From assembly GCA_027382625.1 (NCBI GenBank), contig JAJKFJ010022041.1, forward strand, positions 1-64,000: a DNA stretch of 64,000 nt, in the 5' to 3' direction. The translations under genes and the position numbers were made by a program. The DNA comes from Tetmemena sp. SeJ-2015 (lineage: Eukaryota > Ciliophora > Spirotrichea > Sporadotrichida > Oxytrichidae). The notes under the pieces were generated by a model that ran no database searches, had not been told where the DNA came from, and saw only the letters and a program-made list of their open reading frames with translations. Shown one piece after another: positions 1 through 64,000 of the stretch; positions within the stretch are counted from its first letter, which is position 1; each line of letters opens with the position of its first letter.

Positions 1-297
1 GATGAACAGTTTCAAGGTTTATTTTCCCTAATTTAACCATTCCTCAAACTTAAATTTATTTCAACATGATTCAATTATATAATTTAAGTTATCATCAGCA
101 AATAAATGTGGCAAGTGGTGGATAAGTTTTTTGTTTGTGAACCCCTACAAAAGAACTATGAAGATGAGAGGAGTTTGAAATATCTATTCGGTCCCGGGTT
201 AATAAAATTAACCCTTTTTTTTTTTAATTTTTAAATTATTTAGAAAAAAACCCAAAATTTTAAATTTATCAAAAAAATTTTAAGGGAGAGACTTCAT
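1..297. other. Non-coding leader, probable IES or intergenic germline DNA
   Basis: No open frame resembling the neighbouring coding style is visible here. The part from about 200 to 290 is almost only A/T homopolymer runs with short C or G runs, like other suspect stretches in this window. It ends at the GAAAT pointer (298-302) that starts the first plus-strand coding segment of the cyclase gene, so it is sequence expected to be removed during macronuclear development. Confidence 0.5.
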
Positions 298-302
298 GAA
301 AT
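298..302 (+). repeat. Pointer GAAAT, start of downstream cyclase MDS
   Basis: A 5-bp word identical (in inverse orientation) to 8197-8201. Joining the inverted C1 segment to this point keeps the reading frame and gives a continuous ADCY10-type linker. This is the pointer expected at a scrambled, inverted MDS junction. Confidence 0.65.
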
Positions 303-3300
303 ATAAATAGAGCTAAAGACTTATATTCCAGCTGCCTTTAGACCTTATGTGAAGCTGAAGCGAGATACTTATGGGAATGAACATCGAAGAGTTTCAATAA
401 TGGTTCTTAATTTAGAAATAGAGGATATGTATCTCTAGCAATCTTTCATAGTCATTCAAAAATTTGTGGAGATAATTCAAAGATAGATTTATGGCTTAGA
501 AGGCTCTTTTAACAAGATTATTTCCTATGATGGTGGATTTACAGCTGTAGGAATGTGGGGACTTAGCCCTTATACGCATGAGGATGATGCAACTAGAGCT
601 GTCCTCTGTGCGATCAGTATTCAAAGAGAATTAAACTTACTTGCTTAAAATCTAGGAGGAATAGACTATCAGATTCCTATGCATATCGGTATAAGTACTG
701 GTAACATTTTTATGGGAATCGTCGGTAATGATGGAAGTAGAAAAGAAATAGTCACATTAGGAGAGACTGTAGAGAGAGCTTTTCTTTTCATGCAAACTGC
801 CTCTAAGCATTTCGGAAAAATCTATGTTGACTACGATACGAAGATGGAGTCTTCACTTTACCTAGATTTCAGATATATTGAGCATGTAGAATTTGCAAAT
901 AAATTGACTAATTAAGCCTTATTTGAGCCCATAGATCCAAACTTACTTTGGTATGACAGCAAATAGAACTTTGGTAAATGTAAGCACTCATATTTTATGT
1001 CGTTATATACTTTTAGAGGTGGACATAAACTCAGTGATTAGACTCCATTCAAATCCTTTTCAAATAGACTACAGGAATGACTACTAGCATAAGTTCTCCC
1101 ATATTTATGGCCAAAATGATGTGATAGAGTAAATTTTGGATGATATATCCTCATACGCAGCTGATCCAGATGGGAAAGTTTGGGTCCTCGCTATAAAGGG
1201 ATAACCTGGCTCTGGAAAAAGTTTATTCATAAGGAACCTAATCTAATAAGTGTCTGTTAGAGAAAAAGCAATTCTAAAGGCAAGAAATGAATCAGTGATT
1301 GATGAGGCAGCCGAAGGAGCTTTACCAAATGAAATAACATTCAGATACATAGTAACATCGTGTAACGCTATAGTAGAAAAAAGATTCTTAGGAATTTGGA
1401 TACCAGTCGTTAGAGAGATGATTGCAGTATATAGTAAAATGTAAAATAAGAGAATTGATCACATTTTGAACACCTTAATCAAGAATTCTGAGGTGGAGGA
1501 TAGTAAGTTTCAAATATGTTAAAAACATTTAGAAATTGACCTACAATAAATAATTATATGGATATGAATTGAAATATTTATAATTGAAGAGATCTTTGGA
1601 GTAACTGGATTGCAAAGAAACATTTCGCAAGTTAATCACGTGGAAGATACATGGCTTTTGAGAGTTTAAACATTTCCTATGTACATAGAGGATGATGTTC
1701 TCTGATATTAACTCAACTTATTTTTTATTTTTGTTCTCTTTTTCCTTCAAGAAGTGATGTATGAAATAGTTACTAAGCTAAAAGATGATCTAATGTTTTT
1801 CATCTTCATGGACAATGTATCTTTAATGGACCGAGCTTCATGGAAGTTATTTGAGCTTGTTAAATTCATTTTTTTGTGAATGCAGATTTAGACAACATCC
1901 TAATCGTTATGAGCATATAATCAAAGTCTATAGAAACCTATAACTCTAATCTGCTTAATAATGGCGACAATCTTCACTTTAAAATTCACCCAACTGCTTA
2001 TAGCTTTTACAAAGAGAGAATTCAGGAATTTGAGAGGGAGATATTTAACTTTGTAGAGATGGAGCCAGTCAACATATTTGATCTGCGATAAATACTCCTA
2101 GACATGGCTGAGATATACGAGAAGGATATGAAGGACGAGATTTTCTTGATGACTTAAATTATTGACAGCAATAATACGATCAAGACTTATCATGGGTAAC
2201 TGGAAATAAAGAATAAGATGATCAGAAAATATCAAGTGTTTGACTTTTTCAAAGAAATTGAGAAGGAACTTGTTTCTGAAGTAGTTAAAAAGTGCAATGG
2301 AAATCCTCTTCTATGTATTTCTTTGATCTATCAGCTTTTAACTGTAAGATTAAATTTATCTAAATTCTTAGAATGATTTCATTCATATCAGAGAACAAAT
2401 TTTGCTTTCAACTAATAAGCTCAGATACTTTTACAAGACAAATTGCTGGAATAACATATAGCTTCCACCTTATGCTTTGAAGTAAAATTGCGGTTTTATA
2501 GAGAGTGCCTTTCTGACCAAAGGATCTATTTCAAATGTGTCAAGTGAAATGGCTGTGTAAGGATTTATTTCCCCAATATTAATTCTTATAGATCTGCATA
2601 TTAGCTTTTGAAAGCAGCATCAGTTTACGGCGAACGCTTTAGCAAAAACTAAGTGCGTGAGATATTTATCTTCGACGATGAGAATATCTATCACTTGGAG
2701 GTGCTTCTAAAAATGATTGAGAACAGAAACTTGATTGAACTGGTGTATGATGAAGGCGGATCAGGAGGAGAAATGGTTTATAGATTCAATCATACATTTT
2801 TGAGAGAGAGCTTGTTTTAATTGTAGATCTACGAAGGCCAGAGAAAGTAACTGCATTTAAAAATCAGCTAGTTCCTCTAAGAGAATATGATTTACAATTG
2901 GTAGACTGATGTAAGAATTGAAAAAGGTTTATATGTTTATTTTAGTGGAACTTTGAAAAAGAGCAAACGATTCTACTCTAAAATTTACTAGCTGAGGAAG
3001 GGGTGTAAAATGAGAGGCAGCTTTCTTTGAAAGCAAGATAAGCTTTAGTTATAAAAAAGGTTAATTGCTGCATCATGTCGAATCAATTAGTCATCAAGAG
3101 AGGACCCTTAATCTTAGAGAAAGCAAATGCGAAAAAGACTTAATATCAGTAAGGGATAATGATTTTTATTTACTAACATATAGCCGATTCGTAACTCTAT
3201 CGCATAAGACTTTATCTTGGTACAAAGATAAGTTGGACTGGCAAAAAGGTTTAGAAGTGGGAAATATCCATCTATAATAAAATATAATTAGAGTACTTTC

Positions 3301-4871
3301 TTCCATAAATTATAGATTAAATACTGAAAGTCAGTGTGATTAAGAATGCATTTTAGCAGCAGCAAGATAAGAACAAGAGTGGTCTTGAAAATACCTCCAT
3401 GTCACAAGATTAAATAAACTAGAGCATAAATGGATCTATCATTGATTTTTCGAAGAAGCACAATCTTCTTACATTTCAGGTAATCTAATTTAAGTTATTA
3501 ATTATCTTACAGGTTTAATGCAATGAATGGAACAAAAAGGGAGTTGTAGCAAAAGGATCTAGAGTAATGACCTTTATAGCAGGTACGCGTAGAGATGGAG
3601 AGGAGTGGGTCGCATACATAGAATATCTCAGAACTAAAGCGAATTTCGATTAATTCGTTTATAAATTTGGAAAAGTTAAATTTCCTATCTCTCAATTCGA
3701 AGGAACCATCCATGACCAGAATAAAAGTAAGCTCCCTTCTTATCTTAAAATTTTTATAGATAAGGTCCCCTCTAAGCATGAATATAAATTTGGATCTGAG
3801 CTTTCTAAGAATATCTACACTTCAACTCTTAAGAAATCTGCATCTAATTTGACGATGGCGTCATCTCCAAACCTCCAGCTTTTGAGACACTATTCCTCAA
3901 ACTTACTTCTTAAAAGGAAAAACTTAAAAAGAAACATTGACTTAACCCAGTCTTCAGTTGAGTTGGATCCGAAGGAAGTTGCTAAAAACTTGAAGCAGCA
4001 AATATCTTCACTTTTCAACATAATGAGTCTGTAATTTATGGAACATATGCAAGTAAACTCATGCAAGATGAGTGAGCACGAACTTTAAGAAGAGGTTTCC
4101 ACTATAAATGTAATTAATCACAAAGAGATAGTTACAATTTAGATGATTATAGATATCTTATATTCTATGTTATAAGGAAAGAATATTAGATAAGATAGCT
4201 CACATTACTCAAATAGATGATGGACCTATTTAGTAGCTTCATTAAGCTGTTTCTGAGGAATTTTTAGCTGAGATAAGAAAAGAGTATTAGGATAATTAGA
4301 ACATGCGCATCTTAGAAGATAAGGAAATGACGATTCATGACACCAATATGCAAACTGCTCATTTAAATAACGAATTCTCCTCATAACACATGTCTGGAAT
4401 GAAGCCAGGATAAGGTTAAGATATGCTAAACGCTGTTAGAAGATCAACAGTTTTCAACCCTGGAATTATAGACCAAAGTGTAAAAAATTCGATATATTCT
4501 ATGGTTTAAGTGTAGTTAGCAATCTTAAGAAAATAGGAAGCAGATTGCAATTTGGATTTCATAGAATGAGTACAATAAAAAGAAAATCCTATATAAATTA
4601 ATCTCAGCTTGATTAATTTGTTGGAGCCGAGTAGGATTAAATCGACGAAACTTTATCTTTTGATGAAGATGAAACTCTAGATGAAGTGAAGGATTAACTA
4701 TTCTTTTATTAAATGAAAAGTTTGTTTTATTCGACGAAAATTATTAGATCAGAGAAATCTAAGTGGCACTTCCAATCAGACTTTTCCCTTTCTATGAGGG
4801 TTAGTAGGTTGTGTAGTTCGTTTCTCTGCGAAATGATATTTCAAACAGTCATGACTCCTCAAAATTAATGA
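298..4871 (+). CDS. Soluble adenylyl cyclase (ADCY10-like), downstream segments: C2 cyclase domain, P-loop ATPase and helical region
   Basis: With TAA/TAG read as Gln, the frame opens with ELKTYIPAAFRPYVKLKR, the linker that precedes the second cyclase domain in ADCY10-type enzymes. A class III cyclase core follows (IPMHIGISTGNIFMGIVGND around 675-730). A Walker A motif, GQPGSGKS, lies near 1201-1222, and a Walker-B-like FFIFMDN near 1800. This C1-C2-NTPase order is that of bicarbonate-responsive soluble adenylyl cyclases, which make cAMP from ATP. The true N terminus is on the minus strand at 8197-8859 and joins here through pointer GAAAT. Several IESs or introns break the frame, for example around 1540-1740 and 2350-2400. 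The TGA at 4567-4569 disappears if a 14-bp insert with pointer ATA is removed, and coding then runs to a TGA at 4869-4871. Weaker coding-like sequence continues to about 5140-5550, so the C terminus is uncertain. Confidence 0.78.
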
Positions 4872-5589
4872 GAAGATGCAACTCTATCCAAGATCATGAT
4901 AAAATTGAAAGATTATAAAGATAAGTATCAACTGAACAATAAATCGAAATTTTGTTAGGGATTCTTATTTTAGCTGACTCCTCCAAATGTATTTCCACCT
5001 GTATGCTAGCTATGACTAGTCGGAGCGATGCTCTTATATTATGCTGCTACTGTCTTTTAAAACTTAATTATTTATTAAAAAAATTACTGTCTGAAATTAT
5101 CACTGCCACTCGTGTCTTTAGGTTGGAAGGCATTACTTGAAGTAGGAGGCTTAGCCAACTTTAAAATTTATTAGTTTTCTAAACTTTTGCTTTTTGCTTT
5201 TCTTTTGATAATCTGGAAAGTTTGTCCATTTTGTTCTGAGCACCTTCATAACTATCATACCAGCAATTAAATAAGAATATCTCACTATTAAAAATATTTA
5301 AACCATCTGAGATGGGAAGCTTTCCATTTTCATTTGATAGGTCCAGCCACACTTTCTGCCCTTGATATATGTATTAGAATCTAAAGTGGTATTCCCCAGG
5401 GAGTGGGAAGTTTTATCTAATGTCTATCAAGTTAATTTCTTGAATCGCCTTTTAGATTGGGAAATAGTTGAGCTAGCTTATATCCTCATTGTCCTCTGGG
5501 AGGTAATAAAATACGTAGGTGAGTGCCATTATAAAATTTTTAAAGAGTAATTATATTATTAAATTATTTAATCTAGCAATTTAAATTTA
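4872..5589 (+). other. Weak coding-like stretch, possible 3' continuation of the cyclase gene
   Basis: Short open stretches in different plus-strand frames resemble helical repeat protein (for example 4952-5140, ending TGA at 5138-5140, and 5362-5550). They may be the C-terminal helical region of the cyclase split by small IESs, or non-coding spacer before the gene that starts at 5590. I could not find pointers that join them. Confidence 0.3.
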
Positions 5590-8197
5590 AATGTCCTCTA
5601 GTTTCTCAAATTATGAATGCAATCAGCCGAGCCTCTTTATCGCTGACCTCCCGATAAAGTTTGCATCTTAGAAGCTTTTGAAAATAGTCTAAGACAATTT
5701 GGAAAAGGAATCTTTTTTGGACATGATAGTTGGGCAAGCAGAGTATTTGGAAAATTATCAGCCTTCACCACTTTCCTAGCAAGCATCACAGAGACCTTTG
5801 GATTAAGGTCTAAATTGCCCGGCCCTCATCGCGAAATTGTACTTAATTACAGAGTATGGAACCTTGATATGCCTGTATTTCGATTTCAAAGAAAAGATAG
5901 TGAGAGATGTGAAAGTCACTACCTACATCAAGGATATGGTCAGCTTTAAGATCATCAAGATAAAGGCAAGTGAAAATCTATAAGTTTGCATGCTCATAGA
6001 ATAGGACTGCCTTTGCCAAGTCAAGTTCCAGGGTTATTAAAGCAACTTTCAAAATTTCTAAAGCCAAAATATGATGATGAATGATTAAGGAGGTGTTTTA
6101 ACTCAAATCCAGAGAAGGTTCCTACAATTATGAATGAGGATTCATCTAGTTTATCGTAAGATTTGATTTTATTGTAACTCTTTCAAAGTATAGGATTGAT
6201 AGAATGCTAAGTTCCAAATGCTAATCAAATGTGCTTAAACTAAAATGGCTCTTATATAATCATCGCAAATGATGAGCTTATTGAGATATTCAGTTCAGGA
6301 CCAAGCTTTGAAAGTCCTTAGCAAATCCATTTAGAGCGAATCTTGATAGTGGAATTTTAAATCATGCCTCTTTTGCTTCGGAATATTGAGGACATAGTAT
6401 TTGATAGATTCGAGCCAAATGTGTTTTATGCAGTTGGTATGAATTTAATTCTCTATTTTAATATGAAGAATGCTAACTTTGATATATCTCAGATAGAACA
6501 GCAATAGCCAGAAAATGAAACTCTTCAAGACTAGATAAGAATAGAAAAATTTTTCATTGAAGCAGAATCTTTTTCATCTAAGACCCTCGCCTTCTTGTAA
6601 CTCAAAGCCCAGAGGAGTATGTTGAGCTTCACAATATTTCTCAAAATTTGGAGCACTTAGTAATTTACAGTTCTCACTAGAATCTCTACACCTTCAATAT
6701 TTTGAACTTGGAGAGATAGCTAAATGGCACTATGAAGTCTGAAAATGGAAAGCTAAGAATGCAAACTTAAGAAAATCTTTAATGCTACGAGGAGTCGAAG
6801 AACACACTCTAGACTAAGGAATTTTAGTACAAAGATAGCATAAATACGTAGGATCTAAACACTATAAATAATGCCACTCAAAATGATAGAACTCCAAAGT
6901 TAAACCACAACAAACAAAGCAGAATGACAGAGGAGAATGATGAAGCTGAGGATATTAAACAGCTTTTGCCTATTGCTAAGATCTTAAAACTAAAGGAAGA
7001 GTTGATTGATTTAAAATGGATTCTTAATGACACATTTATATTGGCTTTCACAAAGTCAAATAAGATATTGGTTTTCGATTGCCTTCTCTATCCATTCAAT
7101 TTGAATAACTCGAAGAGTAAAAACTTTTCTCTCTTAAAGACCTTAGAAATTGACATGAAAAAGTAGATAAGTCAAATTCAAGCCTAAAGTGAATAAGTCC
7201 AAATAAAAGGTTTTGAACAGCCTTCAAACTCTTAGGGGTTGTAAATTATCAATTAGAATCAATTCATCGTTCTTGCAACGAAGAAATCTCAACTTAAAAT
7301 CTTAATGATAATATTCTTTTTTATGGATAGAGTAACTGGACTTCAGTGAGAAATTTATCAAATTTGATATTTCAAGCGTTGTGAGAATGCATCTAAATGG
7401 CTAGAGAATAAATCACGTTCACAAACTTATCTAAGAATGTATAAATGATCCAGAGACTTGGCTCAGCTCAACTCTTCTTTTAATAAACTACTGCCTAACT
7501 CATCGCTAAGTTCTCAAACTAAAGCAAATAACGAAAATGAAATTATTCCATCTCTATCAATTATGTCACAGAAGACCTGACTTTGAATATTTTAAGCATA
7601 CTGTAGAATATTATTTCGTGAAGTTAGGGATAAAGTACCTTTCACTTAAAATGTACGAGGAGGCTCTCTATTTTATTGAAATCTTATTAAAGCATTATTT
7701 ACATTTTATATTTCGCCTTTGAAATGGATTCAGCTTAACTCCTCAACTTAATCAAGGTTGTAGCAAAGAAGTAGAGAAATGTTATCATTCAAGCTTTAAT
7801 AGACTTTCATAAAGAAAAAGCTAATCCAGGCTCAACTTCAACTAGTCTAATGAAAAGTCTGATATAGATAGCCAATTTTTCGAAGAAACAACTAAAGAAG
7901 GAAGACTTTAGCAATTTATATAAAGATTTTGACACCCTTCTAAGAATTGATGACATCTCAGACTTGGAGCTATCTGATTTTAATAGCTGGGAAATTAACT
8001 TGGATGAGTATCAGAAAGCTTTGGATTTTGAATTCGAAGGTAAATTTGAGGAAGCGATGAGAATTTATGAGGATAACAATCTCAACAACGATGTATTCAG
8101 AGTTAAATCGATCATGAATGAGTTATCTAAAGAAATAAGGGAAGGAGAAAGACATTTGATATTCCAAGATATCAAGAAGTTTATAGATCATAATTGA
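5590..8197 (+). CDS. Beta-propeller plus helical-repeat protein, possibly WDPCP/Fritz-like
   Basis: The frame starts at ATG 5590 (MSSSFSNYECNQPSLFIADL) and stays open, with TAA/TAG as Gln, for several hundred nucleotides. The first half has the alternating hydrophobic pattern of a beta-propeller (for example LIAKLYLITEYGTLICLYFD, and LKWILNDTFILAFTKSNKIL near 7010). The second half is alpha-helical (FHLYQLCHRRPDFEYFKHTV, then YLSLKMYEEALYF near 7540-7690; EFEGKFEEAMRIYEDNN near 8025). The LCHRRPD..Y plus EEAL pattern recalls the C terminus of WDPCP/Fritz, a ciliary and planar-polarity protein, but that is only an impression. Frame breaks near 6170, 6600, 7330 and 7720 imply IESs. The stop TGA (8195-8197) touches the ATTTC pointer of the inverted cyclase segment, and the whole gene lies between the two halves of the scrambled cyclase gene. 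Confidence 0.55.
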
Positions 8198-8201
8198 TTT
8201 C
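8197..8201 (-). repeat. Pointer GAAAT (ATTTC on plus strand), end of inverted cyclase MDS
   Basis: Partner of the GAAAT at 298-302. It shares its first base with the TGA stop of the preceding plus-strand gene, so two coding regions on opposite strands abut with essentially no spacer. Confidence 0.65.
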
Positions 8202-8859
8202 TCTAAATTGGAAGAGTTATTTAGCTCTTAATTAAGTGATGATAACTGTTTCCTAGTTGCTAGCAAGTCTTAAAGATCTTAAGGCTTAAGAGAGTCCATC
8301 TCCTATAATAAAATACTCAGCTCTGTTCATAATTCCTCCCACATGAAGTATTCCACAATGTCCGAATCCCATCCCCATAAAAATCTCCGTTTTATTGGAT
8401 ATTAAATTTTTGCTTTCGTTTTTAATGTCAAGAGCACACTAGGCAGCTTTTCTTCCGATGTTAGAGTCTATATCATCATCTTCTTTGCCATCTATTCTGC
8501 TATCTCCAAGAGGATCCGCCCTCGGCCAAATTGCAATCAAAGAATTGCCAATGAATTGAACCACATCTCCCCCATATTTGTGTATAGCTTTGGACATTAT
8601 TTCTAGAAACCGATTTGACAAGGATGAGAGATGCTCGTTGTACTGTTAGTCATTAGTGAAGGATTTTAGTCGATGAGCCTAGTCATAGAAGTTTTTTACT
8701 TCTGCCACCATGATAGCAGTTTTGTAGTGCTAGCACTGCGGGAGCTCTCTATCATAAAAAATAAGTGTTTGAGTTTGCTAGATGCTGCACTACTGAAACT
8801 GGCAAAAACTTGAGTAAACTGTGCAAATACTCCGTAGTTTTTCTGTCGTTCATAGCCAT
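8197..8859 (-). CDS. Soluble adenylyl cyclase, inverted first segment: N terminus and C1 cyclase domain
   Basis: The minus strand opens at ATG 8859 (MAMNDRKTTEYLHSLLKFLP) and encodes the first cyclase domain: MVAEVKNFYDQAHRLKSF, then FLEIMSKAIHKYGGDVVQFI and GNSLIAIWP, which match the conserved GGD..KF.GD..LA.W block of class III cyclases. The usual second metal-binding Asp of that block appears as Asn (FIGNS), so catalytic competence of C1 is doubtful. It ends with LFQFREI at the sequence GAAAT (plus-strand ATTTC, 8197-8201). Joining that to GAAAT at 298-302 gives LFQFREIQIELKTYIPAAF with no frame change. A 7-bp repeat-bounded insert (8754-8760, pointer ATAA on the plus strand) must also be removed to keep the frame. 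Confidence 0.75.
8754..8760. other. Tiny 7-bp IES in the cyclase C1 segment
   Basis: The word ATAA occurs at 8754-8757 and 8761-8764. Reading straight through shifts the frame between NSNTY and DRELPQC. Removing 7 bp (one ATAA plus the intervening bases) restores NSNTYDRELPQC. A sequencing indel in the A/T run is the alternative. Confidence 0.45.
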
Positions 8860-8975
8860 TATCTAAGAGGCTTATAATAGATTGATTTAGAATAAATCTT
8901 AATTATTGATCTTATCTGATTATAAAGAAAAAGAGTAAAGTACTACTCATCCTTGAATTAATATTTAATTCTAAC
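8860..8975. other. Short AT-rich intergenic spacer
   Basis: This lies between the start of the inverted cyclase segment and the ATG at 8976 of the next plus-strand gene. The two genes are divergent, so it probably holds both 5' leaders. No specific motif recognised. Confidence 0.4.
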
Positions 8976-11900
8976 ATGGTCGGAAATAAAAAAATTAAAA
9001 TGAGAAACTAGACATTTGCAGCTAAATCAGCTCAGAACTCGCAGTCATTTTCCTAGTCTCAAACTCCGACCTAAATGCGAACAAATTACACTCCTCTTTC
9101 AAATGAGAAGCCCAATAACACCTCAATGAATCTGAATTTCTCTCATTAATCGCCTACTTCCCAATCATTTTAGCAATCTCATTCGAAACTGCCTGCTCAA
9201 TTTAATAGATCCTCTTCTCCTTAATAAAATCCTTAAGAGCAAGACTTAGGCAGCAGCAAATAGAGACTTTGAAACTAGCAAAGAAATAGCTCCTTTTAGT
9301 TTGGAGCACCCCGTGATATCGACTTAAACAAGCGTTATCTTCACACTTCAGCCGATTTGGAGCAGAAAATCTTAAGGGGTAGTCCTATGGGGGATTTGAC
9401 TTATAACGAGCGTAACGTGGTCTTGTATTCTAATGAGAGCTAGCAGATGGCAAAGGTATTTAGACAGATGCCTATTTCTCCAAAATTGCACTAGCGATCT
9501 ATTTTTAGGAATGACCCTAATGAGCGAAGTTTCATGCTAAGATTGGGTGTGGTTGGTAATAAAATAAGTGCTGGCTATATCAAAAGCTATGATAGAAAGA
9601 ACTTAGTAGAGAAGCTCATTTAAAAAAGAAAGTAGATGGCTGAGTAAGGGCACAGGAGGAGGACTTCTCAAACACCAATTATCTTAAGTGATAAAAGTTT
9701 TCGAGGTATGAGTGACGAGGAAGAAGAGGTTGCCAGATCTGTGAGGTCAAAATCTATAATCTTGAATATCGAGAAGGATGTCAATAAATTTAACAAGCCG
9801 AGAATTTCCAGAACCAATAATGTTTCTCCGATTGGCGGAAAAAACATTTTCAATAACTTCAGCACCTTTATCTTTTAGAATTTTTCATTTTGCTATTTTG
9901 TCACGAAATAGCCAGATTCTAATTAAGAAAGCAAAAGAATCCAAGCAGGAAATTTATCAAACAGAATAGAGCCAATTATAAGCTAGTTGACTTTACTTAG
10001 AACAAAGAGAAATTAATAGAATAATGAATCAAAAGTGAGTAAGTTGCAATCAAAGATTAATCCACATTAAGCTAATAAGAATGAAGAAAAAAGATTAGAG
10101 GACTTGAGCTTAACTTTTGACATAAATTCTAAGCCATAAGCTAATCAGGTTATTTAGAATATAAGAAGCATGAGGAGGCTTCACTCTGCCAAGCAAACCA
10201 TTAAGCTACATAAACTAAGGCCTCAAACTGCAATATTAATTAAAGATACTCATAACATGCAAACAGACACGACAAGGTCTAACTACAGCATATTATTTAT
10301 ACGATTTTACTCCAGATCCTAGCTTAATCTATTAGGCAGCAATGACTAATCTAAGCAGAGACTTTATTCTGAGAAAAGAAATTCCATGTTCAAAGTCCTC
10401 AATACTTCTATCAGACAAAGTAGAGATAACCTATTTAATCAGACTTAAAATTATATGTGGTATCCAAAGAAGTTAGACATCATAAATCAGCAAGTTTTAG
10501 ATATAGCTAATCGAAAACTTCACATTTTGACTGCTAATAAGTCAACTATAAACCTTACCAATATTTTATTCAGTATAAAAATGTGTTTTTAAGTTTATAC
10601 ACTCCCAAAGCTGATGGAACTAGGTAATTAATTTGGAATAGAGGTAGATAATAAAATAATAATTTTGCAAAAGAAGTTTCCCTCCAAACAAGTTTAATTT
10701 AAGTTTTGATAGGGGCTAATTCAAGTCAATGTTCAAGACTGACAAGCAATTTTGAAGACTAATATATGATCAGGTATAAATTTTCCAGTTTAGCAAATTA
10801 CAATTTATCAAGCAATCAATCTTAGATTCATCTGTTATTTTTAATACAAAGCAGATTAAATTTTTTCCTCTAAAAATAAATTTTATAAATAGCCAAACGC
10901 CTTGCTTGATTTATATTATAACACAGATTAATCAGAATGGAAGGAAATAAATCATCCTAAGACTCTATCTAGCAAATATAGTTGTTCACCCCGAGAATGT
11001 AAACGGCTAATAACTTTGGAGTGCCACCTCATCACTGAGCCTTGCAACAATCCTTCGAGCAATCTAACAGACTGCGTAGCTCTTTTAAGAAGGATCAAAG
11101 AAGGGAGTCTGTGAGGAATTTGCTGCTTTCCAAAAAGTCAGGGGACTCTCAAGATGGGAATAGCAGAGAGTTTCAATTTTAAGGAGAGGAAGACTTTGCA
11201 CTTTTTATGGGGAATGATGGAGACTCAGTCAGATCTCGAGTGAGCTCTTTTAAGAGGAACAGAATTGGGTCATAAGGTTCAAGAAAGCAGGAGATATACA
11301 CCACTCAGTTTATTTTTTAACGAAAGAGAGGATCGAGGATTTGTCATCAGAGAACTGAAGCCGGCCAAGATAATCGTGGATACTAGGATCAGAAAGTTAG
11401 GGAGAAGTAGTGGTTCTAGGATGTCATTTAAGGGAGTTAGAATGATGAGTTAGGGTTCATTTAGTGACAATGGAAATGAAAGTCCAGGCAAATCTATGCT
11501 CCCATAGCAGATTTCAGGGTCCCTTAATTTCCAAAAAGGTGCGAAAGAAGGAGTAACTATTTTGAGTGGGATGTATCATACAATAGATTAAAAAAGAATA
11601 TACCCATTTTATTTAATAATTAACTTAACTTTCATATTTGATATTTTTAAATTTCATTTTAAATTCACTCCAACTCTTTTTTTAATCGATTTAAAGTTCA
11701 TACAAATAAGGACTTAAAAGATGTTGATGCGAATTTCCAAATGAAGTCGTTACAGCAAATGCAAGGCAGAGATTCTAGAAAGCCGAGTAGTACTAATGTC
11801 TTAGGAAATTCCTCTTCAAGAGAACTAAAAAGGATTCAAGAATTTTCAAGACGAGCCTCTATCACTAAGCAAAGCCTAATTGTGATACCTGAGAAGAGAG

Positions 11901-13387
11901 TGGCCACTCAAAAGGGAGAATAAAGGAGAAAGATTAAATTAGACTCTCCCTCAAAGGATTACCCCAAGCCAGAGGTCATAATTGCTTTTTTATAAATCGA
12001 TCTTAACTAGAAGGACAACATATTTACGCAGAACTCAAATCTCAAAAGATTCTAACTTGATTCAAGAGCTCTAAACAACACTAAAAGGAGAATCCTCACA
12101 AATCCCCTTAATAACTCTAAAAACTTTGCTATTCAACAAGTTGGTAACAATCACAATAGCACCTATATTCCTACGAAAAAGCAGAATCTAAATATCATGA
12201 ATACTAACTTCAGATAGAATCAGTCCAAAATTAAGGGAGCCTTGCTTTCATCTTTTCAAGTGCCTTATACAAGATCACAGTAGATGTCTAAAGGCTTCAC
12301 TCTAGCATCAAACCAAGCAATTAACAAAACCATATTCACTAGCTAAAAAAATCGCCACCCTTCCATTGAAAAACCTTTTATTTAAAGAGATAAGAAGGGT
12401 GCCCAAACTGAGCTCAGAAATTAAAATCTTATAAGTGCTGATTTCTTTCTTTAGAATAAGGAAAGGAAGAAAAATGAAAAGTTGACGCTTATCTAGTAGG
12501 ATGAAGTAAGCTCTTACAATGGTTTTTAGAGATTTAAGCAACTAAATAAATCGACAGAAGTATCAAGGAAATATAAAAATCAGACTCATACTACTTTTGG
12601 ATAGGGGAGATTATAGAAGCAATAAGATTACGATGACATAGAAAAGGATGAAGATGAAAGTCTAGAAAGAGCATAGGACAAAAGCTCAAATGAGAGATAA
12701 GTAAGAGATAAATCTTCCTCTTAGGAGAGAAATAAAATGCTAAAGAGATTCTTTCCGACTGCTCTTATGAAACCTAAATACGGCAAGAGGAAGAATCCTT
12801 ATATTAAACAAAGAACCAGAAGCTAGAAATGATAAAGCGTAAATTAAAAGGACAGATAGATATTCAAGATTAAACTGAAAGCCCTTTAAGAAAGAGTAGA
12901 CAGTTTAATAAAGGAGAGGGAATCTCTTATAGAGACAAGATGCTCAAAGTAATAAATATGTCGAATTAATCAACAGAATTGAGGAAGAAGTTCCAAGATA
13001 TTTCAATATATTTTCAGTGCTTATTATTTCTGAATGCTTCGATGAAGCTTAAAAGATGTCAAAGCAATCTAAGAGTGCTTTTGATTCCTCCATCTTAAAA
13101 AACTTTGACTCTCAAATAGACTTCCTTAATAATCTAGGAATCTCTCACTCCAAGAGGTAGAAAGAAACTAAAGAGTTGTCAAAGCTCCTTCATGAAACCT
13201 AGCATTTAAACTCTATGGTATCAGCTTTAAAGTATCAAAGATTAAAGAAGAAATGGTAGAAAGGAAGCAATAGCTAGCCTTCAAACTATCTAAAATTTAC
13301 TTCATTAAGAAGCACTCAGCTAATGTGTATAGCTCACTCCTAAAATAGAAAAGCCACACTGAATATCAGGATGGTGATTCTAATTGA
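8976..13387 (+). CDS. Unrecognised Q/S/N/K-rich protein with C-terminal coiled coil
   Basis: From ATG 8976 (MVGNKKIKMRNQTFAAKSAQ) a low-complexity, Gln/Ser/Asn/Lys-rich protein is encoded with many TAA/TAG Gln codons. Clear coding runs include LTYNERNVVLYSNESQQMAK (about 9400) and FVIRELKPAKIIVDTRIRKL (about 11340). The tail has coiled-coil-like ELSKLLHETQHLNSMV (about 13170-13220) and FKVSKIKEEMVERKQQLAFK (about 13230). The last clear stop is TGA 13385-13387. Frame breaks near 9265, 9870, 10550-10980, 11310, 11600-11700 and 12950 indicate IESs. Near 9265 an 18-bp insert between AGA repeats would remove an in-frame TGA. An in-frame TGA near 12830 could instead mean two genes. No domain recognised; the composition suggests a cytoskeletal or ciliate-specific protein. 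Confidence 0.5.
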
Positions 13388-13503
13388 AAATTTAATAATT
13401 GCGAATCACTTAAACGAGATATCGATAAAACTTTATATGTCCATTTTCTTTGAAAAAAGAGTATCTCATAATGCAATATCTCGTATTTTAGAGAAGAAAT
13501 ATT

Positions 13504-14451
13504 TCAATTAAGATCATCGGCGCCTAGTTATTCAATTTGTTGGGCTTCTTCCCTCTCGATCGTTTCTTTCTTATTAGGGTTAAGGGCTGGCAGTCTGCTA
13601 TCTAAAAAATTTTGAGCTTGATAGAATACTTACCCTTGATGAAGTGAAATTTATCAATGTTATTTGCTGTGTTAAGGATATCTTGCAGCTGAAGAGTTTT
13701 CCTCTTTTGCATCTTAGCAACTTGCACGCAAACTCCACTCAAGTCTTGCACAAACATTTCAGTCGCCTTGGTGATCAGAAACAAAACCTGCTTTGTTAAG
13801 ATTGAGTGCTCCTCGTCCTTAAGGATCAAGTTGCGTATTTTATTCTGAGGCAGAGATAAGAACCTTCCTATAAACAGTGGTTAGATTTGGGAACATTAAA
13901 GATTGGTATAAAATTGTTCTTACTTCTCATTGATCCAAGATCATCATCATTTTCCTCATCAACTGCATTTTCTTCATCAGCATGCCCATTCTAATTTTGC
14001 TATTTCCAGATGTTGAACTGTTCCTTCATCTCTATTGCCTTCTCAATGAATGGCTTCTTCTGCTCATCAGTGAGTTCTGCCCAGCGTTTTGAAGCTTGCT
14101 AAAGAAAGCCTCTGCTGTTAAGTCCAAGTGACTGCTTAAAAGCCACATCTGATTTCAGACTAGCTATGAATAGTGTGAAGGCGGAGACTGACTTCTTAGG
14201 CTGATAAGTTGTACTTTATGATATTAAAGCACTAATAAACTTTTATCTTGTGCCTTGCTTTGTTTATTTGAGTTGATTTCCTCTTGGGCTTGCTCTTCTT
14301 CATCATCCAGAATTTTGTCAACGTCTATGTCCATCGCCTCTTAGAAATCTTAAAGTTCATCTGCGTCCATTTCTATTTCCTCTTCATACTATTTCAACTC
14401 TTCATCTTCTCGCTTGAAAGGATTACTTGTGAAGTTAAGATTATCCGCCAT
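13504..14451 (-). CDS. HMG-box protein with C-terminal histone-fold (NF-Y/NC2/CHRAC-type) domain
   Basis: Starts at ATG 14451 (MADNLNFTSNPFKREDEELK), with an acidic N-terminal region. An HMG box follows: KKSVSAFTLFIASLKSDVAF, then SRGFLQQASKRWAELTDEQK and KPFIEKAIEMKEQF. After an acidic linker comes a histone-fold segment of the CBF/NF-Y-like class (ILTKQVLFLITKATEMFVQD, then KRKTLQLQDILNTANNIDKF), as in the small subunits of Pol epsilon/CHRAC, NC2 or NF-YC. The stop is TGA at 13504-13506. Two GT-AG introns are readable (13868-13923 and 13602-13633); removing them gives a continuous frame ending EREEAQQIEQLGADDLN. A third frame break near 14215-14260 is an intron or IES. Likely nuclear, DNA-binding. 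The pairing of an HMG box with a histone fold in one chain is uncommon. Confidence 0.72.
13602..13633 (-). other. 32-nt GT-AG intron
   Basis: On the minus strand it begins GTAAGT and ends TTTTTTAG. Removal joins FHFIK to DSRLPALNPNKKETIE in frame. The size matches other introns here. Confidence 0.75.
13868..13923 (-). other. 56-nt GT-AG intron
   Basis: On the minus strand it begins GTAAGAAC and ends TTTATAG. Splicing joins GSMRR to RFLSLPQNKIRNLILKD, linking the acidic linker to the histone fold. Confidence 0.65.
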
Positions 14452-14826
14452 TTAATTTAACTCAAGTTTATAATTTAAGTATTTATGTTTACTATTAAAT
14501 ATATTTAAAGCGAGATAATTCTCGAGTCCTGTAATTAAGATTAGTTTGATGAAAGGAAAAGGTTGAAGAATGAAATTTTTATAAACTTAAATCCCTTATT
14601 TTGGATCAGGATTTTCTAAAAGTAGAGCTTAAATAAAATTAAAAAGAGAGAGTATTTTCATTAAATTAGTGATATCACATACATTATTTTAGTTCATCTT
14701 AATAATTCCTTAATTCTTTCATGTTATATTTATGTTTTACGGCGGAAAGGGGTATTGAAATTAGTATAATCTGAATTAGTAGGGACCTAATTTAATTAAT
14801 TTAAATTTAAAACAAAAAGGAGACCC
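14452..14826. other. AT-rich intergenic spacer between divergent genes
   Basis: This lies between the start of the HMG/histone-fold gene (minus) and the start of the CHY gene (plus). No coding signal was seen. It should contain both 5' regions and any IES between two macronuclear chromosomes. Confidence 0.5.
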
Positions 14827-15489
14827 ATGTGCAAGCACATTTTATCAATTTGATGTTTATATTTTGAACGCTCAGGTGCAAGTAAGAGCTTAATGCTGCA
14901 AGAAGTGGTTTGACTGCCCAGAGTGCCACATGGAGACCGAGGATCACGAAATTTTCAGAGCAATGGAAATTGTGCTCGCTTGCAAAAAATGCAAGAAGGT
15001 ATTTAGGAAAGACATGACCAACGAAGAGAACGACGATGCAGATGAGTTCTGCCCCAGGTAACACTATTTATCCATTTTTAAGCAATTCCTCGCTTAAGTC
15101 TAAACTAAATATTGCTCGATATATAAAATATAGAGATTCATTTTGCAATTCATTTTTAAAATTAAAGAGTATTTTTATTTTATCTTAAGTTATTTATACC
15201 TAAATATGATTTAGTCAAGTTTCAAATTTATATTTAAAATCTTTTAATTAAAAAGATACATGAATTAATTTATCCTACATATCTTATTAAATCTGTAATA
15301 TTGCTAGATGCGACAACCATTACGTGATCCCCGCAGAGACCCCTGAGACAAACGGAAAGTTAGTGATCGAATTCGAACAAAGCAGAGGCTTCGAGCACAA
15401 GATGTTCCAAGATGACAGAGAGAAGCAAAGACAGTTGAACTTATTGCAGTTCTTTGTATTTAATTTTCGAGGACGATGATGACCTTTGA
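14827..15489 (+). CDS. CHY-type zinc-finger protein
   Basis: After removal of three inserts the product is about 130 residues. It begins MCKHILNAQVQVRAQCCKKW, then FDCPECHMETEDHEIFRAME and IVLACKKCKKVFRKDM, followed by DEFCPRCDNHYVIPAETPET, and ends in an acidic FEDDDDL before TGA 15487-15489. The spaced Cys/His pairs (MCKH, CCKKWFDCPECH, CKKC, CPRCDNH) are the zinc ligands of the small stand-alone CHY family. The first insert (14839-14860) is a pointer-bounded IES, the second (15058-15307) is an IES or a long intron, and the third (15450-15465) is a tiny IES whose removal creates the acidic tail. It is one of the clearest demonstrations here of germline interruption of a conserved gene. Exact cellular role not established from sequence. 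Confidence 0.8.
14839..14860. other. 22-bp IES, pointer ATTTT
   Basis: ATTTT occurs at 14839-14843 and 14861-14865. Read through, MCKHIL runs into an in-frame TGA. Removing 22 bp gives MCKHILNAQVQVRAQCC, the expected family N terminus. Confidence 0.75.
15058..15307. other. 250-bp AT-rich insert in the CHY gene (IES or unusually long intron)
   Basis: It begins GTAACA and ends TGCTAG, so it fits GT-AG, and also an IES with a 2-bp AG repeat at each side. Removal joins FCPR to CDNHYVIP exactly inside the zinc-binding core. Confirmed introns in the window are under 60 nt, which favours an IES. Confidence 0.6.
15450..15465. other. 16-bp IES, pointer TTC
   Basis: TTC occurs at 15450-15452 and 15466-15468. 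Without removal the protein ends FFVFNFRGR; with removal it ends LLQFEDDDDL, an acidic C terminus more plausible for this family. Confidence 0.5.
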
Positions 15490-15888
15490 GAAGTAGTTTA
15501 TATTATAAAATAAGTATGGGAAGACCGACCAAAATGGAGAACGTTATTTAGAGTAATTATGTCTTAATTGGCTTAACTTTTCATCAGCAAATGTCGTTTT
15601 TGTTTAAAAGTTCTAGCACATTCCATTCATAGAGTGATGTCTCTGATAGTTACACATATTTAAATATCGAAATTTTGAGTTCTTAAATTGATTTCCCTCG
15701 TGATGTATAATAGATTACAGAATAATTATTGCTGTCCTATTAAGTCTATTTAATATGTAAATTTATTGAATTATAATTTACCAATCTCTTGACTAAATAA
15801 GAAGCAAAGTATTTAAATACCATATTTTAATTAGGCTTACTTCATAATTTATTTTAGCAATATTAAGTAGAAATAATAGTTACTACAT
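15490..15888. other. AT-rich intergenic region
   Basis: About 400 bp between two plus-strand genes. It is mostly AT-rich with no recognisable domain or RNA gene, and probably contains the 3' end of the CHY gene, IES and the 5' leader of the MRTO4 gene. Confidence 0.4.
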
Positions 15889-16696
15889 ATGCCAAAGTCA
15901 AAGAGAAACAAGGTAGTGTCCCTCACCAAGGTAAAGAGAAAGGGCAGAGAAGCCAAGGAACAGATGGTTGAAAAAATCCATGAGGCCGTAGATAAGCACA
16001 AAACTTGCTTTGTGCTTTCCTTCGACAACATGAGGACAGGTCCCTTCAAGAACATGCAAAACTCCATGAGAGATAGCAAGTTTTTCATCGGCAAGAATAA
16101 GGTCATGCAAGTCAGCTTGGGCAAATCACCAGAGACTGAACCCGCAGATAACACTCACCTCCTCTCCAAATACCTTAGAGGCTAGAACAAATATTAAATC
16201 CAAATTACACTTATGAATAGGCCAGGTGTGTTTGTTGTTCACAGATAAATCCAAGAAAGAAATAGAGCAGTTCATCGAAGATAATAAGCAGCCAGATTTC
16301 GCAAAGGCAGGAGCTAAGGCCACTTTCACCGTGTACTTAAAAAAAGGAACAGAGGCTCTAGAGGCATACGGTCACGGAATGGAATCTATTTACTTATAGT
16401 TCTAGTAAAGTTTATATAATAATAATTAACCCTACCTGAGACAACTAGGACTCCCCACTAAGCTAAACATGCAGAAGATCGAGCTACTTGCAGATACCTA
16501 AGTGTGCCGTGAAGGAGAAGAGCTAAGTGTGGAATAATGCAAGATTTTGAAGCTCTTAGGTCATAAGATGGCACAGTTCAACATGAACATCCTCGCAAGT
16601 AGAACTTTAGTATTTTTAACTCAAAAGGGTAAAATCACCGAATTTGAGGCAGGCAAGCACTATCTTCTAAACACCAAAGAAGACGATAAGGAGTGA
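15889..16696 (+). CDS. MRTO4: Ribosome-assembly factor MRTO4/Mrt4 (P0-like)
   Basis: ATG 15889 opens MPKSKRNKVVSLTKVKRKGR, then KTCFVLSFDNMRTGPFKNMQ and MRDSKFFIGKNKVMQVSLGK, which is strongly diagnostic of MRTO4, the nucleolar paralogue of ribosomal stalk protein P0. It occupies the P0 site on pre-60S particles before P0 is exchanged in. After the IES at 16179-16218 the protein continues QVCLLFTDKSKKEIEQFIED and YLKKGTEALEAYGHGMESIY. After a 36-nt intron it continues with QLGLPTKLNMQKIELLADTQ and KLLGHKMAQFNM, and ends at TGA 16694-16696. It lacks the acidic P-stalk tail of P0, as expected for Mrt4. Among the firmest identifications in the window. Confidence 0.9.
16179..16218. other. 40-bp IES in MRTO4, pointer AGGC
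   Basis: AGGC occurs at 16179-16182 and 16219-16222. The insert does not begin with GT, so it is not a GT-AG intron. Removal converts LRG plus junk into LRGQVCLLFTDKSKKE, restoring the conserved protein. Direct evidence that the window is germline DNA. Confidence 0.85.
16405..16440 (+). other. 36-nt GT-AG intron in MRTO4
   Basis: Begins GTAAAG and ends CTGAG. Splicing yields ESIYLQFQQLGLPTKLN in frame with the conserved QLGLPT block. Confidence 0.75.
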
Positions 16697-17056
16697 AATA
16701 ATTAAATCTAAGAACTCTATAAGAAGATAGTTTAAAAGAAGATATAATTATCTTATTCTTAAAATTATTAAAGTTTTGTGCTCTCAAGACATGCTAACTA
16801 AACACATACTTATAAGAATCACACACTCTATAAGAACTTTCAAGATTCTACTTCTACCAAAAAACTATCTTCATTAATTAATCGTGTTCCATTATAAATC
16901 CATTTTTACCATCTTACTTTTAAATTGAAGAGAAGATGAAACGTATTAAATTATAAGATCTTAAATAAATAAAATGTTCTCATTAAGAATAAAGCAAGAT
17001 GATTACAGGAGTATTTTTAGTAATTAGTTTGATGATTTAAATATGAATATAGAATT
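16697..17056. other. AT-rich convergent intergenic region
   Basis: Lies between the 3' ends of MRTO4 (plus) and the PHD gene (minus). No coding or RNA feature recognised. Confidence 0.45.
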
Positions 17057-20000
17057 TCAGGGCTTTAATATATTGACTAGACTTTCTAAGCTTTTCCAAA
17101 GGCTTACTTCTAGATCTCCTTCTTCATAAATTTTCCCCTTAATATATTCCACTCCTAGTAGGTTTCTTAGATCATCCTTCTAGCTAAGATCTATATGAAA
17201 CGCTTCATATTCACTCTATTATTGATTATCAGTTATGTCACCTTCTTCTTAATCATTGCTTTTACTATCTTGAATTTTGGTATATCTTATTAAGATCTTC
17301 CTCGTTCAAATAATTTTTAAACTGGTATATAAGGTCTTCTACCTATAAAATAACCCTTTATAGTCTCAAAAGCTTAGCTAGCTCTGAATTTACTTAAACA
17401 AGCTTGATGTTTTCTATTTGGAAAAGCTTGCTCTATATTAAAAGAGAATTCTCTTTGCATTCCATCATCTAAGATTCCAAAGCTTCTATCTCTAGATGCT
17501 ATGGAGATTACTTTGAATTATTCTTTATCTTTTCGAATTATTGGTTTCTTGATTTTGCATTTGGGTCTTTTGAATTCTTCTAAGGAGTCTGAGTTTTAGA
17601 ATTTATAGCTGATATTGATTGAGAAGTACTATCATTTTCATTTCCTTCGCAAAAGATCAATTAAGCTTTCTTTCAAATTTTAATCCTCTTTCAATCCCTT
17701 TTAAGTCTTCATAAGCTTCATGATTCTACCTAGAGTCATTATGCTTTTGGAGAGTTTTTATGAAGGGAATTTGTGAAAATGAGTCTCCATAATCTTTTCT
17801 GTCCAAATTCATTTCGTATGGACTCACAAGGTTGCAAAGATCCTCTCTTCTTTCAGCTTTATACAGGTCTTCTCGCTAATTTCGAGTTTCAAATTGAGAA
17901 TACTCGAATACTGTGTCACTTTAAATCTCTTAGTCTCCTCCTCTCTAGAAATGTTCAAAATTCTGATTTCCACGAGTTATATAATTTTCATAATCATACT
18001 GCTAAGTTGATATTTATGAATTGTTATTTTATGTATTTAGCATACTTTGTTGCGCTACACTCTAGCTTAAAATTTATTACTGAATCTCTTGAGCTTTCTA
18101 ATTCAACATTTGCTGCTCTTAAAGTAATTACTGTTATTGTAAGATTTGCTCTACAAGTATGTGCATTTTTATTCCTGAAATTTTCTTAGGAGGGCTTTGC
18201 ATCTTTATAGGTGAAATTGAACTATAATGCTGCTATTGAGGAGATTATTTGAAACTTTGAAGTTAGGATTTAGCCAAGTTAGTAGAGAGATTGCTAGCCT
18301 CATCTTTGGATTTACTGGCTGAACTTGACATTGGAAAGCTAGTCATTGGACTGTAGCCCTTGGAGAGAAATCTTTCTTTCTCTTTAGATTTCTTAATAGC
18401 TTTTGAGATCTACTTCTTTTTGTCAATTTAGAATTTTTCAGAAATGAGTTAATCAAATTTATTTGCTGATTTTTAGGCGGATGATTTACTGCTGCTATTT
18501 TATTCTTTCTTTTCATTTTTAGTATTATTTTTCTTCTTTTTTGATTTCTCCTTGGTCTTAGAGCTTTATTTTCTAGATCGTTTTTTATTAGCAATTGATT
18601 TTTTCTTCTACCTTTGTTCTTCCTACTCTGAGTCACTTGATGAGCCTATAGATGTTTATTATGAGGAATTTAATTAATTCTTGTCTTTTTTAGACCTAGT
18701 ATTAGGCCTTTTTCGTTTTTTATTAATCTTCTCATCTGTTTATTTTTAGCAAGAAGTTTTATCTTATTTAGAATCTTATTTATCACTTTTAGAGCTTCTT
18801 ACTTTCTCTTTTTTAGCAGCAGAGGATTTCTCACTAAAGCAAAACACTTCTTCTTCTTCTTCTTATTCAGATATTTCCCGAATTTCTTCATCTTATTATA
18901 TTATATCTTACTCTATTTATTCTTTCTGTGGTTTTTACTATTTTAAGTCTTGTTTTTATAGTAGACTCTCTTTTGTTTACTGAGCTTTTGGAACTATCAC
19001 TCTCTGCACCATAAGTTCTTTATCCATCCCCTCTACTACAAACTAGCACCCACTCTCTTTGTGATCTTTACAGAAAATGTAAACCATCCCTGTCAGTACT
19101 CTACTATACTGGGAGGTCATCTTTTATCGACAATCTATTAACCCCTCCAGAATAGCACACCTCACATGAAATTTAAACTTGCAATCACCATAGTCGCATT
19201 TCATTAGGTATCCAGCCGAGTCTTCACAAATATTGCACTAATTTTCAGTTTAACTCTTCTAAATGTTTGGCAACTTATCTAGCTGAAAAACGATGTCCCC
19301 TCAGAAGTTTTAAATAAAAGAGCACTCACTACTCCAGTTTACACACACTATGTGCATCCATTAGTCTGCTAGTGGGCCTCCAGATAATTGAACTATAATT
19401 CCAGAGGGATCGTTGCACAGCAAGCAAAAGGGTCTTTCTATAATTTCTAACTTCATCTTATCGTTCTCGGCATCTTAATATTCCTTCTTCAAATGCTTAC
19501 ATCTTTGGCAGAACCAAGTTTAACTTTCTGATTCAGAAGTAAAGTTTCTTTAATAGAGCTCTTATCCATAGCATCTCTTATGAACAGATGACATGCAGAT
19601 ATCGCACAGAAACATAGGATTGTTTTCATCTTGCTCGATTTCAAGACAGATATCACAAATGAACTCAAACTCCTCATCTCTCTAACTCGATTCAAGACTA
19701 TGTTGTCTTTTATTCTCCTAGTTCACTATTTCTTTAAAGAAATTCTATATCTCAGCTATCTCGTCTATTTATTTCTGCTCAAAGTCTCTTCTTACCTTTT
19801 GAGCAAGTGCTTCCAAAAACTTAGGATCATTTTTGCCTTTTCTACCCTTGGTTTGCGGTTAGCAAGTCTTATATTAGCTCTCAAACTCTTTGAGTAGAGG
19901 ATTTGTTACATATATTCTCTTCTCAGGATCCCAAACTGTAGCTGCAATCCCTCCCATTTTCTTGCAAAGCACTTGCTTTTAATCTAAAGCTTCAAGTCGC

Positions 20001-20404
20001 TTCAGACTCTCATCTTACTTTTGCTGGATATGAGCCAAGTGAAGCTCAAGCTAGTTTGGTGAAATAGAATTCTAAGTTGGTGAATCTTTGAAAGGAGAAG
20101 ATGAACTCAGTTAAGATGCTATTCTAATTGGTAGTGATGGGTCTATCTACTCTGCATAGAAATCATCGATCTTTTTATGACTTGTAGAACTTTGAGTATC
20201 GATATTCAGCTTTGAAGAAAGTGAGAAAAGGTCTCAACTCTCGATCTATTTGAATTAGGAAGGCATTTGCGAAATCTTAGTTGAGAAGCATGGCTATGGA
20301 GTATTTTGTGCTGCCCTTTTGTCTTCAGTTTATTGGACTAGTTCATCAAATTTGTTATCTTGCAGACTTGACTAGCTGTCAACAGTAGTTCCCTGGCTTG
20401 ACAT
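17057..20404 (-). CDS. PHD plus extended-PHD chromatin reader (BRPF/JADE-like)
   Basis: Starts at ATG 20404 (MSSQGTTVDSQSSLQDNKFD) and ends with TGA 17057-17059 after ESLVNILKP. Central residues, roughly 19660-19150, read FICDICLEIEQDENNPMFLC and DICMSSVHKRCYG, then TWFCQRCKHLKKEY, FCLLCNDPSGIIVQLSGGPL, MHIVCVNWSSECSF, NQCNICEDSAGYLMKCDYGD and FKFHVRCAILEGLI. That is a PHD finger, a zinc knuckle and an extended PHD, the arrangement of BRPF/JADE/AF10-type histone readers in acetyltransferase complexes. The rest is low-complexity: a Lys/Ser/Glu-rich block (about 18900-18340) and a Gln/Asn-rich C-terminal half. No bromodomain or PWWP was recognised. Few IES breaks are evident in the zinc region, which is unusually continuous. 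Confidence 0.75.
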
Positions 20405-20577
20405 TTGAGTTTTATAAATTGTTAGTCTTCATCATCATCATCACTTTTAATTTTAAGTTAATCTTCGTCAAATAATAGAGAAGTTTCTTGGAAGATTAAA
20501 GAACATTAAATTTTAATATTGAGAATAATTTGCCAACTTCATTTATTTGCATATCATATAATTTTATTCAAGGAGTA
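20405..20577. other. Short AT-rich spacer
   Basis: Lies between the stop of the giant modular gene and the start of the PHD gene, both on the minus strand. Contains a short CATCAT run. Nothing recognised. Confidence 0.4.
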
Positions 20578-23500
20578 ACTTTGAAGTTATCTCTTATCAA
20601 AACTGGGCTATCAATCATATTTTAATTTGATGATAAATATATTTGAATAAATCGTATCGTCAATGTCTACTGCAATGCTTTGCTTTGAAAGTATATAGTC
20701 AAAGGATAAACTTGAGCTCTGCCAGTAAACGTAAAATTAAGGTGCACTTCCACTCGTGAACCCACTGTTAAATTAACTACATTTATTTAAAGAAATGTGT
20801 TTGAGGAGAAATATTGAAGAAAAAGTTTTATATAAATTTGGATTTGCAATAGAAAGTTTAAATAATTAATTTAAAATAACTTAATTTAATGGGATAATAA
20901 GAATAACTAAAACTAAATTTAATAAATCTATGTATAGTAGAGCATTTTAACCTTTGCAAATTTATTGGCATTTAATTTGATGCTTCCAGAAGTTGCTCCA
21001 AAGTCAATTACCAGCTAGTCATCAACATACAGTTAAAATTTGCTTGTATCGCTTAATAAAATACCTCATTGATTTAAGGATATAAATTTAATTACCGAAT
21101 AAGAACTGTCACGAAGGTGTAAGTCTCTGAGTAGGAAGGCAAAAGCAAGCAAGTTAATTTAACAGAGAAGTCTTTGAATTCTTTATGCATTCTGTACCAA
21201 TGAGTAGTCTAATCACTTCCATCTATCAAACTCTTGCTTATTATAGTTCTCAGGAGAGGTCTGTCTCCCAGGAAATTTATATCATATAATGTAGATCTAT
21301 TTTAAAATTGTTGTTAGAATAAAACTTTACCAGCACACCGTCTTGATAATTCAATCCATCTAATAGAGTATAGTTTATATTTAACTGACTGTATTGATTT
21401 GCTGTATTTATTAAGGCAGAATTGATGATGTTGGAACTTAAGATAAATGTCTTGGCTCCAAGAGAGGAATCGAAAGACTAAGAGTCAAAAGTTTAATCGT
21501 AGATACCAGTGATTGCACTATAGCTAAGTTGCTTTAAATTTGTGCCTGTATTTTGTGCTGTTATTGTGGGATCTATTTGATAATATGCGAAGTTAAAGTA
21601 AAGCAGGTATCTAGTGTGGAGTGATGAGTAATGTGAGCAGAGAGTTTCGTCTGTTATTAAATTTCCATACACATCTTTGGTACTGAATGAAATAGTCACT
21701 GAAGTTTTTGAAGAAGTAAAAATAAATCTATCATGTTAAAATATTTAAAAGTAGGATTCGTTACTGTTCTTAAGATAGAGTTTGAACTGTCACTCTTCAA
21801 CTTTTCTTACTTATAAGGTCTAACCTTAACACTGCTGCTCACAGGAAATCCTTGAAAGCTAATTCCATTCCAATCTTTAACGTCCAGAGTCTGTGAGTCC
21901 CCAACAGTTAATGGCCTCATTGGGCACATGACAGAATAAGGCTAACCAAGATACTGATAACATTACTCTTGGCTGAAAGTCAACCCTCCTGGAGTTAAAG
22001 ATGGAACTATATATCTAGGGAGAGTTGGATCTGGACTTAGTTTAACTTAAATTTAAAATATAATAGTTATTGGAAAGCTGAAATGTCATTGAATGGAATG
22101 AAGTTATTATACTTGTCTCTCATGTCAAGGACTAAGTAGATGGGTCTATTCACAAAGACACAGTCATTCTCTTAATAGCCCATGAATCCCAAGTACTAAG
22201 TCTTTGTGTAGCTTGCTTAAAGTTAATAAATATTTATTGCATCAAGGAAATGATTGATCATGTTGAATAAATTATAGTCTTATTAAAAGTTATATGAACT
22301 CAAAGAACTGAATCATCTTACTTCCGTCAAGGTAGAATTCAACAGTGTAGTGAGCTGGAGCGTAAGTCGGAGTAAACTAATAAGTGTAGAATCCGGTAAG
22401 GGGATCTTGAGTAAGTGAGGATATAATTGTAATCAGAGTCCTATTCAAGTAGATCTGAGCAGAGACAACGTTAGGAAATCCAATTCCTCTCAAGTTTAAG
22501 TAAGATATTTACTTAAAAATAATTATTAAGTAATAGTCTTTAACTTGCACGATGAAGTTAAAAACTTAGCCCGCCCTAAATATTTTTTCATACTTTAAGA
22601 CCTCTACAAGACCATCTTTTTCAAAAGCTGTGCTATTTTAAATCTAAGCTAAATCTATAAGGATATTAGTTTAAAAAAATAATGATGGGGCTTACTTGGA
22701 TTCACAGTAATGACTCTAGTTCCAGATTCCTTGATCTGCTCCAAAGTGAAAAAGTTCTTTGGCTTGTACCTTGCATATTTAGAATTCCCGCTATCCTAGA
22801 ACAACCTGAAAAATCCTTGTTGATAAGATTTTTAAAATAAATCTCACAATTTTTTAAAAAGAGAATTCTGGTTGAACCTTAGTGTCATAAATTAGGGCCT
22901 GAATATCAATGTGCTTGTATTGGTACATTTCTTTTATCAAGAAAGTTGAAACATGATGAGGCTCTGAAGTAGATTTATTGAGAACTAGTTTCCCATCAAT
23001 ATAGAGTAAGCAAAGCTTATTGGTATCAATAGTGAAATTTACCAGATTGTTGTAGTCGTATCTCATTTTCCCTTGAAGAGTGACACTGTAACGATTCTCA
23101 TGCGCAGTTCCGAAGTAGGCATGCAACGCTTTGTTGAAAGTTATGTTAAGCGTTGGTATATTTGCATCTGCCACATAATTTGTGAAGTCTGGGTTGGAGT
23201 AAATTACCATTCTCAGTAAACCGATTCTCATAGCAACTATTGATAATAGATAGCTTGATGAAGCTACAATAAGGTTCTAGCTCATGTAATAGTTGGTATT
23301 ATCTGAAGTCTCAATGACATTGTAAGTAAAGGCTCTCTTTTCATAGTATATCTACTCCTATATCGACTGTGGAGTTCTATCAAGTGGACCTCCTGTTAAA
23401 TTTTTCAAAAATATAAGTTGGCCAAGTTGAATTATTGTCACAACCTGGTGAACAAGGAGCACAAGAACCGTAGTTTGATTCTGTATTGGCTTATGTTGTA

Positions 23501-26500
23501 TCATGAAGCCATTAGCATGCTAGCATTTTCTGACATAAAGTCCTACTGTGAGAGAAGTAAATGCAATATCTTTGAGTGTCATCTCTGCAATTGCATTGAT
23601 TAAAATGAAATATGTCCATATTATCTAAGATATCCTTTGGTAGTATCCCCATAAGTATAATCAACTAGAGGACTAAATATAACCAAGAAGTAGTTGTTGC
23701 TGACTTCAAAATATGCGAAATTTTAGTCGTACTCATTCCTTGGCTCTATTTTTATTACAAATGGCTCTCCTGCGATTATTTTTGCTTATTGAGATAAGGA
23801 GTTATTGAAGAGATGAAAGATAGTCCCGTTACTCCAAAACCTCCAAGAGATAGATCGTCATACGACTCATAGAGCTCCATATCTAAAATACCTAGTTGTA
23901 CAACGAATGGAGACCCTGTGATATTCTGAAAGCCAAATGTCACATCATCATCAAGAAGAGTCCACACTTCCACAAAACAGAGGACCGATTAAAAGTTTCC
24001 AAGTAGTTGATAAACAAATTGGAAAGCTCCAGCTAAATGAGATTTGAGATTAATATTATGTTATGAGCTTACTGCTATTTGTAGACTGAGTCAGATTTAC
24101 TGGAACAGTTTAGTTTCCATTCACAAGCACATACGTGTTAAAGACAAGCTAGCCCTTATATTTATCACTACTATATCTATTGCTGTATATGTCAAATACC
24201 TGCAAGTAAAGATTTTTAATTTAATTAAAAAATTTTCCTTTCTTCCTATAATTGCCTTAACTGTTCCACTACCTGAAGCGGTTGATAGATCAGCCGATGG
24301 ATAAGTAGCGTTAAGATAAATGTAAGCTGGAGTTTTGTAAATATCTCCATACTTTCCATTCATATCCATAACTTGAATGGAGTAAGCATACCATCCCATC
24401 ACATATAGAGTTGCAGTGATGTTATAGACTCCACCTCCGATGTAAACTATGGTTTGACCATATATAGTAGGTAATGTTACGTTTTCATTTATTAACCAGG
24501 TTCTATAAAGAGTTTAATGGATGGGACTAATCTTACTTTATTTCAGCATCTGCTGTTGTAACTACATTTCCGTACATGTCTTTGGTCAAGATCTATTGAT
24601 TTAAAAATTTCATTTATCTATATAGTGAATGGTATTCCTGCTATCTACTCTTAATAATTTGTGCTTATGATCGTTGTGTGAGGTGGATCAACGCTATTAG
24701 TTGTGACTGTAATGTTAATTGGGAAAAAAGGAGCCTGCTCTGTTCTTAATCTAATATAGATAAATAAAAGCCAACTAAATAATGATTGATATAGACAAAG
24801 TAGTACCCCACATAGTAGCGTGTATATTGGATATAGTAAAGTCCTTGAGATGAAAGAGAATTATTAAACTGTGTCAGGTAGAGAGTTTCTGGCTACTGAG
24901 TTGCAGAGTTTAGGTCGCCATAGGGTCCGACGATTCTAGCATCTAAATCGGAAGCTTCTAGGAGCTCGGGCACATCCACTATGTTTCCTTCAGCATCTCT
25001 GAGGGTCAGCTAAAATAATTATTTCTATAATCTCTTACCTAAATGCTGCAAAGCTTGTTGATAAAACATTTGTCTAATAGTTTCCCACTATTGAACTCTT
25101 GCCAATCACTATGCGCCAATGAATCTAGAAATATTAATATTTTACACTTTACTTACAGGGTCCCTGGAATGACGTTGATTTCAAATGGTGAGCCAAAAAT
25201 ATCTATGTTCTCAGCCTGGATTTTTAAAACTGCATTTTAAGTAGTTTTGATTGGGTATATTAAAAGTTCGTATCGTTTTAAAATTGGATTGTAGTAGCTT
25301 GTCCCAGTAACTTATAAAAATCTAATATGAAAAATATAATGTTAATTATAAACTGTGTTAGCACCATCATATAAAGTAGCTGTGAATAGCAGATTTGTAA
25401 CTTAATATAAAATGAGAGCGAATAAAAACTCCTTCTATTTTGTTTCCATAGATATCCCTGGGTTGAATTACTATCATGTTATCTATGGCTGCTTGGAGAG
25501 TAAATAATAAATTGTATCATCTGGGATCAAACTTTCCGTATTAGTGTTAATAAACTTGACTATGAACATATCAGTCAAAATAAAAGATTGAATCCAGTTG
25601 TAGCGTAGTCTAATAGATCCTTATTGATAAGAGGCTAGACGATGTAAGGGCTTTCTCTGAGTTCAGTGGGTGCATATGCTTCTCCATCTAGAGAATTTAT
25701 AGTTAGGCTGGTGCTTTCTCTAAATACTCTGATACAAGGTGTTCCTTCCTGGTGTCTGAAATCTATCCTCAAATATGAGAAATAATAAATAGTAAGGTTA
25801 TTGCCAGACATATCGAAAGGGGTGCTAACTGTGAATTTTTGAACCTGCTAGCAGCAAGTTTCTCCTGCAGCATAGTAAAGCTCAAAGCAGTTGAATGCGC
25901 CAGTATCATAAATCAAAACTGAACCTATGTAAAATTTTGCACTTGAGGTATCACTCAAAGTAAATAGTGAATAAAAGTATAATGTATATTATAAGTAACA
26001 GTAAAAGTTAATTACTCTGAAGTCGAAGATGAAGTCTGGAAAATTAGGAAAGTCTCTATTCGGAGTGAGGATAAATCCATTTTCAATATGAATTGAGAGA
26101 TATCGTGTATTATCGTAGTAATGCATTTTATAGAATTAGTAGGAGTAGTTGCAAAGACCTTCACACCTTTTAGAGTCAAATATTTTGCGATGAAATTAAC
26201 TTTGTACTATTCAGCGGACAAATGAGTGCTCTTAATAATTTCAGCTGAAGAAGCATCTTCATTAAGAAGCTGAACTATGAAAAGATCATTGCCATTAGTT
26301 TTTTCCACTATTCAAAATATGAATAAATGATCAAGGTGTTAGTGACGCCGATAAGCATTTGATAGTCTCTTTCTACTATAATTTTAATATGAAATCAAAT
26401 AGAATGGTTTGTAGACCTTAGCTGTGATGCTTTGCTCATAATATAATTTCTCATATTCTTGTGTGATATGGGGTAGATTATGAAAGCTCATAATCAACAG

Positions 26501-28572
26501 TAATGGTTCCTTTACTTTCATATAAACGATGAACATACACAGTAAAAGTTCCCTAAGTTTCAATTACAGTGATATTGGAAATAATCATTTCATATTTTAC
26601 CAGAAGTTTAGCAAGTTAAAGTGAAAGGATCTAATCTATAGGGCCAATAGCATTCCAAGCAAGAATTCGCATCGCAATTAAGGCACAATATTAAAATTAT
26701 AAGTTCAATATATATATGAATAGGTCGTACTTGCTTTGGCATGATACACATTTCTATGTAGTTGTGTCGAGATAAAAGTTAAGTTCACATTCTGTGCAAC
26801 TTGCCATAGTGCAATCTATTTATTACAACCTGCATTTAAATAGAAATCAAAGCAGTTTTCATCGAAAATTTTACAGTCTATTTTATCACAAAGTGATGTA
26901 TCTGTGCTGCTATAGTAACCCGGGTAGCATTCAGTGGTAAAATTATCAACGCAATAGCCATTGTTACACCCTAGAGGGCATATTTATTAATTTCTGGCCC
27001 TGTCCAGCCGTCGTTGCATTAACATGTGTCAGAGTAATTAGCAAGCCTAGCTCCTTCATAGCCATAGAAGCAGTGGCAAACATCTGGGGCAAGGCAAAGT
27101 CCATATACACATTTCTTGCAAATACCTTAAAAATATTTAAATCAATTTTTTTCTCAATACATCTTGGATAATAATTATTAAAGAAACCTTCACTGCATGT
27201 TTGGCCAGTCCATCCTTTGTCACATTAGCAAGTATCTGGTCCCACACAAACTCCATTAACGCAAGGGGGTATACAAACTGGCACCGTGCAATCGAGCCCT
27301 GTCCATCCGTAATTGCATTAACAGCACTATCCCTTATAAGCCATGACATTTTTGAAGCAGGTCATAAAGTAAGACTAGCAAGATGTTAGCTGATTCTGAT
27401 ATGATTGAGTTATGGCGGAGAAGAAAGCATAAGTCAAAACAGAGGAGTTGCAATTCAAGCTACTCAATCCATATCTGATAGCATCATCGCAGCAGGGAAG
27501 TACAGTGCCTTTAAGAAATTTGAATGAACTAAGTCTTACACTCATCCCAAGGTAATCCACAACCTGGATAGTGCTAAGATGGATTACTAGGGTCGTGGAC
27601 TACTGTGAAGTTAGGGTCTTTGCCACAATAGGAGTTAATTGTTCTGGAGTTTCCCATGGACCAAGAGTATGCATAGCAATTGTCGAGCTATAAATTTATT
27701 ACAGTTATAATAAGAGCACTTACATATCTCCTGATGATCATGTAAGGATCTTTTTTTGTGCCATTTAAGCACAATGATTGAGCAATACACTGGCCATTGT
27801 TTGTGTTACAATAGAGACAACCTGCATTAGGATCTAAGCAACTATAACCTGCAACTCCGCAAGTATAGGTGCAGTTTGTTCCTAAAAAATTTAAGAAGAT
27901 ATAAATTACCATTAGTTATGAATAAGTTATAGAACAATTAAGTTAAATTAAGGATGATAGAAAATTCAGCATTTAATGCTTGCAGAGTTATATACTAAAT
28001 GACTAAATTATTTACTAGGTTTATCGCAACTTTTCTGGCAAGTGCTAAGACAGCAGTCTCCTCCATCCCACCCGCATTTTAGCTGATTATTTTACTTATC
28101 GCATTTTCCATTTCTAATTTTCCCAGGGACACAGGAAGTTGTATCAGTTGTTATATTTTGAGGAACGACAACATCAGGTAAAATTTTTCCATCGTTATCA
28201 CCATTGTCAACTATTTAAAGGTTAAGCTCTTTGCATATAATTTGTACTGATAGCTGGAGCAGGAAATACATCATACGGGAAAACTCTAGTGTCAGGTCTC
28301 CATGCATATCTAAAGGCGGCTACTGGATTAATCAAATTGAAAAATCCAAATTCTTTCAGACATTCATCTTCACTTATTTAAATCTTAGCGTCTAATTATT
28401 ATCTGCTCAAGTAAATTTCCCGAAAATCAAATATATTTATTATAGTTAAATCTATCTGAGTTTGTAAGTCTTGTTATTTGATTTAGCAGCTTTTATAGTT
28501 GGAGTATAGGTATATTAGGTAAAATTAGGCAATTGTCAAAAGATAAATGATTAGGGCTTTCCTTTTAACCAT
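20578..28572 (-). CDS. Giant secreted/surface modular protein: LNR, EGF-like, filamin-like and PA14 domains
   Basis: Begins at ATG 28572 with a hydrophobic leader (MVKRKALIIYLLTIAQFYLI) and ends at TGA 20578-20580 after IRDNFKVTP. In order on the minus strand: a secreted N region; a Lin12/Notch repeat (NGKCDKQNNQLKCGWDGGDC near 28110-28040); a Cys-rich module (NCTYTCGVAGYSCLDPNAGC near 27880); several EGF-like repeats (27350-26640); and a long series of beta-sandwich repeats with filamin-type KDVYGN and MDMNGKYGD signatures (for example 24390 and 21690). PA14 modules are present near 23230-22860 (NKLCLLYIDGKLVLNKSTSE) and 21070-20700 (LYVDDQLVIDFGA). Such multi-domain filamin/PA14 proteins are known from spirotrichs and are presumably extracellular matrix or surface proteins. 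Frame breaks every few hundred bases, with AT-rich inserts, show numerous IESs that I have not individually resolved. Confidence 0.7.
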
Positions 28573-28728
28573 AGAAATAATTAGTTTTTATCTTGTAATT
28601 ATTTAATTTATGAATAATTACCTATTTTAGTATTTTTATATAGTAATCCTAAATAGTTTTCTTTTGAATTTTTGACAAATAAATTAATTTCGCTTTTCTA
28701 TCTTTAAAGAGTCAATTTGAGTTTCAAA
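28573..28728. other. Divergent AT-rich spacer
   Basis: Between the start of the giant minus-strand gene and a plus-strand coding segment. No motif recognised. Confidence 0.35.
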
Positions 28729-29086
28729 ATGACTAACAAATTTGAATTTATGATCATATTAAAAGTTCTATAGTAGTGAATCTCAACCTAACCATCCTTG
28801 CTCTACTTCAAAGCTCATCATAAAAATTAATCAACAAGTGATTTCTTTCAAACTCAAAAACTGCAGCACCATTTATAGCTTTAATTAAATACTTTATCAT
28901 CATCAGAATGAAGGAAATGATCTACAATTGAAAGCCCACAAATTTTCCCTAAAGAAGTAAGATGTAGTCTATTTTCAAATTATGATGTCAGAGAGATCAT
29001 GTGAGTTCCTCCATTAAGCAAACACTGCACATAATGAAACTTTACGAAGCTATAGTTAGAGTTTACAAAGGATATTTAGGGTTTGA
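28729..29086 (+). CDS. Small unrecognised protein (possibly one segment of a larger gene)
   Basis: A continuous plus-strand frame with TAA/TAG as Gln reads FYSSESQPNHPCSTSKLIIK, then HHQNEGNDLQLKAHKFSLKK and CEFLHQANTAHNETLRSYSQ, and ends at TGA 29084-29086. An upstream ATG (28729, MTNK) is out of frame with the main run; a short insert ending in the AAA run near 28762 would connect them. Composition and length look coding, but no family is recognised. It converges on the small minus-strand gene that ends at 29115. Confidence 0.45.
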
Positions 29087-29114
29087 TTCATCTTAAAGGT
29101 GAAAAATGAGATTC

Positions 29115-29541
29115 TCAGTGATCTTCTTCCTCTTCTCCTTCTTCTCCTTCCTCTCCTTCCTCCCCTTCCTCTCTCCTCTCCTTCCTCCCCTTCCTCTCCT
29201 TCCTCTTCCTCTTTCTCCTGCTCTTCTACCTTCTTCTAGTTCTTTTTATACTTGAGCTTTTGCTTTTCCTTTCTCTCTTTCCTATTTTTAGCATATATCC
29301 TCCTCCTTTCAAGAGTTTCCTCTCTCTTAGTTGCAACACCCACAACATATCTCATTATCCATGGATCAAGTTACTTAGCCCTATCTTAAGTAAATTTAAC
29401 AAAAGCACTTTTTAGTCAGAATTTAAAGCATAGAAGAAGTCAGTTAAAAATATTAAAAGAGAAATAATAAGTTTTATTTTACATATATAATACATATGCG
29501 GGGAGAGAGAAAGAAAAAGCACTAAGGAGTGACTAAATCAT
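29115..29541 (-). CDS. Small basic protein with Glu/Gly-rich tail, unrecognised
   Basis: ATG 29541 gives MIQSLLSAF. After removal of a 114-bp IES with a 9-bp pointer it continues VKFTQDRAKQLDPWIMRYVV, GVATKREETLERRRIYAKNR and KERKEKQKLKYKKNQKK, followed by an EEGEEG repeat tract and EEEDH before TGA 29115-29117. A frame slip lies inside the purine-rich repeat (29120-29215), consistent with replication slippage, a tiny IES or a sequencing error. The N-terminal 60 residues look like a short helical, highly basic protein. No family assigned. Confidence 0.6.
29120..29215. repeat. Purine/pyrimidine-asymmetric microsatellite-like tract
   Basis: The plus strand is a near-perfect CTTCCTCTCC-type polypyrimidine run encoding Glu/Gly repeats on the minus strand. 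Reading frames slip within it. Confidence 0.7.
29410..29523. other. 114-bp IES, 9-bp pointer
   Basis: AAAAGCACT (AGTGCTTTT on the coding strand) occurs at 29401-29409 and 29515-29523. Excision joins MIQSLLSAF to VKFTQDRAKQ in one frame and removes an upstream in-frame TGA. Confidence 0.75.
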
Positions 29542-29725
29542 TTTAATACATTCATTTATTTATTAGTAAAGACACTTATAAAACCAATTCCAAATCTTAT
29601 ATATTAAGTTTTAAAAACTCAGCTTGCTTTTAGAGAATAAGGAAGCAAAAAATGTTATTATTTTTAATTTTCACAAGTAAAAATTATCATCGCCCAAATC
29701 TTTTTTATTTAACAGAGTTCATATA

Positions 29726-30057
29726 AATGGAAAGAGAATTACCTCCACCTTGCTGATGCGAAGAGACACCATCATACAAGAAGAGTATGCTTACAAGATC
29801 TTCCCTTACGAATACCTTGTAAAGAAGGAAGAGAGAGGTCTTGAGTTCGCTAACGAACTGACAGTGTTGAGAGAAGCGAGGGACAAAAACTTGAAGTACG
29901 TTCTTCATCTTGCTGGTGTTCTTATCGATCATGATTACATCGCCATTCGCCTTCCTAAATGGGAGATCACACTTAGAGAATTTTTCTCTTTATTTACTAT
30001 CCTGCATAAAATGGATCCTTTCTTGCATGTCAAATTGTAATCCCTTGAAATTTGTAA
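29726..30057 (+). CDS. Protein-kinase-like N-lobe fragment (orphan segment)
   Basis: The open frame reads RRDTIIQEEYAYKIFPYEYL, VKKEERGLEFANELTVLREA, RDKNLKYVLHLAGVLIDHDY and IAIRLPKWEITLREFF. The run AYKIF..E.....FANELTVLREA..KNL....G......IAI..P.W..TL.EF fits beta3 Lys, helix C Glu, beta4-beta5 and hinge of a protein kinase N lobe. No glycine-rich loop upstream and no HRD/DFG downstream are visible; sequence after 30060 is AT-rich. It is therefore either one MDS of a scrambled gene whose other pieces lie outside this window, or a relic. Kinase assignment is moderate. Confidence 0.45.
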
Positions 30058-30149
30058 TGATATAAAATTTATAATAATTATTTAGATTTAATTTACTCAG
30101 CCATCACTTACTTTAATCATTTTATTTAAATTTAAAAGGAATTTTGTTT

Positions 30150-33100
30150 TCAATTAAATTCTTCTTTATAATTAAAATAAGTTTCTCCTTTGTAAAAGCA
30201 ATCAATAATAGCTCTCTGAATCTATCCGTTCATTATGTGAGTATCATGATCAATATTTCCTGTCCTCCTATATTAAAATCGCAATTCCTCCGAAAATAGA
30301 TTTGCAAAAGCAGTTTTAGGTTTAACTTTGTCAGTTTTGGGTTAATTCTACTCCTTAGAGACTCCTTTCTCAAATTTAAATTAGGGGAAAACTTTGGCGA
30401 ACTTCGTCATCACTTTTTCTATCCACTTATTCTCTTAGACTTCATTAATATGAGCTCTGCATTAAGGGCATTAAGGACGTTAAGGACGATTTTACTCCTA
30501 TAGCTTACTATAGCAACTTCTGCAGAAAACGTGCATGCAAGGGATGAAGGAGACAGGTTCTATGAAAAATGACAGGCAGATCGAGCATAGAAATTCTGAT
30601 AAGTAAACAGAAACATTAATATTAAATTCTTCCGAAATAGAAATCATCTTCTTCTTTTTCTCACTCAGTGCTTTTCCACTCCACTTGCCCTCTTCATTGT
30701 CGTCAGAAGAGAGATCATCCTCATTCCTAATCTGATGCTTATTCCCAAGCTTGGACTTAGAAATTTCATCCGGCCCTCTCTTCTTCTAGCCAGTTGAAGG
30801 TAGAGAAGGTTGCACATATTTTATTTTCTCCTCGTCTAGAGAAATATTATATTAAATTTTAGTGAATTTGGATTCGAATATGAGTAAATATCTGTTTTAT
30901 TTGAAATTTTATTACAACTGACTTAACTTTTATGTAAATTAGATAAATTTCACTCTCATTGTATCAAGTACATTTTTGATAGTTTTGGCCATTTTATAAT
31001 CAAGAGATGTTAATTTTTCTGTAATATTAACTTAGTCCAAAGTTAACTCCTCTTTCTCGCCTTGTTTGAATATTTTTACATTTACATAACGATTTTATGC
31101 TTCTTTTTGCTCTTTCATTGATATACTTTATATTTTAATTTTACTACCTAATTTGGCTATATAATATAAAGAAAGCTTGAAGAGGCTAATATGAAGTTTG
31201 TTAGCCCAAAAGTCTGGGTACTCCTTGAACAGCAAAAACTCAAACCCGTAAGTCTCAACTATTACCGAAATAGGCAATAGAGTTTTCTTCAGCAAGAAAA
31301 ACTTGCTTCCATTCAAAAGCTGAGCACGCCCACCATGCTCAATCTTTAAAAAGTGTTACTGATGAAAATATATGCATTAGTTTGCATGCCAGTATATTAA
31401 TATAAGACAGGAAAGTCTATTTATAATATCTAAGTAATAATTCGGAGTGAGAAGTATGAAACAGTTTGTAAATCTTGAAAAAAGATTTTAGGCAAATTTC
31501 ATTCTAAAAATGCCTACAAATTAAATATTTATTCAATAGAGTAATATTCAACCTGAAGTAAAAGTTTCAATTATAAATTAATTAATAAATTACACTAGAA
31601 AATAAATTCATACTTTAGATATAGATTAAATCTAAATTTCATATAAATTAGTTTTTGGAATCTTATTAGTAAATTTATATTTTGAAGTTAAATTTCTCTT
31701 CTACATTATAAGCCCTATTAAGATTATGTAGTAATGCTATAAGATTTATAATTTAAAATATTTATATTTATGCAACATTTTTCATATATACAACATGATA
31801 GATAAATAAATAAGTCTTTTATTTTTATCTATAATTAGAAGATTGATTTATTAGTTAAACTAGATATTTATTTAAATATGAGCTTAAGCTTATTTGCTAA
31901 TAATTCATATCAAATAAAGACTTTAAGCATGAAATTTCGATAGTTTATTAAATAAAAAAATTTGTAATCATTTTGCAAAAATAATTGATTTAGACTATAA
32001 AATTTTTAAAAGGTTACTGATGTGATTTTGCATATTTGCAAAAATAAAATTGATAAAGAAGTGTAAGTTATTTATAATATCTAATTAATAATTCGGATGA
32101 AATATGAAAGCATTTAATTGGTATCTTGAGAAAAATTTAGCAGGATTCTCTATTCTAGAAATGTAAGGAATTGACATGCTAAAAGAATAGTAATGCATTC
32201 CATACCCTGGAGTAGTTTCAACTCTATACATTACTTTATAATTATCACTTAAAATAAAGTTCATCCTTTATATATCTGATTAAATTAAATTCTCTAACTA
32301 TATAATTAGTTTTTGGAATAGCTGAAGTATACTAGGAATAAATATTATAATTATTGAAGTTATATTTGCGTCTTTCTACATTATAAGCTCCATTAAGAGT
32401 GAGTTTAGTGTAGTAAGCATCATTTATAGATAATTAATTTTAAAGATAGTTATTTTGAGAAGATTAAATAAATGTAATAGGTTGACATCATCATCGTAGT
32501 AGTAAATGAGAATCCTACTATTCTCACCCAACTCTGTGTTTTGTGAGGGATTCATGAGACTTAGAGTGAAGATAGTGAAACTTTCATCGAGTTCAAAATA
32601 TTGGCGTTTGTATATAATGATGTGGTAAGATATATTCTTTGCTCAATTACGCCATCTTAAAATGTCAAAGTACCTCTTGAGTTCTCTATTCTTGCAAATT
32701 CCTGCTTGATATTGGGAGTAGTGAATTAAACAAACCCAGAATTACTAATACAAATATTCTTGACATCAAGGAAGTAGTCAAAATTTGAATCAAAACTCTA
32801 TTCTAGCTAAAGTTGATTATATGTCTGTTTTTTTAATAATTAAGACATTTATAAATTTTAATGGAGTGGTGAACTTCTACTTCAGAGATGCCAAGAAGTA
32901 TCATTGAACTTAGGAATGGAGAACTGGCACCACACCCATCAACTCTCAACTTATTACACTGAAAATCTTCACCTTGATGTGATTAATTAAATTCTAGCTA
33001 TATAATTAGTTTGTTGGAATCTGCGTATTAAGAATAAATATTATAATTATTGAAGTTATATTTGTCCTTTTAGATAAAGCCATTGAGAGTATTTAGGAAA

Positions 33101-34825
33101 GCATCATTTAAGATAAAATTTAAAGAAAGTTACTTAGAAGTGAAGTAATGTAAAGGTTGACATATTGGTGTAAATGGCTACTTCTCCCACTTGCATTTGA
33201 AGTTCAATGAATCTTGGCTGAAGATAGGAAGTTCCATCCATTCAAAATTTAAATGTTTAATTATTAAAAACGTAAACGCCATCTAGATAATGTCAAAACT
33301 TTGAGTTCTCTATTCTGCAATAATTTTGATTAAATTGGATATGAACTTAAACATAACCTATGATTCAATGAATAATATAAAAATAATTAGAGTTTCGACT
33401 TTAAGAAGAAAATAATTTAAAAATTAATTGTTAAATAAAGAGTAAAATAATTAAAATTAGTTTATATTATCTAAGGAAACTTTGATTATAATAAGAATTA
33501 GTTATTCTTTTTTAATTATTCTATTTACAAGTAAAATATGAAGTATATAGCTTGCTAAGCATTCACATACTTGACCATCAACGCAATAACTTTAGAGGGC
33601 AGTTAGGAACATCACATACTGGCCCTCACTCATGCATAAAATGTGTCAGGAAGAGTAGGTTAGCCGTGGACGCATGCTGGCAATGAAACGGGTACATCGC
33701 ATCCAGCTCCTTCAGTAATCATTTTATTTTAATATGTGCGATAAATTAAATTATTACTGATGAAATCTTGAGATTATGACTTTGATGATAGTTGATTTCT
33801 GTGTGACTTACCAGTTTTTGCGGCATCTCGAAACCTTCATGTGCTTGATATATAAAAAATGAGGTCTAAGGCGAGTTCCGAGTTATGACACGTTCTCCAA
33901 GGAGACAAACACCTTGCCTGTGCCTTGATGAGTGAGAGCATTCAGTCTGCAATACAATTTATAGGGGTGGTTTGACTCACTACGTTGGGATACCTTCTAA
34001 TTATGCTTATATATTTGAAAATTGTCCATGATCAAGTAAAATTAATTACTCACCCATGCATCTATTAAGAGAAAAAATTAACAAAAAGTATAAAGTTTCT
34101 CTATATTCTCAATGCAGATGATATACAAGATATATAATCTGTTGTACACTAAAAAGAAATATAAACTTCCCTTTTTGGTAAAAAATAAAATGAATTGTCA
34201 ACTCTCATTCATAGTCTAATTATATTTAAAGATGTTTCAAAAAAGCAACAATTTTTTTATTTCAAATAGGACAAAATACTAAATGCTAAACTATCTTCTT
34301 TGTAAGTATAAGTTATTAAATTCAACAATTAAAAATTCTTAATCATAGTTATTGACTTTTTTGTTGTTTTTTAGTTTAATTTATTATTTTAAAGTATAAT
34401 TTATACTCAATAAAAAATAGTTATGAAGCAAGAGAACTCACCATACAATTAGGAAAAGCCCTTGTCAAAGATCCGCAAGTTGCACTAGACTGACTTTCCT
34501 ATTGAAAATTAGGTGTCCCTCAGTTGATACTCAGCCCCATCTCCCGAAAGACTTCTCAAAAGGCCCCAAACTTCATCTATATTTAGATACTAGAATAATT
34601 AAAATAGTTTCTATCCTATTTTTGGTAAAGATTAATTTGGAGAATAAAGTACCTTTTATAATATTTTATATTTATTATTTATTATAGAATTAAATAATCT
34701 ATGAGGATTATAAAAATGTACTTAGACTTACCAGGCTTAAAGCATGCAGGTAGGTAGCTAGCATTTTCATTGCGCAGCTCTTCAGCAATCCGCTGCTGAA
34801 TTAGAATATCTCTATTTTCCTCCAT
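30150..34825 (-). CDS. CHFR-like FHA-RING E3 ubiquitin ligase, copy A
   Basis: The first ATG chosen is 34825 (MEENRDILIQQRIAEELRNE). The FHA core follows: DEVWGLLRSLSGDGAEYQLR, FSIGKSVQCNLRIFDKGFSQ and, across an 8-bp pointer, LYCRLNALTHQGTGKVFVSL. The later FHA strand IEHGGRAQLLNGSKFFLLKK lies at 31330-31270. Then come a charged linker and a RING finger (FLCSICLSFFIEPVSFIPCM, HVFCRSCYSKL, CPQCRAHI; about 30590-30420). The end is TGA 30150-30152. FHA followed by a RING of the PCMHVFC type is the CHFR/RNF8 architecture (phospho-dependent ubiquitin ligases in mitotic and DNA-damage checkpoints). The conserved FHA His after Ser is replaced by Tyr (SQLY), so phosphopeptide binding may differ. The gene contains about 3 kb of germline insert DNA (31340-34450). 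Confidence 0.72.
31410..33360. repeat. Degenerate tandem repeats inside the CHFR-like copy A insert
   Basis: Three diverged copies are visible. Copies 1 and 2 share TTTATAATATCTAA near 31419 and 32069. Copies 2 and 3 share AATAAATATTATAATTATTG near 32337 and 33037, then AGGTTGACAT near 32475 and 33154, and GAGTTCTCTATTCT near 32678 and 33304. The spacing is about 650-700 bp. Short minus-strand coding-like runs (FTIFTLSLMNPSQNTELGEN near 32550) suggest decayed beta-sandwich exons like those of the giant modular gene. They lie where the CHFR-like coding sequence is interrupted, so they are germline-limited. Confidence 0.6.
33541..33730 (-). pseudogene. Decayed EGF-like repeat fragment
   Basis: Minus-strand translation shows Cys-rich pieces (CDVPVSLPACVHG, VCDVPNCPL, YCVDGQVCEC) in different frames with TGA codons. 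The pattern resembles EGF-like repeats of the neighbouring giant gene at 26640-27350, with similar nucleotide blocks such as the ACACATTTTATG/ACACATGTTAATG region. It is interpreted as a relic copy inside an eliminated insert. Confidence 0.5.
33960..34450. other. 491-bp IES in CHFR-like copy A, 8-bp pointer
   Basis: ATACAATT occurs at 33952-33959 and 34443-34450 (AATTGTAT on the coding strand). Excision joins FDKGFSQLY to CRLNALTHQGTGK, matching the FHA sequence of copy B (NLHCRLNVSTDTKTGK). The insert is AT-rich with no gene seen. Confidence 0.78.
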
Positions 34826-35442
34826 TTTAAAGTTAAGCAAAAGTTTAGATTTCAATTTCAAATTAGTCAATTCGCAAATATTTAAATTTTCAATCAATCC
34901 TCATATTGATTTTGCATATTGTTTATAACGATTTAACTTTTTATAGATGCATTTTTTTAATAAAATAAATATTTGATTTCATTTTGCAGAGAATGAAGTC
35001 AAACATTTAATCAATAGAAAATAGGTAAGAAATTTTTAAATCGTGAAGCAAGCTCACTTATGATTATAGGAGGAAGTTCATTTGATTATAGTATTAATTT
35101 ATTTACTAAATAAATGAATTTAAGGATGTAGTGGCTATTTGGCATCATAACTTTTGTTTTTGAGTTCCCAATAAGTTATTAGCTATAATATTTCCCATTA
35201 ATTTATTTGAGTTAATGAAAAGAGATATCTTATCTCACAGCTGAGGAATGCAGACAGTTTAAAGAAGATATTAAATTTTTTGTTTATTGGCCAACAAATA
35301 TGTTGTAAATAGTTGAGATAATGAAAAATAATTTATGTAATGCCATGAAATTTCACAATTTTATTATTCTATCATTTATAATAATAGAATTAGAGCAATA
35401 CTTTCAATCTCAAATTTTAAACTAATAAATTATAAAGAATTA
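34826..35442. other. AT-rich spacer between the two CHFR-like genes
   Basis: Between the start of copy A and the stop of copy B, both on the minus strand. Long A/T runs and no coding signal. Confidence 0.45.
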
Positions 35443-37621
35443 TCATTTTAAGTCTCCTCCCGGAAATATTTAGATCAGTTAGCTCACCTCTATCCCCTCA
35501 AATTTCACAATCTTTCCTCCCAAGTCATCATAATAGATTAAAAAAATTGAAAAATCTGGTTTGCCTCTAAGACATCCCTTCATGAAAGCCTCTCTTTCTT
35601 TTCATGACAGCTGAATGAGAAATCGCTTAACGAAGTGAGCAAATTGGGAGCATAGAAATTATGAGCTTTAATAGATTTAACTGAATCAAGATATCATTAG
35701 GAGAATAGAGTTTCAAGTTGATGCTCTCAGTCCTTTCATCTATTCTCTGCAATCTTTATAAATACGCACATATAAGTTTGATTATATCTGGTCACCCTAA
35801 GGCTTTATTATAGGAAGTATCTGTCTAGTGAATTTTTCTAGAGTCTCCCCAGTATATTTCTGGAGCTTCTTATAGTCTCTTTGATTGGGTTGGTAGGTCT
35901 TGTCTCCAAAGTAAAATAGCATATATTTTCTAGTCAGAGCAGTTCTAAAAGCCAATTTCTCGTTCACTATCACATCACTGCTGCTTAAAATTAATAATTA
36001 GTGGATTATTGGCTTTATTAGAGGGGGAAAACATTTTTGAAAGGTCTAAATTAAAGTAGGGAAGAAGGATTTTCCTCTTATAGCTTATCTAGAAGTTTAG
36101 ATTTTTCAGAAAATTTGCCCTCAGAGCTTTTCAAGCACCCACAAAAAATGCAATAGTTGTTACTCTCTTGATATTTCTCATAGCAAAAGCAGCAAATGAT
36201 ATGCCTGCACGGTTTAAAAGTGATAGGGTTGTGCAAAAAGCAAAAACAGCAAGGGCATTCGAATTCTACTTAAAAATCAGCAATAATCCAGATATTAAAA
36301 ATTCTGAGCTAAACTCCTCAATATCGTCATAGATCTTTTTCCTCTTTGAGGAGGAAAGCTCATTCAATTCTTCTTCTGTTAGAAGCTACAAGTAAATTGA
36401 AGAAAGAGTAGTTTACCTTTGACTCGGCGATCACCTCACTTATAATAGGGCGTTTTTTGTTTTTCCTTGGTGGAGCAACTTTGGGCACAATCGAAATATA
36501 AATTTAAGTCGGGAAGGACAAGTGTTTGAAGAGCTAGGGGTGCAGATCGTTTTGCCAGGCGTCGGGGTACTCTTTAAGCAGCAGGAGCTCAAATCCATAA
36601 GCATCTATGATATCTGGTGTAGTGGGGCTCCTCTAGAGTAAGAAAAACCTATCCCCATTCTTCAAAACTTCTCGCTTACCAAGCTCAATCTATAATCAAC
36701 ATCAATTTGTAAAATCAAGTTTCTTAAAACTTAAAAATTGAATTAAAGCTTTGTTCCATTTCATCATTTGACAAATTAATTTTAGATGGGATATATGAAG
36801 TTTAAAAAGTCGAAGTGAGTGGATATTTGCTTACAGAGTCTTCTGAGGGATCCAAGCAAAATTAATGTAATTTTTATGGACTGTCATTATATATAAAACA
36901 ATATTTCAAAAAAAAACAAAGTCTGAGATAAGTTAATATAAAGTTCAAATTTTAACACTCTAAAATCATTTGAGCTAGATGCAGATAAAGACTAGATTTT
37001 GATTAACTTATTTTTAATTTTAATTTAAGTCTCAATTTTAATCAGAAGGGTTACATATTCAGGGAACAACAACAGGCTATAAAAATTATCCTCTCAATCA
37101 AATGTTTTGCATATATGTAATCATGTTTTAAAATTGGTTGTTTAATAGCCCAAAATTAATCTATTAAAAGTCATTTTAAAATATTAGACAAATTTGCTAA
37201 TTATCATTATGCTAATTCGTTTCCTTATTAAATTATATTTAAAAAGCGAGTCCCAATGAAAGAAGCATTTTCAAGAAAGACACAAGCTTGCCAGTTTTTG
37301 TGTCAGTAGAGACGTTGAGTCTGCAGTGAAGATTTGAAAGTTTGCGATCTTCAATCTTCATGGTGCATTGACTGCTTCTCCCTATTGAAAACTAAGGAGT
37401 CATCATCTCAATCAGAGGACTATCTTCAGTGAGGGCTCTCAACATACCCCAAGGCTCATCTAATTTAATCTAAATGTATTATAGAATTTTGTCATCTACA
37501 ATAGATTAAATGAGAGTGCTCTACCTTCATTCAAGATGGGCTACTCGTATAAGCTTTGCTCTTCAACTTGCACAGGAATGCTTTGAGCTTAAGGCAAATT
37601 TGAATTTTATTGTACACTCAT
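35443..37621 (-). CDS. CHFR-like FHA-RING E3 ubiquitin ligase, copy B
   Basis: ATG 37621 opens MSVQQNSNLPQAQSIPVQVE. After a 29-nt intron (37496-37524) the protein continues KLDEPWGMLRALTEDSPLIE, then a canonical FHA core (FSIGRSSQCTMKIEDRKLSN, LHCRLNVSTDTKTGK) with GR and S..H intact. A later FHA strand (IELGKREVLKNGDRFFLLQR, about 36690-36620) is separated by an AT-rich insert at about 36720-37240. The RING is FECPCCFCFLHNPITFKPCR, HIICCFCYEKYQ, YCIFCGCLK (about 36270-36130). A basic C-terminal region (KLAFRTALTRKYMLFYFGDK; YDDLGGKIVKFEGIEVSQLI) ends at TGA 35443-35445. Copy A is its tandem paralogue; copy B keeps the FHA His that copy A lacks. Confidence 0.74.
37496..37524 (-). other. 29-nt GT-AG intron in CHFR-like copy B
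   Basis: On the minus strand it begins GTAGAG and ends ATTGTAG. Splicing joins PILNE to DDKILQYIQIKLDEPWG in frame. Confidence 0.65.
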
Positions 37622-38459
37622 TTTAGCAAGATTAAACTTGTAATTTATAAATTTGAAATTAGATTTCATCATTCAAACTCCCTCCATCTCATTAGAGTTC
37701 ATCAGATTTAATGAAATTATATTTAACAGACTAATTAATTATATCAAGTATTATGTATTTGCATATTATATAATCAGCACTCATTTTATAAAATAATTTT
37801 TATACTGAAGTGATATAAGTTTAGATTTCCCCTATATTTTGTAATATTTGCTGCTATTTAAGCGATGGAAAGAGAGGAATTATAATTTATTAATTGATTT
37901 CACATCAAAACAACATACTACTACACAACAACTACAACTTTTTGTCTTTCACACAACATTCCACAACAACATGAACAGAGAAAACATAGATATCATCTAT
38001 AGTAAGTGCTTCTAATGCACTCTGCCATTAGTTCTAACTATATTTGCAAACACTACTATCATATCTCACGCAAATATAGAAGCCTAAAATAAAAAACAAA
38101 TTCATATCAAATTAAACATATGAATCTTTTAGTTTTTTTTAAATACTCACAACAATCAAAAATAGGATATGGATGAAGAATTAAAGAATTCATTGTTTAA
38201 GTAAAGAAATAGCAAGATTAAAACATGTTTTTTTAATTTTAAATGAGAACTATTTAAGGCATTTTACATTTAAATTGCAATAGTTCGCTGAACTGTCTAC
38301 TACTTTGTTCTAAATTATTTTGAGATTACAAATTCACTTCTTGATTTCAAATTTCTTTTCTTCTCTGATTTTCCGCGAACAATATCTTACCTTTGATAAG
38401 CAGAATCTCTTAAAGATTTATAGAAGAAGAAGACTATTTATTTATTAGAGTCAATTTCA
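37622..38459. other. AT-rich intergenic region with an ACA-rich patch
   Basis: About 840 bp between divergent genes. Around 37905-37980 the plus strand is unusually rich in CAACA/ACAAC words. No open frame of the neighbouring style and no RNA gene recognised. Confidence 0.4.
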
Positions 38460-40477
38460 TTAAAAAGAGTTCACCATCTCCAATGAGGACTATGACTCCC
38501 TACCACCAGCCTTCAAGGTAATGGTCTCACGAGAGGAAGTGAAGTCTTGTCCAGACACTTGCTTGGTCACCATTCTTACTAAAAGCTACGAGACCAAAAA
38601 TCTTTTCAAGCTCCTCTGCAACTATTATTATTGCTCTCTTTATTATTTAAACATGAGGATGTAGCTTAAGGAGAGGGCATCTCGTTATAAGTAAAGTCAA
38701 GACATTTAATAAAACTAAGCTAAAAATGCCTTGATTTATTATTATTGTTATTGTTATTCAACAGAAGTCTAAGTCTTAGACAAGAAAGAAGGCCCCTCCT
38801 ATTGCTCGCACCAATCTCTCAAAGATGAAGAGGAGCAAGACTACTCGTCCAAAGGCTCAAGAGCAGAATATAGCATTTTTGTAAATGAGAAGGAGAAATC
38901 CTCTGCTAAAGCGAAGGACATTGACATGAAGATCTACACTGAGCATCCCCTCTACCAGGGACCGAAGGAGTCTCAAAAACAATCTCGTAAAGAGATTAAG
39001 CCAGCAGCCACTAGAAGGAAGCTGCAGCAATTTGAGGAAGAGGAAAGCAAGGAGCAGTCGGCCTCATCACAAGAACCCAACTAGAGCTGGCCACATCCTG
39101 ATCAATAGTCAAGCACTCCTGACTTTGGAGAGAACAAGAGGAGGAATGTGGATCACTAGCCTTTCTATTATAAATTCATGAAATTAAGTCTTGCTAATAA
39201 TTTAGCAAGAGGAATCCACGCGAGAAGGCTCCAATGGTTTTCATGGTGCAAGAGATCGTGATCAAATGTTTATTTATCATATTTATTGACGACTAAGTTG
39301 AAGAATCGAAGTCGAAGCCTCCCAAATTCGCTTAGAATCCTTTCAAGATTCAGTCAGGGCAAGGACGCCACCAGATAGTCCCTAAGCAAGGTAATCTTGG
39401 CTAGATCTCTATGAGAAATTAAACTTAATTAAAGCAAAACTTATAATGAGCAAGAGATTTGCAGAATCAGGAGCTGAAATCCATCCACAAGCAGTAGATA
39501 ATCTTCCTCAAGGTAGTGATGGAAATAACCCTGAAGCTTTCAGAGGATCAGGGAACTCCAACATGCTTACCTAGATGGCTGACTACATCAGGGCCTAGTC
39601 CTTCTTCGGTTCTCAAGTGGACAAGGATTAAATCCAAAGGTTAGAAGAAGAGACGAAGAGAAAGAATGAGCTCTCCTCATAGTAGGTCTTCTCTACCGCT
39701 AGTGATAAATCATTCTCGTTCGGTAAGAGGTCGGAAAGTTCAAGCGAGCCTTCCAAGATTTCACCTGACATCCAAGTTAGTATATATCTTGGATATAATT
39801 TTAATGAATTAAAGCTAATCAGCAGACTTAGCAGAGTGAGTCTTCAACTTCTTCTCTCTAAGAGCAAGCTCTTGCCCGAAGCTCAAAGAAGAGAAAGAGA
39901 AACGACTTCCTTGAGAGCAACCTCGTAAGCCTTGAGGAAAAGAATTCCGACTTCGATTCGGAGGAGAGTATTGTAGCTTCTCTTCAAAGTATCGAATAAC
40001 GCTCAGATCAATCACTGGATGACTTTGTAAGGTCTCTCTTGGAGACGGGATCTGATTGAATACTCATCAGAGTAGTCGGAATCTGACCGTCCTCAAGTCG
40101 AAGAGGTGCAGCAGGAGGTAGAGGTTGCTGTGGCTTCGTAGCATCCGATGAAGCTGCGCACTCGCCACTGTAGAGTAGACTACTCACAGCAGGATAATCA
40201 GAGCTAGAACCAGTATGATGTGCTGTTTCAGTTGCAGTATGTCAATCGATCAAACGCTTCTGCCTACAAGAGAAAGTGCTTCAATCTCAAGGCAGTTGAG
40301 AAGCAGACTGATCAGAAGGAGAAATTCTTCGACCTCAATCTGGCTCGCAAACCTGCAACCAAGGTGAGAGGAGGGGACCCAAGGAATATACAATATTTTA
40401 ATAATTTAAATGAGTAAGGCATTTCGATATTTTATATCGAGCGAGAAGCCTAACCTTTTTACTCCAGGAGGAGATGA
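38460..40477 (+). CDS. Unrecognised acidic, Ser/Gln/Glu-rich protein (possibly nuclear)
   Basis: Plus-strand coding with Gln TAA/TAG codons: EFTISNEDYDSLPPAFKVMV, YSIFVNEKEKSSAKAKDIDM, and a K/R and E-rich middle (RRKLQQFEEEESKEQSASSQ). Then come MSKRFAESGAEIHPQAVDNL (39448), ARSSKKRKRNDFLESNLVSL and RPQVEEVQQEVEVAVASQHP, and finally YKRKCFNLKAVEKQTDQKEK, ending at TGA 40475-40477. A 47-nt GT-AG intron (39776-39822) is clear; a second possible intron is near 39270-39299. A tiny frame slip near 40055 is cured by losing 4 nt between GA repeats. KKRKRN is a plausible nuclear localisation signal. It could be two genes, with the second starting at ATG 39448. No family recognised. Confidence 0.45.
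39776..39822 (+). other. 47-nt GT-AG intron
   Basis: Begins GTTAGT and ends CTAATCAG. Splicing joins SPDIQ to QTQQSESSTSSLQEQ in frame. Confidence 0.65.
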
Positions 40478-41152
40478 GGTCTCTTTATTAATGTTATATT
40501 CGTCATTTGGAAGCTATTTAAAATAAATATTATTTTTGGAGTTAAAAAATGATCAGTTAGTTTTCGTAAAATGAGGCTTTCTTTTTAATTATGCTTTTTC
40601 CATTATATAATCAGAGAAAGATTTAATTAATTTAAAAACTCGAATAAATTTATTAATTGTAACAAAAATAGATAATTTGAATGCTTTTGATAAATTAAAT
40701 AAGTTTGGAGAGTATTATAAAGATGCTTATATTAATGGCGAGACTTGTATGATAAATTATTAGCTCTATAACTCGCAACTTATTCTACATGTACTTATAA
40801 TGATAAAAATACTAATCGCTATACTTAATTATTATGATAAATGCGACTGCTTATCTTCCTCATCAAAATTATAATTAAAATTTCATCCTAAATGAATATA
40901 AGTAGTTGGCAAGTCTTTTGCAAATGCTTCAGAGAAAGAAGGATTCGATTCTTCAATAAGAAGTAAGCATTTAAAGTTTAATTTGTGGTCATTAATTTAT
41001 TAGTGTATCTAATTATTGTTTATAGACAATGGAAGTTAAAAGGTATCCTTCAGAAAGCTGCAGACGTTGCTGCGAGTGAGAGAAGAGAGAGGCTCTCAGA
41101 GTCAGAGTGCTTATCCTAAGTCGGTTCAGGCCCACTACTAAAGACTTCATGA
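40478..41152 (+). CDS. Possible C-terminal segment of the preceding gene, or a small separate gene
   Basis: A coding-like run reads ATAYLPHQNYNQNFILNEYK and QLASLLQMLQRKKDSILQQE. After a GT-AG insert beginning GTAAGC near 40970 it continues KAADVAASERRERLSESECL and SQVGSGPLLKTS to TGA 41150-41152. The first 350 bases are AT-rich and probably IES. Helical, charged, unrecognised. Confidence 0.35.
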
Positions 41153-41872
41153 AAGTTTGTCTCAAAACCAATCATAACTCCAAGTCAAGAGAAAGCTCAT
41201 GCTTGTTTTAAATTAATAGTCAAAGCTATATATCATACTCAATTAGAGAAAGAAAAGTCTGTATATTCTTATTTACTTTAAGTGAAGAGAGGCCTTTCTC
41301 CTTCAACTAGCAAAGAGAAAAGTCTGCTTAACTTTAAAATTAATCGTTTATATTATGCGATGGGGCTACAGATGAAATATTTGGCAAATTAAGGAGGCCA
41401 GATAGTAGAAGATAATAACTTCAGCTCTCTCAGGCCGTAGTCTAAGTCCAGATGAGATACAAAATCAACTTACAGCAGCAGCAGTTATCATTATAGATTG
41501 CACTAATTTATAGTTGAACCAAGATTTAGATATGAGTTCACAAGGATAGTCTCACACCTATAATAATTCATTGTAAAAGATGGTTCCATGCTCTATCCTC
41601 CCTAACAGAAAAATATCTGAAGTCCACTAAAGATAACCAAGCAATTAATAGGTAACTGAATTGTAATAAAGTGAAATAAATAGTTAACACAGATTATCTA
41701 AATAATTAAAGATATTAAGAGGCAATTAATTTTATTTAAAAAGTCTAAACTCATTAAATTTTAATTTCCAATGTTAATAACATTTATAATGAATCAAAAT
41801 TTTTTTAATTTACTTCAGCACTTCTAAACTAATCTTGTATAAAACTCTATTATAATTTATCATCTAACATTT
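41153..41872 (+). other. AT-rich region with one coding-like run
   Basis: Mostly AT-rich. From about 41432 to 41600 one frame reads ALSGRSLSPDEIQNQLTAAA and SHTYNNSLQKMVPCSILPNR, which looks coding. It may be an upstream segment of the following gene. No pointer connecting it was found. Confidence 0.3.
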
Positions 41873-43140
41873 ATGAGTCAGATGTCCCAAGGTAGGCAAG
41901 TGGGAAGTAGGAAACTAACAAATTAGAAAAAGCTATCGACTTAAATGAGTGACCAGCCTTATTTAACCTAGCTAGCTCCCTATTAAAACCAGAGTTCAAC
42001 CAGAGATAAAATAAAAATACGAAGTGGAGGCAATAGCGCAAGGAAGAGGCTTGGATCGGAAACTGTATCAGCTGGACTCAGGACTGATGCTTAAATATCT
42101 TCAACAGGCCAGCAATAATTTCGAGTTGCTGAGGACTTGCAATCTGAAAGAAGTATGACATCCTCTTAAAGAGATAGGGAAAGAAGGAGGCACAAATACG
42201 ATAAGCAACTTTAAAACCACATTGATCATTTTAAGAGAGCATTATTCAATATATTGATTGGTATGATTCTCCATTACGAAGGTTCGTCGAGACTCCCGAG
42301 CAGCAGGAAACTCAATTGTAAGAGAATTCTTTACTTAGGTAGTTTCTAATCAGTCTATAGCATAAATGACTCAGCTCTGTACTCGAATGATGACATAGAT
42401 TACATGATAAACATGATCAGACTCAATGAAAAGGCTTTTGACAAGTCAAACACTCTCCAACAAATCTTTTCAAAGACCTTCAACACTATACAAAGACAGT
42501 GCTAGGATCTTGGGCTAGAGAAGATATCGGTGAAAATGCATTACTACTACACAGAGGTGGGAATTATTAGTTTAAGTAATCTTGCTTATATAGAAAGACT
42601 CAAAGACTTTGACTAAGCTTCTCTTACGATGCAAGGAGTTCTTCGTGATAAGGGTGAGGATAATTAAAATCCTGCAAATGATAGCGGAAAGAGAGGGACT
42701 AGTTTCATCAATGAAGCAAAAGATCATGGATTTTACAGACGCAGATGAAAAAGACCTTGGACAGAAAAATTCAGACAAATCCATATTGCTTCGACAACTC
42801 AATTTCAACATCAATTATTAAATAATAATAATTAAAAAATATGATAGAATTGCATTTTCATAGTTTATATGAATGTGATATCAGAAGAATTAGTCAAACT
42901 CATATTAAGCTTCTTATGCGATTATCACAAATATTTCGGAAAAATATTCTAATATCAGGGAACAGTAAGCACTCTTTTTAAAGTTTTAATTTTATACATT
43001 TTTTAGAACTATTTGGAAGTTGCAAGAAGAGAAGCAAAAGAGATAGCAGAAGTCTTAATCCTCATCAAAACATATTTTAATTTATCAGAGGAGAATGAAG
43101 ACAGTCCTACGTATTTATATTTAAAAATTCACTATAAAAA
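41873..43140 (+). CDS. Unrecognised helical protein with basic low-complexity N terminus
   Basis: ATG 41873 opens MSQMSQGRQVGSRKLTNQKK and continues uninterrupted to IQRQCQDLGLEKISVKMHYY. A 37-nt intron (42557-42593) precedes KDSKTLTKLLLRCKEFFVIR, VRIIKILQMIAEREGLVSSM and EKDLGQKNSDKSILLRQLNF. After an AT-rich break it resumes at M/NVISEELVKLILSFLCDYHK. A 42-nt intron (42965-43006) precedes NYLEVARREAKEIAEVLILI and KTYFNLSEENEDSP. The 3' end runs into the convergent minus-strand gene near 43140 and no TGA could be placed. The protein is largely alpha-helical. No family recognised. Confidence 0.55.
42557..42593 (+). other. 37-nt GT-AG intron
   Basis: Begins GTGGGA and ends TTATATAG. Splicing joins MHYYYTE to KDSKTLTKLLLR. 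Confidence 0.65.
42965..43006 (+). other. 42-nt GT-AG intron
   Basis: Begins GTAAGC and ends TTTTTTAG. Splicing joins GKIFQYQGT to NYLEVARREAKE. Confidence 0.7.
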
Positions 43141-46100
43141 ATCTACTTTAAAAAAATGCTAAAGACTTGGCATCATGATTTGTAGCAAGATCATTCTACT
43201 CATATCTCTTTTCCCCTGCAAGATACAATCTCTCAAAATCAGGCCCTAATGACCCATCAACCAAAAGCTGTGGATTGTTTTGGATAAACTTTTTTATGAT
43301 AGCCCATTTTTGCTTTCTATTAGGTTTCTGATTCTTTTTCTTATTGGTGACTGGTTCTACCTCCAAATCTACTTCTTACGAAGTTTGATGAAGTTAGCCC
43401 TCTTCTAAATTTGTGATGAACTCCTCCTCTTCCTTAATTTAATCCTCACCAATTTTAGCATTCTAATCCTCTTTATATATCTCAACTCCAACTTTTTCTT
43501 GCTCTTTATTATCCTAGAGTTAACTATCTTTGAAGGCTTGAACTATATCAAATAGGATATCTACATCTATGAGGCCTCTAGTTGAATCTCCACCTTGCAT
43601 CATTTAGGGAAACCCTAAGTTGTTGATGTCACTCTGGTTTAGAAACTCATTTACCAGCTACTCTTCAATAGTTTATCTAGTTGAAGTTTGGCTTTTCATT
43701 TCATATTGCACTCTTTCGTCTAAATAGGGAGAGCCAGCGTACTTAAGAACACTCTTGTTGTAAATATCGTTCTTCTTAAATGCTGTAGAATGAGCATCGG
43801 ACCCCAAATGACTTATTTAATTTGCAGCTTGATTTATAAAGTTATACTCAATGTTTTTAACTAGATTTTGCCTGACAGGTGAGGAATCTAAATTCGAGAT
43901 AGGCAAGGAGTCTATTTTAGGTTTATTCTGCCTCTGCAATAAGCTGATCATCATTTCCTTAAATGACTTTGCTCGAACTGAATTGTCCCCCTAGTTCTGA
44001 GAGTAGTAATCTGCTATCTTAAACTTTTTGACTTGCTCCATCTGCTTGTGCTTGTATTACTGGTATAACTCCCAAATTATAAACTCTATATATTCTCATA
44101 TATGTAAGAACTCGACATTCATTTGATAATGTTTCTGTATTTAGGGATCAGGGTTCTCATGAATCTTTGATCTGCTCTGGAGAAGATTTGTTGTCTTATA
44201 AGAGCTGTTAAATTTAGAAGATTGATTGTAAGCTAAGGTTGACTTTGAGTCAGGCTATTCATATCTAGTAGATGAGTTCAAGCGGAAGTTTTTACTCTGG
44301 ATACTTTGCTTTCTCTTCTCTAAAAAATTAAGATTGAAAGTAACATTTAATTTATCTATGAGCCTTTTAATCTTGAGTTTTGTGCCCTAATCTTTAGTTG
44401 TAATGTTTCTCTAACTGAAAAATAATTTAAACCAGAAATGTATCGAAGAAGCATCATTTAATAATTAAACAACACACTTGAATTTGATAAGAATATTAAT
44501 TTCTTAAATAATTTAGAATTGGGTTGAATAGTTTAGGCAGCTGATAAGGATCCAAATCTATTGTTCTGTGGCATTTACCTCTCAGCGTAATTCTAAGTTT
44601 GAGAGCTACTTCCTATTGTTTGATTTCTGGATTTCTTTTCTTAAGTTTGCACTCTTCTCGCTTATGAGTACCCTTTGTTTATAATGAGAGCCCTATTAGC
44701 TGCATTCATTCTTAAATTTTAAAGTCTCTACTGAGAGCTATATTCATACCCGCTGGATACTTAATGCTAATACTGTAACTAGTTTTGAGAGTTATAAGCT
44801 ATTTGGTTTTAAATATGAGCATATTCTTGTTAGGTCAACTCCTCCTAAACATCTTAATTGTATCCCTGATTATCAATATTTTCCTCAGTTCTTTGAGAAT
44901 CCTCATTATAAATTAAACAAATAAGAAAATTAAGGTTTTCAATGATCTCTGTATTAGTAGAAGGGTCATAGTAGTATCGCATATTTTGGCTGGGGTTTTA
45001 ATTAAGCCTCTAATTATTTGGATTGATTTAATTTGGGATAGTGTTTTGAGGAATTTCAACAACTTCTGCATCTATTTCTATCTATTGCTCTTAATCTTCA
45101 GCTGATTCCTCATTTACTTTAGATTCAAGAGTTTCAGTATAGTGCTGAGAGTGGTCTATATCTCTTACTGATATGCCTATATTTGATTGATCCATTCTAA
45201 TATTTTGCACCCTCTCGAATTTGGATTGAGTATGATAATTGCTCGTGATATAGCTCCCATGATTCTCACTCCTTAGTTTGGATATGTTACTCTCCTCATT
45301 TGAATCGATGTTGTAGGATACCTTTGCCTACTTATGTTTGTTCCTCTTCTCCGTTCTAACTCCTCAAGTAGTTAGATTGTGGGTTCATAGTTTGGAGATG
45401 CTTTTCTTTTACTCCGGAGAATCTGATTTCCAAATGAGCTTGATCTGAGAATTATGGAGATCCAATTTGATGCGCTATTGTGGTGTTTTATTGCGTCATT
45501 GGTCTTGCAAAAAGTTAAATAAAAAAGCATTTGCCACATCAGACTATTCTAATTGATATTTGGGACGGTGCTATCTCGCTTTGTGCTTGCTGGTGTTGAG
45601 CTCAGGTCTTGATTTGGATGGGGATACCTTCTTCTGCATAAACTGACTTTACTTATTTATTCTCTAAATTTCCTCGTTCAATTCAAATTATATAGAACTA
45701 TAATGATAAGATGTTTCTAATGAAATAATTTTGGTTGAATGCTTGCTGATCCTAATACATTTTTTAGTCAGTTGAAGATTTTAAAATGATTTTGTGTGTG
45801 CTGAACTATCTTGATTCTATTAGCTCAAAAGAGGCTTGGATGAAGTTTGATGGTTTTAATTGTTGTTGTTGATGTCTTTTCCAAATTTATTCACAAATTC
45901 AAGCGTTTAAGTCCCACTTTTACTGTTACTAAAAGATAATAAAAATTTAAATTAAAATATATTTGCAAACTGATTCTAATTAAAATAACAGGAGTAAGAT
46001 ATATCATATTTTGTTATTTTTTGAAAATAAATTTTTAATTTTTAAAAAAAAAAGAAGATGATTTAATTGGTTACTAAAATAGATAAGTATATATGATTAT

Positions 46101-46327
46101 CTAGCTGAGAGTGGTTCGAATAAGTTGATGGCTTGATTCTGTATCTCTGCGATGTTTATTTTCCCAAAGTCATCATAGACCTAAATAGTTCTTAGCTGAG
46201 AAGGCAACTGCTGCTACTCAAACTTCAAGTTGTTTTGATATCCTTGGGTATTCATATCTTATTTTAAATGATTATGTTGAGTGTTAGTTTCTTGCAAAGC
46301 GAAAAGCGTTGTATCCTGAGTCCTCAT
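43141..46327 (-). CDS. Unrecognised Q/N/S-rich low-complexity protein
   Basis: Starts at ATG 46327 (MRTQDTTLFALQETNTQHNH, QGYQNNLKFEQQQLPSQLRT) and proceeds on the minus strand as a Gln/Asn/Ser-rich protein with many TAA/TAG codons. Clear runs are EESNISKLRSENHGSYITSN (about 45280) and VRDIDHSQHYTETLESKVNE (about 45160). The C-terminal segment is FIQNNPQLLVDGSLGPDFER, LYLAGEKRYEQNDLATNHDA. Frame changes near 44430-44520 and 45900-46100 imply IESs. The 3' boundary overlaps the end of the convergent plus-strand gene. Composition is typical of large disordered spirotrich proteins; function unknown. Confidence 0.5.
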
Positions 46328-46947
46328 TTTATTTTATTAAATCAGATAACTTAAAACTTAGATTAGATTTCAAGACACTAAAATTTCGTATATTTAATGA
46401 ATAAGTATTACCTGGTTAAATTATGGGATTTAATTAAAAAAAAATTTATTTTCCTTGGTTATACTGTCTATGAAATTAATAAATATAATTTTATCTATCT
46501 AAAACTTTATTTAAAATTGAGTTGCTTTCAGAATTTTAGAACAAAATTAGCTGAATCCTAAAATTATTTCCACAAATCATCAATTTTAACAGCCTTATAA
46601 CAACAAAAATAATTATTTTTCAAAATTGTAGCACAAAGTTTCTCAATAAAAATATGGCTTCAATCGAAATTGCCAATAGAAAAAATGCATTAATTAAAAT
46701 TAAGTTTAAAAAAAATCAACAGAAGACACTATAAATTGTATTTTAAATTAAATTTATATAATGAATCAGTGAAATTGTTAATATAAGTTCCTAGATCAAA
46801 TCAGTTCTATCCGTAAAAAGATTTATTCCTGTTATTTTTCAGTGTACTAGTTATATATAATAAAATTAGGATTCACTTCTTAATGACTAACTAGAACTCG
46901 AAGAAGGAAATAGCAGTCGCTTTTATTTATAGCTTTTGCTTTTACTT
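46328..46947. other. AT-rich non-coding region
   Basis: Long A/T runs between two minus-strand genes. No domain, RNA gene or clear open frame apart from the uncertain 3' end of the next gene. Confidence 0.4.
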
Positions 46948-47370
46948 TCATTTATTAAAAAACTTTTGAAATTTTTGTAAGGACTGTTGAGTCCTAAACT
47001 TCTTGTGCCTCTGGCTAGTTCTACAAAATATAATAGAGTTAAAATATTTTCTACAATTCTGCATACTCAGCTCTGCTAAAGTAAGAATTTTAAAATCCTT
47101 AACCCTACTTTCAATATAGATTTGATAGAATCAAAAATTTGATTTATAAGATTGCGAATCTCCTTGTAAATAGTGTAGTGGCACAGCGAGCACCTGCACT
47201 CAATGCGTGTATGAATATCAGTATGTTGATCAAGTAACAAGCAGCTGCTAGTCTTGTTCCCTTGGTTAATATTACAATACCACTATTTCCTCCTGCTAAG
47301 GTACGGAAAATCATTCCTATTTTTGCTCTAAAATTTCAAAAAAAGCAAGGATTTTCTTGCCAGGCTTTAA
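46948..47370 (-). CDS. Small Cys/His-containing protein, unrecognised
   Basis: The minus strand reads WYCNINQGNKTSSCLLLDQH, TDIHTRIECRCSLCHYTIYK and EIRNLINQIFDSIKSI. After a frame break it reads LAELSMQNCRKYFNSIIFCR and KKFRTQQSLQKFQKFF, then TGA 46948-46950. The Cys/His spacing (C..C..C.LCH) suggests a small metal-binding fold, but I cannot name it. The start was not found: sequence upstream of about 47370 changes frame (KPGKKILAFFEILEQKQE). An alternative frame extends the 3' end to 46873. Confidence 0.35.
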
Positions 47371-49413
47371 TTAGAATGGCTAGGTTTTTATAAGTATAGA
47401 CCTATGAGTTCTCATCATTAAAAGTCCATTAAATTTATTATTGGTTTAAAAATAATCTAAAACAATGTAGATTATTTATGCAGAATTAAATCTACAAAAA
47501 TAATTCTGATTAAATAGATAAGTAAGATGTTATTTAAAACTCACCAGATAAGCTTGAACCTATTCCATAAATAATTTTGCCTGCTATTTTATAAATTTGC
47601 AAATTATTCTCCTTCAATTAATTTTAGAGGCTATAACTTTTATCTCAATTTACCTAACTTACTTTATTTAGACTGTCCTAACTCACCAGGCTATTGTCTT
47701 AACTCGACAGCTGTTTTATCTTGCAGTGGTTCCTCCTCTCTCCCTTACCTAGATCTAAATTCGCTAAAATGCGTAGCCTAGTGTAGGAGCGATTAATTTT
47801 AGGTTACTAGAGATTCTCACCAATGGGCTAACGGTGGGACTCTCTCTTATTGCAGAGGTAATTAATTTTAAAAAGTTTTAACCACGTAATTTATTTAGAC
47901 AGCAGCATTTACATCGATTCACAAACTTAAAGATCTCTGATGGCGGGAACTCAGGAGTATCCCTTCTCTAAATTTTCCAAAGTCTTTGTTGAAATCTTCA
48001 ATTTAATTCCACATAGATGGTTTGATATATTCATATTGCAACTTTACAGTTATACGAACAAAAAACCTTTTTTTTCCGGGTTAAAACCCCAAAAAATTCA
48101 AAAAAAAAACCCTTTTTTTAAAAGAGCAAAAAATTAATTTTTAACTTTATTTGAAACAAAAATTTTTTAAAAATTTTGGGGTTGGGAAAAAAAACTTTGA
48201 AAATTTTTTAATTAGAAATGGGGGGGAATTATTTTTTTTAAGGGGGTAAATTTCCCCTTAACCATTTTAAAATGTTTTAATTTTTTTGGTTGGAGGAATT
48301 TTAAAAGCAATGATCCAGCCATTCTGTATCGCCTCAATGAAGGGACTCTGGCTTACAACTTCACATTAAATTTTATTATAAAAAAAATCTTATTAATCCA
48401 AATAATTTAACAAATTAAAGAATTAAAGAAACTCTAACGGCTCAACAGCTGGATAAATAAATAGAAGATGAATCCTTCCTGAGTTAATGATTATAAATAT
48501 TTAAAAAGGATAATGACGATGGGCTTTCGCGGTGACGTGGCACAACTGAAACAAGGATTTTCCCCGTAATTACTTTAAATCGATTTAAATATTTTTATGC
48601 CCCTTTGGGGTTCTTTAATTTCCCCAAATATTTTTATCTTAAAAAAGGGTTTAAATGTTTTGATCGATAATATCATTAGGCATCCAAGAGATCATAGAAT
48701 AAATTTGGTCACTATTTTACCCTCAGAAAAGAAATTAAACTATCTGAATATTAAAATTAATTCAATTATACAATTTGATTCTATTACTTTTATGGAAAAT
48801 AATCATTATAATTGAGCAAGAGATTTTTATAATTTAAATTTCCCTAGGTTTAAAAATGCTTCCTATTATAATAAGTAAAGATGAAGTATAGAAGGAAAAC
48901 TTAAGAAAATAATCCCCATTCTAGATAGATGGCCAGACAATTATGCATTTTAAATATTTAAAAATTTTTTAAAATTTTTTGGGTTTTCAAAAGGGTTTTG
49001 CACAATAAACCAAAACTAAATAAATTTAAAAAGTAAAATTTTTAAATTTAAACTTTTTTAAAAAATCAGACTTCTTTTATAATTAGAATAAATAAGGATC
49101 CTCTCATTACCAAATATATCACAACTTCATTTAGAATATAATAATTTGATATCGATATTAATGCAAACATCTTTATTATATTTATTTTAGTAAAAATGAA
49201 GTCGATATTGCTTAAATCACTGAGTGGGTACATTTTTAATAGATATTCTTAGCTTGAAAAATAATTTTTTAAAAAAAATCAAGCCAAGTTATAATGCTGT
49301 TAGAACCAATAGAAATTCATACTAACAGTGATTAGAAGGAGAAAAATTCACTTTTCACTTTGAAAGAGAGCATTTTCTAAAGTAAGATTGCTCCAGGAAG
49401 ACAATAAGGAAAT
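47371..49413. other. AT-rich, partly low-complexity germline region with coding-like fragments
   Basis: Mostly non-coding. 48061-48300 is dominated by homopolymer runs (poly-T, CCCC, AAAA, GGGGGG) and looks like unreliable sequence. Fragments such as YRLNEGTLAYNFTLN (about 48325-48370) resemble TTTLAYNFTDK in the beta-helix gene (about 50770), suggesting a relic of the same gene family. A frame at 48597-48815 is open but AT-rich and unconvincing. Confidence 0.4.
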
Positions 49414-52400
49414 ATGAATTGATTCAATCTGAAAAAGACAAAGTTACTCTTAAGTATCCTCATTTTGTGTCTGGGTGTTGGGAGTTGCCAAACTTGTGCC
49501 GACGGTAGTTATTATAGCTCATAAAATGAATAATAATATCATCCTCCCAATCTTGCATATGTAATTTCCATCTTATTATAACCGCTACTAGAGTGCGATT
49601 TAAAAATAAATTTTAAATGGATTCTAATTGTAAGACTTGTGTTGGAACAGCCACTGCCTGCAGTTCTTGCAATTATGAGTTCTAGTTTGTTGACTCAACC
49701 ACTAATACATGCACCTTTTGCAGTCAGCCATTTTAAATTGTACTTAAAAGTACTGATAAATTTTAAAAAATAAATTTTTAAAATTAATTTTTTATTTTTC
49801 TTAAATATTAGCAAATTTTATAGAAAATAAATTATCTTATATATACTAATGAACAAACCATGTTAAAAAAAATTTTAAGAAAAAAGTATACTATTAAGTT
49901 AAATACTTTTATGATATTCTTTATTAATTATAAGCCATCTTATTATGACAAAACCTCAAATAAATTCATTAAATTTAAACACAAAGAAAAGCTTAAACAA
50001 AATAGTTTAAATGCTAGAGTAAGTCTGGAACTCGTCTTCTAAGCCTAGAGGCCATTCCTAAAGATAATTCTTAATTAAAATTTAATCCAATATAGCATGC
50101 CCCAATACACAATACTTTAATTACAGGATAATAATACATTTCGAATAATTAATGCGCCTGGAGCTTGCTTTAATCAAACTGCTCTATTGTACTGCCCCGA
50201 CTCAACGAAGCCATATCTTGATCCTAGTACACTCACTTGTATATCAGCCTGCAAGAGCACTTAAGTAGCAATTACATTGCCTGCCCACACTTGGGCTAAC
50301 GGAGGCAACCTACTCATGTGTTAAGGTATTTTAAGTTAAGTGTTTAACATACTTAGATGTTGAGATGTACATTGAATTTAAACAAGTAATATAAGTGGTT
50401 TATAAGAATAATTGACTAGTTTTCAATCCCATTTGCTGGCCCCAAAAACCCCCTTTAAAAAGTAAAAACCCTTTGTCTACCTCTTCAACTACTTTGATCA
50501 TTTAATTTTATTTCGCTATTAATTATAGTGAAGATTTGATAACTATCCTGGTTTGAATCTTACACTTTACACCTCGGCTAACTCGCTCTCGAGAACTCTG
50601 ATGAACTTCAAATATGAACCAATCATCATTATTGACAAAACTCTCAACTTCAAAGTATACAACTAGTCAGTCTCTAGCAAAGCATTCCTCAACGTCACCG
50701 ACAAGAACTATGATTGTATTTAATAAAGTCAAGATATTTAAAATTGGTGGTAAATTAATACTTACAATCACAACCACTCTGGCTTACAACTTCACAGATA
50801 AACTCACCAAGGGTCTCATCACTAATGTACAAAACAGTGTCATGTACGATTACCCCGTTACCGCCATCAGAGGATCACTTACCATCGACTTTATTGGCAC
50901 TTATTTAATTTAATATAAACGACAATTACGACATCTAAGTTGATCTGACTACTGTTGATGTCAATTAGAAATTCTTAAATATGGACGAGGCAGACGGCAA
51001 ATAACTGACTATCACAAATTCAAAGCTGAACCTATAGGGAATTTTAGCTGATGTTACCTACGCAATTGGAGCCAATATTTCAAACAACACCTTTAACCTT
51101 ACCCAAACCAATTACCTTCTCACTGTCAGACCAGCATGTATGTCCACCTTTGATTTCACAAAGACAAGTTTCATAGTAGCTAACAACTTTTTTTTCAAAA
51201 TAAAAATAACAAAACAAGACCTCTCATTTATTTTTAAATTATTATTTAATTTAACTTCCTTAATTAAATAAATCCCTCTCAAAATATATAAAACTATTTT
51301 TTTAACTAGTTCAATTAGAAGTCACTGGTGACAATTTCCTATCACTTGTTCTTTTACAATTTATTTATACAAGGGATTCTCAAATGTTACTTACACCAAT
51401 AATAACCTCCTATTTAGAGAATAAAAATGAAATGAATTATAGGAAGAATAATATTTTTAGCTATAAACATCGTTGAGAAGGGATACCAACTTTAATTAAA
51501 GAGTATTTATCTTGCTAAATGGATACTCCCACTTTGCAGGCCAGTATGTGTCCTGCCCCACCTTAATGAGTAACAACACCAAAATTAATTACATAGTGAG
51601 TAACAACTTCTTTGATATGACTACAGGCTTAGATGAAGCCAGAATAGATTTACAGGTGCAAGAGACTAACCCCAACATTAAATTCTCCGTCATCATAGCC
51701 AATAATAGCTTCATCAAGATGGTCAGTAAGTATAACTCAAACTTTTAAAGTTTTCTATATAGGTGTGAATTATTTCATTCTGGTGCAGAACTACAACCCT
51801 TCAACTTACATAGAGTTCAGTGGAAATTACTACTACCAAACCACTATTTCGGCCATCACTATAACCTTCCAAACACAAACTCCAATTTACATCTTCAACA
51901 ATTACGTTGACAATCTCTACAATTTTTATAATGTTTTAAGCTTATATATAAATAGGCTTAGACACTTCATGTATCTCAACGGTCCCTCGCTAGCTCACTT
52001 TAAGAACATGACTATCACTAATGCTTACAGTAAGATTTCACAATGCTTTTCAATAGTTTTTTAGCTGGACTTGACTATAACGCCTACTCTTTGATATTGG
52101 CAGACGTAGCAGACTCAACTGGAGTGCTAGTATTTGAGAACTGCAACTTCAATAACTGGAACATACAGATGCATTATGGAATTAACGTTGCAGTCTCACT
52201 CTAGACTTTGAAGATTATAAACACTACATTCAGTGGAATAAAAATGCTTCCTCTATGGCATATTCTGAACATCAAGCAAGCCTCCTCACTCAATTTTACA
52301 GATGTAGTCTTCAACAACTTCTCGTTTTAAGCACCCAAGAGCTCAAATGGCTTCGTCATCTTATTTTATCTATTCTTTTTAAATATCAATGTGATCAACC

Positions 52401-55400
52401 TCCAAATCTCAAGCAACACACCAGCCTCAGTCATTAAGAATGTCCTCGTTCAAAATATGTCAACTAACTTTTTGGAGGATTCTTTTTAATTCCAATTTCA
52501 TTATATAATAAATTACTCCTCAATTAATTTAATAAATTATTTGACAGGATTATTCTCAATATTTGCATTTAAAAAATATAATGATAATGCATCCCTTTTT
52601 CCAGTTAATAAATGTGAATTCTCAAAGTGCAGGTCTTGCTGGATCTTTGGCTTTCTAGAATTTAACAGTGAGGAATAACACCTTTGATGCTGAGTTATCT
52701 CTAATTCAATTTTCAGGATTCCTGCTTGACAGTGCCAATTTAGATGTTTCTATCGAATCATCCTCTTTCATCCATAACAATTTCACTCTCTATGGAGACC
52801 TAATCTCACTTTAAATTTTAATTATTTCGCATTTATGTTTAACAGAACATGCTCCTGCCATTTAGAATAAAGGACACTAGATTTTACAATAACTATGGAG
52901 CTATGTTCGACTTGACATCTGGAAATATTGCTCTAGTTGACAGCCCAACTTAACTCATGGTTTCTAACTGCACATTCACAACTTTAAAATATAAAAATTG
53001 TAAAACATTTAATTAATAAAGCTCTTAATTATCATAATGAAGCTAATGAAAAGAGAAAATTCTTAAAACTATTTTATTTCTTTTCCTCTCAAATTAACTT
53101 CTTTTTCTTTTTGGAAATTTAGGTTTATATTCATTAAGAACACTCCGTTCTCAAAAGCTCTTATTGTGGTCAACGAAAATTATCATCAATATTGCAAGGA
53201 TCGTAATGCAATTTAAAATTAATTCATAATTTTATAACTGTCTTTCAAATTTAATAGCTAAAAGTTTAAATTTATGAATCTTAAACAAAAAATAAATTGA
53301 GAGGAGCTGTATTTAAGCTTCTATAAAAACTTAATTTCAAATTATATAGGCTCTCCAATTCTAATAAAAAGAATTATCTGTGTTTAAATTGAACTTTGCT
53401 AATTGAACATTACTTTAACATATTCAAATGACAGTAATCATATGTCATCTATAATTAGATTATCTCTTATTAAGTTCATATTTAAAACTGCAAATCATTC
53501 ATATACAATTCTTATTTCCTTGAGAATTACTCCACCTCAAGAGGTTCTGTGATCATGGCTGACTACCAGAACACTCAAATTACTTCGAAAACTGCACATT
53601 CATTAATAACTCAGCCACTACAGGTGGTGTGTTCTACACTTAGTTTGGAAGCATGATTGACTGCCTCAACTGCTCAGTTAGAAATAACTTTGGAATCAAG
53701 GGAGGAGTTGTCTACACAAGCAATGATGGATACATTCAGTTCAGAAAAAGTATCATCATAGACAATAAGTCCCTCTACTCTAGTATTCTGGTCACTCTTA
53801 GTAGCCCCACCTCATATACCCTTTTCTCAGACACATACATTTACAACAACTAACTAATAATCCTTAACATATATTGCGACATTGTTTTAACTTCTTGACT
53901 TGAGTCAGTTTATTGATAGCACCACTAACACTATAAAGGTTCTAGATAAATCGCTTGCCTATTTGGCTAGTGATTACTTAGCTTACCTCTTAGCAAGTTA
54001 AGTTTCTATCTAAAACTCAGTGTAACTCGGTTTGATTTATGCTCTGAACAGTATCAACTCCAATCTCAAGTTCATTAATTTAGCAATTGAAAATCAGCAG
54101 AATATCCTCTCCTCTTTTAAAATGATTGAGTCCTAGTTTATTTTTACTCTTTTGAAGCGAATATACTTGGAAGCAATTTTACAATAAAGAATACCCAAGT
54201 CTCCAAGACTTATAGTACAGGATCGAATGTAATTGCGTAAATAGGATAAACGAAATACAAGACTGGACTATCATCCTCCCCTATATTTATATTTCACATA
54301 AATAATAATGGATTCCAAGTCGACTGTTGACCAGCTCTCCAAATGCATTAATTCGAAGAGCGAGCTTTACGAAGCTGCTCTGCGGAATCATTACTTTCTC
54401 CCTTCCTTCAAATCTAAGTTAGTGACCGAGGAATACATTATCAATGTAATTCATGGAGTTACTTGGTGTCCCTTCTTCAAGGATATTAGGCTGCTGCCTT
54501 GCCCTCGCCCACCCACGATGGACGTTCTTGTCAAGAAACTCCTATTAGTCGCCGAGAAATAAGGCAAGACTCTAGGGATCGATAAGTCTCATTATCCAAA
54601 TCAGAGATGGGCTTTGGCACTCTTGTCGACATTCTCGCCAAAGGATGAGATATTTGCGAAGGACTACATAGGCCCAAAGAGAAATTCAAAGGCTACAATG
54701 TATCGAACTGTTGATCTTGCTCCGTCGTTCCTCGATGGATTGCCTGCAACAAGCGCTAAAGGTAAAGCTCTAAGGCTGGGCTTCATTAATAGAGGTAAGG
54801 CCACCTTGAAGTACATGCGATTGAAGGAGGCAAGGAACAAGATTGAGAAGTAGATTGAGAAGGAGAAGCAGCAAATGGAAGAGCGAAAGCAGAGCAAGGC
54901 AAAAGTCAGTGAGAGACCAGCGACACAGCAGCTTGGTGGACAGCCACCATCATCAACGTAACTGTTCAGCTTGGGTACAAAGTAGAGGACACCTACCAAG
55001 GGCAAAGGATAGGAGTGACGAGCTAATCTCAGACAGTGTGGCCGCGCAGTGAGGAAATCACAGTTCGGTAGTGCGAGCGGGCTACCGCCTTAACTTAGTC
55101 TGTGCTGGGGAGGGGCGGGATTGTCTGGTTAGACTAGCTCTGTAATCGTACGACGTCGCCACTCCTGCTTCAGTATGGCCCAGAGCCGCTCGATGGGATT
55201 GAGCGCGCAGCTGTAGGGAGGCAGATACTCGATGGTACAGTAGTCAGGAATGGACTCGCGCGCCTTGGGGCTCTTGTGGATGGAGAGGTTGTCCATGAGG
55301 ATGATGCTACCAGGAAGAAGGCGCGGCGTAAGCTCGTGCAGGAATCGTTGGAAGTGCTGGAGGTTGTTGCTCCCAGTGAGGACCTTGAAGTGAAGGAGGC

Positions 55401-58400
55401 CGCCCATCTCGCTGATAGCACCAATCACGGTTATAGACTTGCCTCGCGTGCTGGGAATTTGAACTCGCATGCGATCCTTGAGCCAGCACCGCCTTGGCGA
55501 CTACCATGCGTTGAATGTAGATTCGTCCAGGTATACAACATGTCTCCCCTCGCAGATCCACCTTGCCAGACGCTTGGAGAACTCCTGTTACCTGCGCTGG
55601 GCGTCCTGCTCCTTGTCTTCATTGCGACGGTATGAGTAGCCTGCGGCACGATACTTGACTCCGTTACGCAGATAAATCTTTCTTAGCCCAAACATCGAGA
55701 GCAAAGGAATCTCATAATGGAAGTGGAGGTAGTGGCATCGCTGCTCAAGATTCAGGTGTGCAGTTTCTCTCAGTGCCTTGATAGAAGTAATGCGTCGCTC
55801 GGTGTCGCAAGTTAGTAAGCGCTTCCTCCCCGAATTGCCTTTGTTAACCACTACCTTGAAGCCGTTTTTACGCCAGCGTAGCACAATCATATTCACCGCT
55901 CCCTCTCACAGGCCGAGAATTCTTGCCACCTCTGAATAGGTTAGCCTTGGCTGAGTGTCAGAGTGCAAAGATCCGAAACGAAGAAATACTGCGGAGAGCT
56001 GCTGATCGTAACTGATTGACATTCGGGTCCTCAGTTTGAAGGGTCGCACCTTTTTAATAGCTTTGGTCTTGATTAGAGGGAGCTTGCTCTCCAAATATGG
56101 GATCATGTTCATGTCTGGTATGTGTACTCGAGTTCCAAGGCCTGCTAGGAGGGAGGATTGAGCAGGATCAAATGCGCTGAACTTTCTCTTCCTGGATGGT
56201 TTCGTAGACTTGGACTCCATTCAGAGTCAGAGATTGATTAATAATTATAAATGCAACCCACCTAATTACAATATATTCTGTACTATTAGAACTTGCTTGA
56301 GTTAACTTCAACCACCTTCAACATCTCAGGTCTCAACCTAGTTACAAGAGATTTTTATTAATCACTTTCAATCGTAATTTATAACATATCTTGTGATCCT
56401 ACCACAGCAGCTTAGGATAATTATTTGATGAGTGCTCTGCTCAACTCTGACTTCAACATAGATCAACTATTTATTTCGAACATCACCAATCCAGTTGCCT
56501 TCCTCCTTAGTTCTTTCTTGAATTTTAGATAAGTATATTTTATTTGATTGAATCTCACAAACTCTAAGATTACGAAAGCTGCTATAACTAGTCAGCTTTA
56601 TTAGCCTATCTCTTTGACAGATAGTACTGCAAACTTCTCAAATGTTACAATTTCAAACATTCAAGTGAGTTCAGATTCCATGGTTCACTTGAGTTTCAGT
56701 AACATAAATGCTACTGGACTCACTATGGATACAATTAATCAGACATATATTATCGCCTCAGATTCAAAATGCTTGCGTTTAATTTTCATATTTATTATAT
56801 TCAACTCTATATTTCAACAGTTCTAATTTCACTAGAGACTCTTCAGGTGATCCCTACGATTTCTCAGACCCAAATTTGAGTATTGATTTGAGTACTATAA
56901 ACTATGTCCGATCTTGTATAGTAGCAGACACTAGTACCATTATTGTGCAGAATATCTCCATCAACAACTTCTTAACCACTGATAATGGAGGAGCCTTGTC
57001 TACCACCAATTGCGCAAAAGTAGCTGTAAACGGATCAACTTTCTACAAAAATCAAGCCATGATAGTATTTTAATGATGGGAGGAGGACTTTACCTTTATT
57101 GCGATACTGATCAGTAATGCCAGTATTCAGTTAGTTCGAGCACATTTAAATAGAACTATGGTGTTACTTAAGGAGGAGCAATTAATATTATGGATTAATT
57201 TGTATCCTATACTAATTATCAATAATTGAATGTACTACAACTATTATGCTCCAACCTTAGATCTTCCTTCAATAATTTCGTAGACAACGTAGCTCCTTAT
57301 GGAGAGAATATATCTGCATACGCTTATCAGCTAGTAATCACAAGTACTAATAACATCTCAAACTAAGTTAGTGGACAGACCATCATAAACCCGATAACAG
57401 TTGAAGTGAGAGACTACTATAACAACATTATCAATATTGATAACTCAACGTAAGCTTAAAGAGTCTTGCTAATTTTTCTATAGAAAAATTGAGATGCAAA
57501 GTTTGAACATATCAACCACTCAAATTTAGGGAGCAAGTACTCTAACTGTCAACTAAGGCTAGGCAGTATTTGACTAAGTTACTCTTCTTTCTAATCCAGG
57601 CAGAACTGGAGAGTACTTGAAAATAGTTTTACAGTAGTATGACAGCTCTCTAATTAGCACTGCTTATGGAATTAAAAACCCCAGCTCTCTCAATAGTAAG
57701 CAATTTCAAATTTAGAGTTATCTTTTTAGACTTGACTATCTAAATCAACTTCAGAGACTGCCTCGTTGGTGAAGCACTCTAGCAATAAAAGTGCGTTTAG
57801 TGCCCAATTGGGAAGTTCCAGTTGGAGTTGAATGCAACTACATGCTTGAACTGCCCTACAAATGCAGTGTGTCCAGGAGGCAGCATTATAAGTGTTGATG
57901 GGGGTTACTGGAGAGCTAACTATTAGAGTAGCTTAATCCATGAATGTCTATTTTCACCTGCGTGTCTAGGAGGCACTTCTTGGACTGATGGGGAAGGAAA
58001 GCTTTGGCCCACTGCCTGCGAGGGAGGCTATGGAGGAAATCTATGCCATGCATGTGTCAGATAAAGTTAAATTCCAAATAAAAATGGAATTTTTTATTAA
58101 TTTAAAGTTTTAAAGCTTAAAACCCCCAAAAAAATTTAAATTAATAATTTAAATTTTTATTTTAAAGCTTTTTAAAAAATTAATTATTTATTTCATTACT
58201 TTTTTATTTATTTAAATCATTATAAAATGTCTTTAAGACTTGTAGGAATAGGTCTTTGTTTAATTCTAGCTCTGAGTCTCCTAATTTTGTAAGTACCCTC
58301 TTCATAAAAATAGATAAGATACTGCAAAATAATGCTATGATCAGATAAATTTATCAAATTCTTTAGCCTAAATTTGAAGAGAAAAGGAACAACTATCTCG

Positions 58401-61400
58401 CAGTGCTGACTAGAATGTTCACAAACTATCTACAAATTATGTCTTACGCTGCAAGTTTCAATCTTGGTTGGCCTGAGTCACTCAAGAATCTCTATGATTC
58501 AATTTCTATCATCGCTTAGTCTACAGACTCGGCATTTTCACTAGACTGTTTCTTCGATAATTCTCAATCTTTAGTTTAAAAAGATATTACTAATGTTTAA
58601 TTCAGGCGTAAATGACATGACCAACAAGACTCCTACCTTCTTCTTGAAAGCACTTATGTTGCTAATTTTGCCTCTTTTTGCTCTAGTGTTGATCTTCTCG
58701 TTCTGGGGAGTAGCCTATCTGCTTAAGAAAATAGACAAAGAAGCATTTGCAAGGAACTCTATCGTCTCTATTATTGTGGTCATTTTCTTGGCACATACCA
58801 CTTTGACCTATAATATTATAAGTTAAAATAAATGTTTGTGATCCTCTAATGCCTTTTCCATGATGAATTGCTATGAAATCGAGCCAAGCGAATAGTGGCT
58901 GCTTGCTGATCTTCAAATTCAGTGTTGGAACAGTACTCATACGAGATGGTTCTTCATAGTTGGGCTCCCTATGTTGATTTTATGGGTCATTGGAATGCCA
59001 GTGCTAGCATTTTCAATTATGTTCTTCAACAGGTCCAAGCTAAATGATGAAAAGTTCTTCAGTAAGTACAGAATGCTCTACTAAGGATTAAAGAGGAAGC
59101 ATTTTTACTGGGAGATCGTTAACACGTTCAGAAAAATTGCCATCGTTTCCATCAACGTGTTCTTGTCTCTCTATCCTGACTATATCAAAGCTATCTATGC
59201 CATGCTTATATTTAACTAAGTTAAACATAGGTTTTAATATGCTGATGTTAGCAATTATTTTCAAGTTGTAGGAGATTTTGTAACCCTACGAAATTCCAGT
59301 CTTTAACTGGATCGAACAAAGAGAACAAATAGCCTCTATCGTTACATTTTATGCAGGCCTGTACTTTGTGAAAGCAGATGTTTCAGAGATCTTCAAGTAT
59401 GTTATCATTATAATAGTGTTCTTCGTAAATGCGTGGTTCCTTGTGCTTTGGTCTTTTGTGGCTATAAACACTTTCAAATGGAAGTGGTCCAAGAAAGTTG
59501 CTCGCATCCTTAAGAAGATCATTTGCAAAAGACTCAAGGAGGAGCATCTCAAGCATTTATCTTTTATTAATAAGTTATTAAGCCAGTTGACTAGGATGCA
59601 CTAGGAATGTCTGGAAATACCACTTTCAACACTAAAGCTGGCTCTATGAGCATGCCCAAGCTTGCAGAAGATGCATCGGAAGATGGTCAGAGTGAAAGTA
59701 AGTTAAAGAGAAAGCACACCTCTACAAAGTCTAAGATGAACTCTAAGCAAAAGGACTATTCCATTGGATATGAAGAGGGCCCTAATGACTAAGGAGATAT
59801 AGCTTTTATAGTCTTTAATGTTCTCCTATTTTAAGATAATGACAAATCGAATGTGCTTGATGAGACAGGCAATCCTTTGAAGTAAAAGGGAAAGAAGACA
59901 GTTAAGAACATGGATGATGACTTTAACTAAATTGAGGTTGTCAATGGCGATGACGAGCCTGATGGAGATTTTGTTAAAGAGAGGAGATCCAAGAAGTCTA
60001 AAGTCTCAGGCACTCACAAGAAAAAAACAGACAAGTCAAGCAGCAACGATGGAGGCAAGAATAATTAAACTCAGACCTCCAAAGAAACAGGACTCAGAGG
60101 ATCTATCATAGCTGATCCTTCAAAGGCAAATAAGCAAAAGTCTCATGAAGGCACTACTTCATCATTTAGTGAGTTCAGTGAGAAATTTAAAATATACACA
60201 AGGATAACTCGTAAATAAATAACGGCAAAGAACAGAAGATGAAAGACATTAATGACAGTTCTGATGGGGATTTTGATACAGTTGGAGCTTCTTAGTTCTA
60301 AAAGACAGGATCAGGAGGTTCAAATCATTTATTATAGTAGAAATATTTTTGAATATAGTCGATTTAGATGGAAGAGATGCCCCTTCAAAGTCAAATATTA
60401 GTGCTTCGAAGTCCTCTAAAGAGAAGAAGGCAGTCAAAGAAGTTAAAGAGTTCTCTATCAATGATGAGGATACATTTTTATAAGTTAAGAATTTTAAAAT
60501 GAGGATGACAGTGGAATGAGACTTTCAGATACTGACAAGAGTCCTTATTAAAATTAAAAGCAAAAACGAAATGACTACGAGTAAAATGCAGACTTAGCAG
60601 AGCCTTCAATAGATAAATCTAAGAAGAAAAAGAAGGCCAAGAAAACCAAAAAGAAGAAGACTAAGCAAACTGCCAAAGCATAAGATTAATTTATCCTCTT
60701 TAGTTAAAATTTTACAAAGATGAATCTGATGACAGCAATGATAATTATGATGAAAAGCAGAAGTCAAAGCAAACAAGGAATCTTGAGAATACTCATAGTT
60801 TCAATGATACCAACGACAATTTGAATTTCTAGTCGACAACTCAAAACTTGAGAATCCCTTACTCGACAAGTATGCCAAAAGGATAAGAAGGAAAGCAATA
60901 ATCTTTGAAAGTGAAGTCTGAGAAGCAAAGACCTCCTGCTGGTAAAATTATTGGCAATGCTATGTCTTATGGATTCGGAGCAAACAGTGGATTCTCAGCC
61001 AATGGAGAGCCCCTCTCTTCATCAGATTTGTCAGTTGAGGAGAACAGAGTTTACACTATTAAAAAGAAGGCAACCGCACAGAGAAGCCAATCTCCGAGCG
61101 GCAATTTCAAGGAGTCCTCCACTTATCAACCACCTTCAACTGCCGGTCCGACTAAGCACAGAAACCAGGTTTAAGGAAAACCAGTAAAGGCCAAGAAAAA
61201 TAATTATGCCAATAGTGATGACTGAAACTTTATTGAAATTTTTTAAGCTTTCATTTGATGACAGTGAAGATGATAAAAACCAGAAGAACCGCCTTATAGT
61301 TCATGATCGAACGTAATTAGGATGACTACACATATAATCAATTTTCAATTCTTATTATTATTCATTTAAAGGGCTCTAATAAAACTAAGCCAAATGTGCG

Positions 61401-62096
61401 CTCTCATTGTTGCTCTGCCACTAGGTTCTAAGACTTCATTTAATCGAGCTTTTCACTTGTTTCGTTGATTTCAGGCTTACACACTTCTCTGTGCCATTTG
61501 AGAAAAAGGATTTGATGCTTGTCTTTGTCGTGATCTCTGAATTCTCTATTCTCGTTGCTCCATAGAATACATCTCATTTTCAATTTGTCTCTACAATTGA
61601 TTGAGGGCTTCACAAAGTCTCATGTAATTCGAAGTTGGCTTTCCTTTGTTTTCAGTGCTCTCTCGGTAGTTGGAATTTGACTACACCAAGGTAATTGCCA
61701 TCTTATCTGTAAGAGGCATAAATCTTGCCAAGAGTAGTTCTAGAGTTGGTGGTCTTGGACAAGGTAGAGGTCTCATCTCTTAGTTGAAGGGCGACAAAAT
61801 GATCCTTAAATCACACCAGGGATGTATTCTTGCAGCAAGCCAAGTAGTAATGCTTCCTCAACTCAGCTTCATAAAGATCAAGACTGGAATTTATGCTTTG
61901 GGTTCGCTGCTCAACTTTAGACTTGGAATCCAACATTTTTGGTATATAAATTTAAATAATAAGACGTTTTTCTTTATCAATTAAAACCACTTCCACAATT
62001 ACGTTCGATCATGAACTATTAGCGATGTTCTCTCTATGTCTGAGGACTAAAAGCCCTAGTCCTAGCAATAGAAGAGAAGATTATGAGTTTATAAAT
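49414..62096 (+). CDS. Giant receptor-like protein: signal peptide, Cys-rich head, beta-helix-type repeats, Cys-rich module, multi-pass membrane region, charged tail
   Basis: ATG 49414, after loss of a 9-bp IES, gives MNLKKTKLLLSILILCLGVG, a signal peptide, then a Cys-rich head (NCKTCVGTATACSSCNYEFQ). From about 50500 to 57480 the protein is a long series of short Asn/Ser/Thr-rich beta-strand repeats (FSNVTISNIQVSSDSM; NYLMSALLNSDFNIDQLFIS), typical of a right-handed beta-helix. A second Cys module (VGEALQQQKCVQCPIGKFQL, TTCLNCPTNAVCPGGSIISV) lies at about 57750-58070. Hydrophobic segments follow (58230-59500; MSLRLVGIGLCLILALSLLI, FLKALMLLILPLFALVLIFS), then a Lys/Glu/Ser-rich cytoplasmic tail ending SEDQKPQSQQQKRRL and TGA 62094-62096. 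Large proteins of this layout are common in ciliates; their ligands are unknown. It is interrupted by many IESs and by two related transposons (54213-56285, 61297-62018) whose removal restores the frame. Confidence 0.72.
49417..49425. other. 9-bp IES at the start of the receptor gene, pointer AAT
   Basis: AAT occurs at 49417-49419 and 49426-49428. Unexcised, ATG is followed by AAT TGA. Excised, the protein begins MNLKKTKLLLSILI, a good signal peptide. Confidence 0.6.
49597..49619. other. 23-bp IES, pointer GATT
   Basis: GATT occurs at 49597-49600 and 49620-49623. Removal joins LLEC to DSNCKTCVGTATACSSC, keeping the Cys spacing of the head module. Confidence 0.7.
54210..54212 (+). repeat. TTA target-site duplication, left side of TE1
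   Basis: TTA precedes the left inverted repeat of TE1 and is repeated at 56286-56288. Collapsing to one TTA gives Q V S K T Q N L L E in the host gene with no frame change, so the duplication can serve as an IES pointer. Confidence 0.8.
54213..54235 (+). repeat. TE1 left terminal inverted repeat
   Basis: TAGTACAGGATCGAATGTAA and following bases. It pairs with the right end (56263-56285) at TAGTACAG and TGTAATT with a few internal differences, and is closely similar to the TE2 termini. Confidence 0.8.
54308..55018 (+). CDS. TE1 accessory ORF (unknown function)
   Basis: Intact frame of 236 codons from ATG 54308 to TGA 55016-55018, reading TAA/TAG as Gln. It starts MDSKSTVDQLSKCINSKSEL, continues YEAALRNHYFLPSFKSKLVT and DIRLLPCPRPPTMDVLVKKL, and ends in a basic/Gln-rich helical tail (EARNKIEKQIEKEKQQMEER). 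A decayed homologue with the same start and LPCPRPPT motif is in TE2, so the ORF belongs to the family. No domain recognised. It points towards the transposase gene (convergent). It could be a DNA-binding or regulatory partner of the transposase, but nothing in the sequence proves that. Confidence 0.72.
55129..56220 (-). CDS. TE1 transposase, Tc1/mariner-IS630 superfamily (DDE), with one in-frame TGA
   Basis: Minus strand from ATG 56220 (MESKSTKPSRKRKFSAFDPA). A helix-turn-helix region (LTYSEVARILGL..EGAVNM) is followed by the catalytic core. First Asp in HVVYLDESTFNAW (about 55530). Second Asp in IILMDNLSIHK (about 55270). Glu in PYSCALNPIERLWAILKQEW (about 55170), with 33 residues counted between second Asp and Glu. 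TAA and TAG Gln codons lie inside the core. A TGA at 55906-55908 interrupts the helix-turn-helix, most simply a CGA to TGA change, so this copy may be inactive. No TGA is met soon after the Glu motif; the frame stays open towards the accessory ORF, so the exact C terminus is unclear. Like the accessory protein, it starts M-D/E-SKST. Confidence 0.8.
56263..56285 (-). repeat. TE1 right terminal inverted repeat
   Basis: Read on the minus strand from 56285: TAGTACAG, then TGTAATTAGG. TTA follows on the plus strand at 56286-56288. Confidence 0.78.
56286..56288 (+). repeat. TTA target-site duplication, right side of TE1
   Basis: Second copy of TTA. Host coding resumes immediately as TTAGAACTTGCTTGAG, in frame with the segment before 54210. 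Confidence 0.8.
58080..58205. other. AT-rich insert with homopolymer runs in the receptor gene
   Basis: Between the second Cys-rich module (CHACVRQS) and the first membrane segment (MSLRLVGIGL) lies a run of A/T homopolymers with a CCCCC tract. It is an IES, or poorly assembled sequence; no pointer identified. Confidence 0.45.
61216..61255. other. 40-bp IES near the 3' end of the receptor gene, pointer TGATGAC
   Basis: TGATGAC occurs at 61216-61222 and 61256-61262. Unexcised, translation stops at a TGA just after NSDD. Excised, it continues NSDDSEDDKNQKNRL. The 7-bp pointer makes chance unlikely. Confidence 0.8.
61297..62018. mobile_element. TE2: internally deleted non-autonomous relative of TE1
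   Basis: 722 bp, bounded by perfect 22-bp terminal inverted repeats beginning TAGTTCATGATCGAACGTAA (plus at 61297; minus from 62018) and flanked by TTA at 61294-61296 and 62019-62021. The ends differ from the TE1 left end at only a few positions. It holds a decayed copy of the accessory ORF, oriented as in TE1 relative to the matching end, and lacks the transposase. Removing TE2 plus one TTA joins KNQKNRL to SDVLSMSEDQKPQ, giving the receptor its C terminus and stop at 62094-62096. The precise frame restoration supports developmental excision through the TTA repeat. Confidence 0.82.
61471..61936 (-). pseudogene. TE2 accessory ORF relic
   Basis: Minus strand from ATG 61936: MLDSKSKVEQRTQSINSSLD and LYEAELRKHYYLACCKNTSL, then TGA. 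In another frame it continues MRPLPCPRPPTLELLLARFM, and QRQIENEMYSMEQREQRIQR to TGA 61471-61473. It aligns with the TE1 accessory ORF at the start, at HY.L, at LPCPRPPT and in the charged helical tail, with one frameshift and internal deletion. Confidence 0.72.
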
Positions 62097-62500
62097 TTTT
62101 CCTTCCATTTATTTCTCAATAAATAGAATAAATTATTAAAAAATAGTCTCTATTTCTTATTAAAAATTATTATTATTATAACAGAGATAGAGAATTAACT
62201 ATATAGCAAATATTATTTTAATAATTCTCTGATAAAATAAAATTAGAACTCTAATAGTTCATTTATATGGGAATTGAGAAGATTAAAAGAATAATACTCC
62301 AAGATGGCTGCCGATATTTTTATAGTTTAGGTTTCCATTCGCGGAGGTTCTGAAAATGTGATGTGGTAAACCTCCTATAGTGTGAGTAGTACGTAGTAGA
62401 TGATTAAACCGCATCACGATTTTAGAAGCCGTTCTCGATTATGATTAGAATAGAGTTGGAGTGGTCGCTGTCTAATAGCTATATTAAATATTAAAGCCAC
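62097..62500. other. AT-rich region grading into GC-richer sequence
   Basis: Follows the receptor stop. The first 180 bases are A/T-rich. From about 62280 the base composition shifts to more G+C. No gene recognised. Confidence 0.4.
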
Positions 62501-62629
62501 TATGCGGCTACCCGCAATCGCAAGCAGCCAGAGCCGGATTTGTGCGATGAGCCGGTATTCTGGGAACGGAAGCGCCCCAAGCAATCACGAGCAGCGGCCA
62601 TTTAAGGAGTGTTACATGTTGCTGGCGGA

Positions 62630-62998
62630 TCAGATAGCGGCGATCTGCGGTGGCTTTCCGCTCCCAGTTCGATCTTGCTCTGGATAAGGACATCCAGATT
62701 TATTGATTGATTCCAATGGTGGCCCGAACAGAGCAAGTTAGCCACGCTGTTGCTTCGCTTTCAAGTGCGGGGAATAGCTCGCAGAGCCGCCAGTGTCTGT
62801 ATATAGGTCTACTTGACATCGGACTCGCTTAGCTGTCCATCTCCCATAGCTCTGTAAAGCCTCCAGCGTCTCCAGCGCTTCCATTTTAGTTTTTTTATTT
62901 TCGGGGTTTCGTGGTCCCTTCGGCCATTCGGGTGCCCTAGTGTTGGGATGCTGGGCGAGTCTGCGATTTATGTCTTTAAATATCTGATTATAAGCCAT
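62630..62998 (-). CDS. Unrecognised ORF in the GC-richer 3' region
   Basis: Open from ATG 62998 to TGA 62630-62632 with the ciliate code (122 residues). It starts MAYNQIFKDINRRLAQHPNT and continues RAPEWPKGPRNPENKKTKME and ESINKSGCPYPEQDRTGSGK. An in-frame TGA immediately precedes the ATG. No domain recognised. In this base composition, with only one stop codon, an ORF of this length is not by itself strong evidence, so it is listed as a candidate germline-limited gene or transposon remnant. Confidence 0.3.
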
Positions 62999-63466
62999 TC
63001 ACTTCACGTGATGCTGACCTGAAACTATTGGGAAGATCGATATGATCCACCAAGGAGAGGTTTACTTACAGTCATAATGGATGGGCTTCTATAAGCTCAT
63101 TATGACAGATCCCACAATCGATGATAGAGTGTAGCGAGAGTGACTTAGATTGTCTTGATAGAACAAATTACCTTATGAGACTTCTCAGTGCTACAGGTGT
63201 GTAGAGATGCAAGCCTAGCCATGGGCTGTTAAGAAGGAGCTATTAGTGAGAAGGTTAGGGACTTGCAATGCTCGGGTAGGGAACCAAGATGGAGCGAGCT
63301 TGAGCGTATCAGGACTTGGATCGCGGCGACCGCTCTGTCGAGGGACTGCGCAGTTCCAAGCAACGAAGGCTTTCTCTTCCCACCTCTGTAATGCGACGTC
63401 GAATAGGTTCGTGATCCTGAGGCCCAAGCTAACTTATGTGTGTAAAGGAGTACATGCATCAGCACT

Positions 63467-63998
63467 TTGCCATTCGGGCTAGAGCTCCCTTTGAGCCTGG
63501 TTATGATACTCAACCGAGGCTCGCAATATTTCATCGTAGTGCATCTGAAGACGGAGTACGCAACTCTTTCACCAGGAACATTATGGGGCAGGGGTACAGG
63601 AAGTGAGATTGGAAAACGTCAGAAGCTCGGATCCGTTATTCTGGATTGAGTTATTCAGTTAGGAAGATTAGAGTCGGAAGTGCGCCACCTGTACGACCTG
63701 TAAGCTAGCACAGCCACGATCGTATTCGGGCGCTTGTAAGAAACAGGCGACGAGAGAGAGCGCTATACTAATAAACACAATCGCAGTATTATGACGTAGT
63801 TCAAGTAGCTACAGGACTTCATCAACCGTGGTGTTGTAAAGAGCAGACGTGTTGAAAAGGCTGAGTTTGGAATGGTTGATAAGGGGTAAGGATATTTCGG
63901 TTCTCGACTCTTTTGTGGTAGACGGCCCATTCGTGCGCTTCGTCACTTCCTCGTATTCTGTGAACGGTGCACCGTAGAACGGGGACGGCTATGACTGA
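63467..63998 (+). CDS. Possible germline-limited ORF, interrupted by one TGA
   Basis: The plus-strand frame from ATG 63467 (MPFGLELPLSLVMILNRGSQ) reaches a TGA at about 63647-63649 and then continues in frame (VIQLGRLESEVRHLYDLQAS, RYTNKHNRSIMTQFKQLQDF, VVKSRRVEKAEFGMVDKGQG) to a TGA near the window end. The second part is heptad-like and looks coding. It may be a decayed mobile-element gene. Not assigned to any family. Confidence 0.28.
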
Positions 63999-64000
63999 GA

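Follow-up and report, generated by a model that had tools for sequence, protein, structure and literature searches.

Tc1 elements of animals, represented by Sleeping Beauty, generate a TA duplication and contain a single gene. Tc1/mariner transposons also populate ciliate germlines. The Tec elements of Euplotes, in which UGA encodes cysteine (PMC9797194), have ends of about 700 bp and a tyrosine recombinase gene (PMC7325037, PMC9797194). The TBE elements of hypotrichs are described as having telomeric ends and an ANT duplication (PMC4724952 Table 3), with three ORFs encoding a 42kD transposase, a 22kD product reversed relative to it and a 57kD zinc finger/kinase (PMC4724952); their transposase is stated to be DD34E (PMC7325037).

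We analyzed a 64-kb window (by which we mean the whole stretch of DNA studied) that very probably derives from the micronuclear (germline) genome of Tetmemena sp., because a published 85-nt Tetmemena sp. TBE end occurs exactly in the assembly. This agrees with an earlier note made from the window, which had taken it for spirotrich germline DNA. There are 40 full-length matches to the TBE end at 100%, at least 17 of which face outward from positions no more than 140 bases from a contig start. TAA and TAG are read as glutamine in this genome. Inside a host gene, of which the plus-strand stretch 53484..57150 was aligned with three paralogs, lies TE1, a transposon of 2073 bp (54213..56285) that begins with TAGTACAG at 54213 and finishes with CTGTACTA at 56285. 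It is flanked by identical TTA triplets at 54210..54212, a candidate pointer, and at 56286..56288. The terminal inverted repeats occupy 54213..54240 on the second-gene side (plus strand, ..AATTGCG) and 56258..56285 on the transposase side (minus strand, ..AATTAGG), as judged by an inverted-repeat finder and by comparison with the ends of 13 other elements. The finder gave arms of 26 nt that are 81% complementary, TTA included, and 20 of 28 bases match when the arms are counted from TAG. None of five telomere-like patterns sought in the 64-kb window was present, in keeping with the non-telomeric ends claimed earlier.

The host gene is multi-copy, and each of the three paralogous loci spanning the insertion point (C1645, C3982 and C3172) has a single TTA and no TE1, which establishes the 3-bp duplication and the exact ends of the element. 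A TA duplication, the usual Tc1/mariner-IS630 feature, was rejected, as the empty site would then retain extra bases. The direct repeat at both ends with one copy kept, a feature of internal eliminated sequences (IESs), is thus read from empty genomic sites and not from a macronuclear product. One paralog, C1645, was considered as a macronuclear contig and ruled out by insertions of its own, of about 430 bp and 618 bp. Taken alone, the ends and duplication of TE1 could be chance: they match at 14 of 18 bases, and 20 block-shuffled windows gave 0–2 pairs each (mean 0.4) with at least 13 of 18 matching and a shared 3-bp repeat. The notion that they are a fortuitous pairing around a transposase fragment is nevertheless refuted by the three empty sites, which break exactly at the end bases of TE1, and is opposed by a second copy (C3208) with the same ends; together with the gene content and the copies across the genome, the empty sites leave this reading a vanishingly small probability.

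Removal of TE1 and one TTA yields CCAAGACTTAGAACTT, which is found in 3/3 of the site-spanning paralogs, so that the register at the join is the paralogs' own and the gene remains in register, as the earlier note had proposed. Across the join a beta-helix-like frame stays open over 113 codons, with 27 upstream of it and 85 downstream, and a different frame is open longer, for 231 codons. An open frame at the join is by itself little proof, because long frames arise by chance with TGA as the sole stop, and its restoration is unspecific, because any insertion with a 3-bp duplication would give it. For the same reasons in-frame joins at other copies were left out of the evidence, since a 3-bp duplication in a coding region always yields them.

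The window copy of the host gene differs from its three paralogs by a 1-nt deletion near 53,577, and could therefore be a pseudogene or misassembled. This deletion, like the three copies without TE1, would fit an ordinary germline insertion that had broken one copy while the others make the protein, any removal being imprecise bulk elimination and not that of an IES. We consider this improbable, given that the flanks retain similarity to the paralogs, that TBEs are known to be excised precisely in hypotrichs, as reported for Oxytricha fallax in 1989, and that a second element, TE2, sits likewise toward the 3' end of this gene. Precise excision of a transposon as the macronucleus develops is therefore no novelty. 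An intact-looking host gene says little here, because the insertion is young: the C3208 copy is 95–99% identical to TE1 in two pieces, the intervening stretch being missing.

TE2 (61297..62018) is a 722-bp non-autonomous relative with TTA on both sides, ends identical over the first 22 nt and a broken ORF2 remnant as its only coding content. Among seven elements compared, the nearest to it was C2133 (L050), 72–79% identical in three pieces. The C3982 and C3172 paralogs have no insert at this position. Across the host gene family, 22 rows of presence/absence segments were counted after exclusion of gaps longer than 25 bp on both sides; in 18 of them, including all three for TE1, the segments are bounded by direct repeats of 2–11 nt, resembling the direct-repeat boundaries of IESs. 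The four rows with no terminal repeat include the two for TE2, in which divergence of the paralogs is too great.

The transposase gene of TE1 (55132..56220, minus strand), translated with TGA as serine, matched the Pfam family DDE_3 (PF13358) at E=4e-26, and among solved structures Sleeping Beauty was the one relative found. The earlier identification of a Tc1/mariner-IS630-type element inside a coding region is upheld. The family has the DDE_3-type DDE/D core of that superfamily, with few residues ahead of the last acidic one: D232, D310 and E344 are invariant in all 14 aligned transposases, and the second D and the E are separated by 33 residues in 12 of the 13 rows measured and by 34 in the other (DD33E). 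Twenty-one loci in viral contigs matched the transposase at 23–58% over parts of the query. TE1 itself is defective, having a TGA at codon 105 and a disrupted C-terminus. The element had been called near-complete, but its transposase is not intact. A copy with the same TGA105 occupies another site, suggesting movement in trans or read-through of the codon.

Convergent with the transposase is a second gene, ORF2 (54308..55015, plus strand), an open frame of 236 aa by code 6 with low dN/dS against L040. It matched no Pfam family at an E threshold of 0.01, and neither a weak PHROG match to a tape measure protein (E=0.006) nor PDB matches, all above E 0.7, were convincing. No relatives were found in viral contigs. 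With an alignment as query, 29 metagenomic relatives were recovered; they have 108–231 aa and up to 107 member sequences, and form a separate cluster that could, at a guess, be TBE 22kD proteins. One of them, P0013, used as a query in the assembly, returned the TAG/TTA families, with TE1 best at 47%. A conserved ORF2 of no known family that has metagenomic relatives offers a concrete candidate for a protein partnering the transposase.

Across the assembly the family comprises at least 115 transposase matches and at least 151 second-gene matches. Both ends could be read in 14 elements (9 of 20 fetched loci had no readable end pair), and all 14 begin with TAG. The same triplet, TTA or TAA, stands on both sides in 12 of them, the other two being mixed TTA/TAA. 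End similarity spans about 22–28 nt, reaching 27 of 28 bases in L063. A convergent ORF2 is also found in a second clade, at 48–52% identity, and transposase and ORF2 trees split the two clades identically; the transposase tree omits L041, both ORF2 trees omit pieces below 120 aa (L057 and L059), and the second ORF2 tree also omits seven near-copies or shorter pieces. Both genes appear to be under purifying selection, with dN/dS of 0.07–0.18 for ORF1 and 0.05–0.17 for ORF2, each in five of six chosen pairs (one of each was saturated), the ratios being rough for the several values where dS exceeds 1. One relative, from group B, also encodes a large third ORF in the orientation opposite to the transposase; the two pieces of this ORF that were scanned gave no zinc-finger or kinase match.

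Taken together, these data make it likely that TE1, a Tc1/mariner-superfamily element, inserted fairly recently into the hypotrich germline and is eliminated during development with one TTA. It belongs to a large family with two genes, a transposase and a convergent conserved ORF2, that targets and duplicates TTA and has TAG..CTA ends. The insertion would be tolerated through developmental DNA elimination, removing TE1 and one TTA as the macronucleus forms; the duplication would serve as a 3-bp pointer, since one TTA is predicted to leave with the element. Because the transposase of TE1 is broken, removal would use enzymes made elsewhere. The idea of a transposon origin of IESs draws on elements that leave target duplications matching pointers; TBEs supply ANT, and the TE1 family, a second source that apparently has no name, would supply TTA/TAA. 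We tentatively speculate that a TTA-targeting, TAG-ended two-gene lineage is older and broader than TBEs, with ORF2 as an essential accessory; the telomeric ends, ANT and third gene of TBEs would have come later, and many TTA/TAA pointers of IESs would be footprints of this lineage and not of TBEs. As the somatic genome and rearrangement map of Tetmemena are published, each junction can be used to test the transposon-origin idea.

Of known systems, the TBEs of Oxytricha, Tetmemena and other hypotrichs, TBE3 in particular, are likewise germline Tc1/mariner transposons, with a 3-bp target duplication and a smaller gene of unassigned function converging on a DDE transposase; dN/dS is low in both genes of each, being given as well below 1 for TBEs (PMC4724952). 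The convergent layout had been thought unlike TBEs, a view contradicted by the reversed 22kD ORF described for them. It is conceivable, if doubtful, that TE1 is a divergent TBE which kept the 42kD and 22kD genes, acquired other ends and lost the 57kD gene: superfamily, convergent order and, roughly, size are shared (PMC4724952), and the metagenomic ORF2 cluster might be of TBE 22kD type. The termini and duplication do differ from published TBEs, as the earlier note had held. TBE ends are telomeric and 78–138 nt long, whereas those of TE1 span about 22–28 nt and have no telomeric repeats, and the recurrence of TAG..CTA with TTA or TAA in 14 elements, with the near-perfect L063, argues against worn-down telomeric ends. 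Full-length telomeric TBE ends coexist in the genome, which also speaks against a divergent TBE. ANT occurs in none of the 14 elements, two genes occupy about 2.07 kb with no 57kD-type third gene, and the published DD34E (PMC7325037) stands against DD33E. Among the 100 of 1036 places listed in the assembly, no TBE 42kD/22kD proteins were identified. L065 (C333), considered as a TBE for an adjoining Tetmemena TBE end, was rejected because its own end reads TAA followed by TAG; the TBE end beside it is part of a neighboring short repeat also present in L066 and in C2979 at about 70,157. TE1 is best placed in a TBE-like lineage that targets TTA, apparently has no name and differs at its ends from the TBEs described so far.

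Tec elements resemble TE1 as Tc1/mariner transposons of a ciliate germline, but their long inverted repeats are absent from TE1, Pfam detected no recombinase family in either TE1 ORF, and UGA is cysteine in Euplotes whereas TAA and TAG are glutamine here. Sleeping Beauty shares the DDE catalytic core and short inverted repeats, with TA and one gene in place of TTA and a second conserved gene. TBEs, counted in the same superfamily, are also an exception to its TA duplication. Like hypotrich IESs, TE1 interrupts a coding region in the germline, is bracketed by short direct repeats and is absent from sister gene copies; IESs are eliminated, as TE1 presumably is, and TE1 differs in carrying transposon genes.

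TE1 (54213-56285, 2073 bp), a Tc1/mariner-type transposon within the host gene, begins with TAGTACAG at 54213 and ends with CTGTACTA at 56285, directly flanked by TTA on each side, exactly where the earlier note had placed it. An inverted-repeat finder gave arms of 26 nt, including the TTA, that are 81% complementary. Under NCBI code 6 (TAA and TAG read as Q, TGA as stop), a transposase stretch on the minus strand matches Pfam DDE_3 (E = 4e-26 for a 364-aa query with TGA read as serine), and a convergent ORF2 of 236 aa on the plus strand gave no family in a Pfam search at E 0.01. The two genes start in nearly the same bases (54308, MDSKST; 56220, MESKST), creating an internal inverted repeat at both start codons that is also present in element copies L002 and L004.

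We searched the genome (146 Mb, 5213 contigs) with the left flank of TE1 (53500-54215) and found seven places: the window itself, three paralogs reaching the insertion point (C1645, 91%; C3982, 88%; C3172, 87%) and three uninformative contigs matching query bases 11-345 only (C4465, C4094 and C1773). At each of the three loci that reach the insertion point, the two flanks share exactly three bases, TTA, and the empty site reads CCAAGACTTAGAACTT; the TE1 duplication is therefore 3 bp, TTA, and a TA target duplication is ruled out. TE1 is a real and well-bounded element. Near 53,577 the host gene has a 1-nt deletion relative to the three paralogs that shifts the frame, either a sequencing error or real damage. 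Comparison of the window with the paralogs yielded 22 presence/absence differences (omitting those with gaps above 25 bp on both sides), of which 18, three of them TE1, have direct repeats of 2-11 nt at their boundaries, so that the paralogous loci look like germline copies themselves; the other four lack a repeat, two of them at TE2. Between 57144 and 61059, six inserts in C3982 and C3172 are missing from the window copy; they measure from 263 to about 1870 bp, and their repeats are ATTTAAA, AT, AAT, TA, ATGA and TAT. These sister genes therefore vary strongly in their IES-like content.

Close to the 3' end of this host gene lies TE2 (61297-62018, 722 bp), a non-autonomous TE1 relative bounded by TTA at either end; its two termini agree in all of their first 22 bases. 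Its coding content is an ORF2 remnant broken into pieces, and its nearest relative among seven elements compared is L050 on C2133 (72-79% identical in three pieces). Neither C3982 nor C3172 carries an insert at this position, where the sequence is too diverged for base-by-base comparison. Downstream, window positions 62001-64000 have a G+C of 0.41-0.48, higher than most of the window; they gave no match to transposon genes other than the TE2 remnant ending at 62018, and an ORF at 62262-63071 (minus strand) had no Pfam match.

TE1 belongs to a large family. Its DNA gave at least 53 matches in the genome (40 of 180 candidates scored), its transposase at least 115 (112 of 1071) and its ORF2 at least 151 (150 of 273). 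Of 20 loci inspected, 11 showed both element ends no more than 400 bp from the genes; the other nine did not, with one end visible in each of C2993b and C2837. Adding TE1, TE2 and L063 to the 11 loci gave 14 elements. In 12 of them the two flanking triplets are identical, either TTA or TAA; L051 and L057 combine one TTA with one TAA. L051 and L053 are not independent, as they share a right flank. Within TE1's own group the two ends differ by a consistent asymmetry, with AATTG near position 20 of the ORF2-side end (13/13) and ATTAGG at the transposase-side end (11/13).

A second clade, group B (L060-L063 and L065), also has the convergent transposase and ORF2 pair, at 43-47% and 48-52% identity, respectively, to the TE1 group. 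The transposase-side end is TAA-TAG in L060, L062 and L065 and altered to TA-AAG in L061; L063 has TTA at both ends, where 27 of 28 end bases match. Transposase and ORF2 trees both separate the TE1 group from group B with 99-100% support; the root of the transposase tree is unsure, since the program warned that group B and the metagenomic outgroups join there by long branches. Metagenomic transposase P0001 and ORF2 protein P0009 both fall on the group B side and probably derive from one two-gene element, since the longest contig listed for each is 2221 bases. The remaining metagenomic ORF2 relatives mostly cluster on their own, with modestly supported deep forks. In group B copies L088, L062 (C1213), L060 (C3180) and L061 (C1904), a large third ORF lies past ORF2 and on its strand, reversed relative to the transposase; neither of its open pieces in L088 (575 and 218 aa) had a Pfam match above the cut-off. 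It may be compared with the inverted 57kD ORF of Paraurostyla TBEs described in the accessible part of PMC4724952.

Both genes appear to be under purifying selection: dN/dS is 0.07-0.18 for ORF1, the transposase, and 0.05-0.17 for ORF2. Six pairs were chosen for each gene; these ranges cover five, the sixth being saturated, and several dS values exceed 1. Among 14 transposase rows, 13 were measured: the spacing between the second D and the E is 33 residues in 12 and 34 in the remaining one. Sleeping Beauty was the one solved relative found. The ORF2 proteins tested matched no Pfam family; their alignment retrieved 29 metagenomic protein relatives, and a single sequence none. Because codon 105 of the TE1 transposase is TGA and the C-terminal SLRGH.V common to the five relatives shown is lost, the protein is not functional as written. 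The same TGA is present in the C3208 copy, which has different flanks and TAA on both sides. It therefore appears that a defective element was mobilized, which suggests that help came in trans, unless this TGA is read through. As this copy is 95-99% identical to TE1, we judge the TE1 insertion to be young.

Contigs of this genome carry C4A4 telomeric repeats at some starts or ends, and one such run lies nearly 4 kb inside the start of C2828 (3805-4156). The 85-nt Tetmemena sp. TBE end given in Table 3 of Chen and Landweber (PMC4724952, seen in part) occurs at full length and 100% identity in at least 40 places (40 of 1107 candidates scored), with one further partial match; its 31-nt inner piece occurs 1036 times with at most one mismatch (reversed control, 0). 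Given these matches, the window is very probably part of the Tetmemena sp. micronuclear assembly that the consulted portion of PMC9797194 puts at 237 Mb and 32.17% G+C, of which we infer the 146 Mb searched to be part. A short repeat in which this TBE end is followed by a similar leader occurs at C2979 about 70,157 (L038), L066 and L065, and seems to be a mini-element derived from TBEs; one copy is located ~6 kb past the window and another beside a group B element.

The empty sites show that a family element inserts at TTA and duplicates it. Developmental elimination may allow germline genes to tolerate such an element by removing it before the gene is used, with the duplicated TTA as the putative pointer. 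Precise excision of TBEs during macronuclear development was reportedly published in 1989, to go by a title, and TE1 as an IES is plausible and consistent with such precedent. The earlier note had argued from restoration of the reading frame on removal of TE1; this argument is weaker than it seems, since removing any insert with a 3-bp duplication brings the frame back, TGA-only stops leave long open frames by chance, and TE1 is young.

In the literature, as far as its text was available, we found no description of TTA-targeting, non-telomeric hypotrich elements. Copies of this family may already have been counted as TBE ORFs, because the Tetmemena search in PMC9797194 (text in part) used Oxytricha TBE proteins at 1e-7. 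TBE and Tec transposases are stated to be DD34E in the section available of PMC7325037, and the ANT duplication of TBEs corresponds to the most common motif among 3-bp Oxytricha pointers (PMC12242761, in excerpt). TE1 works like a TBE but lacks three defining features of TBEs: the telomeric ends, the ANT duplication and the three ORFs. The convergent two-gene layout, in contrast, which had been taken as unlike TBEs, is common to both, since their 42kD and 22kD ORFs have the same order and convergence.
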